A DNA stretch of 50,429 nucleotides from contig CANGLK010000007.1 of the NCBI GenBank assembly GCA_947454735.1, positions 1 to 50,429 of the forward strand, given 5' to 3'. The notes under the pieces were generated by a model. That model worked only from the letters and a program-made list of their open reading frames with translations. It was not told where the DNA came from and did not search any database. This document shows positions 1 to 50,429 of this stretch, piece after piece. Both the position numbers and the translations under genes were made by a program. Source of the DNA: Candidatus Nanopelagicaceae bacterium (GTDB lineage Bacteria; Actinomycetota; Actinomycetes; Nanopelagicales; Nanopelagicaceae). Within the stretch, counting starts at the first letter, position 1; each line of letters opens with the position of its first letter.

Positions 1-276
1 GAGTTCGACATCATCTACGGAACAGGAATCTCACGCGAGGGATCACTCCTTGATATGGGTGTAGATCTTGGCATCGTAAAGAAGTCTGGCGCTTGGTATA
101 CATACGAGGGCGACCAGTTGGGTCAGGGTAAGGAGAATTCACGTAACTTCCTCCTCGATAACCCAGATCTCGCCAACGATATCGAGTCAAAGATCCGCGC
201 AAGCTTTGTCCCAGTCGAGGTCGATGCAGCGCTTATCGCCGAGATTGATGAAGCGGTAGCAGAGGTTGATTTCTAA
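1..276 (+). CDS. recA: Recombinase RecA, C-terminal part (5' end outside window)
   Basis: The reading frame is open from base 1 and encodes the last 91 residues of RecA, the DNA strand-exchange ATPase that also triggers LexA cleavage. Visible landmarks are the [10 protein letters not shown] segment at the end of the core, the following [16 protein letters not shown] block of the C-terminal DNA-gating domain, and an acidic tail ([11 protein letters not shown]). The ATP-binding core lies upstream of the window. The neighbour downstream, recX, encodes the usual RecA modulator, which supports the call. The stop codon is TAA at 274-276. Confidence 0.96.
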
Positions 277-350
277 TTTCACTTCTCTATAAGAAGGTAG
301 AGAGCAGCTCCGACCCTTACGAAACTGCATATGCAATCGCACTCAATGCG

Positions 351-785
351 TTGGTGGCACGTGCAAAGAGTAAGGGGGAGCTGCTCACTCACCTCAAAGC
401 CCGCGGCACAGAGGATCAAGTTGCGCAAGCAACGATCTTCCGCCTCCAAGAGGCAGGACTCGTCAACGATCAAGAGTTTGCACTGGCTTGGGCTAAGTCA
501 CGCCATGAACATAAGAAGATCTCTAAGCGCATCATTGCCACCGAGCTCCGTCAACGTGGCGTGACACAGGAAGAGATCAACCACGCTCTTGAATCAATCG
601 ATGACGATGCTGAATATCAATCAGCATTTGAGCTCGCGATGAAGAAATACGCGACGATGTCACGACTTGAGAGCGAAGTTCAGATTCGCCGTATTCAATC
701 GCTATTACAACGTAAGGGCTTCGGTTTTCCTGTGATTGCCCGCGTAATCCGCGAGCTTGGAATCGGTACTGAATTTAACGACTAA
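351..785 (+). CDS. recX: Regulatory protein RecX (start uncertain)
   Basis: RecX binds RecA filaments and limits their growth. The frame carries the tandem three-helix repeats of the family (for example EAGLVNDQEFALAWAKSR and RQRGVTQEEINHAL). TTG at 351 is the first conventional start and gives 144 residues, but family-like sequence (DPYETAYAIALNAL) continues upstream in frame to about 312, back to an in-frame stop at 267-269. No ATG, GTG or TTG exists between 270 and 350; the only near-start is ATT at 276, which overlaps the recA stop. TTG 351 also lacks a Shine-Dalgarno sequence. Function is confident; the start is not. Confidence 0.88.
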   Translation: MVARAKSKGELLTHLKARGTEDQVAQATIFRLQEAGLVNDQEFALAWAKSRHEHKKISKRIIATELRQRGVTQEEINHALESIDDDAEYQSAFELAMKKYATMSRLESEVQIRRIQSLLQRKGFGFPVIARVIRELGIGTEFND

Positions 786-787
786 AA

Positions 788-1507
788 TTACTTGCCTTGT
801 TTTAAATGTTCAGTAAGGCGCTCTGCAGTAGCAACAACTGCAGCTGCGTGAAGGCGTCCAGGTTGGCGGCCAAGGCGTTCGATCGGTCCAGAAATAGAAA
901 CGGCTGCGATAACTTTTCCATTAGGTCCGCGAACGGGGGCAGAGACTGAAGCTACGCCTGCTTCGCGTTCTCCAACAGATTGCGCCCAACCACGGCGACG
1001 ATCTGCAGCGAGGTGCGCTGCCGTGTAGCGAGCATTTTTAAGAACGCGGTGGATCTTTTCGGAATCTTCCCAAGCCATCAAAATCTGAGCAGCAGAACCA
1101 GCCTGCATCGTCAGTGCCGCACCTACAGGAACTGAGTCGCGAAGACCTGAGAGTCGTTCTGCAACGGCAACACAGAGGCGGACATCTCCCTGGCGCTTAT
1201 AAAGTTGTGCTGATTCACCAGTTGCATCGCGAAGTGCAGCGAGAGCGGGGCCAGCGGCTGCAATGAGGCGATCTTCGCCTGCTGCAAGAGCAAGCTCGGC
1301 AGAGCGTGGGCCAAGAACAAAGCGACCGTTGAGATCGCGGGTAACGAGACGATGGTGTTCAAGAGCAACGGCAAGACGGTGAGCGGTTGGACGAGCGATT
1401 CCTGTCACAGCAACGAGCTCTGCGAGCGAGTGAGGCCCTGATTCGAGGGTGCCAAGGATTGCCACGGCTTTATCTAGAACGCCGACTCCGCTATTCTTCT
1501 TGTCCAT
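788..1507 (-). CDS. ndgR: IclR-family regulator of leucine biosynthesis (NdgR/LtbR type)
   Basis: A 239-residue DNA-binding regulator. Residues about 8-70 form an IclR winged helix-turn-helix ([20 protein letters not shown]) and residues about 75-235 the IclR effector-binding domain. It is divergent from leuC-leuD, the arrangement of Corynebacterium LtbR and Streptomyces NdgR, which act on leuCD and other amino-acid genes. Regulation of leuCD here is inferred from that conserved position. The ATG sits 6 nt after a TAATAT box, so the transcript is probably leaderless. Confidence 0.9.
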
Positions 1508-1519
1508 GGAGTGATATTA
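1508..1519 (-). promoter_or_regulatory. Leaderless promoter of ndgR (-10 TAATAT)
   Basis: Read on the minus strand, TAATAT (1514-1519) is followed by 6 nt and the ATG of ndgR. No Shine-Dalgarno precedes the start. The box and spacing match nine other genes in the window. Confidence 0.6.
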
Positions 1520-1560
1520 ACATCCCACCTAATGAGATGGCAATATCGCAGCTGAAAACG
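1520..1560. promoter_or_regulatory. Candidate operator between ndgR and leuC
   Basis: This short divergent spacer holds an imperfect inverted sequence, CCCACCTAATGAGATGG (about 1524-1540), next to the ndgR -10 box. In this gene arrangement the IclR-type protein usually binds here. The dyad is weak, so the operator assignment rests on position. Confidence 0.3.
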
Positions 1561-1572
1561 ATGGAGGTACTG

Positions 1573-2964
1573 ATGGGTAAGACACTGGCAGAGAAGATTT
1601 GGGCAGAGCACATTGTTCGCTCAGCTGAAGGCGAGCCGGATCTTCTCTATATCGACCTCCACCTCATTCATGAAGTGACTAGCCCACAAGCTTTCGATGG
1701 CCTGCGCCTTACTGGTCGCAAAGTCCGTCGTCCAGATTTAACAATTGCAACTGAAGATCACAACGTGCCAACTTTAGATATTTTAAAGCCGATTGCAGAT
1801 CCTGTTTCCAAGTTGCAGGTAGATACTCTTCGCAACAACTGCAAAGAGTTCGGTGTTCGCCTTCACTCACTTGGTGATGTCGATCAGGGCGTTGTTCACG
1901 TCGTAGGTCCACAGCTTGGCGTTACACAGCCAGGTATGACAATCGTCTGCGGTGACTCGCATACTTCAACGCACGGCGCATTCGGCGCAATTGCTTTCGG
2001 TATCGGAACATCTGAAGTTGAGCATGTTCTTGCGACACAGACACTTTCATCACGCCGCCCAAAGACAATGGCTATCAATGTCAATGGAAAGCTCAAGCCA
2101 GGTGTTACTGCGAAAGATTTAATTCTTGCAATCATTGCAAAGATTGGTACCGGCGGGGGACAGGGCTACATCCTTGAATACCGCGGTGAAGCTATTCGCG
2201 AGCTATCTATGGAAGGCCGCATGACTGTCTGCAATATGTCTATCGAGGCTGGCGCACGTGCTGGACTTATTGCCCCAGATCAGAAGACTTTTGATTACAT
2301 CAAGGGCAAGCCACATGCACCAGAAGACTTTGAAAGCGCAGTTGCTTACTGGAGCACTCTCTTCACAGATGCTGACGCAAAGTTCGATGTCGAAGTGGAA
2401 ATCGATGGTGATGCACTAGAGCCATTCGTAACTTGGGGAACTAACCCAGGTCAGGGACTTCCGCTTTCAGCAAATGTTCCAAGTCCATCTGATTTCTCAT
2501 CAGAGACAGATCAGGTTGCTGCCAAGAATGCCCTCGAATATATGGGTCTTACGCCAGGAACTCCTCTCAAAGAGGTAAAGATTGACACTGTTTTCTTAGG
2601 CTCTTGCACCAATGGTCGCATTGAGGACCTACGTGCAGCAGCTGACATTGTGAAGGGAAAGAAGATCGCTTCAACGCTTCGTATGTTAGTTGTCCCAGGT
2701 TCTGAGCGAGTGCGTCAGCAGGCGATGTCAGAAGGACTCGACAAGGTATTTGCCGATGCAGGAGCAGAGTGGCGTAATGCAGGTTGCTCAATGTGTCTTG
2801 GAATGAATCCAGATCAACTCGCTGTCGGCGAGCGTTCTGCTTCAACATCAAACCGTAACTTTGAAGGTCGTCAGGGTAAGGGTGGACGCACTCACCTTGT
2901 AAGCCCACAGGTAGCTGCTGCGACTGCACTTCGCGGCACATTGTCATCACCGGCAGATTTGTAA
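1573..2964 (+). CDS. leuC: 3-isopropylmalate dehydratase large subunit
   Basis: LeuC, with LeuD, isomerises 2-isopropylmalate to 3-isopropylmalate in leucine synthesis. The protein has 463 residues, the usual length. Iron-sulfur ligands are visible as C345 (GSCTNGR) and C405/C408 (CSMCLGMN), and the substrate/cluster segment [12 protein letters not shown] is present. The frame is open further upstream, but ATG 1573 is chosen because GGAGGT at 1563-1568 lies 4 nt before it and [10 protein letters not shown] is the family N-terminus. leuD follows after 15 nt. Confidence 0.96.
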
Positions 2965-2979
2965 GAGGGGATAAGGAAA

Positions 2980-3579
2980 ATGGAAAAATTTATTTCACAT
3001 ACAGGAACAGGTGTTCCACTTCGCCGCTCAAACGTTGATACAGATCAGATCATCCCTGCTGTCTATCTCAAGCGCGTTACTCGGAGCGGATTTGAAGATG
3101 GACTCTTCTCTGCTTGGCGTAGCGATCCAGAGTTCGTCCTCAACCAAGAGGCATTTAAGAAGGGCACTGTTCTCGTTGCAGGGCCCGACTTCGGAACAGG
3201 TTCATCACGCGAGCATGCAGTCTGGGCTCTTCAGAACTATGGCTTTAAAGCGGTAATCTCAAGCCGCTTTGCAGATATCTTCCGCGGTAACTCACTTAAA
3301 GGTGGATTGCTGACTGTGATCATTCCGCAAGATGAAGTAGAAAAGCTCTGGGCGAAGATTGAGTCCGAACCAACGACTGAAATAACCGTTGATCTCGATT
3401 CTCGCACTGTCACCTATGCAGACGTATCACTCAACTTTGAACTCGATGATTACACACGTTGGCGCTTGATGGAGGGTCTCGATGACATCGGACTTACCCT
3501 TGCTCAAAGTGACTCTATTGATGCATTTGAGAGCAAGCGTTCAACTTTGAAGCCTGCAACTCTTCCAATTCGCGCTTAA
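2980..3579 (+). CDS. leuD: 3-isopropylmalate dehydratase small subunit
   Basis: LeuD forms the swivelling domain of isopropylmalate isomerase. The 199-residue protein shows the hallmark N-terminal segment [20 protein letters not shown] and the [17 protein letters not shown] motif that contacts substrate. A purine-rich Shine-Dalgarno (GGGGATAAGG) precedes ATG 2980, and the gene is co-directional with leuC, so the two are one operon. Confidence 0.96.
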
Positions 3580-3798
3580 AAATAGGCGTAAAACGCTGCT
3601 TATCCCGTGTGGGTGAGTGGTGAAAGGAAAAGTCTCAAGGTAAGAATGAGGGTTTTTTACGCATAAATATTGAAGAAATCGCGAAATAAAAAAATGCGAC
3701 ACGCGCAATGCAATAACGCAATCACCCCTATAAAAGGCTTATGTTTTGCGCAGTTAAGCAAATGCTTAATTTTTTACGCGTAAAACTTAGGGGAAATC
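3580..3798 (+). promoter_or_regulatory. hupB control region with paired palindromic elements
   Basis: This 219-nt AT-rich spacer separates leuD from hupB. TTTTACGCGTAAAA (3772-3785) is a perfect 14-bp palindrome. TTAAGCA-AA-TGCTTAA (3754-3769) is a perfect 7-bp inverted repeat. A near copy of the first element, TTTTTTACGCATAAA, lies at 3653-3667, against TTTTTTACGCGTAAA at 3770-3784 (14 of 15 identical). TATGTT at 3740-3745 is a possible -10 box. AGGGGAA about 5 nt before ATG 3799 is the ribosome binding site. GCGT-AAA-ACGC at 3586-3596 is a small hairpin after leuD. Direct regulation by a protein is inferred. Confidence 0.5.
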
Positions 3799-4272
3799 AT
3801 GAATAAGGCCCAGTTCATCGCTGCGTTGGCCCCACACTTCAACGGCAGCAAGAAAGAAGCAGCTCACGCTGTTGACATCGTTTTTGACACAATCGTACGT
3901 AACATGTCTGCAGGTAACGACGTCATGATCAACGACTTCGGTAAGTTCAAGAAGGTTGATCGCAAGGCACGTATGGGACGTAACCCATTCACAGGCGAGA
4001 CAATCAAGATCAAGGCTTCAAAGAAGGCACGCTTCCTCCCTGCAAAGGCACTTAAGGAAGTTATCGCTGGCGATCGTAAGCTCGGTCCAGCACCAAAGCC
4101 AGAGGTAAAGCCAGTTGCTAAGGCAGTTGCTAAGCCAGCTGCAAAGAAGGCAGTAGCGAAGAAGGCTCCAGCTAAGAAGAAGGCTGTTGCTAAGAAGGTT
4201 GCTAAGAAGGCTCCAGCTAAGAAGAAGCCAGCAGCTAAGAAGGTTGTTAAGAAGGCAGCAAAGAAGAAGTAA
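3799..4272 (+). CDS. hupB: Histone-like DNA-binding protein HU with lysine-rich tail
   Basis: A nucleoid protein of 157 residues. The first 90 residues are a standard HU fold (MNKAQFIAALAPHFNGSKKEAAHAVD, the FGKF segment and the RNPFTGE DNA-binding arm). The rest is a tail of KKA/PAKK/VAKK repeats like mycobacterial HupB and eukaryotic histone H1, a known actinobacterial feature. The internal repetition of the DNA in the tail reflects these repeated codons. It is monocistronic: a long regulated upstream region precedes it and a terminator-like hairpin follows at 4291-4322. Confidence 0.95.
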   Translation: MNKAQFIAALAPHFNGSKKEAAHAVDIVFDTIVRNMSAGNDVMINDFGKFKKVDRKARMGRNPFTGETIKIKASKKARFLPAKALKEVIAGDRKLGPAPKPEVKPVAKAVAKPAAKKAVAKKAPAKKKAVAKKVAKKAPAKKKPAAKKVVKKAAKKK

Positions 4273-4290
4273 TTCTTTTTTAGCTTTCAT

Positions 4291-4322
4291 CGAATGGAGT
4301 CGGCATTTGCCGGCTCCATTCG
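4291..4322 (+). terminator. Terminator-like hairpin after hupB
   Basis: CGAATGGAGTCGGCA pairs with TGCCGGCTCCATTCG across a 2-nt loop: a 15-bp stem with one G-U pair. It lies 18 nt after the hupB stop and 13 nt before the plsC promoter. The U tract is poor (TGCTTTCG), as is common in actinobacterial terminators. Confidence 0.6.
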
Positions 4323-4335
4323 TGCTTTCGGCGCA

Positions 4336-4347
4336 TAGAATTATCGT
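4336..4347 (+). promoter_or_regulatory. Leaderless promoter of plsC (-10 TAGAAT)
   Basis: TAGAAT (4336-4341) is followed by 6 nt and ATG 4348, with no Shine-Dalgarno sequence. Confidence 0.6.
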
Positions 4348-5127
4348 ATGGCTGAGTTCAAGGTCTCTTACGAGCCGCCCAAGGGAAAACCTCTGGGCAC
4401 AAACCTCACCTTCAAAATTTGTACAACTTTAATCATTCCCATTTTCCGTCTCATTATGAAGCGCGATATTCGTGGAATCGAAAATCTCCCACGACAGGGG
4501 CGCGCAATCGTCGCCTCTAATCATCTCTCTTATGCAGATGTCCTGGTGCTTACAGACATGCTCTATACAAATGGCCGGGCACCTCGCTACCTTGGAAAGT
4601 CTGGAGTCTTTAAAGTTCCTGTCATTGGAAAAATTCTCCTTGCTGCAGGTCAGATTCCAGTAGAGCGTGAATCAAGTGATGCGCGTAAAGCTGTTGATCA
4701 TGCGAAGATTTTGTTAGAGCAAGGCCACTTACTAGGTGTTTATCCTGAAGGAACGCTTACTCGCGATGAAGATCTGTGGCCGATGATTGCAAAGACTGGT
4801 TGTGCCCGACTTGCTCTTGCAACCGATACGCCTGTCATTCCCATCGCTCAGTGGGGTTCGCAGAAGATTCTTCCACGGTATACAAACCGCATCTATCTCT
4901 TTCCGCGCAAGACAATTGAAATGCGAATCGGTACTCCTGTAGATCTCTCTCGCTGGAAGGGCAAGCACGAAGACTCTCAAGCGCTCATTGAAGCAACAGC
5001 AGAGATTATGCGCGCAATTACCGCGATGCTCGAAGAAATTCGTGGAGAGAAGCGCACCCCAGTAATCTTCGACCCACATAATTCAAATCTGCCTCGTACA
5101 GGCAATTTTAAGAAGAAGGCGAAGTAA
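4348..5127 (+). CDS. plsC: 1-acyl-sn-glycerol-3-phosphate acyltransferase
   Basis: PlsC transfers a second acyl chain to lysophosphatidate to make phosphatidate, at the inner membrane face. The 259-residue protein has the catalytic NHX4D box (N58-H59 to D64, NHLSYAD) and the PEGT substrate box (133-136). A single N-terminal hydrophobic stretch (LIIPIFRLIM) may anchor it. The stop codon overlaps the gpsA start by one base (TAATG), so the two phospholipid-precursor genes are translationally coupled. It may be the only acyltransferase of this type here, but the window cannot show that. Confidence 0.92.
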   Translation: MAEFKVSYEPPKGKPLGTNLTFKICTTLIIPIFRLIMKRDIRGIENLPRQGRAIVASNHLSYADVLVLTDMLYTNGRAPRYLGKSGVFKVPVIGKILLAAGQIPVERESSDARKAVDHAKILLEQGHLLGVYPEGTLTRDEDLWPMIAKTGCARLALATDTPVIPIAQWGSQKILPRYTNRIYLFPRKTIEMRIGTPVDLSRWKGKHEDSQALIEATAEIMRAITAMLEEIRGEKRTPVIFDPHNSNLPRTGNFKKKAK

Positions 5128-6131
5128 TGAGAGAACGCGTCACGGTATTTGGCACAGGTGCATGGGGTTCAACCATGGCACAGGTGCTCCATGATGCGGG
5201 CAATGATGTTCTTCTATGGGGCCGCAGCACAGAGGTGGTTGATGAGATCAACACCTCTCATTCCAATAAGAAATACCTCGATGAGCATGTGCTCCCAGCA
5301 GAACTCAAGGCCACTTCAGATTTAGAGGCAGCCTTTGCCCATTCACATCTATATGTACTCGCTATTCCCGCTCAACAGTTACGCGCAATGCTCGCCGAAT
5401 GGAAACCACTTGTTGCTACCGATGCAATAGTCGTAAGTACTCTCAAAGGAATCGAGATCAGCACACAGAAGCGCATGACCGAGATCATCGAAGAGATATG
5501 GGGCGTAACCAAGGTGGGCGTTATTACCGGCCCGAACCTTGCAGATGAGTTGGTTCTACGCCAGCCTGCTGGCGCTGTTGCAGCTGCTGCAACCCAAGAG
5601 CTTGCCGACTTTATCCGCGATCTCTTTCGCACACCTTATTACCGCACCTATACATCGACAGATGTGATGGGCTGCGAACTTGCTGGAGCGATTAAATCTG
5701 TAATCGCTCTCTCGGTTGGGATATCTATTGGCATGGGCTTTGGTGAAAATACCCAGGCGATGCTCATCACTCGAGGACTTAATGAAGTCGCACGACTCTG
5801 CGCAGCACACGGTTCGGATCCGTTAACAGCTGCAGGGCTCGCTGGAATGGGAGACCTCGTTGCTAGTTGCGGTTCTCCGCTCTCGCGTAATCGCACTTTT
5901 GGCGAAATTCTCGGAAGTACGGGCTCAATGGAGATCACGCGCCAAAAGGTGGCAAAGACAGTGGAAGGCGTTGCATCGGCTGGAGCTGTCGTTGAGATTG
6001 CCCACCGTGTCGGCGTAGAAGTTCCCGTTATTGAATCCGTTGCAGATATCGTCAATGGAAATCTTACTCCAGAAGCAGCGCTGCAGAGACTTATGGAGAT
6101 CACTACCAAGGCAGAGAGCTTTATTCGATGA
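5127..6131 (+). CDS. gpsA: Glycerol-3-phosphate dehydrogenase [NAD(P)+]
   Basis: GpsA reduces dihydroxyacetone phosphate to sn-glycerol-3-phosphate, the backbone for phospholipids. The N-terminal Rossmann motif GTGAWGS (residues 9-15) is clear, as are ITGPNLADEL and the catalytic-lysine region GAIKSVIALSVGI. It has 334 residues, normal for the family. It shares bases with both neighbours (TAATG with plsC, ATGA with ddl), marking a three-gene envelope operon. Confidence 0.96.
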   Translation: MRERVTVFGTGAWGSTMAQVLHDAGNDVLLWGRSTEVVDEINTSHSNKKYLDEHVLPAELKATSDLEAAFAHSHLYVLAIPAQQLRAMLAEWKPLVATDAIVVSTLKGIEISTQKRMTEIIEEIWGVTKVGVITGPNLADELVLRQPAGAVAAAATQELADFIRDLFRTPYYRTYTSTDVMGCELAGAIKSVIALSVGISIGMGFGENTQAMLITRGLNEVARLCAAHGSDPLTAAGLAGMGDLVASCGSPLSRNRTFGEILGSTGSMEITRQKVAKTVEGVASAGAVVEIAHRVGVEVPVIESVADIVNGNLTPEAALQRLMEITTKAESFIR

Positions 6132-7156
6132 AGACTGTAGCAATTCTCTGTGGAGGACCTGGAAGCGAGCATGAGATTTCATGTCTCTCAGCTGCAGGTG
6201 TTCTCTCTGCAATAGACCGAAGTAAGTTCGAACCAATCCTGATTGGAATTACACGCGGTGGCAAGTGGATGTTACTTCCGCTTGATTACCCACTTGCGAT
6301 GGTGAACAAGCGCCTTCCATCTATTAGTGGAAATTATCCCGAGGTAACGCGCACACGCGGCGCGCTAGGTGTCAATGGCGAGAAGCTGCCAATCGACATC
6401 ATCTTCCCGGTTCTTCATGGAACTTATGGCGAAGATGGTCAATTGCAGAGAGAGCTCGCGCTCGTTGCTATTAAATATGTCGGCAGCGCAGCTGCTGCAT
6501 CTGAAATCGCAATGGATAAGGCTGAGTCAAAGATTGCTTTTGCTCGCAACGGAATCAAAGGCGCTCCTGGTATCACAGTCACAGTTGATGAGTGGATTAG
6601 CAATCCAGCCGAAATTGAAGCCGCCATTAAACCTTTGGGTCTTCCGCTCTTCGTTAAGGCGGCTCGTGGGGGATCAAGTCGCGGCACGGTTAAGGTGAAG
6701 TCTTATAGTGATTTCTCTGCAGCAATGTCTGAAGCGCTTGGATATGACTCAAAGGTGCTTATAGAAAGCGCAATCGTTGGTGCAGAGGTTGAATGCGCTG
6801 TTCTTCGAGTCGGGCGAGAAGTGAAGGCGTCTCTACCGGGCAAGGTCTGGATTGACCCGCACTTCGAGTTCTATGATTTTGAAGCAAAGTATCTCGATGG
6901 CGCAACACGAATTGATATTCCTGCGCCCTTTGATCCATTGGTTATTCGCGCAATTCGCGAATATGCAGTGAAGGCATTTAAGGCAATCGGAGCGAGCGGA
7001 TTAGCTCGAGTAGATTTCTTTATAACTCCAACAAATGAAATTATTATTAATGAAATCAATACGATGCCAGGATTTACACCGACATCAGCATTTCCAAAGA
7101 TGTGGGCTGCAAGCGGAATTGCTTATAAGGAGCTAATTACAACTCTTCTTACTTGA
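6128..7156 (+). CDS. ddl: D-alanine--D-alanine ligase
   Basis: Ddl joins two D-alanines with ATP for peptidoglycan precursors. The 342-residue ATP-grasp enzyme shows the N-terminal CGGPGSEHEIS signature, LHGTYGEDGQLQ, the loop FVKAARGGSSRGT and the metal-binding C-terminal EINTMPGFTPTSAFPKMW. The ATG lies inside the gpsA stop (ATGA). Its own stop is one base from the stop of the convergent Lrp-type gene. Confidence 0.96.
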   Translation: MKTVAILCGGPGSEHEISCLSAAGVLSAIDRSKFEPILIGITRGGKWMLLPLDYPLAMVNKRLPSISGNYPEVTRTRGALGVNGEKLPIDIIFPVLHGTYGEDGQLQRELALVAIKYVGSAAAASEIAMDKAESKIAFARNGIKGAPGITVTVDEWISNPAEIEAAIKPLGLPLFVKAARGGSSRGTVKVKSYSDFSAAMSEALGYDSKVLIESAIVGAEVECAVLRVGREVKASLPGKVWIDPHFEFYDFEAKYLDGATRIDIPAPFDPLVIRAIREYAVKAFKAIGASGLARVDFFITPTNEIIINEINTMPGFTPTSAFPKMWAASGIAYKELITTLLT

Positions 7157-7157
7157 T

Positions 7158-7391
7158 TCAGCCAGTGACGGGGCAAGTGAGAGTACGAGTAATACCTGGA
7201 ACTGCCTGCACCTTAGACAAGATGAGGCGACCGAACTCTTCCATTGTCTGAGCTTCAGCGCGCATGATGACGTCGTATGGGCCTGTGATTCCTTCGGCAA
7301 GCGTTACGCCAGGAATTGCAGCGATAGCAGCGGTAACTGAAGATGCCTTACCGACATCTGTCTGAATCAAGATATAGGCCTGTACGTTCAT
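7158..7391 (-). CDS. Stand-alone Lrp/AsnC-type ligand-binding (RAM) protein
   Basis: A 77-residue protein consisting only of the alpha/beta RAM domain that senses amino acids in Lrp/AsnC regulators, with no helix-turn-helix. The sequence AYILIQTDVGKASSVTAAIAAIPGV followed by GPYDVIMRAEA is typical. Such stand-alone proteins sit next to thiL in many actinobacteria; their ligand is generally unknown. ATG 7391 is preferred over the in-frame ATG 7409, because GAGG then lies about 11 nt upstream and the protein begins MNVQAYILIQ as in relatives. It could modulate a partner regulator by co-assembly, which is inference. Confidence 0.85.
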   Translation of the reverse strand: MNVQAYILIQTDVGKASSVTAAIAAIPGVTLAEGITGPYDVIMRAEAQTMEEFGRLILSKVQAVPGITRTLTCPVTG

Positions 7392-7413
7392 ATGCGCACG
7401 GTACCTCATGAGA

Positions 7414-7426
7414 TAGGTTTCTGACT
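7414..7426 (+). promoter_or_regulatory. Leaderless promoter of thiL (-10 TAGGTT)
   Basis: TAGGTT (7414-7419) precedes ATG 7427 by 7 nt, inside a 35-nt divergent spacer shared with the Lrp-type gene. Confidence 0.55.
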
Positions 7427-8365
7427 ATGGGCGAAGAGAGTGCGAGCTGGAGCGAAGAGCAAATAATTGAGCTGCTTGCACAAGTCTTCTCGACATCAGA
7501 TCCCCGCGTACTTATTGGCATCGGAGATGATGCAGCCATCGTTAAGGCGAGCGGCCAGCAGATCCTTACTACCGACATTGCAGTGGAAGGCGTGCACTTC
7601 CGCAGCGATTGGTCATCGGCCTATGAAATCGGAAAGCGGATTGCTGTTGCAAATATCGCCGACGTATTAAGTATGAACGGCAAGTGCGACTATCTCTTAG
7701 TAGCGGCAACACTGACAGGTAGAGAAGATATTGATTGGATTCGAGATCTCGCCCAAGGTATTCAAGATCAGGCAAAGGGAGCAGGGGCTGTTGTCGTAGG
7801 GGGCGACTTAGCGCGATCGGAGACTCTCTCCATTGCAATCACTGCAGTCGGGCATACCGATAAAGCAATTCTCCGTTCTGGTGCCAAGGTTGGCGATTTA
7901 ATTTATCTCTCAACACTAACCGGCTGGTCAGCAGCCGGACTTGAAATTCTCTCGAAGAACATTTCGCCTTCCGGTGCGGCGGTTGCGAAGGCGCTGAACG
8001 AGTACAGAGCTCCGACACTTAATCTCTCAACTGATTTCTCCGCTGCTACATCGATGTCTGATGTGAGCGATGCACTCCTGGTTCAAGGTGGTCAGATGGC
8101 CTCTGCATCGAGAGTGAGATTTGAATTTGATTGTGATGAGATTTCGAAAACAGCGGATTTCGGTCAGCTCTCAGCGCTAGCGGACGAGATTGGCGCAGAT
8201 GTTTTCTATTGGATTCTGCAAGGGGGAGAGGATCATGCTCTACTTGCAACAGGTAGAGAATTGCCTGGAATTTGTATCGGTCGAGTTGTCGAGGGATCTG
8301 GGATCGCTGTGCGCAAAGCTGGGGGAGAAATAAAAATGGCCCCAGTTTCCTGGAGCCATTTCTAA
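7427..8365 (+). CDS. thiL: Thiamine-monophosphate kinase
   Basis: ThiL phosphorylates thiamine monophosphate to the cofactor thiamine pyrophosphate. The 312-residue AIR-synthase-fold protein shows GIGDDAAI (residues 31-38), the metal/phosphate segment TTDIAVEGVHF, NIADVLSMNG and GGDLARS. The final codons coincide with a strong hairpin that serves as the terminator of convergent rpmB. TPP is also the cofactor of Dxs, encoded later in the window. Confidence 0.95.
   Translation: MGEESASWSEEQIIELLAQVFSTSDPRVLIGIGDDAAIVKASGQQILTTDIAVEGVHFRSDWSSAYEIGKRIAVANIADVLSMNGKCDYLLVAATLTGREDIDWIRDLAQGIQDQAKGAGAVVVGGDLARSETLSIAITAVGHTDKAILRSGAKVGDLIYLSTLTGWSAAGLEILSKNISPSGAAVAKALNEYRAPTLNLSTDFSAATSMSDVSDALLVQGGQMASASRVRFEFDCDEISKTADFGQLSALADEIGADVFYWILQGGEDHALLATGRELPGICIGRVVEGSGIAVRKAGGEIKMAPVSWSHF
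8329..8361 (-). terminator. Intrinsic terminator of rpmB, embedded in the 3' end of thiL
   Basis: On the minus strand AAATGGCTCCAG, a GAAA tetraloop and CTGGGGCCATTT form a 12-bp stem with one mismatch. It is followed by a U-rich run (UUUUUAUUU including stem-end bases). The element lies wholly inside the last codons of thiL on the other strand. Confidence 0.75.
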
Positions 8366-8408
8366 CGCTAGCCAATCAATTTCAGATGGCAAGCCTTCGA
8401 ATCTTTAA

Positions 8409-8597
8409 TTACGCGCGAGCGACCTTGCCAGCCTTGAGGCATGATGTGCAGACGTTCTGACGCTTTGATGCACCCTTGACGAGTGTCTTTACGCGCTGGA
8501 TATTTGGATTCCAACGACGACGTGTCTTCACCTGTGAGTGTGAAACGTTGTTACCAAAGCTTGGGCCCTTGCCACAGATGTCGCATGTTGATGCCAT
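8409..8597 (-). CDS. rpmB: 50S ribosomal protein bL28
   Basis: A 62-residue ribosomal protein of the large subunit. It is the zinc-binding (C+) form, with C5/C8 (CDIC) and C50/C53 (CTSC). Zinc-free paralogues are induced by zinc starvation in some actinobacteria, so this is the zinc-replete type. AAGGAG stands before the start on the minus strand. The basic run SQVKTRRRWNPNIQ is typical. It is transcribed alone, toward thiL. Confidence 0.96.
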   Translation of the reverse strand: MASTCDICGKGPSFGNNVSHSQVKTRRRWNPNIQRVKTLVKGASKRQNVCTSCLKAGKVARA

Positions 8598-8846
8598 TGC
8601 GGAACTCCTTGAATCGTAAGAGCTAACCGCGAGACGCGCTTAGCAGGGCGAAAGGGTATCAAGAGGGGGCGGGATTGAGCCAATCCGCAAGGCAGGAGTG
8701 CCAGCCCTCTCGAATTCACGCGTGGATTTTCCAGTGTGAGGCGGGCTACAGCCAACTCCCTGATTTTAATGACCTGACAGGCGCAAGATTGAGACATGCA
8801 ATAAAGCTCCGCAGATGCGGGGCGAGGTTAAGAAACGGAGAGTTTC
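8598..8846. promoter_or_regulatory. Divergent rpmB/cydA control region
   Basis: A 249-nt spacer holding the start regions of rpmB (minus) and the cyd genes (plus). GCTCCGC-AGAT-GCGGGGC (about 8809-8826) can form a 7-bp hairpin (one G-U pair) just before the cydA ribosome binding site (GGAG, about 8838-8841). I find no convincing -35/-10 pair and no recognisable redox-regulator box. Confidence 0.4.
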
Positions 8847-10253
8847 ATGAACGCACTGGATCTCGCGAGATGGCAATTCGCCATCACTACGGTCTACCAC
8901 TTCCTCTTTGTTCCAATCACAATCGGACTTGGCTTCCTTGTGGCCGGACTTCAGACTGCTTGGTATCGCAAGAACAATCTTAAATATCTACGAGCAACTA
9001 AATTCTTTGGAAAGTTGTTCCTCATTAACTTTGCCATCGGTGTCGTTACCGGCATCGTTCAGGAATTCCAGTTCGGCATGAACTGGTCTACATACTCTCG
9101 CTTCGTAGGAGACATATTTGGTGCTCCTCTTGCAATGGAAGGTCTCCTCGCATTCTTCCTTGAATCAACATTCTTAGGCCTTTGGATCTTTGGATGGGAT
9201 CGACTTCCCAAGAAGCTCCATCTCGCAACTATCTGGATGGCAGCAACAGGAACACTTCTCTCTGCCTACTTCATCTTGGCTGCAAATTCATTTATGCAAC
9301 ATCCAGTTGGCTACATTATGAATGCCACAAAGAATCGTGCTGAGCTCGAAAACATCTTCACTGTGCTCTTCCAGAAAACGGCTGTTGTAACTTTCCTTCA
9401 CACAATTCCTTCTGCATTCTTTGCAGCAGGTGCATTTATGGCAGGAATCTCTGCCTACCTCATCCTCAAGAAGAAGGATGTTGAGATGTCACGTCCAACT
9501 CTCAAGATTGGGCTAGTTACAGTCATCATCTCCTTTCTTCTGATTGGAGTCACAGGCGACGTTATTGGAAAGGTGATGACCACTCAACAGCCTATGAAAA
9601 TGGCTGCAGCCGAGGCTCTCTATGACACAACTGATTCAGCTCCATTCTCACTCTTCACCGTGGGAACGCTTGATGGCTCTCGATCTGTATTCCAGGTAGA
9701 TGTTCCATCAGTTCTATCATTCCTAGCAACTGGCGACTTTAAAGCTACAGTGAAGGGAGTTAATGATCTTCAGGCTGAATATGTGAAGAAATATGGCCCT
9801 GGTAATTACACACCAAATATTCCACTTGCATACTGGTCATTCCGATTAATGATTGGCTTCGGCGCAATTGCATTCTTCTTCGCACTCTTTGCCCTCTGGA
9901 GAACTCGCAAAGGCGGCGAACTTCCACAAGGTAAGTGGTTCCTTCGTTCGATGATTGCAATGCCTCTGATTCCGCTCGCAGCAATCTCATTTGGTTGGAT
10001 CTTTACAGAGACAGCTCGTCAACCATGGGCGGTATTCGGGCTCATCAAGACCGAAGATGGAGTCTCTGCAGTTGTATCTGCAGGAAGCATCCTCTTCACA
10101 ATGATCGTCTTCACGCTTCTTTACGGCATCCTCGCTGTTATTGAAGTGGGACTTACTCTCAAGGTAATTAAGAATGGACCTGCTCCAGAACTTGATTATG
10201 AGAATCCAAAACTCGGCGGAAGTTCCGACAAACCACTCGTGATGAGCTACTAA
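8847..10253 (+). CDS. cydA: Cytochrome bd ubiquinol/menaquinol oxidase subunit I
   Basis: CydA oxidises quinol and reduces oxygen to water with hemes b558, b595 and d; it is the high-affinity terminal oxidase. The 468-residue membrane protein has about nine hydrophobic segments. The N-terminal axial histidine is H18 (TTVYHFLFVPITIG), a second is H185 (FLHTIPSAFF), and the conserved GRQPW motif appears as ARQPW (390-394). The Q-loop is short (about residues 250-330), as in the actinobacterial/Bacillus type. ATG 8847 follows CGGAGAG. cydB begins 14 nt after the stop. Confidence 0.95.
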   Translation: MNALDLARWQFAITTVYHFLFVPITIGLGFLVAGLQTAWYRKNNLKYLRATKFFGKLFLINFAIGVVTGIVQEFQFGMNWSTYSRFVGDIFGAPLAMEGLLAFFLESTFLGLWIFGWDRLPKKLHLATIWMAATGTLLSAYFILAANSFMQHPVGYIMNATKNRAELENIFTVLFQKTAVVTFLHTIPSAFFAAGAFMAGISAYLILKKKDVEMSRPTLKIGLVTVIISFLLIGVTGDVIGKVMTTQQPMKMAAAEALYDTTDSAPFSLFTVGTLDGSRSVFQVDVPSVLSFLATGDFKATVKGVNDLQAEYVKKYGPGNYTPNIPLAYWSFRLMIGFGAIAFFFALFALWRTRKGGELPQGKWFLRSMIAMPLIPLAAISFGWIFTETARQPWAVFGLIKTEDGVSAVVSAGSILFTMIVFTLLYGILAVIEVGLTLKVIKNGPAPELDYENPKLGGSSDKPLVMSY

Positions 10254-10267
10254 GGAGGGATGCGAAA

Positions 10268-11326
10268 ATGTCACTAGAAAACCTACAAACTCTCTGGTTC
10301 CTTCTCATCGCTGTTCTCTGGGTGGGTTACTTCATCCTTGAGGGCTTTGACTTTGGAGTTGGAGTTCTTCTTCCATTCGTCTCAAAGAACGAGGCAGATC
10401 GCCGAGCCGTTCTCACAACGCTTGGACCAGTCTGGGATGGAAATGAAGTTTGGGTACTCGTTGCAGGTGGGGCAACATTTGCAGCATTTCCAGAATGGTA
10501 TGCAACCCTCTTTAGCGGTTTCTACCTTCCACTCTTCCTTATCCTCACATCCTTGATTGTGCGCGGAGTGGCATTTGAATACCGTTCTAAGTATGGAAAG
10601 GCGCAGTGGCGCCATCGTTGGGATGTCGCAATTGTAATTGCGAGCTTCTTGCCTGCACTTCTCTGGGGAGTAGCTTTTGCAAATATTGTTCGCGGAGTTC
10701 CAATTGAAAAGTCTGCAGATGGATACCTTGAATACACAGGCGGTTTCTTTAACCTCCTCAATCCATATGCACTTCTCGGTGGAGTAGTAACTCTCACCGT
10801 ATTCCTCACACACGGCGCAGTCTTCCTTTCATTGAAGACTGATGGCGGTATCCGTGAACGTGCACGCGCTCTTGCTCTCAAGATCGGCCTCATCGCAGCT
10901 GTTGCTGCAGTCGCATTCCTTGCCTGGACTAATGCAATGCTCGCAGAATTCAATGGACTTGTCTTCGGATTATCAGTTCTGGTTGCCGTTCTGTGGCTGG
11001 CTGGTCTCCTCTCAATCCTGAAGGTCCGCGAAGGTTGGGCATTTATCTTCTCTGCAGGAACAATCGCAACATTTGTGGCGACCCTCTTCTACGCCCTCTA
11101 TCCACGAGTGATGCCAAGCTCTGTGAGCTCTCAGTTCGATCTCACAATTTCAAATGCTTCGGCCACACATAACACTTTGACTGTGATGTCCTGGGTGGCA
11201 GTTGTAATGACTCCACTGGTGCTGATCTATCAGGGATGGACCTACTGGGTATTTAGAAAGCGCGTGAGTGCATCACAGATAACAAATCCAGAGATGGGAA
11301 TGTTGGATACGGTCCATCACCCATAA
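10268..11326 (+). CDS. cydB: Cytochrome bd oxidase subunit II
   Basis: CydB pairs with CydA and stabilises the oxidase hemes. The 352-residue protein has about eight transmembrane segments and the family signature WVGYFILEGFDFGVGVLLPF in the first helix, then GPVWDGNEVWVLVAGGATFAAFPEWYA. A strong AAGGAGG ribosome binding site lies just before ATG 10268. It is cotranscribed with cydA and followed by the CydDC exporter genes needed for oxidase assembly. Confidence 0.95.
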   Translation: MSLENLQTLWFLLIAVLWVGYFILEGFDFGVGVLLPFVSKNEADRRAVLTTLGPVWDGNEVWVLVAGGATFAAFPEWYATLFSGFYLPLFLILTSLIVRGVAFEYRSKYGKAQWRHRWDVAIVIASFLPALLWGVAFANIVRGVPIEKSADGYLEYTGGFFNLLNPYALLGGVVTLTVFLTHGAVFLSLKTDGGIRERARALALKIGLIAAVAAVAFLAWTNAMLAEFNGLVFGLSVLVAVLWLAGLLSILKVREGWAFIFSAGTIATFVATLFYALYPRVMPSSVSSQFDLTISNASATHNTLTVMSWVAVVMTPLVLIYQGWTYWVFRKRVSASQITNPEMGMLDTVHHP

Positions 11327-11342
11327 GGGTTCTGGCTTCGCA

Positions 11343-11354
11343 TATATTGCACTC
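11343..11354 (+). promoter_or_regulatory. Leaderless promoter of cydD (-10 TATATT)
   Basis: TATATT (11343-11348) is followed by 6 nt and GTG 11355, with no ribosome binding site. cydDC could therefore be made independently of cydAB. Confidence 0.6.
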
Positions 11355-12956
11355 GTGAAAAGTAAAGATTTGCGGCTACTCCTCTCCATGGGAAGTAGCC
11401 GCAAACTCTTTTTCGGAGCGCTTATAGGCGCTCTCATTAACACAGCGATTGTGCTCTCTAATGGTTTCTTAATTGGAGCCGTCATCGTGGGGTTGATTTA
11501 CCACCATCCAAATGTTGCAACTCATATCACTTTACTTGCCGCGCTCTGGCTCTTCAAAGCAATCTTCACCTCGCAATTTGATCGCTGGGCTTCAATAGAA
11601 GCCTCTCGCCTCAAGATGGAGCTTCGAAATTCTCTCCTCATATCAAAAGGTGCCCTGCTGGCGACACCTTCAACGCATCTCACAACACTTCTAGTGAAGG
11701 GTGCGAATTCTCTCGATGTGTACCTGGCACGTTTTCTCCCACAGATGTTCGGAGCAACATTTACGCCACTAATTCTCATTCTCGCAATTGCCACCCAAGA
11801 TGTAACTTCTGCTGTAATCGCACTCATCACTTTGCCACTTATTCCAATCTTCGGTGCCCTTATTGGCAGGTATACAAGTGATGCTGTCACCGCAAAGTGG
11901 CAATCGCTCGGCACGCTCTCGAAATATTTTGAAGATTCACTACGTGGTATCTACACCCTTGCAATCTTTGGTCGTCACAAGAGTCAAGGTGAGCGAATCC
12001 GTGAGATGGGCGACCGTTACACCGATGAGACGATGAAAGTTCTCAGAATTTCATTCTTATCTGCTCTCGTTCTCGAACTTGCGGCGACAATCTCTGTTGC
12101 AGTGATAGCAGTTTCAATTGGACTCCGCCTTGTAGGTGGTTCGATGGAATTCTTCCCAGCGCTCACAGTGCTCGTCTTGGCCCCTGAGGTCTACTTCCCG
12201 CTACGTAATGCTGCTTCGCTCTATCATGCCTCGGCAGATGGGGGCGCGGCGCTCTCTGAACTGATGGAATTGAAGAGTGCACCAGTAGAGGAAATTCCGA
12301 CAGGGGATAAGAAGATTGAATTGATCTCATCAATTCATTGGCCCGATTGGAAATCCCCATTTTCGGATGCGCGCCTTGAAGGCCAGAATCTTGAGAGCGG
12401 AGAACTTCTCGTACTCCGCGGTGGATCAGGTTTAGGAAAGACAACTTTTCTCAAATCCATACTCGGGATGAATTCAAGCGCTGAAATTACAATTAATGGC
12501 GAAGCGCTCAACAAAATCGATCAAAGATCGCTCTATAACCAGATTGGTTGGATTCCACAGAACCCCACACTTCTGACTGGATCTGTGCGCCAACAATTTA
12601 CAGAGATCAATTCATCAATGAGCGATGAAGAGATTGAAGCGATGCTCAACTCTGTAGGCCTTGATCTCTCGCAGCTCCCACGCGGCCTAGAGACCACCAT
12701 TAGCGGGCTCGGGGAGAAGAGTGGTGAAATCTCTGGCGGACAACGGAGAAGAATTGCAATCGCACGAGCTCTCGCTATCTCGCCATCACTGATCATTGCT
12801 GATGAACCAACGGCTGACTTGGATCCGAAATCTGCCGGCAGCATCTTGGAGCTTCTTGAAGGATGCGCTGCCAGCGGCGCCATTGTTATCGCAGTTCTCC
12901 ACGCGCCAGACCAAAAGCTTCGCAACGCCCTCGAAGTCGAAATGGGGGAGCGATGA
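11355..12956 (+). CDS. cydD: ABC exporter CydD (thiol/heme exporter for cytochrome bd assembly)
   Basis: CydD is one half of the heterodimeric CydDC ATP-binding cassette exporter, which moves thiols (or heme) across the membrane and is needed to mature cytochrome bd. Residues 1 to about 310 form the six-helix membrane domain; the ATPase has Walker A GGSGLGKTT (about 356-364), signature SGGQ (about 461) and Walker B IIADEP (about 480). GTG 11355 is the start because of the TATATT box 6 nt before it. The stop overlaps the cydC start by 4 nt (ATGA). Confidence 0.88.
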   Translation: MKSKDLRLLLSMGSSRKLFFGALIGALINTAIVLSNGFLIGAVIVGLIYHHPNVATHITLLAALWLFKAIFTSQFDRWASIEASRLKMELRNSLLISKGALLATPSTHLTTLLVKGANSLDVYLARFLPQMFGATFTPLILILAIATQDVTSAVIALITLPLIPIFGALIGRYTSDAVTAKWQSLGTLSKYFEDSLRGIYTLAIFGRHKSQGERIREMGDRYTDETMKVLRISFLSALVLELAATISVAVIAVSIGLRLVGGSMEFFPALTVLVLAPEVYFPLRNAASLYHASADGGAALSELMELKSAPVEEIPTGDKKIELISSIHWPDWKSPFSDARLEGQNLESGELLVLRGGSGLGKTTFLKSILGMNSSAEITINGEALNKIDQRSLYNQIGWIPQNPTLLTGSVRQQFTEINSSMSDEEIEAMLNSVGLDLSQLPRGLETTISGLGEKSGEISGGQRRRIAIARALAISPSLIIADEPTADLDPKSAGSILELLEGCAASGAIVIAVLHAPDQKLRNALEVEMGER

Positions 12957-14500
12957 AACTATCCCAAAGAACTTCATTTGCCTTCGCCGTCGCACTTGGA
13001 TCATTTGCCCTTATAGGTGGCACCGGCCTCACCGTTTCAAGTGCGTGGCTTATCACGATGGCATCACAACACCCTCCAGTACTTGTTCTCAGTGTGGCAA
13101 TCGTGATGGTCCGCTTCTTCGGAATCTTTAGATCTGTTGCTCGGTATGGCGAACGAGTAATTAGCCATGAAGCCATCTTTAAGAAACTAACCGGAGTGCG
13201 CGTAAAACTCTTCACTGCGATAGCTTCCCAACTTCGAAGTAATTCCAGTGAGATCGCGCATCAAGGCAAGACGATCATTGATGACGTTGAACGTGCTCAG
13301 GAGTTCCATCTGCGCGTAACTCTTCCTGGGTATTCCGCGTCCATAGCAGGGCTGACAACTGTATTGATAGCGCTGTGGATTGATTCTCATTTACTTATTT
13401 GGATCTTGCCAACTGTGGCGCTCTTTGCGGTTGTGATTCCAACTCTTGTAAGACGTGAACTTGACCCATTAGCTTCGAAGATTGAAGATAGTGAAAATGC
13501 ATTTGCAGCACAGATATCTGAGGCATCACATGCAATTATTGAAGCAGAGGTTTTTGGATACTCAGAGCGGTATCGAAGAGAGCTCCTCACTCATACCGAT
13601 TCACTCTATCGCTTGGAGAGAAAGAACTTCATTCGTACCTCTCTCTTGCAATTCTTAACGATTGCAGGAATTGGTTCTGCGCTTCTTGGCGTTGCAATCT
13701 CACTTTACGCAAAGAAGGAAGTTTTACCGATACATGTATCTATGGCGATATTTCTCGTGCTCGTAGGATTTGAGGGTTACACATCCTGGTTCCCGAATCT
13801 ATTCCCAGCCGGAAAGAACCGACGCGCATCACAAACAGTCGATCACCTTGCTGCGACCTACAAGGTTGAACCGTTGACGGGCGCCATTCCAACTTCTCGC
13901 GATTTAGTAGCGAGGAAGGCGAGCCCATTTTGGGATCGAGAATTCCTTATTCCAGTCGATTTCTCGATTGCGCAAGGTGAGACCCTTGTTATTACAGGTG
14001 CAAGTGGAACCGGTAAGTCGACGCTAGCGGCTGCTCTCATGGGCTTGGCAGAGTATCGAGGCTCACTTGCAATCGGTGGAGTAGAAGTTCGAGATATCGA
14101 TCAACTATCTGAATACATCTCTGGCACGCTGCAACAGGGACATATCTTCAATACGACCCTTCGCGAGAATCTAAAGATTGCAGATTCTCACTCATCGGAT
14201 CAACGCCTCAGGGAAATTCTCGAGGCAGTTGAACTCACTGAGATTCCACTCGATGAACTCCTCGGAGAATTCGGTCGCGCGCTATCAGGGGGAGAGGCGA
14301 AGAGATTATCTATTGCTCGCGCCCTCCTATCGAGTGCGCCAATTCTGATCTTGGATGAACCTCTCGAACACCTCGATCATGAGCGCGCCCTGAGAATTCA
14401 GGCATCGATTGCTCGCATCGCCGCCGGGAAGAGTTTGATTGTTATCACCCACTCACCATGGCTTCAATACTCGCGAAAGCTCGAGCTCGCGAGAGAATAA
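12953..14500 (+). CDS. cydC: ABC exporter CydC
   Basis: The partner half of the CydDC exporter, 515 residues. It has a membrane domain (residues about 1-300), Walker A GASGTGKST (about 349-357), signature LSGGEAKR (about 444-451) and Walker B LILDEP. The start is ATG 12953, inside the cydD stop and 2 nt after GGGGGAG. A longer upstream frame exists but encodes an arginine-rich, family-unlike leader inside cydD. Pairing two non-identical ABC halves after cydAB is the standard cydABDC order. Confidence 0.88.
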   Translation: MKLSQRTSFAFAVALGSFALIGGTGLTVSSAWLITMASQHPPVLVLSVAIVMVRFFGIFRSVARYGERVISHEAIFKKLTGVRVKLFTAIASQLRSNSSEIAHQGKTIIDDVERAQEFHLRVTLPGYSASIAGLTTVLIALWIDSHLLIWILPTVALFAVVIPTLVRRELDPLASKIEDSENAFAAQISEASHAIIEAEVFGYSERYRRELLTHTDSLYRLERKNFIRTSLLQFLTIAGIGSALLGVAISLYAKKEVLPIHVSMAIFLVLVGFEGYTSWFPNLFPAGKNRRASQTVDHLAATYKVEPLTGAIPTSRDLVARKASPFWDREFLIPVDFSIAQGETLVITGASGTGKSTLAAALMGLAEYRGSLAIGGVEVRDIDQLSEYISGTLQQGHIFNTTLRENLKIADSHSSDQRLREILEAVELTEIPLDELLGEFGRALSGGEAKRLSIARALLSSAPILILDEPLEHLDHERALRIQASIARIAAGKSLIVITHSPWLQYSRKLELARE

Positions 14501-14504
14501 CGCC

Positions 14505-16667
14505 ATGGCCACCTTCGACTCCAAACTCAGCGGAGTCCTCGGCGACAAGACGGCAAAGGCATTTAAGGATCTCTTCGGATATACAACCGTTGGTGATCTC
14601 CTCCATCACTTCCCACGACGCTATCTCGTACGTGGAGAACTCTCTGATATTGCAGCGCTCCAAGAGGGAGATGAAGCGACAATCCTGGCCAAGGTATACA
14701 GCGCTTCCTCACGAAGATTTCAAGCGCGCAAGGGAACAATGCTTGAAGTTGTTGTTACCGACGGAACCGCCAAGCTCTCACTGACATTCTTTAATCAAGC
14801 GTGGCGCGAAAAAGATCTTAAAGTGGGAAGCCAAGGGCTGTTCGCTGGCAAGGTCGGTTCATTTAATGGAAAGAAGCAATTAGCTCATCCAGATTACGAA
14901 ATGATTCCGGATGGAAATGATGTTGATAGCGCTGTCGCTGGATTTGCCGGTCTCTACATCCCCCTCTATCCATCCAGTGCAAAACTTCCTTCTTGGAAAA
15001 TCGCACAATGCATTGATCTTGCTCTGACTTCGCTCGATCATGTCGACGATCCGATTCCCGAGGAGTTATTGCGCAAGAATAATTACCCAACTATCAGGCA
15101 GGCTCTTGAACAGATTCACCATCCCAACGATCTCGATGCAACTGAGATAGCGCGAGAACGCCTCACCTTTGATGAGGCGCTTCTCCTTCAATTACTGCTG
15201 CTTAAGCGTAAGAGCGAATTAAAGAAGTTAGATGCAGTCGCACGTCCATATAAACCAGGTGGTCTACTTGATGGATTTGATGCGAGATTGCCATTTGAAC
15301 TTACCGCCGGACAGAAGAGCGTCTCGCAGGAAATTGCTACTGATCTTGGCGCAAGCCATCCGATGCACCGTTTACTACAAGGTGAGGTTGGTTCCGGTAA
15401 GACTGTTATTGCACTTCGAGCCGCGTTGACTGTTATCGATAACGGGGGACAGGCTGCGTTACTTGCACCGACTGAAGTGTTGGCAGCCCAACACCATAGA
15501 ACATTTACCAAATTACTCGGTGAACTTGCACAGGGCGGAATGCTGGGAAGTGCCGATACATCAACAAGTGTTGTGCTTCTGACGGGCTCGCAGAACGCTG
15601 CTACAAGAAAAGACGCGCTTGCTCAAATAAAGAGCGGTGCAGCTGGCCTTGTCGTAGGAACGCATGCGCTCTTGAGCGAGAGCGTTGAATTTAATGAACT
15701 TGCACTTGTAATTGTTGATGAGCAACACCGCTTCGGTGTTGAACAGCGAGATGCGCTGAAATCAAAGGCCTCGATCACTCCGCACTTACTTGTGATGACT
15801 GCAACACCAATTCCGCGTACTGTTGCAATGACGGTATTCGGAGATCTTGATGTCTCTACCCTGCGCGAGCTTCCATTAGGCCGACAAGTAATTACAACTC
15901 ACCTCGTACCAGTTGAAGAGAAGCCACACTTCCTAGAGCGAACCTGGGAACGCGTTCGCGAAGAAGTCTCACAAGGTCACCAGGTCTACCTCGTGGCGCC
16001 ACGCATTAGCGCAGATATCTCAGAGGATGCTGACTTTGAATTTCTTGAAGGTACCGACTCATCCCTGACTGCAGTTGAAGAGCTGGGACCAGAACTTCAG
16101 AGTGGTGCACTCAATGGACTTCGTATTGCACCTCTGCACGGGCGACAGAGTTCTGATGTGAAAGACGAAACAATGAAAGCCTTTACCGCCGGCGATATTG
16201 ATGTTCTCATCTCAACAACGGTGATTGAAGTTGGCGTGGATGTTCCCAATGCAACGTTGATGATCATTATGGATGCCGATCGTTTTGGTGTATCTCAGCT
16301 CCACCAGCTACGAGGTCGCGTAGGTCGCGGTACTTCACCTGGTCTCTGCCTCCTTGTGACCAAATCTCCAGCAGATTCACCCGCTCGCCAGCGCCTCGAT
16401 GCCGTGGCATCTACAACAGATGGCTTTGAACTCTCTCGCATCGATCTCGAGCAGCGACGAGAAGGAGATGTACTCGGTACAAGCCAATCAGGTTCTCGCT
16501 CACATCTTCGACTCCTTCGAGTTCTCCGCGATGAGGCTCTTATTGAAGTTGCCCGTACCGAGGCAGAGGCGCTTATTGAGCAAGGTCTTAATAACCATTC
16601 GCTCTTGGAAACAGCGCTTCAGAAATTAGAGTTAGATACAGCTACTGAATTTATCGATAAGAGTTAG
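14505..16667 (+). CDS. recG: ATP-dependent DNA helicase RecG
   Basis: RecG regresses stalled replication forks and branch-migrates Holliday junctions. The 720-residue protein has an N-terminal OB/wedge region (about 50-150), Walker A GEVGSGKT (about 293-300), the DEQH box (about 405-408, VDEQHRFGV), MTATPIPRT, and the C-terminal helicase motif QLRGRVGRG. Start ATG 14505 lies 4 nt after the cydC stop; upstream in-frame codons lie inside cydC and are not family-like. rsmD follows after 12 nt. Confidence 0.94.
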   Translation: MATFDSKLSGVLGDKTAKAFKDLFGYTTVGDLLHHFPRRYLVRGELSDIAALQEGDEATILAKVYSASSRRFQARKGTMLEVVVTDGTAKLSLTFFNQAWREKDLKVGSQGLFAGKVGSFNGKKQLAHPDYEMIPDGNDVDSAVAGFAGLYIPLYPSSAKLPSWKIAQCIDLALTSLDHVDDPIPEELLRKNNYPTIRQALEQIHHPNDLDATEIARERLTFDEALLLQLLLLKRKSELKKLDAVARPYKPGGLLDGFDARLPFELTAGQKSVSQEIATDLGASHPMHRLLQGEVGSGKTVIALRAALTVIDNGGQAALLAPTEVLAAQHHRTFTKLLGELAQGGMLGSADTSTSVVLLTGSQNAATRKDALAQIKSGAAGLVVGTHALLSESVEFNELALVIVDEQHRFGVEQRDALKSKASITPHLLVMTATPIPRTVAMTVFGDLDVSTLRELPLGRQVITTHLVPVEEKPHFLERTWERVREEVSQGHQVYLVAPRISADISEDADFEFLEGTDSSLTAVEELGPELQSGALNGLRIAPLHGRQSSDVKDETMKAFTAGDIDVLISTTVIEVGVDVPNATLMIIMDADRFGVSQLHQLRGRVGRGTSPGLCLLVTKSPADSPARQRLDAVASTTDGFELSRIDLEQRREGDVLGTSQSGSRSHLRLLRVLRDEALIEVARTEAEALIEQGLNNHSLLETALQKLELDTATEFIDKS

Positions 16668-16679
16668 GGGTCTATTTCT

Positions 16680-17267
16680 ATGCGCATTATCGCCGGCGCC
16701 GCCAAAGGTCGCCCTATCTCTGCAGTAGCGAGTGCAACACGTCCAACCTCTGATCGAGCACGTGAAGCGCTCTTCTCAACCCTGGCATCTGAATTCGGAG
16801 ACTTTGAAGGACTTAAAGTTCTCGACCTTTATGCGGGTACCGGCGCAATCGCACTCGAAGCGCTCTCGCGTGGTGCCACACTCGTCCATGCAGTTGAAAA
16901 AGATGAAGCGGCAGCGAAAGCCATCTCAACTAATTACGACAGTATTAAGAGCGCGCAATTTGCTGGAACTTTCCATCTCTACACAATGGGAGCCCACCGT
17001 TTTCTAGGCGACAAGGCGCAATATCAATATCACTTTATCTATATCGATCCACCATATGATGTTGATGACATCGACATTGTCGAAACACTTGTCCAACTTA
17101 AAGAAAATGGATTCCTCCACCCAGATGCGTTGATTGCTATCGAACGCAACAGTCGCACTAAAGAGATTTCTTGGCCTTATGGATATGAAGAAATCCGAGT
17201 GAAGAATTACGGCCAAGCAACTATTTTCTATGGAATTCCTCTCAGCGCTACGCCTGAAAATGGATAA
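16680..17267 (+). CDS. rsmD: 16S rRNA (guanine966-N2)-methyltransferase
   Basis: RsmD methylates G966 of 16S rRNA in the small subunit. The 195-residue Rossmann methyltransferase starts with the family N-terminus MRIIAGAAKGRPI, then TRPTSDRAREALFSTL, the SAM-binding DLYAGTGAIALEALSRGA, and the catalytic DPPY (about 123-126). A GGGG-containing ribosome binding site lies about 10 nt upstream. It sits between recG and coaD, the usual actinobacterial order. Confidence 0.95.
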   Translation: MRIIAGAAKGRPISAVASATRPTSDRAREALFSTLASEFGDFEGLKVLDLYAGTGAIALEALSRGATLVHAVEKDEAAAKAISTNYDSIKSAQFAGTFHLYTMGAHRFLGDKAQYQYHFIYIDPPYDVDDIDIVETLVQLKENGFLHPDALIAIERNSRTKEISWPYGYEEIRVKNYGQATIFYGIPLSATPENG

Positions 17268-17283
17268 CTAGCCCGCATCTTGC

Positions 17284-17296
17284 TAGCGTTCTCCAC
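17284..17296 (+). promoter_or_regulatory. Leaderless promoter of coaD (-10 TAGCGT)
   Basis: TAGCGT (17284-17289) then 7 nt and ATG 17297, without a Shine-Dalgarno sequence. Confidence 0.55.
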
Positions 17297-17785
17297 ATGA
17301 AGCGCGCCGTTTGCCCTGGATCATTTGATCCAATCACCTTTGGTCACCTCGACATCATCGAGCGCGCCAGCAAGCAGTTTGATGAGGTCATTGTTGCCGT
17401 CTTCGCAAACCGCAAGAAGGAGGGTCTCTTTACCCCTCAAGAACGTATCAACCTCATCGCAACCAACGTCGCACAATTCAAGAATGTGAAGGTCGCCATC
17501 GGTGGCGGACTGCTCGTTGATTACTGTAAAGAGAATTCTGTAGATGTCATCGTTAAAGGACTTCGCGCTGTCACAGACTTTGATTATGAGCTCCAGATGG
17601 CTCAGGTCCATACTCAAGCATCAGGTGTTGAGACGATGTTTATGGCGACCTCACCTACACATTCATTCCTATCTTCATCTATCGTGAAGGAGCTCGCCTA
17701 TTACGGGGGAGATGTCTCATCGATGGTTCCAGCAAATGTGAATGCAGCTCTTCAAGAGCGAGCTTCTTCACGATCAGATAATTAA
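17297..17785 (+). CDS. coaD: Pantetheine-phosphate adenylyltransferase
   Basis: CoaD adenylates 4'-phosphopantetheine to dephospho-CoA, the penultimate step of coenzyme A synthesis. The 162-residue protein has the nucleotidyltransferase (T/H)XGH motif (T14-H17 in GSFDPITFGH) and the C-terminal SSSIVKELAYYGGDVSSMVP that replaces ISSTX3R. It is standard for the family in length and ends 30 nt before the next gene. Confidence 0.96.
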   Translation: MKRAVCPGSFDPITFGHLDIIERASKQFDEVIVAVFANRKKEGLFTPQERINLIATNVAQFKNVKVAIGGGLLVDYCKENSVDVIVKGLRAVTDFDYELQMAQVHTQASGVETMFMATSPTHSFLSSSIVKELAYYGGDVSSMVPANVNAALQERASSRSDN

Positions 17786-17815
17786 CAATCAGATAAATAA
17801 GAGGACAGTGCAGAT

Positions 17816-18304
17816 ATGACTATGGATTCAATTGAGAAGCTTAATACCGCGATAACTCTTATCGAAGAGGCGCGTAGCGTGCCGCTATCAGCATCATGTG
17901 TTGTCCATCGCGGTGAGATCCTCGAAATTCTCGAAGGTGCTCGCGAGTACCTTCCATCAGATCTTCATTCAGCTGAACAAATCATCTCTGATCGCGATCG
18001 CATCATTGAGGAAGGTCGCGCCAGCGCAGAGTCGATGATTGCAACTGCTCGTGAAGATGTAGCCCGCATGGTTGAGCAGACAGCAATCGTTCAATCAGCT
18101 CGCGATGAGGCGCAACGTATTTTGGATGATGCTCGCGATATTGCAGCACAGGAGCGCGAAGAGGTTGAGGCATATATCGATGGTCGCCTTGCAACTCTCG
18201 AAGTAATTCTTAATAAGACTATGGATGCAGTTGCCCGTGGTCGCGAGCGCCTTGAGGGTGCCAACGATAAAGATGTCCTCTCTCAACTTGCTGAAGATAA
18301 GTAA
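17816..18304 (+). CDS. sepIVA: Coiled-coil septation protein, SepIVA/DivIVA-like
   Basis: A 162-residue, highly charged protein that is mostly coiled coil (residues about 45-160, rich in A, E, R and D heptads). It lacks a membrane segment. Its place between coaD and the DUF177-rpmF-rnc block matches mycobacterial SepIVA (Rv2927c), a DivIVA-family factor in late septation and cell elongation. The first 40 residues (SIEKLNTAITLIEEARSVPLSASCVVHRGEILEIL) are the conserved part. ATG 17816 follows GAGG by about 12 nt. The septation role here is inferred from homologous position. Confidence 0.75.
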   Translation: MTMDSIEKLNTAITLIEEARSVPLSASCVVHRGEILEILEGAREYLPSDLHSAEQIISDRDRIIEEGRASAESMIATAREDVARMVEQTAIVQSARDEAQRILDDARDIAAQEREEVEAYIDGRLATLEVILNKTMDAVARGRERLEGANDKDVLSQLAEDK

Positions 18305-18312
18305 AGATTTCC

Positions 18313-18906
18313 ATGGGATCTAAGAAGCCAGCGAACGAAGGCGCATTCCTTCTCAACACCCACGAGCTCCCGCGCCGTGCAGGTGAGATGAAAGAGTACG
18401 AACTCGATATTGAAGCTCCATTTCGAGTCGGCGTTCCGCTGATTGCTGTTCCTGAAGGCGAAGTCATCGAACTCGATGTGCGCTGTGAATCTGTAACAGA
18501 GGGCATTCTCGTTACCGCCGATATCTATGCAGTTGCCGAAGGCGAATGCATTCGTTGCCTCGATCCCGTTGAGCAGACCATCGATCGTAAGATTCAAGAG
18601 CTCTACCGTTATGAACCAACTGACGATAGAGGGCGAAAGTCGAAGAGGAAGGAAGAGGAAGAGATCGACCTCGATGAAGACGAGGTTCTCTTTGTAGAGG
18701 GCGAGCAGGTCAACCTTGAAGCGCCCGTCCTCGATGCCATTATTTTGAGCCTTCCAGTCAACCCGCTCTGTGATGAGGATTGCCTAGGCCTCTGCCCTGA
18801 CTGTGGCGAGAAGTGGGAGAGCCTTCCTGAGGACCATGCCCATGATGTGGTCGATGCCCGTTGGGCTGGCCTCACCGGCCTCGATTTGGGCTCTAGCCAG
18901 ATTTAA
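18313..18906 (+). CDS. DUF177 / YceD-like 23S rRNA accumulation protein
   Basis: A 197-residue DUF177 protein. In E. coli and plants this family is needed for 23S rRNA accumulation. Cysteine pairs CIRC and CDEDCLGLCPDCG suggest a bound metal. An acidic, lysine/glutamate-rich insert (residues about 105-130) is notable. The gene lies immediately upstream of rpmF, the arrangement conserved across bacteria, so it is probably cotranscribed with it. Confidence 0.9.
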   Translation: MGSKKPANEGAFLLNTHELPRRAGEMKEYELDIEAPFRVGVPLIAVPEGEVIELDVRCESVTEGILVTADIYAVAEGECIRCLDPVEQTIDRKIQELYRYEPTDDRGRKSKRKEEEEIDLDEDEVLFVEGEQVNLEAPVLDAIILSLPVNPLCDEDCLGLCPDCGEKWESLPEDHAHDVVDARWAGLTGLDLGSSQI

Positions 18907-18970
18907 GCGATACTTACGCCATATCCGCTGGCCCGATATGGGTGAGCAGTCGAGTTAAAGGACGGTTACC

Positions 18971-19144
18971 GTGCCAGTACCAAAGCGAAAGATGTCTCGA
19001 TCAAAGACACGTTCACGTCGTGCGATGTGGAAGACAACAGCGGCCTCACTCTCAAATTGCCCACAGTGCCAGCAGCCAAAGCTCAACCACGTTGCATGCC
19101 CTACATGTGGAACATACAACCGCCGTCAGGTTCTTGACGTCTAA
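18971..19144 (+). CDS. rpmF: 50S ribosomal protein bL32
   Basis: A 57-residue large-subunit ribosomal protein starting with GTG, translated MPVPKRKMSRSKTRSRRAMW, which is the family N-terminus. It has two zinc-binding pairs, CPQC and CPTC. AAAGGA lies about 10 nt before the start. The stop is followed after one base by the TTG start of rnc, so translation is probably coupled. Confidence 0.95.
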   Translation: MPVPKRKMSRSKTRSRRAMWKTTAASLSNCPQCQQPKLNHVACPTCGTYNRRQVLDV

Positions 19145-19145
19145 T

Positions 19146-19823
19146 TTGTATTCAGAACTCCTCGAGCAGTTAGGCGTCGACCTTGATGCCTCACTACTTG
19201 AGTTAGCTTTCACCCATCGCTCATTCGCATATGAAGCAGGATTAACTGCTACGAATGAGCGTTTGGAATTTCTAGGGGACTCTGTTCTCGGAATGATCGT
19301 TACCGAAGAGCTCTATCGCAAATACCCTGAACTCGACGAAAGTCGCTTATCTCCACTGCGCTCTGGAATTGTCAATATGCGAGCGCTGGCAGATATTGCG
19401 CGCTCGCTCTCTCTTGGAAAATATATTCGCCTTGGTAAGGGTGAAGAGGTGACTAACGGTCGCGATAAGAATTCACTTCTTGCAGATGCCTTCGAGGCGC
19501 TCATCGGTGCTCTTTATATCTCAACCGGATTTGAGAAGACATCCGAATGCCTTTTGAAATTGGTAGCCCCCACTCTCAACAATGCAATGGCGATGGGTGC
19601 GGGCCTTGATGGAAAGACCGCGCTACAAGAACTCGTCGCATCGCTTGGTAAGGCAACTCTCGAATACCAGGTGACCATGAGCGGCCCAGATCACGATAAG
19701 AGTTTTGAAGCTACCGCCCTCGTTGGGGGAGAAGCTGTTGCAATAGGTACTGGCAAGAGCAAGCGCGAGGCAGAACAATCTGCCGCCCGCTCTGCCTTTG
19801 AAATTCTCAAACCACAGAGCTAA
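19146..19823 (+). CDS. rnc: Ribonuclease III
   Basis: RNase III cleaves double-stranded RNA, including rRNA precursors. The 225-residue protein has the endonuclease signature NERLEFLGDSVLG, the THRS motif near the N-terminus, and a C-terminal double-stranded RNA binding domain (about residues 155-225). TTG 19146 is chosen because LYSELLEQLGVDLDASLLELAFTH is the family N-terminus and follows the rpmF stop by one base. Earlier in-frame starts overlap rpmF and are not family-like. The ribosome binding site is weak, so re-initiation from rpmF is likely. Confidence 0.92.
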   Translation: MYSELLEQLGVDLDASLLELAFTHRSFAYEAGLTATNERLEFLGDSVLGMIVTEELYRKYPELDESRLSPLRSGIVNMRALADIARSLSLGKYIRLGKGEEVTNGRDKNSLLADAFEALIGALYISTGFEKTSECLLKLVAPTLNNAMAMGAGLDGKTALQELVASLGKATLEYQVTMSGPDHDKSFEATALVGGEAVAIGTGKSKREAEQSAARSAFEILKPQS

Positions 19824-19888
19824 TCTGACTTAAACCCTCAAGTTGAAGTTGAGCTGAGTCGCGTTTATATGTAAACCCATCTCCAAGG

Positions 19889-19900
19889 TAGGTTTGCGCC
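19889..19900 (+). promoter_or_regulatory. Leaderless promoter of smc (-10 TAGGTT)
   Basis: TAGGTT (19889-19894) is followed by 6 nt and GTG 19901; no Shine-Dalgarno. Confidence 0.6.
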
Positions 19901-22900
19901 GTGTATTTGAAGAGTCTGACCTTAAAAGGATTTAAATCCTTTGCATCTGCGACGACCCTTCGTCTCGAACCTGGCATCACATGTGTGGTTGGCCCTAACG
20001 GTTCTGGTAAATCAAATGTTGTTGATGCGCTCACCTGGGTAATGGGTGAACAAGGAGCGAAATCACTCCGCGGTGGAAAGATGGAAGATGTCATCTTCGC
20101 TGGAACATCAGGTCGCGCACCACTTGGTCGCGCAGAAGTAGCAGTCACAATCGATAATAGCGATGGCGCTCTCAACATCGATTACACCGAAGTAACAATC
20201 TCTCGCATTCTCTTCCGTAATGGACAGAGTGAATACCAGATCAACGGTGAAGCATCACGTCTTCTCGATATCCAAGAGCTTCTCTCTGACTCAGGTATCG
20301 GTCGCGAAATGCACGTCATCGTTGGACAGGGTCAGCTCGATGCAATCTTGATGGCAACACCTGAAGAACGTCGCGCATATATCGAAGAAGCTGCTGGAGT
20401 TCTCAAGCACCGCAAGCGTAAAGAGAAGGCGCTTCGCAAACTTGATTCGATGCAGGCCAACCTTGCACGCGTCAATGACCTCACCGTAGAACTCCGCCGA
20501 CAACTTCGCCCATTGGGTAAGCAGGCAGAGGTGGCAAAGAAGGCGGCAACAATCCAGGCAGATGTTCGCGATGCGCGCCTACGTCTATTGGCAGATGATT
20601 ACATTGGTTTCTCAAAGACTCTCGATGCTGAAGTTGCAGATGAGAATGCACTTCGTGAACGACGCGCAGGCGTTGAAGGAGAGCTTGAAAAGGCTCGCAA
20701 GCGCGAAGAAGAACTCGATGCACAGGCGGCATTTGAGACCCCACTTTTGATCTCTGCACAAGAGACTTTCTATAGCCTTACCGGTCTTCGCGAGAAGTTC
20801 CGTGGAACACAATCACTTGCGCAAGAGCGTTCACGCTTCTTAGCAGAAGAGGCGGAAGAGGCACGCTCTGCAGGTCGCGATCCTGAAGCGCTCGATGCAG
20901 AGGCAGCGGCGCTTCTAGAAGAAGAGGCGAAACTTCGCCAAGAGACAGTTGCAGCTCAAGGCGCACTTGAAAGTGCAACAACAAAACTTGCAGAACTCGA
21001 AGCAGCTCTCAAGGCTGAAGAAGACACAATCGATGCAGCACTTCGCGCCATTGCTGATCAACGTGAAGGTACTGCTCGCCAAGAAGGTCACATCAAATCT
21101 CTCGCAGCGCGCCTTGAAGCCAACGCTGAAGAGATTGCACGCCTTACAACAGCGCGCACTGAAGCTCAATCACGCGTTGATCAGGCAAAGGCTGCATATA
21201 GCCAATTCGAGATGGAGATTGCTGGCGCAGATGCTGGCGAGCTTGGACTCGACTCACAATTTGAAGTTGCAAAGAGCGCGTTAGATAACGCGAAGAAGAA
21301 GCAGAGCGATCTCGTTGATGCAGAGCGCGCCGCAGATCGCCAACGCAATGCAGTCGAATCAAAGCTTGAGGCGATGCGCATTACATCTCAATCACGAGAT
21401 GGCGCAGCAGCTCTTGTTCGCGATTCACGTGGAGTGAATCTCCTTGGAAGCATTGCATCTCTTATTCAGATCGATTCCGGATGGGAGGCGGCCGTTGCTG
21501 CAGCTCTCGGAACTCTTGCTGATGCCGTTGTTGTACGCGATATCAACGCCGCTGTGACAGCGTTGACTACGCTCCGCAGTGAGAACCTTGGACAGGCAGA
21601 TGTACTTGTCTACGAGCCAGGTGTGCAGGCTTCATCAAATATTCCTAGCGGACTTACATCTCTCCTTTCACATGTTCGCTCATCGCAGATCTCTGAACTC
21701 CTCGCACAGCTTCTCGCCAGCACAGTTGTTGTCGAAAGTGCGCGCGAGGCCGAGAACATCCTTCGTGATAACAAGGGTTTGACCGTTGTTACACGTGATG
21801 GAGATGTCATCACAGCCCATCGTGCACGCGGTGGATCAGCCTCATCTAACTCACTCGTAGAGATTCAAGCGCTTATCAATGGCCTTGAGAGCGAACTGGA
21901 AGAGCTCACACGCACTTGCGATCGCCTCAAGTTTGAAATCTCAACTGCTTCATCAGAGGTCGATAGCAAGCAAGGCGATTTCGATGCAGCACTTGCTCAA
22001 CTCAACGAATCTGATGCGCGTATTGCAGCTCTCACAGAGCAGCTAGCTGTCTCTGGTCAGAATATGAAGTCAGCGGCAGCTGAGGTAGAGCGACTTACTC
22101 AAGCGATCTCTGAAGCATCTGCTGCAAAGACTCGGGATGAGAATGAACTCTCAATTGCACAATCTCAACTTGGACAACAAGGTGAGATTGCTGAGCCAGA
22201 TCGATCAGGGGCTGAAGCACTGCGCGAGCAGGTTTCTGCAGCACGTACAGTGCAGATGGAGTCACGTCTTGCAGTGCGCACCTCTGAAGAGCGCGTCACA
22301 TCAACTGCTGCACGCGCGCAATCTTTAAAGGATGCTGCAAATGCAGAGCGTGAAGCTTCTGAGCGAGCAGTTGCCCGTCGCGGAGCTCGTGCGCGCGGCG
22401 CAGTCATCTCACAGGCAATCGCAGAGGCTGCATACGAAGCGCTAATCAATATTGAACGTTCAATTGCAAAATCTTCTGCAGAGCGTCAGCGCTTAGAAAA
22501 TTCACGCAATGAGCGCGATAGCGAAACTTTGACAGTTCGCACACGTGGTCGTGAACTCACAGCAGAGCTTGATCAACTGACAACTAGCGTTCATCGTGAT
22601 GAGATTGCTCGCGCAGAACAGCGTATGCGTATCGAAGCGCTCGAAAGCAAGGCTGTTGAAGAGCTCGGTATCGATATTCCAACTCTCATCGGTGAGTACG
22701 GTCCCGATAAGGATGTTCCAACTTTCGTTGAAACAGATGATGGCGAGATCATCGCCACCGAGTTGATTCCTTACCGTCGCGATCAGCAAGAGAAGCGCCT
22801 TGCATCTGCTGAGCGTTCACTCAATCTCTTGGGCAAGATCAACCCATTGGCTCTTGAGGAGTACAACGCACTCGAAGAGCGCCTCAAGTTCCTCGCAGAG

Positions 22901-23437
22901 CAGCTCGAAGATTTGAAGCGCACCAAGAAGGATCTCCTCGACATCATCAAGGAAGTTGATGACAAGGTTCAGGAAGTCTTTATGGAGGCATATACCGAAG
23001 TTGCCGCTCACTTTAAAGATATCTTCAGCCGTCTCTTCCCAGGTGGAGAAGGAAAGCTCTTCCTCTCAAATCCAGATGATCTTCTCAACACAGGTGTCGA
23101 TGTTGAAGCTCGTCCACCAGGAAAGCGCGTCAAGCGCCTCTCACTCCTTTCAGGTGGAGAGAAGTCGCTCACCGCTGTTGCGATGCTCGTAGCAATCTTT
23201 AAATCTCGTCCAAGCCCGTTCTACGTGCTCGACGAAGTTGAAGCGGCGCTCGATGATGTCAACCTCGGTCGACTCCTTGGAATTCTTGAAGAGCTTCGTG
23301 AAAGTTCTCAACTTATTGTCATTACTCACCAGAAGCGCACTATGGAGATTGCAGATGCGCTCTACGGTGTCACGATGCGCGGAGATGGTGTTACTGAAGT
23401 AATCTCGCAGCGTCTGCGCGAGAATACAAACGCCTAA
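19901..23437 (+). CDS. smc: Chromosome segregation ATPase SMC
   Basis: SMC compacts and segregates the chromosome together with ScpAB. The 1178-residue protein has Walker A GPNGSGKSN (31-39), two long coiled coils (about 170-500 and 660-1000), a hinge between them (about 510-640), and a C-terminal head with LLSGGEKSL and Walker B VLDEVEAALDD. GTG 19901 starts MYLKSLTLKGFKSFA, the family N-terminus. In many actinobacteria a mutM gene stands between rnc and smc; it is absent here, where only 77 nt separate the two. Confidence 0.97.
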   Translation: MYLKSLTLKGFKSFASATTLRLEPGITCVVGPNGSGKSNVVDALTWVMGEQGAKSLRGGKMEDVIFAGTSGRAPLGRAEVAVTIDNSDGALNIDYTEVTISRILFRNGQSEYQINGEASRLLDIQELLSDSGIGREMHVIVGQGQLDAILMATPEERRAYIEEAAGVLKHRKRKEKALRKLDSMQANLARVNDLTVELRRQLRPLGKQAEVAKKAATIQADVRDARLRLLADDYIGFSKTLDAEVADENALRERRAGVEGELEKARKREEELDAQAAFETPLLISAQETFYSLTGLREKFRGTQSLAQERSRFLAEEAEEARSAGRDPEALDAEAAALLEEEAKLRQETVAAQGALESATTKLAELEAALKAEEDTIDAALRAIADQREGTARQEGHIKSLAARLEANAEEIARLTTARTEAQSRVDQAKAAYSQFEMEIAGADAGELGLDSQFEVAKSALDNAKKKQSDLVDAERAADRQRNAVESKLEAMRITSQSRDGAAALVRDSRGVNLLGSIASLIQIDSGWEAAVAAALGTLADAVVVRDINAAVTALTTLRSENLGQADVLVYEPGVQASSNIPSGLTSLLSHVRSSQISELLAQLLASTVVVESAREAENILRDNKGLTVVTRDGDVITAHRARGGSASSNSLVEIQALINGLESELEELTRTCDRLKFEISTASSEVDSKQGDFDAALAQLNESDARIAALTEQLAVSGQNMKSAAAEVERLTQAISEASAAKTRDENELSIAQSQLGQQGEIAEPDRSGAEALREQVSAARTVQMESRLAVRTSEERVTSTAARAQSLKDAANAEREASERAVARRGARARGAVISQAIAEAAYEALINIERSIAKSSAERQRLENSRNERDSETLTVRTRGRELTAELDQLTTSVHRDEIARAEQRMRIEALESKAVEELGIDIPTLIGEYGPDKDVPTFVETDDGEIIATELIPYRRDQQEKRLASAERSLNLLGKINPLALEEYNALEERLKFLAEQLEDLKRTKKDLLDIIKEVDDKVQEVFMEAYTEVAAHFKDIFSRLFPGGEGKLFLSNPDDLLNTGVDVEARPPGKRVKRLSLLSGGEKSLTAVAMLVAIFKSRPSPFYVLDEVEAALDDVNLGRLLGILEELRESSQLIVITHQKRTMEIADALYGVTMRGDGVTEVISQRLRENTNA

Positions 23438-23452
23438 GGGATTTAATCTCTC

Positions 23453-24292
23453 ATGGGCCTCTTCTCACGTTTTCTCTCCAAGCTCAAAGGTGAATCAACC
23501 GCATCTGCTCTCGATTGGGATGAACTCAACGCTGAACTCTTAGCTGCAGATTTAGGCCCGCTCCTTACCGCCAAGCTCATTGAAGAGGCAAAGAAGATTA
23601 AAGGCGATGATGCAGGTGGGTCGCTCCGTGAAATTTTGAAATCACATCTTTCGCAGAAGAATCGCGCACTTGCTCCAGCTGCAACACCTGCCGTCATTTT
23701 GGTTGTTGGCGTCAATGGCGTCGGAAAGACAACATCGGTTGCAAAACTTGCACAGCATTTAAAGAATCAATCACAAAGCCTTGTATTAGGAGCTGCAGAT
23801 ACATTTCGCGCTGCAGCTGTCGATCAGCTTGTTACATGGGGGGCGCGTGTTGGTGTCGATGTCATTACCGGCAAGCATGAGGGCGAGCCAGCATCAGTTG
23901 CATTCGATGCGGTAAAACGTGGAAGCGAGAGCGGTACTGATTACGTAATCATTGATACAGCCGGTCGCCTTCATACAAAGAGCGATCTGATGGCAGAGCT
24001 CGGCAAGATTAAGCGCGTGATAGAGAAGATGGCCCCGGTTGCCGAAGTTCTCTTGGTGATCGATGGGACTACCGGCCAGAACGGTTTGATTCAGGCAAAG
24101 CTCTTTAGCGAGGCTGTTGATGTAACGGGCCTCATCGTGACAAAGCTCGACGGCTCAGCCCGCGGGGGAGTCGCCCTTGCCATCGAGAATCAACTCGATA
24201 TCCCCATTAAATTTATCGGCACAGGAGAGGCGATTGAGGATTTTGCCCTCTTTGAGAGCGAAAGTTACCTCGACGGTCTCTTGGGCGATTAA
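23453..24292 (+). CDS. ftsY: Signal recognition particle receptor FtsY (NG core only)
   Basis: FtsY is the membrane-associated GTPase that receives SRP-ribosome complexes. At 279 residues it holds only the N and G domains; the acidic A domain of longer homologues is missing. GTPase motifs are GVNGVGKTT (86-94), DTFRAAAVDQL, DTAGR and TKLDGSARGG. The N-terminal MGLFSRFLSKLK is an amphipathic helix likely to bind membrane. It partners Ffh, encoded at 28384-29835. Confidence 0.95.
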   Translation: MGLFSRFLSKLKGESTASALDWDELNAELLAADLGPLLTAKLIEEAKKIKGDDAGGSLREILKSHLSQKNRALAPAATPAVILVVGVNGVGKTTSVAKLAQHLKNQSQSLVLGAADTFRAAAVDQLVTWGARVGVDVITGKHEGEPASVAFDAVKRGSESGTDYVIIDTAGRLHTKSDLMAELGKIKRVIEKMAPVAEVLLVIDGTTGQNGLIQAKLFSEAVDVTGLIVTKLDGSARGGVALAIENQLDIPIKFIGTGEAIEDFALFESESYLDGLLGD

Positions 24293-24429
24293 CACTCCTG
24301 AAACATTTCGCACCCTTTTGTTGCACCCCATTAACCTAAGAAACGGCCTGTTGTAACCCACAATTGCGACCTTTCTCCCATCTCAACGGCGAGTTCTAGC
24401 GGTTTATTACATGTAAGTGAGGTTTGTAA
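24293..24429 (+). promoter_or_regulatory. amt control region with possible nitrogen-regulator boxes
   Basis: A 137-nt spacer before amt. TTAAC (24331-24335), GAAAC (24340-24344) and GTAAC (24353-24357) resemble GlnR half-sites, though their spacing (9 and 13 nt) is not the usual 11. GAAAC also occurs at 24300-24304. TTACATGTAA (24407-24416) is a 10-bp palindrome just before the ribosome binding site TGAGG. The assignment of a regulator is weak. Confidence 0.35.
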
Positions 24430-26069
<1,640 letters not shown>

Positions 26070-26097
26070 TTCTTGCTAGATTTCACTGCAGTAACAA

Positions 26098-26109
26098 TAG
26101 AATCAATTC
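26098..26109 (+). promoter_or_regulatory. Leaderless promoter of glnD (-10 TAGAAT)
   Basis: TAGAAT (26098-26103) then 6 nt and ATG 26110. The TAG of the box is also an in-frame stop, so ATG 26110 is the only plausible start. Confidence 0.6.
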
Positions 26110-28371
26110 ATGGCTACACGAGAGAGGAGGTCGCGTTCTAACGAACGCGACCTCCTTATCTCATCTCTCTTCAAATCCAGTGGCGCTGACTCGAATGAGG
26201 TAGCAATCGCCGCAGTTGGCAGTTTCGGACGTGGTGAGCTCGCTCCCGGTTCAGATTTAGATATTGTCATTCTCCACTCAGGCTCTTATAAGCCAGCCCA
26301 GTTAACAGAGATAGTCAATGCAATTCTCTATCCACTGTGGGATCAGAAACTTAAAATTGATCACTCTGTTCGAACGCGACTAGAAGTCCGAGCCGCCCTC
26401 AGTGAAGATCTCAAAGTAGCAATGGGCCTTCTCGATATTCGCCTTATCTGTGGAAGTGCAGATCTTGTTGCAGAGATTCAAAGCATGGCTCTTGAGAGTT
26501 GGCGCGATGAGAGCAGTCGCTATCTGCCTTTATTGAAGGCAACTTTGGAAGAGCGCTATGAGCGTAATGGCGAGCTTGCTTATCTCCTCGAACCCGATCT
26601 CAAGGAATCGCGTGGCGGGCTAAGAGATATCACCGCACTTCGTGCGATGAACTCATCTGGCGCAGTCACTCTTCCAATGGAGCGGGTAAGCCAGGCGGAA
26701 TCACTCCTATCTACCGTGCGAGAGACTCTTCACATCACAAGTGGCCGAGATAAAGATCGATTGCTCTTTGGTGAGCAAGATAAAGTAGCTGAGCTCCTCA
26801 AGTACAGTGATGCGGATGCGCTCATGAGCGATGTCGCTCAATCCGCTCGCGCAGTCGATTACTTGATGCAGATGGCGTGGCATCAATATCACCATAAAGG
26901 TAAAGATGGATTTGGACGTTTCTTGCGAAAGGTGCGTTCAACAACAATCGCGCCGGGGATAAGTGTGAGCAATAAGGAAGTAGTCATCGACTCAACATTT
27001 GATATCGATAGTGATCCGGTGATTGGCTTACGTGCTGCAGCAACAGCCGCTCAACTTGGTTTACGTTTAGCTTTCGAACCGCTTCGTATTTATGCAGATG
27101 CTCTCGATGCAGGCAGGGGAGCGTTACCCAATCCATGGCCACGGGAAGCGCGTGAATATCTCATAGCTCTCATCGGTGCAGGGCCAGCAATGGTTGAAAT
27201 CTTTGAAGCTCTCGATCAAGAGGAGATTCTCTTCCATTGGATACCTGAGTGGAGGGGCGTGCGTTCACTTCCTCAGCGCAATGTTCTCCATCGCCACACC
27301 GTCGATCGCCACATGGTTGAGACTGCGGTCTCTGCGGCAGCGCTTACTCGTGAAGTACACCGCCCGGATCTCTTGCTCTTCACCTCACTCTTTCATGACA
27401 TTGGAAAGGGCACACAGGAAGATCATTCGCTTCGTGGTGAAGTACTCATTAAGCCACTTGCCGAGCGAATTGGATTCAATTCCCCCGATGTGGAAGTTAT
27501 CCAGAAGTTGATAAAGCATCACCTCTTGCTCTCGGCAACTGCTACGAGACGAGACCTTGATGACCCAGCAACGATTGCAAGCGTTGCAGAGCACATTACC
27601 GATGTTGGAACCCTCGAACTCTTACATGCCTTGAGCATTGCAGATGGCGAAGCGACAGGGCGCGCGGCATGGAGTGAATGGAAGGCAGCTCTTGTCAGTG
27701 AGCTTGTACGTAAAACGAAATTAGCCATTACCGATAACACCATCTCTCGACAGCCAGAACTTTCGTCAGATCAGTTAGAGCGTGCCTCCCGCCAGATTCT
27801 CGATGTAGTTATCGAAGATCGAGGAAATGTCTATGCAATTGAAGTCATATCGCCCGATAAGACTGGACTCCTTTCGATTGTCTCTGGAGTTCTCAACATC
27901 TTGCGCCTTGATGTTCGAAGCGCGCGCACGAAGACCGTTGATGGCGTTGCTGTGATGGAATGGATTGTCGTTCCAGATCCCAATGCTGCAGTAATTACTC
28001 GAGAGGATCTTCATCGCGAGTTAGTCCGCGGGCTAGATGCTGAAGGCAAGCTGGCGGATCGAATTCAAGCGCGCATCGAGGCGTATGCGCAGATGCCTAC
28101 GATTCCAGTACCACCTCCGGTCGTTGAAACTTTTCTTGATGCAGCAACCGATGCAACGATTATCGAGGTCAGAAGTCATGATCGCCCGGCACTTCTCTTC
28201 TCGATTGGCGACACTGTTCGAAAGTGCAATATTGATATCAAATCTGCAATTGTGACAACACTCGGCGCAGAAGCGATTGATACTCTCTATGTCACCGAGA
28301 TAGGCGGGGGAGCGCTCACAGCAGAGCGCGCGACCGAGGTCGCTTCGCGAATCCAAGCTTCTCTCAAGTAG
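26110..28371 (+). CDS. glnD: [Protein-PII] nucleotidyltransferase GlnD
   Basis: GlnD modifies and demodifies PII according to glutamine. The 753-residue protein has the nucleotidyltransferase motif GSFGRGELAPGSDLDIV (about 37-53), an HD phosphohydrolase domain (H429-D430 in FHDIGKG) and two C-terminal ACT domains (about 575-650 and 680-753) that sense glutamine. Only 36 residues precede the catalytic motif, shorter than many homologues. The codons for residues 6-16 form a perfect hairpin (26125-26156). It likely adenylylates Y51 of the adjacent PII, as in other actinobacteria. Confidence 0.93.
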   Translation: MATRERRSRSNERDLLISSLFKSSGADSNEVAIAAVGSFGRGELAPGSDLDIVILHSGSYKPAQLTEIVNAILYPLWDQKLKIDHSVRTRLEVRAALSEDLKVAMGLLDIRLICGSADLVAEIQSMALESWRDESSRYLPLLKATLEERYERNGELAYLLEPDLKESRGGLRDITALRAMNSSGAVTLPMERVSQAESLLSTVRETLHITSGRDKDRLLFGEQDKVAELLKYSDADALMSDVAQSARAVDYLMQMAWHQYHHKGKDGFGRFLRKVRSTTIAPGISVSNKEVVIDSTFDIDSDPVIGLRAAATAAQLGLRLAFEPLRIYADALDAGRGALPNPWPREAREYLIALIGAGPAMVEIFEALDQEEILFHWIPEWRGVRSLPQRNVLHRHTVDRHMVETAVSAAALTREVHRPDLLLFTSLFHDIGKGTQEDHSLRGEVLIKPLAERIGFNSPDVEVIQKLIKHHLLLSATATRRDLDDPATIASVAEHITDVGTLELLHALSIADGEATGRAAWSEWKAALVSELVRKTKLAITDNTISRQPELSSDQLERASRQILDVVIEDRGNVYAIEVISPDKTGLLSIVSGVLNILRLDVRSARTKTVDGVAVMEWIVVPDPNAAVITREDLHRELVRGLDAEGKLADRIQARIEAYAQMPTIPVPPPVVETFLDAATDATIIEVRSHDRPALLFSIGDTVRKCNIDIKSAIVTTLGAEAIDTLYVTEIGGGALTAERATEVASRIQASLK
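26125..26156 (+). other. Perfect 14-bp hairpin in the 5' coding end of glnD
   Basis: AGGAGGTCGCGTTC, loop TAAC, then GAACGCGACCTCCT. The stem is perfect and GC-rich, begins at coding base 16, and is followed by a pyrimidine-rich stretch. It could be an attenuator of glnD, the terminator of amt-glnB, or both. Confidence 0.7.
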
Positions 28372-28383
28372 TCTTACGCCACT

Positions 28384-29835
28384 ATGTTTGATGCACTCTC
28401 TTCAAAAATCTCTGGGGTCTTCGGCTCTCTACGTAACCGAGGCAAGCTCTCCACCGGCGATATCGAAAATACCGCGGCAGAGATTCGCCAGGCGCTCCTT
28501 GAGGCAGATGTTGCACTCCCGGTAGTAGATCAATTTATTGAAAAGGTTCGCACTGGCTCACTAGAACTCTTGCCGACGCTGCAATCTGGCGTCAACCAAG
28601 CACAGGCAATATTTGAGTTAGTAAATAAGGAACTTACCGAGATCCTCGGTGGCGGTGCACGTCGCGTTCGCTATGCCAAGAATCCACCAACTGTCATCAT
28701 GCTCGCCGGTCTTCAAGGTGCAGGTAAGACGACCTTGGCCGCAAAACTTGCAAAGTTCTATAAGGATCAAGGCGATACACCAATTCTTGTTGCTTCAGAT
28801 TTACAGCGCCCCAATGCAGTCAAGCAATTGCAAGTTGTCGGTGAATCTGTAGGCGTTCCGGTCTTTGCGCCAGAACCAGGCAATGGCGTTGGCAATCCAG
28901 TTCAAGTAGCGCGTGATGGTGTGGCATTTGCAAAGTCAAAGCTTCATAATATGGTCATCGTCGATACTGCGGGTCGCCTCGGCGTTGATGAAGATTTAAT
29001 GATGGAAGCATCTGCGATTCGCGATGCAATCAATCCTAATGAAATTCTCTTTGTCGTTGATGCGATGATCGGTCAAGATGCAGTTCGAACCGCAGAAGCA
29101 TTCCGCGATGGAGTTGGTTTTGATGGCGTTGTCCTCACCAAGCTCGACGGAGATGCTCGTGGTGGTGCAGCTCTTTCCATTGCATCCCTTACCGGACGCC
29201 CAATCATGTTCGTCTCTACCGGTGAGAAGATTGCAGATTTCGATATCTTCTATCCAGAGCGGATGGCCTCACGAATCCTTGGAATGGGCGATGTAGCAAC
29301 CCTTGCCGAACAAGCGCAGAAGGCCTTCAACCCAGATACAACGAAGAAACTTGAAGAGAAGTTTGCAAGCGGTGAAGATTTCACACTCGAAGATTTCCTC
29401 GAACAGATTGAGGCGATGTCGAAGATGGGCAATATGGGCAAGCTCCTTGGAATGTTGCCTGGTGCCGGTGCTATGAAGAAACAGATCGATAACTTTGATG
29501 AATCAGAGATCACGCGTACCAAGGCGATCGTTCAATCGATGACCCCTGCCGAACGTCGCGACCTCAAGCTCCTCAACGGCTCACGAAGAGCGCGTATTGC
29601 AACCGGCTCTGGCCGCGCCGTATCTGATGTCAATAAGCTGGTCGAGAAGTTCACCGCTGCCCAGAAGATGATGAAGCAGCTCCGTGGGGGCAAAGGTCCT
29701 GCTCTACCTCCTGGAATGGCCCTTCCGCCCGGAATGCCCTTGCCCGCCATGGGTGGAGCTCCCAAGATGGGACAGATGCCACCTAAGAAGAAGTCTCGCT
29801 CAGGTAACCCAGCAAAACGAGCCCTCGAGAGCTGA
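28384..29835 (+). CDS. ffh: Signal recognition particle protein Ffh (SRP54)
   Basis: Ffh binds signal sequences at the ribosome and 4.5S RNA, and delivers them to FtsY. The 483-residue protein has N and G domains (GLQGAGKTT about 109-117, DTAGR, TKLDGDARGG) and a methionine-rich M domain from about 300, with a proline/methionine/glycine tail (PPGMALPPGMPLP). The 4.5S RNA is not in this window. ATG 28384 is preceded by TAGTCT at 28369-28374, 9 nt upstream, a looser match to the leaderless pattern. The preceding glnD stop lies in this box. Confidence 0.95.
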   Translation: MFDALSSKISGVFGSLRNRGKLSTGDIENTAAEIRQALLEADVALPVVDQFIEKVRTGSLELLPTLQSGVNQAQAIFELVNKELTEILGGGARRVRYAKNPPTVIMLAGLQGAGKTTLAAKLAKFYKDQGDTPILVASDLQRPNAVKQLQVVGESVGVPVFAPEPGNGVGNPVQVARDGVAFAKSKLHNMVIVDTAGRLGVDEDLMMEASAIRDAINPNEILFVVDAMIGQDAVRTAEAFRDGVGFDGVVLTKLDGDARGGAALSIASLTGRPIMFVSTGEKIADFDIFYPERMASRILGMGDVATLAEQAQKAFNPDTTKKLEEKFASGEDFTLEDFLEQIEAMSKMGNMGKLLGMLPGAGAMKKQIDNFDESEITRTKAIVQSMTPAERRDLKLLNGSRRARIATGSGRAVSDVNKLVEKFTAAQKMMKQLRGGKGPALPPGMALPPGMPLPAMGGAPKMGQMPPKKKSRSGNPAKRALES

Positions 29836-29995
29836 TCGGCCGATTTCCGAATAGAGGCGCTGGCTGGCAGAATAAGCAACCTGTTGAAGGGCCCTCTACC
29901 CCTGAAAACATCCAAATCCGCCGTCGGATGAGCGCAGTTACGCACCCCGCTGTAACGAGTTCACTCTGACACACTTTTTTAGGAGCACCACCACT

Positions 29996-30556
29996 TTGTC
30001 TACAAAGATTCGTTTAATGCGTTTTGGAAAGATCCGTACACCGTACTACCGCATCGTGGTTACAGATTCACGTAAGGCGCGTAACGGTCTCTCAATTGAA
30101 GAGATCGGTCGCTACGTACCAGGACAAGAGCCATCAATCATTCAGGTGAACTCTGAGCGCGCTCTCTACTGGCTCGGCGTAGGCGCACAGCCAACTGAAG
30201 CTGTAACAGCACTTCTTAAGGTGACTGGTGATTGGCAGAAGTTCAAGGGTCTTCCAGGAACAGAAGGAACACTTAAGTTTGCAGCACCAAAGCCAGCTAA
30301 GAGCATTGCATACGAGGCAGCTGTTAAGGCGGCAGCATCAGAGCCTGCAGAGGGTGCAACAACTCTTAAGAAGAAGGCACAGGAGAAGCTTGCTGCTAAG
30401 TCAGCACCAGCTGTAGAGGAAGCACCAGTGTCCGAGCCAGAGACAGTCGCCGAGGTGGCAGAGGTTCCAGCTGAAGTTGTAGAAACAGAAGCTGCGGTTG
30501 AAGCGGTAGTAGAGACACCCGCTGAGGCACCTGCAGAAGAAGAAGCTACAGAATAA
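29996..30556 (+). CDS. rpsP: 30S ribosomal protein bS16 with long acidic extension
   Basis: The first about 85 residues are bS16 ([28 protein letters not shown]), a small-subunit assembly protein. A further about 100 residues are a lysine/alanine segment and then an alanine/valine/glutamate-rich tail ([16 protein letters not shown] and onward), an extension known in actinobacterial bS16. The start is TTG 29996, with AGGAG 10 nt upstream. The KH gene begins 2 nt after the stop. Confidence 0.93.
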
Positions 30557-30558
30557 TT

Positions 30559-30798
30559 ATGATTGACGAAGCTCTCGAGCACCTCGTTAAGGGAATCGTA
30601 GATAACCCTGACGATGTAAACGTTAAGGAGAAGAACGGTCGTCGTGGGGCAACTCTCGAAGTCCGCGTTAATCCTGAAGATATCGGTAAGGTCATTGGTC
30701 GTAACGGTCGTACAGCAAAGGCGCTTCGCACAGTCGTAAGCGCGCTCGCTGGACGTTCTGTACGCGTTGATCTCATCGATACCGACGAACTTCGCTAA
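30559..30798 (+). CDS. khpA: KH-domain RNA-binding protein (KhpA/YlqC)
   Basis: A 79-residue single KH domain with the nucleic-acid loop GRNGRTAK (in IGKVIGRNGRTAKALRTVV). In streptococci KhpA with KhpB affects cell division and binds RNA. Here, as in most actinobacteria and firmicutes, it is set between rpsP and rimM. Its N-terminus DEALEHLVKGIVDNPDDV is characteristic. Coupled to rpsP by a 2-nt spacer. Confidence 0.92.
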   Translation: MIDEALEHLVKGIVDNPDDVNVKEKNGRRGATLEVRVNPEDIGKVIGRNGRTAKALRTVVSALAGRSVRVDLIDTDELR

Positions 30799-30831
30799 TC
30801 CTAGAATTAATTTCAAAGGAATAGGTACGTC

Positions 30832-31332
30832 ATGCGCCTCAATGTAGGACGTATCGGTAAAGCCCACGGAATTCTCGGTGAGGCAACTATCGAAGTGCGA
30901 ACAGATGAAGCGGAAGATCGTTTCGCACTCGGTGCACATTTAGAGACAGATAGCCACGGTGTTCTCACCGTGGCTTCTGCTCGTGTACACAATGGAATCT
31001 TGCTCCTTGGCTTTGAGGGCATTGAAAATCGCAACCAGGTAGAAGAGCTTCGTAACGAGCTCCTCTATACAGATGTTGATATCGATGCACCTGGCTTTGA
31101 TGAGGATGACTATCACGTCCTTCAGCTCATTGGGTGCATTGCCTATCTTGAAGATGGCTCTGAATTTGGCCCAGTTACCGAAGTGCTCAATCTTCCAGGA
31201 CAAGATGTATTGGTCATCAAGGCTGCAAGTGGAGAGGTCATGATTCCCTTTGTCTTGCAGCTAGTGCCAGAGGTCGATGTTCGCAATAAGCGTATGGTTG
31301 TTATTCCGCCCGTGATTTCAGGATCAATCTAA
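30832..31332 (+). CDS. rimM: 16S rRNA-processing protein RimM
   Basis: RimM aids maturation of the 30S head. The 166-residue protein has the N-terminal [21 protein letters not shown] beta-barrel and a C-terminal PRC-barrel ([19 protein letters not shown]). AAAGGA precedes ATG 30832. The stop overlaps trmD by one base (TAATG), which fixes an rpsP-khpA-rimM-trmD operon. Confidence 0.95.
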
Positions 31333-32015
31333 TGAAGATAGATGTCATCTCAATCTTTCCTGAGTATCTATCTCCACTTAATCTCTCACTCCTCGGAAAA
31401 GCACAGAACGCAGGTCTTGTAGACATCCAAGTGCACAACCTTCGCGACCATGCTGTCGGCGTTCATGGCTCCGTTGATGATACCCCTTATGGTGGCGGTG
31501 CAGGAATGGTGATGTCACCTGAGGTCTGGGCTAAAGCACTTGATCCATTGGTGGTTGATGACACCGATCTCATCATCCTGACACCGGCAGGAAAGCAATT
31601 CACACAACCTGTAGCTCAAGAAATTTCTTCACACTCGCACTTAATTTTTGCCTGCGGTCGCTATGAAGGAATTGATGATCGCATTCGCCAGTATTACTCA
31701 CAAGCAGAGTTCGAATCCCGCAACATACGCGTGCATGAATACTCGATTGGTGATTACGTTCTTGGCGGGGGAGAGGTAGCTTCAATGGTCATGATTGAGG
31801 CAATCACACGTTTAATCCCCGGAGTTCTGGGAAATCCAGATTCACTTGCAGAAGAGTCACATAACAGCGAGGGTTATCTCGAATATCCAAACTTTACTAA
31901 GCCGGCACAGTGGCGCGGAATCGATGTTCCCGAGATTCTCTTAAGTGGAAATCATGCTGCAATCGCTAAGTGGCGTGCAGAGCAGGCACAACTTCGCGCA
32001 CAGAAGAATCGATAA
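31332..32015 (+). CDS. trmD: tRNA (guanine37-N1)-methyltransferase
   Basis: TrmD makes m1G37 in tRNA, preventing +1 frameshifts. The 227-residue SPOUT enzyme shows [28 protein letters not shown], the trefoil-knot SAM pocket ([21 protein letters not shown]) and [15 protein letters not shown]. rplS, which normally follows trmD, is absent; instead the GTG of miaB starts 2 nt after the stop. Confidence 0.96.
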
Positions 32016-32017
32016 CC

Positions 32018-33442
32018 GTGGCCCGTACCTATCTCGTTGAGACCTACGGATGCCAGATGAATGTTCACGACTCTGAACGCATTGCAGGGCTATTGGATGC
32101 AGCAGGACATGTACCGGTCGCGCAAGGTGAGCAGGCAGATATCGTTGTCTTTAATACATGTGCCGTTCGCGAGAATGCAGATAATAAACTTTATGGAAAT
32201 CTTAGTTTCTTAGCGCCGATCAAGAAGGCCAACCCTTCACTTCAAATTGCTGTAGGTGGATGCCTAGCTCAGAAAGATCAGGCGACAATCCTCAAGAAGG
32301 CGCCCTATGTTGATGTGGTCTTCGGAACCCATAACGTTGGATCTCTCCCAGTCTTGTTAGAACGTGCTCGCATTGAAGATGAGTCACAGATCGAGATTCT
32401 TGAGGCACTTGAACATTTCCCTTCAACTCTTCCCGCTCGTCGATTCTCATCGTTTACATCGTGGGTCTCGATCTCAGTCGGATGTAATAACACCTGCACC
32501 TTCTGCATCGTCCCAGCGCTACGTGGTCCGGAAAAAGATCGCGAACCAGAGGATGTCATTGCCGAGGTAAAGGCCCTTGTTGCTCAAGGCGTCATCGAGA
32601 TTACCCTTCTCGGGCAGAACGTCAACGCTTATGGTGTTGAGGCTGGTAAGAAGGGCGCTTTCGCCCAGCTACTTCGTGATGTTGGCGCTGTCGAAGGTTT
32701 AGAGCGAATTCGATTTATGTCTCCTCATCCTCGAGATTTCACCGATGATGTTATTGAAGCGATGGTGGAGACACCTAATGTCATGCCGCATCTTCATATG
32801 CCGCTGCAATCGGGTTCTGACTCAATCTTGCAGGCGATGCGACGTTCTTATCGAAGTGAGAAGTACCTCGGAATCCTTGATCGAGTTCGCACCGCACTTC
32901 CACACGCAATGATTACTACAGATATCATCGTTGGATTTCCCGGTGAAAGTGAAGAAGATTTCCAGGCAACAATGGATCTTGCATCAAAGGCAGAGTTCGC
33001 AGCTGCCTACACCTATAAATATTCAATACGTCCAGGCACTCCCGCCGGTGTTATGCCGAACCAAATCGATGAGGATGTCGTGGGAGAGCGATACACGCGT
33101 CTCCATGAGCACTTACAGAAAATTTCCCTTTCTATTAATCTACGCGCGATCGGCCAAACGCACCGAGTAATGGTCAATGAAATTGAAGGACGTCGCGATG
33201 GAGATCGTGGCCGCATCACTGGTCGATCAGAAGATTTCCGCCTAGTGCACTTCGAGCCAATCGAAGGAGCGCGTCCAGGAGATTTCGTTGATGTTGAGAT
33301 TACAGAGGCATCAGCGCATTACCTGATTGGTAATCCACTTCAGGAAATTTCTACTCGAGGCGGAGATGCTTTTGAAGCTCGAAATCGCGAGAGCACAGGA
33401 CCTGCACTAACGATGCTCGGAATTCCAACGGTTAAGAAGTAA
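32018..33442 (+). CDS. miaB: tRNA-2-methylthio-N6-dimethylallyladenosine synthase
   Basis: MiaB is a radical-SAM enzyme that adds a methylthio group to i6A37 of tRNAs. N-terminal cluster cysteines are C12, C48 and C82; the radical SAM motif is C156-X3-C160-X2-C163. A TRAM domain ends the 474-residue protein. GTG 32018 ([15 protein letters not shown]) is the family N-terminus; longer in-frame starts lie inside trmD. miaA, which makes its substrate, follows after 2 nt. Confidence 0.95.
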
Positions 33443-33444
33443 GT

Positions 33445-34350
33445 ATGTCTTCGCCTGTCATCATTATCTGCGGTCCCACTGCAACTGGTAAGAGCGATCT
33501 CGCCCTCGAAGTTGCCGAATTAATTGATGGTGAGATTATCAACGCCGACTCGATGCAGCTATATAAAGGTATGGATATTGGAACTGCAAAGCTCTCTGTC
33601 GATGAACGCAATGGGATTCCTCACCATCTCCTCGATATTCTCACGGTAGAAGAAGATGCTTCGGTAGCCCAATATCAAGCGCTGGCTCGTGCTGCTGTTG
33701 ATGAGATTCGAACTCGCAATAAGGCGGCGATTATCGTCGGTGGGACCGGTCTCTACATTAAATCGATTATTGATGAGATGAACTTCCCAGAGACAGATCC
33801 CGAACTTCGCAAGAAGTTGGAGAGTGAGGCTGAGCTCTTAGGTGCTGCCGAGCTTTATTCACGACTTCGATTATTAGATCCTGAAGCGGCAGCTGCAATT
33901 GAACCGGCAAATACCAGGCGCATTATTCGTGCGCTTGAAGTTATTGAAGTTACCGGGCAGCCCTACTCTGCAAATCTTCCAAGTGACACAAGTCTTCGAT
34001 ATCCGGATGCTCTTCATATTGGTCTAGCGATGGAGCGTTCATCATTGGCGCCACGTATTGAAGCTCGTGTTCATCGAATGTGGCAGAGCGGCTTGGTTGC
34101 CGAGGTTGATTCCTTGATTGAGGCAGGCCTACTCAGAGGCAGTACCGCTCAGAGAGCTATTGGATATGCCCAGGTAATCGCAATGAGAAATGGTGAAATT
34201 TCTGAAAGCAAGGCCATTGAAGAGACGATTGTCGCCACTCGTCAATATGTTCGCCGACAAGAGACCTGGTTTAAGCGCGATCCGCGGATTCAATGGATTG
34301 GCGAGGATCAACCACGTCTCGCTTTTATCAATCAGAGACTAAACTCTTAA
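33445..34350 (+). CDS. miaA: tRNA dimethylallyltransferase
   Basis: MiaA prenylates A37 of tRNAs, giving the substrate of MiaB. The 301-residue protein has the P-loop GPTATGKSD (10-18), ADSMQLYKGMDIGTAK, GGTGLYIKS and the C-terminal RQYVRRQETWFKRDPRIQW. The dimethylallyl donor is made from the pathway started by Dxs, encoded later in the window. It sits within the miaB-miaA-dapF-hflX run. Confidence 0.96.
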   Translation: MSSPVIIICGPTATGKSDLALEVAELIDGEIINADSMQLYKGMDIGTAKLSVDERNGIPHHLLDILTVEEDASVAQYQALARAAVDEIRTRNKAAIIVGGTGLYIKSIIDEMNFPETDPELRKKLESEAELLGAAELYSRLRLLDPEAAAAIEPANTRRIIRALEVIEVTGQPYSANLPSDTSLRYPDALHIGLAMERSSLAPRIEARVHRMWQSGLVAEVDSLIEAGLLRGSTAQRAIGYAQVIAMRNGEISESKAIEETIVATRQYVRRQETWFKRDPRIQWIGEDQPRLAFINQRLNS

Positions 34351-34354
34351 CACA

Positions 34355-35164
34355 ATGCAAAAACCAGTAATCGCCACCTATGGCCACGGTACCCATAACG
34401 ATTTTCTTATCTTCTTTGATCCTGATGATCAGCTCATCATCAGCGCCCATCAAGTAGCGGCGCTCTGCGGGGAGGTTACTGGTTTCAATACTGATGGAAT
34501 CATCCGAATCGTCAAAGGCGATGAGGGTAAGTGGTTTATGGATTACCGCAACGCTGATGGCTCGATTGCAGAGATGTGCGGCAATGGAATCCGCGTGATG
34601 GCCCGATACCTTGTCGCAAAAGGTCATCAACGTGAAGGTATCTTTGCAATCGATACACGTGCCGGAATAAAACATCTTCGAGTTCCAGCGGAGGATGACA
34701 TTTCAGTGAATATGGGAAAGGTCTATGACGAATCCGAAGAAGTGAAGGCTTCAGTCAACGGAGCCACTTACTCTGGGTTTAATATCAGCGTTGGAAATCC
34801 ACATGCTGTGGTATTCACGGATGATCTCTCGCAATTAGGTTCACTCGATATTGCACCGACCGTTTCACCCATCGACTCATACCCAGAAGGCGTCAATGTT
34901 GAATTTGTTGAACTCCTGCCAGGAAATGAGGCAAAGATGCGAGTTCACGAGCGCGGAAGTGGCGAAACTCAATCATGTGGAACGGGTACATGTGCAGTCG
35001 CTCTAGCGGCGACGATGAAATCTGGAGGTTCCCTTCCATCTCGATGGGTTATCTATCCACCGGGCGGTCGCTTAGTTGTTGATATCGATGGCCATTCCAA
35101 CGCAACGTTGACCGGACCAGCTGTAATTCTTGAAGATCACGATGTGAGCGCATACTTTCAATGA
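34355..35164 (+). CDS. dapF: Diaminopimelate epimerase
   Basis: DapF interconverts LL- and meso-diaminopimelate for lysine and peptidoglycan. The two catalytic cysteines are C75 (EMCGNGIR) and C208 (QSCGTGTCA). The protein has 269 residues and begins near the miaA stop. Its own stop overlaps the hflX start by 4 nt (ATGA). Confidence 0.95.
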   Translation: MQKPVIATYGHGTHNDFLIFFDPDDQLIISAHQVAALCGEVTGFNTDGIIRIVKGDEGKWFMDYRNADGSIAEMCGNGIRVMARYLVAKGHQREGIFAIDTRAGIKHLRVPAEDDISVNMGKVYDESEEVKASVNGATYSGFNISVGNPHAVVFTDDLSQLGSLDIAPTVSPIDSYPEGVNVEFVELLPGNEAKMRVHERGSGETQSCGTGTCAVALAATMKSGGSLPSRWVIYPPGGRLVVDIDGHSNATLTGPAVILEDHDVSAYFQ

Positions 35165-36630
35165 GTAATGAAGATAACGGTTACGACAAACTCTTTGAAG
35201 ATCTCCTACGGGAGAGTGCGCGAGCAGCTGCTGACTTCGATGCTGACGAAGTAGATGAGGTCGAGTCACAACAAGACCTCTCTGATCGACATGCGCTTCG
35301 CCGCGTTAAGAGCTTCTCTACTGAACTTGAAGATATCTCCGAAGCTGAATACCGCCAGCTCCAGTTAGAGCGAGTTGTTCTTGTGGGAGTCTGGACTGAA
35401 GGCACGGCAGAGATGGCCGATAACTCGCTCGCCGAGTTGAAAGCACTTGCAGAGACTGCAGGATCTGAAGTCCTCGACGGATTGATTCAACGACGGGATA
35501 AGCCAGATCCATCGACATATATTGGTGCAGGAAAGTTAGAAGAACTTCGTGCCATAGTTCGCGGCACAGGTGCCGACACAGTCATTTGCGATGGAGAACT
35601 TTCTCCATCACAACTTCGAACCCTTGAAGATAAGTTGAAGGTTAAGGTCGTCGATCGCACTGCGCTCATTCTCGATATCTTCGCTCAGCATGCGAAGAGT
35701 CGTGAAGGTAAAGCACAGGTAGAGCTCGCGCAGATTGCCTACCTTCTTCCACGACTTCGCGGTTGGGGTGACTCTCTCTCACGTCAGGTGGGTGGTCGCG
35801 CTGCAGCTGGTGCTGGTATCGGTGGACGTGGACCGGGTGAGACAAAGATTGAGACCGACCGTCGTCGTATTCGCGACAAGATGGCAAAACTTCGCCGTGA
35901 AATTACCGAGATGAAAGTTGCTCGCGATACAAAGCGCCAAGAACGTCGTCGCAATAACATTCCATCCGTTGCAATCGCTGGATATACCAATGCCGGAAAA
36001 TCTTCACTTCTCAATGCTCTAACAGGTGCTGGGGTGCTTGTGGAGAATGCGCTATTTGCAACGCTCGATCCAACTGTCCGGAAAGCTCAAACAGCAGAAG
36101 GTCGCGTCTACACTCTCTCCGACACTGTTGGCTTTGTTCGACATTTGCCACATCAACTTGTAGATGCGTTTAAATCGACCCTTGAAGAGGTTTCTGGTGC
36201 TGATCTGATTGTTCACGTTGTGGATGGTTCACACCCTGATCCATTTGAACAAATTCGTGCAGTGCGTCAGGTAATTGATGAAATTGGCGGGGGAGCGATC
36301 CCAGAAATTATTGCGATTAACAAAGTCGATATAGCAGAACCTGAAGTTGTGATGGAGCTCCTTCGTAAAGAGAAGAATAGTTATGCATTCTCGGTCAAGA
36401 GCGGATTCGGCATTGAAGGACTGATCCACGCGATTGAGAAATCGCTCCCGCATCCCAGCGTTGAGATTGACTCTGTCATTCCCTACGACCGTGGGGATTT
36501 GGTCCATGCAATTCATGAAACAGGTGAGATTCTCTTGGAAGAACATCTCGCAGAAGGCACCCATATTCGCGGTTATGTAGATGGGGCCCTGGCGCAATCG
36601 ATTGAACGAGCCACTAAATCTCTTTCATAG
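35161..36630 (+). CDS. hflX: GTPase HflX
   Basis: HflX is a ribosome-associated GTPase that splits stalled or stressed 70S ribosomes. The 489-residue protein has the HflX N-terminal domain (TYIGAGKLEELRAIV), glycine-rich GRAAAGAGIGGRGPGETKIETDRRR, then the GTPase P-loop GYTNAGKSS (274-282), DTVGFVRHLP and NKVD. An acidic N-terminal leader of about 60 residues precedes the domain. Confidence 0.95.
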   Translation: MSNEDNGYDKLFEDLLRESARAAADFDADEVDEVESQQDLSDRHALRRVKSFSTELEDISEAEYRQLQLERVVLVGVWTEGTAEMADNSLAELKALAETAGSEVLDGLIQRRDKPDPSTYIGAGKLEELRAIVRGTGADTVICDGELSPSQLRTLEDKLKVKVVDRTALILDIFAQHAKSREGKAQVELAQIAYLLPRLRGWGDSLSRQVGGRAAAGAGIGGRGPGETKIETDRRRIRDKMAKLRREITEMKVARDTKRQERRRNNIPSVAIAGYTNAGKSSLLNALTGAGVLVENALFATLDPTVRKAQTAEGRVYTLSDTVGFVRHLPHQLVDAFKSTLEEVSGADLIVHVVDGSHPDPFEQIRAVRQVIDEIGGGAIPEIIAINKVDIAEPEVVMELLRKEKNSYAFSVKSGFGIEGLIHAIEKSLPHPSVEIDSVIPYDRGDLVHAIHETGEILLEEHLAEGTHIRGYVDGALAQSIERATKSLS

Positions 36631-36754
36631 CCCGAGAGTGCGGGAATAAACACGACACGCCGGCGGTTCTAACAGGTAATTCCAAGCTTTATACGCGACT
36701 ATTCGCACGCAGGCGCACAGTCTGCACGATTTTGATGAAGGAGAGGTGAGATCA
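36631..36754 (+). promoter_or_regulatory. Spacer upstream of the DUF4193 gene
   Basis: This 124-nt spacer holds short stems (CCCG...CGGG, 36631-36644; GCGA-CTAT-TCGC) and a Shine-Dalgarno GGAGAGG at 36740-36746, 8 nt before GTG 36755. I see no tRNA-like fold and no clear -35/-10 pair; a promoter is presumed because the gene begins a new unit. Confidence 0.35.
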
Positions 36755-37051
36755 GTGGCAACAGATTACGACACACCCCGTAAGACCGATGAGGAATTAC
36801 ACGAGGAGTCTCTCGAAGAACTCAAGGCGAAACGTGCTGATGCACAATCCGGTCAGATCGATGTCGATGAGGCAGAGGCTGCAGAGAATCTCGAGCTACC
36901 AGGAGCAGATCTCTCAGGAGAACAACTAGCAGTACGCGTTGTTCCAAAGCAGGTTGATGAATTTACTTGCTCACAATGCTTCTTGATTCACCACATGACT
37001 CAACTCGCTAAGGGCGAAGGCGCTAAGGCAGTCTGCAAGGATTGCGCTTAA
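36755..37051 (+). CDS. DUF4193 small zinc-ribbon-like protein
   Basis: An actinobacterial conserved protein of 98 residues and unknown function. The first 60 residues are acidic and probably disordered; the C-terminus carries two cysteine pairs, C72/C75 (CSQC) and C94/C97 (CKDC), likely a zinc site. The start is GTG 36755 (MATDYDTPRK) because GGAGAGG lies 8 nt before it; the in-frame GTG 36746 overlaps that ribosome binding site. The stop is shared, as TTAA, with the convergent DUF3093 gene. Confidence 0.9.
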   Translation: MATDYDTPRKTDEELHEESLEELKAKRADAQSGQIDVDEAEAAENLELPGADLSGEQLAVRVVPKQVDEFTCSQCFLIHHMTQLAKGEGAKAVCKDCA

Positions 37052-37491
37052 CTCTTTAAAGCTTGCGCTAACTCTTCTGCTTTACGTGTTGAAATCAGCC
37101 AGTATGGAGTTAGATCACGGGTATCGGTCACTTCTACTTTGAGGCCCTCTGAAATCCAGAACGTTGTCGCAAAGTAAGCGGCAGGATCTGCACCTCGGGT
37201 TCTCTCGAAGCTAAAGTTCTTCTTATCGATAACTTGGGATGTACCGAGATACTTCACGGGGATATGCGCCCGTTGAATTCGCAACTCTCCATCTTCTACG
37301 ATTATTGAAGTCGTAGCAATATAGATAGCTACCAACCCCACAACAATCGCAATGGCAAAGGCGTTGATGGCAGCGGTGTTATCAAAGGCTGCCCAAATTG
37401 CGAGCACGAGCGAGAAGAGCATGAAGTAGATAAATGCAATCAGCCAGAATGGGGGGCGAATCACTTCTTTAAATTCATATCTCTTGCTCAC
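37048..37491 (-). CDS. DUF3093 membrane protein
   Basis: A 147-residue actinobacterial protein of unknown function. Two adjacent transmembrane segments (residues about 13-35 and 40-62, FWLIAFIYFMLFSLVLAIWAAF and AFAIAIVVGLVAIYIATTSIIV) are followed by a soluble domain with the conserved YLISTRKAEELAQAL end. It is regularly found between dut and the DUF4193 gene in Actinobacteria, which supports the family call. Confidence 0.88.
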   Translation of the reverse strand: MSKRYEFKEVIRPPFWLIAFIYFMLFSLVLAIWAAFDNTAAINAFAIAIVVGLVAIYIATTSIIVEDGELRIQRAHIPVKYLGTSQVIDKKNFSFERTRGADPAAYFATTFWISEGLKVEVTDTRDLTPYWLISTRKAEELAQALKS

Positions 37492-37520
37492 GGATATAGG
37501 TTAGTGGGTAACTCATCAAG

Positions 37521-37532
37521 TAGCCTTACCTC
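37521..37532 (+). promoter_or_regulatory. Leaderless promoter of the thioesterase gene (-10 TAGCCT)
   Basis: TAGCCT (37521-37526) followed by 6 nt and ATG 37533, in a 41-nt divergent spacer. Confidence 0.55.
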
Positions 37533-38117
37533 ATGAGCCGTGTAGCGAGTACGACGCCTCCAGAGGGAGCTCTCCTTCCTGAGCGCCATCCGAAATCTCC
37601 TCCGACCGGGTCGCAACTTCCTTCCCACTTTAAACATTGCTTCGGTTGTGGCGATCTCCATCCAACAGGACTTCACCTCACTGCAATTGTTGAAGAAGGC
37701 CTCGAAATCTCTGCTCAATTTACTGTGACTGAAAATCATCAGGGTGCGCCCGGCCTTGCACATGGCGGTTTGCTCTCACTCGCCTTTGATGAAGCGCTCG
37801 GAAAGTTAATGTGGCTACTTCGCGCACCAGCGGTCACGGCACGCTTAGAGACAGACTTTCTCTTGCCTGTGCCAATCGGTACAACCCTCTTTATCTCAGC
37901 TCGTATCGTCGGACAGCAGGGTCGCAAGGTCTACTCAGTTGCTGAAGGTCGCATTGGGGAAGTAGATGGGCCAATTGCCACTCGAGCAGCTTCACTCTTT
38001 GTCATCGTTCCGATGAAGCACTTCCTTGAGAACGCCCCAGCTGAATACATTGCAGCTATTCGTTCGAATCCAGAGCTCATGGCCTTTGTCGATCCAGAAT
38101 TCAATATCAACCCATGA
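37533..38117 (+). CDS. Hotdog-fold thioesterase (PaaI-like)
   Basis: A 194-residue acyl-CoA thioesterase-like protein. The hotdog domain (about residues 35-165) shows HCFGCGDLHPTGL and HQGAPGLAHGGLLSLAFDEALG, the latter carrying the acid/histidine surface of 4HBT enzymes. The substrate is unknown. Its stop overlaps dut by 4 nt, so the two are translated together, although their functions are not obviously linked. Confidence 0.8.
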   Translation: MSRVASTTPPEGALLPERHPKSPPTGSQLPSHFKHCFGCGDLHPTGLHLTAIVEEGLEISAQFTVTENHQGAPGLAHGGLLSLAFDEALGKLMWLLRAPAVTARLETDFLLPVPIGTTLFISARIVGQQGRKVYSVAEGRIGEVDGPIATRAASLFVIVPMKHFLENAPAEYIAAIRSNPELMAFVDPEFNINP

Positions 38118-38557
38118 GCAATCTCCAGGTATTGATCACTCGTTTAGATCCAGATCTCCCGCTTCCGCAGTATGCAAAAGGTGGAGATGCCGGAGCAGAT
38201 ATCTACTCACGAATTGATATCACTCTTGCGCCAGGTGAGCGCGCACTTGTTCCTACCGGAATCTCAATCGCACTTCCTGATGGATATGTTGCACTCGTTC
38301 ACCCACGATCCGGTCTTGCAATCAAACATGGCGTCACAATGGTGAATGCGCCAGGTACTGTTGATGCGGCATTTCGCGGTGAACTTCAATGCATCATGAT
38401 CAACCATGATCCAAAAGAGTCAGTCACCTTTAAACGCGGTGATCGCATTGCTCAGTTAGTCTTTCAAAAGGTAGAGCGCGCAGATTTCATTGAAGTTCAA
38501 TCTCTTCCTGGCTCAGGTCGCGGAGATGGTGGATTTGGATCGACAGGACGTTCATGA
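38114..38557 (+). CDS. dut: Deoxyuridine 5'-triphosphate nucleotidohydrolase (dUTPase)
   Basis: Dut hydrolyses dUTP to dUMP, keeping uracil out of DNA. The 147-residue trimeric-type protein has the five motifs, including AGADIYS, PRSGLA, the GTVDAAFRGE segment, RGDRIAQLVF and the C-terminal GSGRGDGGFGSTGR that closes over the active site. It overlaps both neighbours by 4 nt (ATGA). Confidence 0.96.
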   Translation: MSNLQVLITRLDPDLPLPQYAKGGDAGADIYSRIDITLAPGERALVPTGISIALPDGYVALVHPRSGLAIKHGVTMVNAPGTVDAAFRGELQCIMINHDPKESVTFKRGDRIAQLVFQKVERADFIEVQSLPGSGRGDGGFGSTGRS

Positions 38558-39171
38558 GCGCACACGACGATCGCGATAAAGTCCTAGCTGCCTTTGGTGG
38601 AAAGAAGGGGTTGATTGATTCGGGAATCCCTTCACTTCTCTTCCTGATTGTCTTCAACGTGCGCCACGATCTCCATGATGCGCTCTATGCATCAGTTGCT
38701 GTCTCTATAGTCTTAACAATTATTCGCTTAGCTATGCGAGATACGGTTCAACACGCATTTAGCGGCCTTGTTGGCGCACTCATCTGTGCTTGGTTTGCAA
38801 ATCGCACTGGAAATCCAAGTGATGTCTTTGTTCCAAAGATGCTGACCAACCTTGGATATGGCACCCTCTATCTCATCGCCAATATCGCGGGTTGGCCAAT
38901 CCTCGGACTCATGCTTGGGCCAATCCTTGGAGAAAATCTGCTCTGGCGAAATGATCCAGTGCGTAAAGCTGCCTACCTTCGTACGGGCTGGTTATGGGTT
39001 GGTCTCTTCTTTACTCGAATCGCCGTGCAATACCCGATTTATAAGAGTGGCAATGTAAATCTCTTAGGTACGGTCAATCTAGCGATGGGTTATCCGCTCT
39101 TCTTGGCAACAGGGTATGCAACCTGGTTGATTTTAAAGAATGTGCCAGTTACCCGCGAACATCAAGACTAG
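38554..39171 (+). CDS. DUF3159 integral membrane protein
   Basis: A 205-residue membrane protein with about six hydrophobic segments, of the DUF3159 family found in Actinobacteria; function unknown. The N-terminus FGGKKGLIDSGIPSLLFLIVF and the WLWVGLFFTRIAVQYPIY segment are typical. Position between dut and the trkA pair agrees with Mycobacterium (Rv2693c region). Its TAG stop shares the palindrome CTAG with the convergent trkA stop. Confidence 0.88.
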   Translation: MSAHDDRDKVLAAFGGKKGLIDSGIPSLLFLIVFNVRHDLHDALYASVAVSIVLTIIRLAMRDTVQHAFSGLVGALICAWFANRTGNPSDVFVPKMLTNLGYGTLYLIANIAGWPILGLMLGPILGENLLWRNDPVRKAAYLRTGWLWVGLFFTRIAVQYPIYKSGNVNLLGTVNLAMGYPLFLATGYATWLILKNVPVTREHQD

Positions 39172-39830
39172 TTAGCGGCGATAAAGCACTCTTTGAGTTT
39201 GCCCTCAGCGATAGCTGAAGCAACAAAGAGCAGCTCATCTCCTGCAACAAAGACATCCGATGGAGTAGGCGTCACAACGCGACCATCGCGGACAATTGCA
39301 GCCAGGGATGCATCATCGGGAAGCGTTACCTCTTCGACAGTTTTACCGATACAAATTGAAGAATCGGGAAGAGTGAGTTCTACAAGGTTTGCCTGTCCCT
39401 TACGGAATGAGAAGAGTCGTACAACATCTCCAACGCTCACAGCTTCTTCAACAAGCGCTGCGATGATGCGGGGAGTGGATACAGCAACATCTACACCCCA
39501 TGAGTGATCGAAGAGCCATTCATTCTTAGGATGGTTGATACGTGCAACAACGCGCGGAACTCCGTACTCGGTCTTACCGAGAAGTGAAGCAACGAGATTT
39601 ACCTTGTCATCACCTGTTGCAGCAACAAGTACCTGACAGTCATTGAGGCTCGCCTTATCTAGAGAAGCAATTTCACAGGCATCAGCCATCAGCCATTCAG
39701 CATCAGGGACGGATTCGAGTTTGAGGGCCTTTGGATCGCGGTCAATCAACAGAACGCGATGACCATTGTCGAGAAGTTCGCGTGCAATGGCACGACCGAC
39801 ATTTCCAGCACCAGCAATAGCAATACGCAT
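39168..39830 (-). CDS. trkA: TrkA-type potassium uptake regulator (second of pair, CeoC-like)
   Basis: A 220-residue cytosolic RCK protein that gates a Trk/Ktr potassium channel. RCK_N carries the dinucleotide motif GAGNVGRAIA (7-16) with ID at the end of the second strand, and RCK_C follows from about residue 135. The partner TrkA is the gene 3 nt upstream, matching mycobacterial CeoB/CeoC. The membrane channel (TrkH) is not in this window. Confidence 0.9.
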   Translation of the reverse strand: MRIAIAGAGNVGRAIARELLDNGHRVLLIDRDPKALKLESVPDAEWLMADACEIASLDKASLNDCQVLVAATGDDKVNLVASLLGKTEYGVPRVVARINHPKNEWLFDHSWGVDVAVSTPRIIAALVEEAVSVGDVVRLFSFRKGQANLVELTLPDSSICIGKTVEEVTLPDDASLAAIVRDGRVVTPTPSDVFVAGDELLFVASAIAEGKLKECFIAAN

Positions 39831-39833
39831 CTC

Positions 39834-40499
39834 TTATGCCTCCGGTGACTTTCCTAGAATTGATTCAACCTCTGCAAGCTTCTCATCACGAACCATCACG
39901 TGAATCAGATCGCCATCCTGCAAGACTGTGCTCTCATCGGGGATGAGTCCTTCACCGAGTCGAGTAAGGAATGCAACGCGGAGTTCAGCGGCCATCTCAA
40001 TTTCAGAGATTGCGTGCCCAAACCAATCGAGGTGAGGGTGAACCTCGGCGAGCTGAACAGTTCCGCTCGCATCGCGCCACTCTGAGCGAGATCCTTCAGG
40101 GGTAAGTCGACGCATAATCTGATCTGTAGCCCAGATGACAGTTGCGACAGTAGGAATTCCAAGGCGCTGGTAGATCTCAGCGCGACCTGGGTCATAGATT
40201 CGAGCAACTACATTGGTGACGCCATAGCTCTCGCGGGCAACGCGAGCTGCCAAGATATTTGAGTTATCTCCATTGGAGACAGCGGCAAATGCATCTGCGC
40301 CTTCGATACCTGCTTCAAGCAAGGTGTCACGATCGAAGCCGACACCTGTAACGGTGCGACCCTTGAAATCAGGACCAAGGCGGCGGAAAGCCTCCTTAGA
40401 TTGATCGATGACAGCAACTGAATGGCCGCTTGCTTCAAGCTCGATAGCGAGCAGTGAACCCACGCGACCGCAACCCATGATGACTACGTGCATAGGCAT
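39834..40499 (-). CDS. trkA: TrkA-type potassium uptake regulator (first of pair, CeoB-like)
   Basis: A 221-residue RCK protein, paralogue of the preceding one: GCGRVGSLLA (9-18), VIDQ, then RCK_C. The two probably form mixed rings controlling K+ flux with NAD(H)/ATP. ATG 40499 is chosen because GGAG lies 6 nt upstream. Only 25 nt separate it from the divergent methyltransferase gene, and both start signals overlap there. Confidence 0.9.
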   Translation of the reverse strand: MPMHVVIMGCGRVGSLLAIELEASGHSVAVIDQSKEAFRRLGPDFKGRTVTGVGFDRDTLLEAGIEGADAFAAVSNGDNSNILAARVARESYGVTNVVARIYDPGRAEIYQRLGIPTVATVIWATDQIMRRLTPEGSRSEWRDASGTVQLAEVHPHLDWFGHAISEIEMAAELRVAFLTRLGEGLIPDESTVLQDGDLIHVMVRDEKLAEVESILGKSPEA

Positions 40500-40511
40500 A
40501 ACTTACTCCTT

Positions 40512-40524
40512 TACTCTTATCTCC
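40512..40524 (+). promoter_or_regulatory. Leaderless promoter of the RNA methyltransferase gene (-10 TACTCT)
   Basis: TACTCT (40512-40517), then 7 nt and ATG 40525. The same 25 nt carry the ribosome binding site of divergent trkA. Confidence 0.55.
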
Positions 40525-41748
40525 ATGACCGAATCAACGAGAAAAGCGCTCCATATCGGCGAAATTTACCGAGTGGAGATTGAGAAGGTCGCCCACGGGG
40601 GTCATTTCATCGCACGTCATGAAGGGGCGGTGATCTTTGTCCGCCACGGTATTCCGGGCGAGATGGTTGAAGTTGAAATCACGGGTGTGGAGAAATCATT
40701 TGTACGAGCCGATGTTGTTGCGGTAATCGAGGCAAGTCCATCGCGCGTGTCACCGCCATGTCACTTCGCGGGTTCTTGTGGTGGCTGCGACTTCCAGCAC
40801 GTGGCAATCGAACGTCAACGAGAATTGAAATCTGATGTTATTGCAGAGCAGTTTGCTCGCATTGCAAAGATGGAGATCAATGTCGAGGTGGAAGAAGTTT
40901 CATCACCACTGCAGTGGCGCACGCGCTTTGCCGCATCGACAAATGGCCGAGGCGAGATCGGTTTTAAGGGATCTCGAAGCAACGCAGTTATACCTATTTC
41001 ATCCTGTCCAGTTCTCATCCCTGAAATCGATCTTCCATCGCTGCCACGCGAGCGCATCAGCTCTAATCAACGAGTTGAAGTTTCGCTTGCAACGGATGGC
41101 GAACGCGCAATCTCTGTAATGGATCAACGCGAAAGTCGAACAGCTCAGCGAGCAATACCAAAGATTATCGAGGGACCAAAGGTCTTGAAATATCGAGTAG
41201 GCGATCGTGATTATGAAGTGAGCCAATCTTCATTCTGGCAGAGCAATATCAACGCTCCGGAAAAGTTAGTTGAAGTTGTACTTAACTTTGCAGATCTTCG
41301 TGCAGGAGATCATCTACTTGATCTCTATGGGGGAGTTGGCCTCTTCGCCGGTGCTGCACTTCCAATCGTTGGCCCCGGTGGACGTATCGATATCGTTGAA
41401 GGAAGTTCATCGGCAACCGATGATGCCCGTCGCAACTATGCCAACGATGAGAACGTCCACGTTTACACAGGAGATGTCGCTCGCGAGATTCGTAAATTTA
41501 GTCGCGCTGATGTAGTTGTATTAGATCCGCCTCGAACCGGTGCAGGGAAGCCGGTGATCGAATCTCTTGGAGAGATAGGCGCCCGAGCAATCGTCTATGT
41601 TGCATGTGATCCGGCAGCTCTGGCACGCGATACGACTTATCTCAATGAGATCGGATATCACCTCGATGATATTCGCGCCCTTGATCTCTTTCCCATGACT
41701 CACCACATCGAATCTATTGCGCTCTTCACCCAATCTAAGGTATCTTGA
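40525..41748 (+). CDS. TrmA/RlmD-like RNA (uracil-5-)-methyltransferase
   Basis: A 407-residue SAM-dependent enzyme of the TrmA family. A TRAM domain (about 10-65) precedes iron-sulfur ligands C79, C85 and C88 (CHFAGSCGGC); a further cysteine near 160 is probably the fourth. SAM motifs (LLDLYGGVGLFAG), DPPRTGAG and the catalytic YVACDPAALARD are present. Mycobacterial Rv2689c occupies the same place next to the trkA pair. The exact RNA target (23S or tRNA) cannot be told. ATG 40525 is set by the upstream -10 box. Confidence 0.88.
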   Translation: MTESTRKALHIGEIYRVEIEKVAHGGHFIARHEGAVIFVRHGIPGEMVEVEITGVEKSFVRADVVAVIEASPSRVSPPCHFAGSCGGCDFQHVAIERQRELKSDVIAEQFARIAKMEINVEVEEVSSPLQWRTRFAASTNGRGEIGFKGSRSNAVIPISSCPVLIPEIDLPSLPRERISSNQRVEVSLATDGERAISVMDQRESRTAQRAIPKIIEGPKVLKYRVGDRDYEVSQSSFWQSNINAPEKLVEVVLNFADLRAGDHLLDLYGGVGLFAGAALPIVGPGGRIDIVEGSSSATDDARRNYANDENVHVYTGDVAREIRKFSRADVVVLDPPRTGAGKPVIESLGEIGARAIVYVACDPAALARDTTYLNEIGYHLDDIRALDLFPMTHHIESIALFTQSKVS

Positions 41749-41783
41749 CGTCAAGATACTTTTAGGTAGATAGGTGCTGCGCC
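41740..41783 (+). promoter_or_regulatory. acnA promoter with a 20-bp perfect palindrome
   Basis: GTATCTTGAC (41740-41749) is followed directly by its reverse complement GTCAAGATAC (41750-41759). The palindrome begins in the 3' end of the methyltransferase gene and contains a possible -35 (TTGACG, 41745-41750); TAGATA at 41767-41772 would be the -10 at 16-nt spacing. A dimeric repressor bound here would block the promoter. The regulator is not encoded nearby. Confidence 0.6.
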
Positions 41784-44441
41784 ATGAGCAAGAACTCCCT
41801 CGGAACAGAGAAGAACCTCACCGTTGCAGGTAAGGATTATCAGATCTTTGATATCTCGAAGGTGGAGGGCGCTAGCGATCTTCCATTCTCACTGAAGGTC
41901 TTGCTAGAGAATCTATTGCGTACCGAAGATGGTGCAAATATCACTGCAGAGCACATCAAGGCTCTCGCGCAGTGGGATCCATCAGTTGAGCCAGATACTG
42001 AAATTCAATTCACGCCAGCACGCGTTGTCATGCAGGACTTCACCGGCGTTCCATGTGTCGTAGATCTTGCAACGATGCGCGAAGCAATCGTTGAACTCGG
42101 GGGAGATGCATCAAAGGTGAACCCTCTTGCACCTGCAGAGCTTGTCATCGATCACTCAGTTATTGCAGACGTTTTTGGAACTAAGGACTCATTCGAGAAG
42201 AACACAGATATCGAATACGAGCGCAACCGTGAGCGCTATCGCTTCTTACGTTGGGGACAGGGCGCATTTGATGAATTCAAAGTTGTGCCACCAGGAACAG
42301 GAATTGTTCACCAAGTAAATATTGAATATCTCGCCCGCGTCATCATGACTCGTAACGTCAATGGCGTCATGCGCGCCTATCCAGATACCGTTGTAGGAAC
42401 AGATTCACATACAACGATGGTTAACGGTCTTGGAGTTCTCGGCTGGGGCGTAGGTGGAATCGAGGCAGAGGCTGCCCTCCTTGGCCAGCCAGTCTCAATG
42501 TTGATTCCACGTGTCGTTGGCTTCAAGCTCAAGGGTTCATTGCCGGTCGGTACAACTGCAACAGATATGGCCCTCGTCATCACCGAGATGCTTCGCAAGC
42601 ATGGCGTTGTTGGAAAGTTCGTTGAGTTCTATGGTCCAGGTGTATCTGCAGTTCCAATGGCGAACCGCACAACGATTGGAAATATGTCTCCTGAGTACGG
42701 ATCAACATGCGCAATCTTCCCTATCGATGAAGAGACCTTGCGCTACTTGCGCCTTACAGGTCGCAGTGAAGATCAAGTTGAACTCGTTGAGCAGTATGCA
42801 AAGGCTCAAGGAATGTGGTTCGACCCATCAGCGACTCCACGTTACTCAGAACATATCGAGCTCGATCTCTCAACAGTGGTCTCATCCATTGCAGGCCCAA
42901 AGCGTCCGCAAGATCGCATCTCTATCTCTGAGTCAAAGCAGAAGTTTGAAGATATTCTTCCAAGTTACTTCACAGAGAAGACTGGCAAGGACTCTTACCC
43001 AGTAACAGTTGGCGTAAATAAGACAACTGTGAAGAATGGTGATGTCGTCATCGCATCAATCACTTCTTGCACCAATACTTCAAACCCATCAGTGATGATC
43101 GGTGCCGCACTCCTCGCGAAGAAGGCAGTTGAGAAGGGGCTGAAGTCAAAGCCATGGGTGAAGACCACTCTCGCCCCAGGTTCAAAGGTTGTTACCGATT
43201 ACTACGATCGTTCAGGCCTTACTCCATTTATGGAGGAGCTTGGATTTAACCTTGTTGGATATGGCTGTGTTACATGTATTGGTAACTCAGGACCACTTCC
43301 TGTAGAGATCAGTAAGGCCGTCAACGAGAATGATCTTGCAGTAACTGCAGTCCTCTCGGGTAATCGTAACTTTGAAGGTCGTATCAGCCCTGATATCAAG
43401 ATGAACTATCTTGCATCACCTCCACTAGTGGTTGCCTATGCAATCGCCGGAACAATGGATCACGACTTTGCCACAGATTCACTCGGCAACGATAAGGATG
43501 GCAATCCAGTTCTCTTGAAGGATATCTGGCCATCTTCTCAAGAAATTCAGGATGTTATCGATTCATCTATCTCTTCTGAGATGTTTACTAAGGATTATGC
43601 AAGCGTCTTTGATGGCGATCATCGTTGGAAGTCACTAGACACTCCAACTGGTAACACATTTGAATGGGATCCGAAGTCAACATATGTTCGTAAGCCTCCC
43701 TACTTTGAAGGTATGCCTGCCGAGCCAACTCCTGTTAAAGATATCAACGGCGCACGCGTCCTTGCGATCCTCGGTGATTCAGTGACAACAGATCACATCT
43801 CACCTGCGGGAAATATCAAGGCAGATTCACCTGCCGGTAAGTACCTAGAAGCAAATGGTGTGGATCGTAAAGACTTCAACTCATATGGTTCACGACGCGG
43901 AAATCACGAAGTTATGATCCGTGGTACATTTGCAAATATTCGCCTTAAGAATCTCTTGCTCGATGGAGTTGAAGGTGGTTTTACTCGCAACTTCCTCGAT
44001 AATGGAAAGCAATCAACTATTTACGATGCATCAGTTGCTTACCATGCAGCGGGCGTTCCGCTCGTTATCTTGGCGGGTAAGGAGTACGGCTCAGGTTCAT
44101 CACGTGACTGGGCCGCCAAGGGCACTGCACTTCTCGGAGTTCGTGCTGTTATCGCAGAGAGCTTCGAGCGCATCCACCGTTCCAACTTGATCGGAATGGG
44201 AGTTCTCCCATTGCAATTTATCGATGGACAGAACGCGGCATCTCTTGGACTTACCGGCGATGAGAGCTTCACCATCTCAGGAGTCACTGCCCTCAACGAT
44301 GGCGGTATTCCTAAGGAGGTAAAGGTCACAGCAGGGGATAAGAGCTTCACTGCAAAGGTGAGAATCGATACCCCAGGCGAGGCTGATTACTACCGCCACG
44401 GTGGAATCATGCAGTTCGTTCTCCGTTCACTGCGCGGGTAA
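41784..44441 (+). CDS. acnA: Aconitate hydratase (AcnA type)
   Basis: Aconitase interconverts citrate and isocitrate in the TCA cycle. At 885 residues it is the long AcnA/IRP type. Cluster cysteines are about C429 ([10 protein letters not shown]) and C494/C497 ([10 protein letters not shown]). The C-terminal swivel domain holds DHISPAG and [18 protein letters not shown] 41784 begins [16 protein letters not shown]. Control probably acts through the upstream palindrome. Confidence 0.96.
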
Positions 44442-44443
44442 CT

Positions 44444-44456
44444 TACACTTCTCTAC
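44444..44456 (+). promoter_or_regulatory. Leaderless promoter of dxs (-10 TACACT)
   Basis: TACACT (44444-44449) then 7 nt and ATG 44457, in the 15-nt gap after acnA. Confidence 0.5.
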
Positions 44457-46373
44457 ATGCTCGAATCTCTCAAAGGTCCCGCCGACCTCAAAGAACTCTC
44501 ACCTGCCCAATTGGCAGAGCTCTCAGCTGAGATTCGCGCCTTTCTCGTAGAGAAGGTCTCCCGCACAGGCGGCCACCTGGGTCCCAACCTCGGCGTTGTT
44601 GAGCTCACTCTCTCTATCCACCGCACCTTTGATTCACCGAAGGATCTCGTTCTCTTCGATACAGGTCACCAGTCTTACGTTCATAAGATTCTCACTGGTC
44701 GTGCAGATCAATTCGATGGTCTTCGTCAACGCGGTGGAATCGCAGGATACCCAAACCGCCGCGAGTCAGAGCACGATGTTATTGAGAATTCACACGCTTC
44801 AACTGCCCTCTCATGGGGAGATGGAATCTCTCGTGGTTTTTCACTGACAGGTCAGAAAGATCGCCACGTCGTAGTTGTCGTAGGAGATGGCGCGCTCACC
44901 GGCGGAATGTCCTGGGAGGCGCTCAACAATATTTCTGCAGCAGGTGAGCGCAACCTTGTCATCGTTGTCAACGATAACGAGCGTTCATACTCACCAACTA
45001 TTGGCGGACTTGCATCTCACCTTGCAACACTTCGTATGACTCAAGGGTATGAACGTTTCCTTGATTGGGGCAAAGAAGTTCTCCAGAAGACTCCTGTTGT
45101 AGGGGCACCAATATTTGAAACGTTGCATGGAATGAAGAAGGGCATCAAAGATATTGTCGCCCCTCAAGGAATGTTTGAAGACCTCGGTCTTAAGTACATC
45201 GGCCCAATCGATGGACATGACATCGCTGCTATGGATCGAGCTCTTGAACAAGCGAAAGAATTTGGTGAGCCAGTCCTCGTTCACGTCATCACCGAAAAGG
45301 GTCGCGGTTACAGCCCTGCAGTTGCAGATGAGGCAGAGAAGTTCCATGCTGTCGGTATCGTCGATCCAGAGACGGGAATGCCCGTAGCTGCAAGTAAGAC
45401 TTCATGGACCGATATCTTTGCGAGCGAACTCGTCGAGATTGGCGCAAAACGTCAGGATATTGTTGCAATTACTGCAGCGATGCTCGGGCCAACTGGTTTA
45501 GATAAATTCCAGAAGGCATATCCAGATCGTACGATTGATGTTGGCATTGCAGAACAGCATGCTGTCACGAGCGCTGCGGGTCTTGCCTACACAGGTATTC
45601 ATCCAGTTGTCGCCGTTTACTCAACCTTCCTCAATCGTGCATTCGATCAGCTCTTGCTCGATGTTGCCCTCCATGGCGCAGGTGTGACCTTTGTTCTAGA
45701 TCGCGCAGGCGTGACGGGCGATGATGGTCCTTCGCACCACGGTATTTGGGATCTGGCACTCACAGGCATTGTTCCAACATTGGCTGTTGCAGCGCCGCGC
45801 GATGGTGCTCGCCTACGTCAAGCCCTCGGTGAAGCGCTCAATATCAATGATCGTCCAACTCTTCTCCGCTTTCCAAAGGGCGCAGTTCATGAAGATATCC
45901 CTGCATTTGAAAGTCGCGACGGAGTAGACGTGCTTTATCGCGGGGAGAGCGCAGATGTACTTCTCGTCAGCGTCGGCGCAATGGCTCCTATGGCTGTTGA
46001 GGCAGCATCTCAGGCATACCGAGAAGATATCGGCGTCACAGTTGTTGATCCTCGCTGGGTTAAGCCACTTCCTGCATCACTAGTCACAATGGCGCGACGT
46101 TACAAGAGCGTTGTTGTCCTTGAAGATGGGATCCGCCATGGCGGAATCGCCTCATCCCTTTCAGAGATGTTCCGCGATGCACGCCTAGAGGTACCAGTGC
46201 ACAGCATCGGTGTTCCACTTGAATTTATCGAACACTCCAAGCGCAACGAGATCCTTGAAGATCTCGGAATCACAGCTCAGAAGATTGCTCGTGAAATCGT
46301 TGAGTGGAGCTCTACTTCAGAACCGATGCAATTCCCGGAGCATGAAAGCGCTGACCACAAACAGCGTCGCTAA
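44457..46373 (+). CDS. dxs: 1-deoxy-D-xylulose-5-phosphate synthase
   Basis: Dxs condenses pyruvate and glyceraldehyde-3-phosphate in the first step of the MEP isoprenoid pathway, with TPP. The 638-residue protein has [33 protein letters not shown], the TPP motif GDGALTGGM (about 144-152), and [10 protein letters not shown] in the pyrimidine domain. The last about 20 codons form an unconserved tail and overlap the convergent fadB by 62 nt. Confidence 0.96.
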
Positions 46374-48423
46374 TACCTTCACGATCTAAGAACGGCAAGA
46401 TTCCACCGAGGTGCATCGGCCAACCAGCACCGAGCAACATGCAGAGATCAATCTCTGCTGGCGTTGCAACAACACCTTCATCGAGCATCATTCGAGCCTC
46501 TTCCGCTAGCGCCTTGAGTGCGCGATCGCGAACCTGCTCTGCAGTTGATGGAGTGCTGCCCTTGTGAATGAGTGCAACAGCTGCGGGATTTGCTCCGTAG
46601 CTACCATCTTCATTCTTAATGTAGAAAGTCTTAACGCCCTCCTTGACCATCGCCTGCATCGTTGGTGAGATGCGATAGCGAGGACCGAGGTTCTTATGGA
46701 GAGTCTCAGCAACATGGAGCGCAACGCCTGGTCCAACGAGGCCAAGAAGTTCAAATGGACTCATTGGGAAGCCGATTGAGCGCATCGCATTATCAGCAGT
46801 TGCTGGATCGGTTCCTTCATCGACGGCATCGGTGATCTCGCCCATGAAGCGGGTGAGCAGACGGTTAACGACAAATCCCGGTGCATCCTTACAGATGATC
46901 ATCGTCTTCTTAAGATTCTTTCCTACCTCAACCGCTGTTGCAGTTGTTGCATCATCTGTGTGAGATGTGCGAGCTACTTCGAGAAGTGGCATCACAGCAA
47001 CTGGATTGAAGAAGTGGAAGCCAACAACGCGCTCTGGATTCTTCATACCTTCTGACATCTGCTCAACTGAGAGCGAAGAGGTATTTGTTGCAAGTACACA
47101 CTCGGGGGAGACGATTCCTTCTAGAGTCTTGAACAGCTCTTGCTTCAGTGAGAGCTCTTCAAAGATTGCCTCAATAATGAAGTCGCAACCGGCGTAAACA
47201 GACTTATCTGCAGAGCCAGAGATAAGTGCAGAGAGGCGCTGTGCGCTCTCGGCGCTCATACGCTTCTTCTCAACGAGCTTTGCAAGCTCTGCGCGTACCC
47301 AAGCGACGCCTTTATCTGCGCGCTCCTGATCGATATCAGTCATCACTACCGGACATTTGAGATTGCGCACCAGCAGGAGCGCGAGCTGAGATGCCATAAG
47401 TCCAGCACCCACTACGCCAACCTTGGTGACCTTGCGAGCAAGGTTTGCCTTGGGCGCGCCTTCAACCTTCTTGCGCTTCTTCTGAATCATATTAAATGCA
47501 TAGAGTGATGAGCGAAGCGGATCAGACATCACGAGATCTGCAAGTACCTGATCTTCAGCATCGAAACCTTCACCATTGCTACAGCTCTTCGCAGCTGCGA
47601 TGAGTTCGAGCGCTTTGCGAGGAGATGCAATATCTGCACCACCAAACTTCTTCAGCGCTGCAGCCTTACCTGTAGCAAGTGCTGTATCCCATGCAAGATC
47701 GTTGCTGTAATCCTTACGCTCAATCTTTGTTGTACCTGAGAGAATTGATGCAGCAAATGCCACAGACTTTTCTAGGAAGTCAGCTGGCTCATAGACGGCA
47801 TCAACAACGCCAAGTGCAAGTGCATCCTTCGCATTCATCATTGTGTTGTTATTGAGTGAGTTAAGGATGATGACCTGAACAGCCTTCTCTGGACCAATCA
47901 ACTTCGGTAGGAGAGTTGCTCCACCCCAACCTGGAACTAAACCAAGGAAGACTTCAGGCAGAGCTGTAAATGCAGTTGATGCAAGAGTGCGGTACTTCGA
48001 GTGGAGACCAATCTCAAGTCCGCCACCGAGTGCAAGGCCATTGATAAATGAGAATGTTGGAATATCAATCTCACCGAGACGACGGAATACATCGTGTCCC
48101 AACTTGCCAATCGCAAGAGCCTGACTGCGATCTGTTAAGAATGACATAGCAGAGAGATCTGCTCCCGCTGCAAAGATAAATGGCTTACCTGTTACTGCAA
48201 TTGCAGCAGGCTTATGTGAGATCGCTTCTGTGATTGCAGCATCTAGGGAAGCGACAGATTGTGGGCCAAGCGTATTTGGACGTGTGTGATCGAGACCGTT
48301 ATCGAGGGTGATGAGAGCAAGTAAGCCCTTAAAACCAAATGGAGTCAGATCTACATCGCGGACCTTTGCTACGGTGATTACTTCTTCAGGAGCGCCTTCA
48401 GGCAGTACGAGTGGTGTAGCCAT
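46312..48423 (-). CDS. fadB: Enoyl-CoA hydratase / 3-hydroxyacyl-CoA dehydrogenase, fused
   Basis: The alpha subunit of the fatty-acid oxidation complex, 703 residues. The N-terminal hydratase domain (about 1-290) has [16 protein letters not shown] and [15 protein letters not shown] with the two catalytic glutamates; the C-terminal NAD domain starts at [12 protein letters not shown] (about 336) and has the catalytic HFFNP. GGAGG precedes its ATG, which follows the fadA stop with no gap (TAAATG). The C-terminus overlaps dxs. Confidence 0.93.
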
Positions 48424-49614
48424 TTACTTATTTCCTCCGTTGAAGTGTGGATTTTCCCAAATAACTGTTCCGCCCATTCCAAGGCCGATACACATTGTTG
48501 TAATGCCATATCGAACTTCTGGGTGTGATTCAAAGGTGCGAGCAAGGTTGATCATGAGGCGGACACCGGATGATGCCAATGGGTGGCCAACTGCGATTGC
48601 TCCACCGTATGGATTGACACGTGGATCTTCATCACCGATTCCAAAGTGCTCAAGGAATGCGATGACCTGCACTGCAAATGCTTCATTAATCTCAAAAGCA
48701 CCGATATCGGCAATTGTTAACCCTGCCTTTGCAAGGGCCTTCTCTGTCGATGGAACTGGTCCATAACCCATGACCTCTGGTTCTACGCCGGCAAATGCGA
48801 ATGTCACCATCTTCGCCTTGATGGGAAGTCCAAGCTCTTTCGCCTTATCTTCGCTAGCAAGGAGGGCGATAGTTGCGCCATCGTTAATGCCTGATGCATT
48901 TCCAGCGGTAACGCGACCACCTGGACGGAACGGTGTCTTTAATCCCGCAAGACCCTCCATCGTTGTTGTTGGACGTGGTCCCTCGTCTGCAGAGACGATT
49001 GTCCAACCAAGTTCTTCTGAGCGGGCAGCTGTTGGAATAAGATCGCGTTGAATCAGGCCTTGTTGATAAGCCTTTGCCGTCTTCATCTGCGAGTTATATG
49101 CATAACGATCTGCGCGATCTTTGGTGATTTCTGGGAAGCGATCATGGAGGCGCTCAGCAGTTGCACCCATTGACATCGCATCTGGATCAACAATCTTCTC
49201 TGCAAGGTAGCGAGGATTTGGATTCATCAGCTCGCCCATTGGGTGATTGCCCATGTGTTCAACACCGCCAGCAAGTGCGAGATCAATCGCACCCATCGCA
49301 ATCTGTCCTGCAACAGTTGTTGTCGCAGTCAGCGCACCCGCACACCAACGATCGATTGAATAACCTGGAACGGTATTGGGAAGTCCAGCTAAGAGTGATG
49401 CGCTGCGACCGATATTCATTCCTTGATCGCCGGTTTGAGTTGCTGCAGCGATTGCAACGTCATCAATCTGATTAAGGGGGAGCTGTGGATTTCGCTCAAT
49501 CAATCCGCGCATCGCTCGAATAAGTAGATCATCGGCACGCGTATTAACGAAGGCGCCACCTGACTTTCCAAAAGGTGTGCGAACTGCATCGACGAGGACA
49601 ACGGTGCGTGTCAT
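48424..49614 (-). CDS. fadA: Acetyl-CoA acyltransferase (3-ketoacyl-CoA thiolase)
   Basis: The beta subunit of fatty-acid oxidation, 396 residues. It has nucleophile C91 (DRWCAGALT), the NEAFAVQ box, GHPLASSG and the second cysteine in CIGLGMGG. ATG 49614 (MTRTVVLVDAVRTPFG) is preferred over the TTG codon just before it, because AGGAG is then properly spaced (5 nt). fadB follows with no spacer, so the two are one operon. Confidence 0.94.
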   Translation of the reverse strand: MTRTVVLVDAVRTPFGKSGGAFVNTRADDLLIRAMRGLIERNPQLPLNQIDDVAIAAATQTGDQGMNIGRSASLLAGLPNTVPGYSIDRWCAGALTATTTVAGQIAMGAIDLALAGGVEHMGNHPMGELMNPNPRYLAEKIVDPDAMSMGATAERLHDRFPEITKDRADRYAYNSQMKTAKAYQQGLIQRDLIPTAARSEELGWTIVSADEGPRPTTTMEGLAGLKTPFRPGGRVTAGNASGINDGATIALLASEDKAKELGLPIKAKMVTFAFAGVEPEVMGYGPVPSTEKALAKAGLTIADIGAFEINEAFAVQVIAFLEHFGIGDEDPRVNPYGGAIAVGHPLASSGVRLMINLARTFESHPEVRYGITTMCIGLGMGGTVIWENPHFNGGNK

Positions 49615-49693
49615 CAAGGCTCCTAAAGCTCAAGGTGGTGAGGCTTTTAGGTTACTCGCCGGTAGCCATTTCCGCTACGAGGTAGCGCGCTTT

Positions 49694-50429
49694 TTATTCG
49701 GCAGGCACTTCTGGAACTGCCTCTTCAGGCTCAGGAATCTCCAATGCCTCGCTCTCTGCAAGTGCCTTTATCAAGATAGGTGCTGCAATCTCAATCTGCC
49801 AAGGACGCGCGCCCATCTCGCCCAAAATACGCCCGACTTCATCAGGATCAGGCAATTGCCAGCAGATTTGTCGGAGATGTTCTGGAGTAAGTAAGTTTTC
49901 GACTGGAAGCTCTAACTCCTCAGCTTTAAGCGACATCTGGAAGCGGGCGTGGGAGAGAGGGATGTACTTCTCTGGGAAGCGATCACGCCAGATCTTGATA
50001 GGTGGAAGAGCTTCAGCTTTGCTCCGCGTCTGCGGCATCTCATCCTCAGAAAGCGCAAGGGCGCTATCAATAGCCTTGAGCCAGCGGGGAGTATTTTCAA
50101 ACCAACGGGCGCGAAGTCCGATAGGGCGCAAGACTTTTTCGAGGTCGCGCTTTGTTGCAAGCGGCGCCGTATTACTAGCAAGTGCGATTGTAGAGATTGC
50201 AAGATCTGAGAGAACTCGACCTGGAGAGATATCGAGGTGGGCTGCGAGGTCATCGCGCGCCTCCCAGAGTGATTTCACAATCGAGAGCTGCGAACGCGTT
50301 CTCACCTTATGCATTCCTGATGTGCGACGCCATGGATCTACTCGCTTAGGTGCAGGAGGAGCTGCGAGGATAGATTGAAATTCTTCGATCGCCCACTTCA
50401 GCTTCTTCTTCTCGATGAGCAACTTTTCA
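49694..50429 (-). CDS. rnd: Ribonuclease D-like 3'-5' exonuclease, C-terminal part (5' end outside window)
   Basis: About 245 residues from the C-terminal end of an RNase D-like protein. An HRDC domain (about RVDPWRRTSGMHKV...LWEARDDLAAHLDISPGRVLSD) is clear, followed by a second helical module ending in an acidic EPEEAVPEVPAE tail. The exonuclease catalytic domain lies upstream, outside the window. Neighbourhood with dxs is usual in actinobacteria (Rv2681 beside Rv2682c). Closely related helicase HRDC domains are excluded by the following C-terminal module and this context. Confidence 0.85.
   Translation of the reverse strand, partial: EKLLIEKKKLKWAIEEFQSILAAPPAPKRVDPWRRTSGMHKVRTRSQLSIVKSLWEARDDLAAHLDISPGRVLSDLAISTIALASNTAPLATKRDLEKVLRPIGLRARWFENTPRWLKAIDSALALSEDEMPQTRSKAEALPPIKIWRDRFPEKYIPLSHARFQMSLKAEELELPVENLLTPEHLRQICWQLPDPDEVGRILGEMGARPWQIEIAAPILIKALAESEALEIPEPEEAVPEVPAE

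Follow-up and report, generated by a model that had tools for sequence, protein, structure and literature searches.

What does a strong RNA hairpin do inside the first codons of a protein-coding gene? The question is raised by glnD in the window, the whole stretch of 50,429 nucleotides that was analysed, which makes up contig C7 in the 1.4 Mb assembly of a Candidatus Planktophila-type (acI) actinobacterium of the Nanopelagicaceae. The gene order in the window is ftsY–amt–glnB–glnD–ffh. On the plus strand, amt encodes an ammonium transporter (24430–25734; Pfam PF00909, NCBIfam TIGR00836), glnB the P-II protein (25731–26069; Pfam PF00543) and glnD the P-II uridylyltransferase (26110–28371; NCBIfam NF002895 and TIGR01693); the names ftsY and ffh, unlike these three, were given from sequence alone. 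The glnB stop and the glnD start are separated by 40 nt in the window and by 9–10 nt in many relatives. The ATG at 26110, which the sequence-only reading had chosen, is the correct glnD start: nearly all relatives align at M[A/G/S]TRERRxRS, and the near-universal peptide M[G/S/A]TRERRxRSNE fixes the start. No Shine-Dalgarno sequence was seen for glnD.

The perfect 14-bp hairpin that the same reading had placed at 26125–26156 was borne out, its first pair lying at nt 16 of glnD. Its 5′ arm AGGAGGTCGCGTTC (26125–26138) and 3′ arm GAACGCGACCTCCT (26143–26156) enclose a TAAC loop (26139–26142), all on the plus strand, and in the minimum-energy fold this core belongs to a full hairpin of 19 pairs with one bulge, covering nt 11–53 of the gene (26120–26162). 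The weaker stem-loop AATCTAG-TTCTTG-CTAGATT over the glnB stop codon (26063–26082, plus strand) is also present as described earlier, and similar stems were found in L010, L039 and L032–L035.

The glnD-start hairpin is confirmed as real and far beyond chance. The fold of 26040–26190 had a z of −4.6 against dinucleotide shuffles, none of 200 being as good. Under a synonymous null, in which the peptide was held fixed and codons were redrawn from the usage of the relatives, the first 66 nt of glnD reached −33.8 kcal/mol compared with −13.6 ± 3.8 in the recodings (z = −5.4; 0/400 as good). A random genome of this size would be expected to contain about 0.03 perfect 14-bp hairpins with a 3–8 nt loop. 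The glnD start fold is the strongest among the 48 genes predicted in the window, and it ranks first of 1371 genes in the complete relative G082. In that relative, perfect hairpins of at least 14 bp occur at 12 places, 11 of them intergenic, so the coding position is the odd aspect of the glnD hairpin. The second strongest start fold in the window belongs to the gene at 4348–5127 (z −3.6).

Some simple readings of the element were rejected. The AGGAGG in the left arm, earlier considered a Shine-Dalgarno sequence that the hairpin would hide, proved to be two Arg codons; these are replaced in relatives, and no start codon stands suitably spaced behind them. An inserted palindrome or repeat family was discarded, since the peptide aligns without gaps, meaning that nothing was inserted, and no second copy of the arm sequence occurs in the 1.4 Mb assembly at 0 or 1 mismatch. 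A terminator on the minus strand was dropped for lack of an A-tract before the stem. The curated covariance models of Rfam gave no credible match at 25500–26700. No antiterminator structure that could compete with the hairpin, as in a classical attenuator, showed up in the folds computed.

We compared about 100 distinct glnD starts from the genus and the family; in the window's genus, glnD was present in 68 of the 101 genomes searched. The first 20 codons often form a hairpin of 15–20 bp, both within the genus and in the family's other genera, with the register sometimes different. The window's register (centre at +31.5, loop of 4 nt) is common to L010, L012 and L039 and is broken in L011. In a large clade the stem reaches up to 20 bp and uses a different register (centre at +34.5, usually with an 8-nt loop), and in both main registers the base of the stem lies at nt 11. 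Other genera of the family carry further versions (L098, L108–L111). Most hairpin-bearing relatives gave z values of −3 to −8 against the synonymous null. In the large-clade register, nine of the 20 pairs showed changes on both sides, and double-change cells numbered 46 compared with 14.7 after shuffling and 2–12 with slid partners. Because this covariation exceeds both controls, selection most likely acts on the RNA pairing in addition to the protein.

The sequence-only reading had taken a peptide conserved without the pairing as a sign against the element. Such a state exists in part of the genus, where only weak folds were found though TRERRxRSNE is kept, so the hairpin is not universal; elsewhere the pairing is kept by compensatory changes or has been re-formed in a different register. 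When mapped on a combined GlnB and GlnD tree, the strong-hairpin state is clustered and needs about 10–11 changes, gains not being separable from losses. The gene itself is absent from about a quarter of the near-complete genomes of the genus and family (for example G013, G014, G157, G071 and G041), in which glnB is kept.

In many relatives the stem runs directly into CUUUUU(U), encoded by the Leu-Phe codons Leu20-Phe21, and the stem with this tract would together make an intrinsic terminator within the glnD coding sequence. Where the hairpin is strong, T is over-represented in these two codons (z +2.7); in starts with a weak hairpin it is under-represented (z −5.0). Both z values treat related sequences as independent, although they are not. 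The three codons that follow are neutral in T content. In the window, the perfect 14-bp core provides the stable GC-containing hairpin of an intrinsic terminator, and behind it lies a moderately U-rich tail, TTATCTCATCTCTCT (26156–26170, plus strand), at the place of the CTTTTT of many relatives. The window's site was not called by a strict terminator scan, since U makes up only half of the tail TTATCTCA (4 of 8); the same scan does call the site of L028. We also used a combined hairpin/U-tract score of the d'Aubenton-Carafa type, which was read only against controls scored alike: it was above 0 in 43 of 47 strong starts, in 0 of 26 weak starts and in 3 of 250 internal coding windows, and reached +29.6 in the window.

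Upstream of the start, a candidate leaderless promoter was found. The −10 hexamer TAGAAT (26098–26103, plus strand) lies 6 nt before the ATG, and its position is conserved in the family: among 99 distinct upstream regions, 80 have a TANNNT that ends 6–7 nt before the glnD start, compared with an average of about 0.8 at other positions. In the clade with the 9-nt gap, the box is TAAGAT and overlaps the glnB stop codon. A TANNNT box precedes 243 of 1371 genes in G082, a frequency in line with published leaderless actinobacterial genes, which have TANNNT about 12 bp before the start codon (PMC3160421). This suggests that glnD is also transcribed as a leaderless mRNA, and the earlier mention of a leaderless message thus gains support from the exact spacing of the box.

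The place behind glnB was also followed into genomes of other arrangement. An intergenic hairpin stands after glnB in the glnD-less L128 and L130, and a canonical terminator in the glnD-less L134; L129, L135 and L136 have no equally clear structure there. L224 belongs to another family and has a wider gap; between its glnB and glnD stands a long canonical terminator containing seven U. Since some genomes lacking glnD, and one with a wide gap, have hairpins or terminators at this place, a transcription end after glnB appears to be a recurring feature, which would be set inside glnD in many family genomes with a gap of 9–10 nt. Short space is not the whole cause, because the window has a 40-nt gap yet still uses the coding hairpin.

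Other gene starts in the lineage share this build. A genome-wide synonymous scan of G082, whose gene starts came from a simple predictor so that some listed genes may have wrong starts, gave 15 to 19 genes in two runs with a start z of −4 or below, compared with 1 of 1221 internal windows. Strong start folds are enriched within 40 nt behind a same-strand gene (14/685 versus 3/549; Fisher p 0.02), and the upstream neighbours include rplQ, rplT, frr, glyA, sucD and glnB. Upstream genes of these kinds are generally strongly expressed. Behind rplQ, a conserved terminator-like hairpin occupies the first 12 codons of truA (L233–L262 in the genus; L259 and L294 in the window's genome G000, contig C41). 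Behind rplT, a SpoU-type rRNA methyltransferase gene carries a long conserved hairpin in its first 16 codons, where compensatory changes also occur (L263–L292; L293 on contig C30 of the window's genome). All retrieved truA and methyltransferase loci with a complete start carry the first-codon hairpin, with z of about −3 to −10 and compensatory changes. The truA arms of the window's genome, CCCGCTCTC/GAGGGCGGG, stand in place of the CCCACTCTC/GAGAGTGGG of most others, a paired double change by which two residues of the protein differ and the pairs are kept. No alternative ATG, GTG or TTG was found between start and hairpin in glnD, truA or the methyltransferase gene of G082. Further strong start hairpins in G082 (1467963−, 1296681−, 742169+, 490931+, 614632+ and 317444+) stand behind glyA, frr, and clpP-, carD-, sucD- and dnaN-like genes. 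One rplT-linked methyltransferase gene, L284 (G067:C1:628653-629432), has a single in-frame TAA, from a recent pseudogene or a sequencing error.

We consider there to be about an even chance that the hairpin is a 3′ boundary element, terminator or attenuator, of the amt–glnB transcript, displaced into the first 20 codons of glnD and lowering glnD relative to amt–glnB. Polymerase would run from amt–glnB into glnD, the hairpin would form in the emerging RNA, and together with the U-rich tail it would end part of the transcripts, so that less uridylyltransferase would be made relative to transporter and P-II protein. Transcripts from the gene's own leaderless promoter just before the ATG could escape, because a ribosome on the 5′ AUG, as we propose, would sit on the 5′ arm at its base (from nt 11), preventing the stem from closing beside the tail. 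Read-through RNA from amt–glnB, having no Shine-Dalgarno for glnD, would be stopped. That the element may end or attenuate amt–glnB transcription had been suggested by the sequence-only reading; the covarying hairpin, the U-tract of many relatives and the hairpins or terminators at the same place elsewhere argue for it, while the window's own U-tract is weak. From these features we infer termination and its efficiency, the sufficiency of the window's weaker tail and the ribosome-escape step. Against a boundary element speak the half-U tail of the window and the weak pairing in part of the genus; moreover, a terminator past the gene's own start would hit glnD's own transcripts unless these were spared.

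Two other functions were weighed against the same evidence. As the main alternative, the hairpin may be an exonuclease barrier, the long RNA being cut or Rho-terminated further inside glnD and 3′–5′ exonucleases halting at the stem to leave a stable amt–glnB message, without termination at the hairpin itself. The galE hairpin of Escherichia coli, at a cistron junction of 9 nt, works in this way (PMC11925234), and the strong stem and weak U-tract of the window's clade fit such a role; it is the window's weak tail that keeps this reading alive. The selection on the U-tract, the CTTTTT that many relatives have immediately after the stem, and the terminator score speak against it, and we regard it as possible but rather unlikely. 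The hairpin could instead serve glnD's own leaderless mRNA, as a shield from 5′-end decay or by tuning ribosome loading at the 5′ AUG, with no action on amt–glnB. The −10 box conserved 6–7 nt before the start and the stem base at nt 11 in both main registers agree with this, and strong hairpins are commoner with the box (43/83 versus 4/20), but this difference is confounded by kinship. Raw counts also link the hairpin to a short gap, and for either link the tree offers too few independent pairs for a test. Only 4 of the 19 G082 genes with z of −4 or below have the box, these genes cluster behind a close upstream gene, and the U-tract would be left unexplained; a role confined to the gene's own mRNA is thus improbable. 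That an Arg-rich peptide and its codons form the hairpin by mere coincidence, or that a palindrome was inserted, could be argued from TRERRxRSNE being conserved even where pairing is weak, yet the synonymous null, the covariation and the re-registration with other peptides in other genera make this reading extremely improbable.

The boundary-element reading can be set beside known systems. A partial intercistronic terminator of the intrinsic type shares the stable hairpin, the CUUUUU(U) directly behind it in many relatives and the position at a gene boundary in a same-strand cluster; the differences are that the glnD hairpin lies wholly within the first 20 codons of the downstream gene, past its start, and that the window's U-tract is weak. 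Dar and Sorek (2018, PMC5927463) described protective 3′ structures in E. coli operons, most of which fall within the coding region of the downstream gene and are likewise conserved hairpins there, but they average 107 nt into the gene without a U-tract, whereas the glnD hairpin occupies nt 11–58 with a U-tract in many relatives; absence of a U-tract is roughly true of the window and untrue of many relatives. At E. coli galE–galT, a hairpin at the junction sets the galE 3′ end (PMC11925234). The 9 nt from stop to start there resemble the 9–10 nt of many relatives (40 in the window), and the effect of the next gene's translation start on termination can be counted as a second likeness; in contrast, that end is made by Rho termination, RNase E and exonuclease trimming, and galT has a Shine-Dalgarno sequence, glnD none that was seen. 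With leaderless actinobacterial genes (PMC3160421), glnD shares the TANNNT in the form of TAGAAT at 26098–26103, but that class does not include a strong hairpin immediately after the start.

Hairpins that lie in downstream coding sequence have precedents. Three aspects look new: the location at nt 11–58 behind a probable leaderless start; a stem that has shifted register yet covaries, with a U-tract in many relatives; and the repeated occurrence behind genes for ribosomal proteins within a single streamlined lineage. No description of this turned up in the incomplete body of literature covered, and searches on glnD in Planktophila and on rplQ–truA terminators gave nothing. We might speculate, though we think it unlikely, that streamlined actinobacteria have a class of start-codon-embedded terminators, in which the terminator of a strongly expressed unit lies in the first 10–20 codons of the next gene, stopping read-through RNA and sparing transcripts with a ribosome already on the start codon, including the gene's own leaderless ones; glnD, truA and the rRNA methyltransferase gene would be members.

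The hosts are abundant, little studied freshwater actinobacteria with tiny cells and compact genomes. Together with the other such genes, glnD, truA and the rplT-linked methyltransferase gene form a test set for whether ribosome loading decides between termination and read-through at a start codon. If true, the boundary element would have moved into protein-coding sequence, visible as paired synonymous and even amino-acid changes, and would show how neighbouring genes can still be set to different levels where hardly any intergenic space exists.
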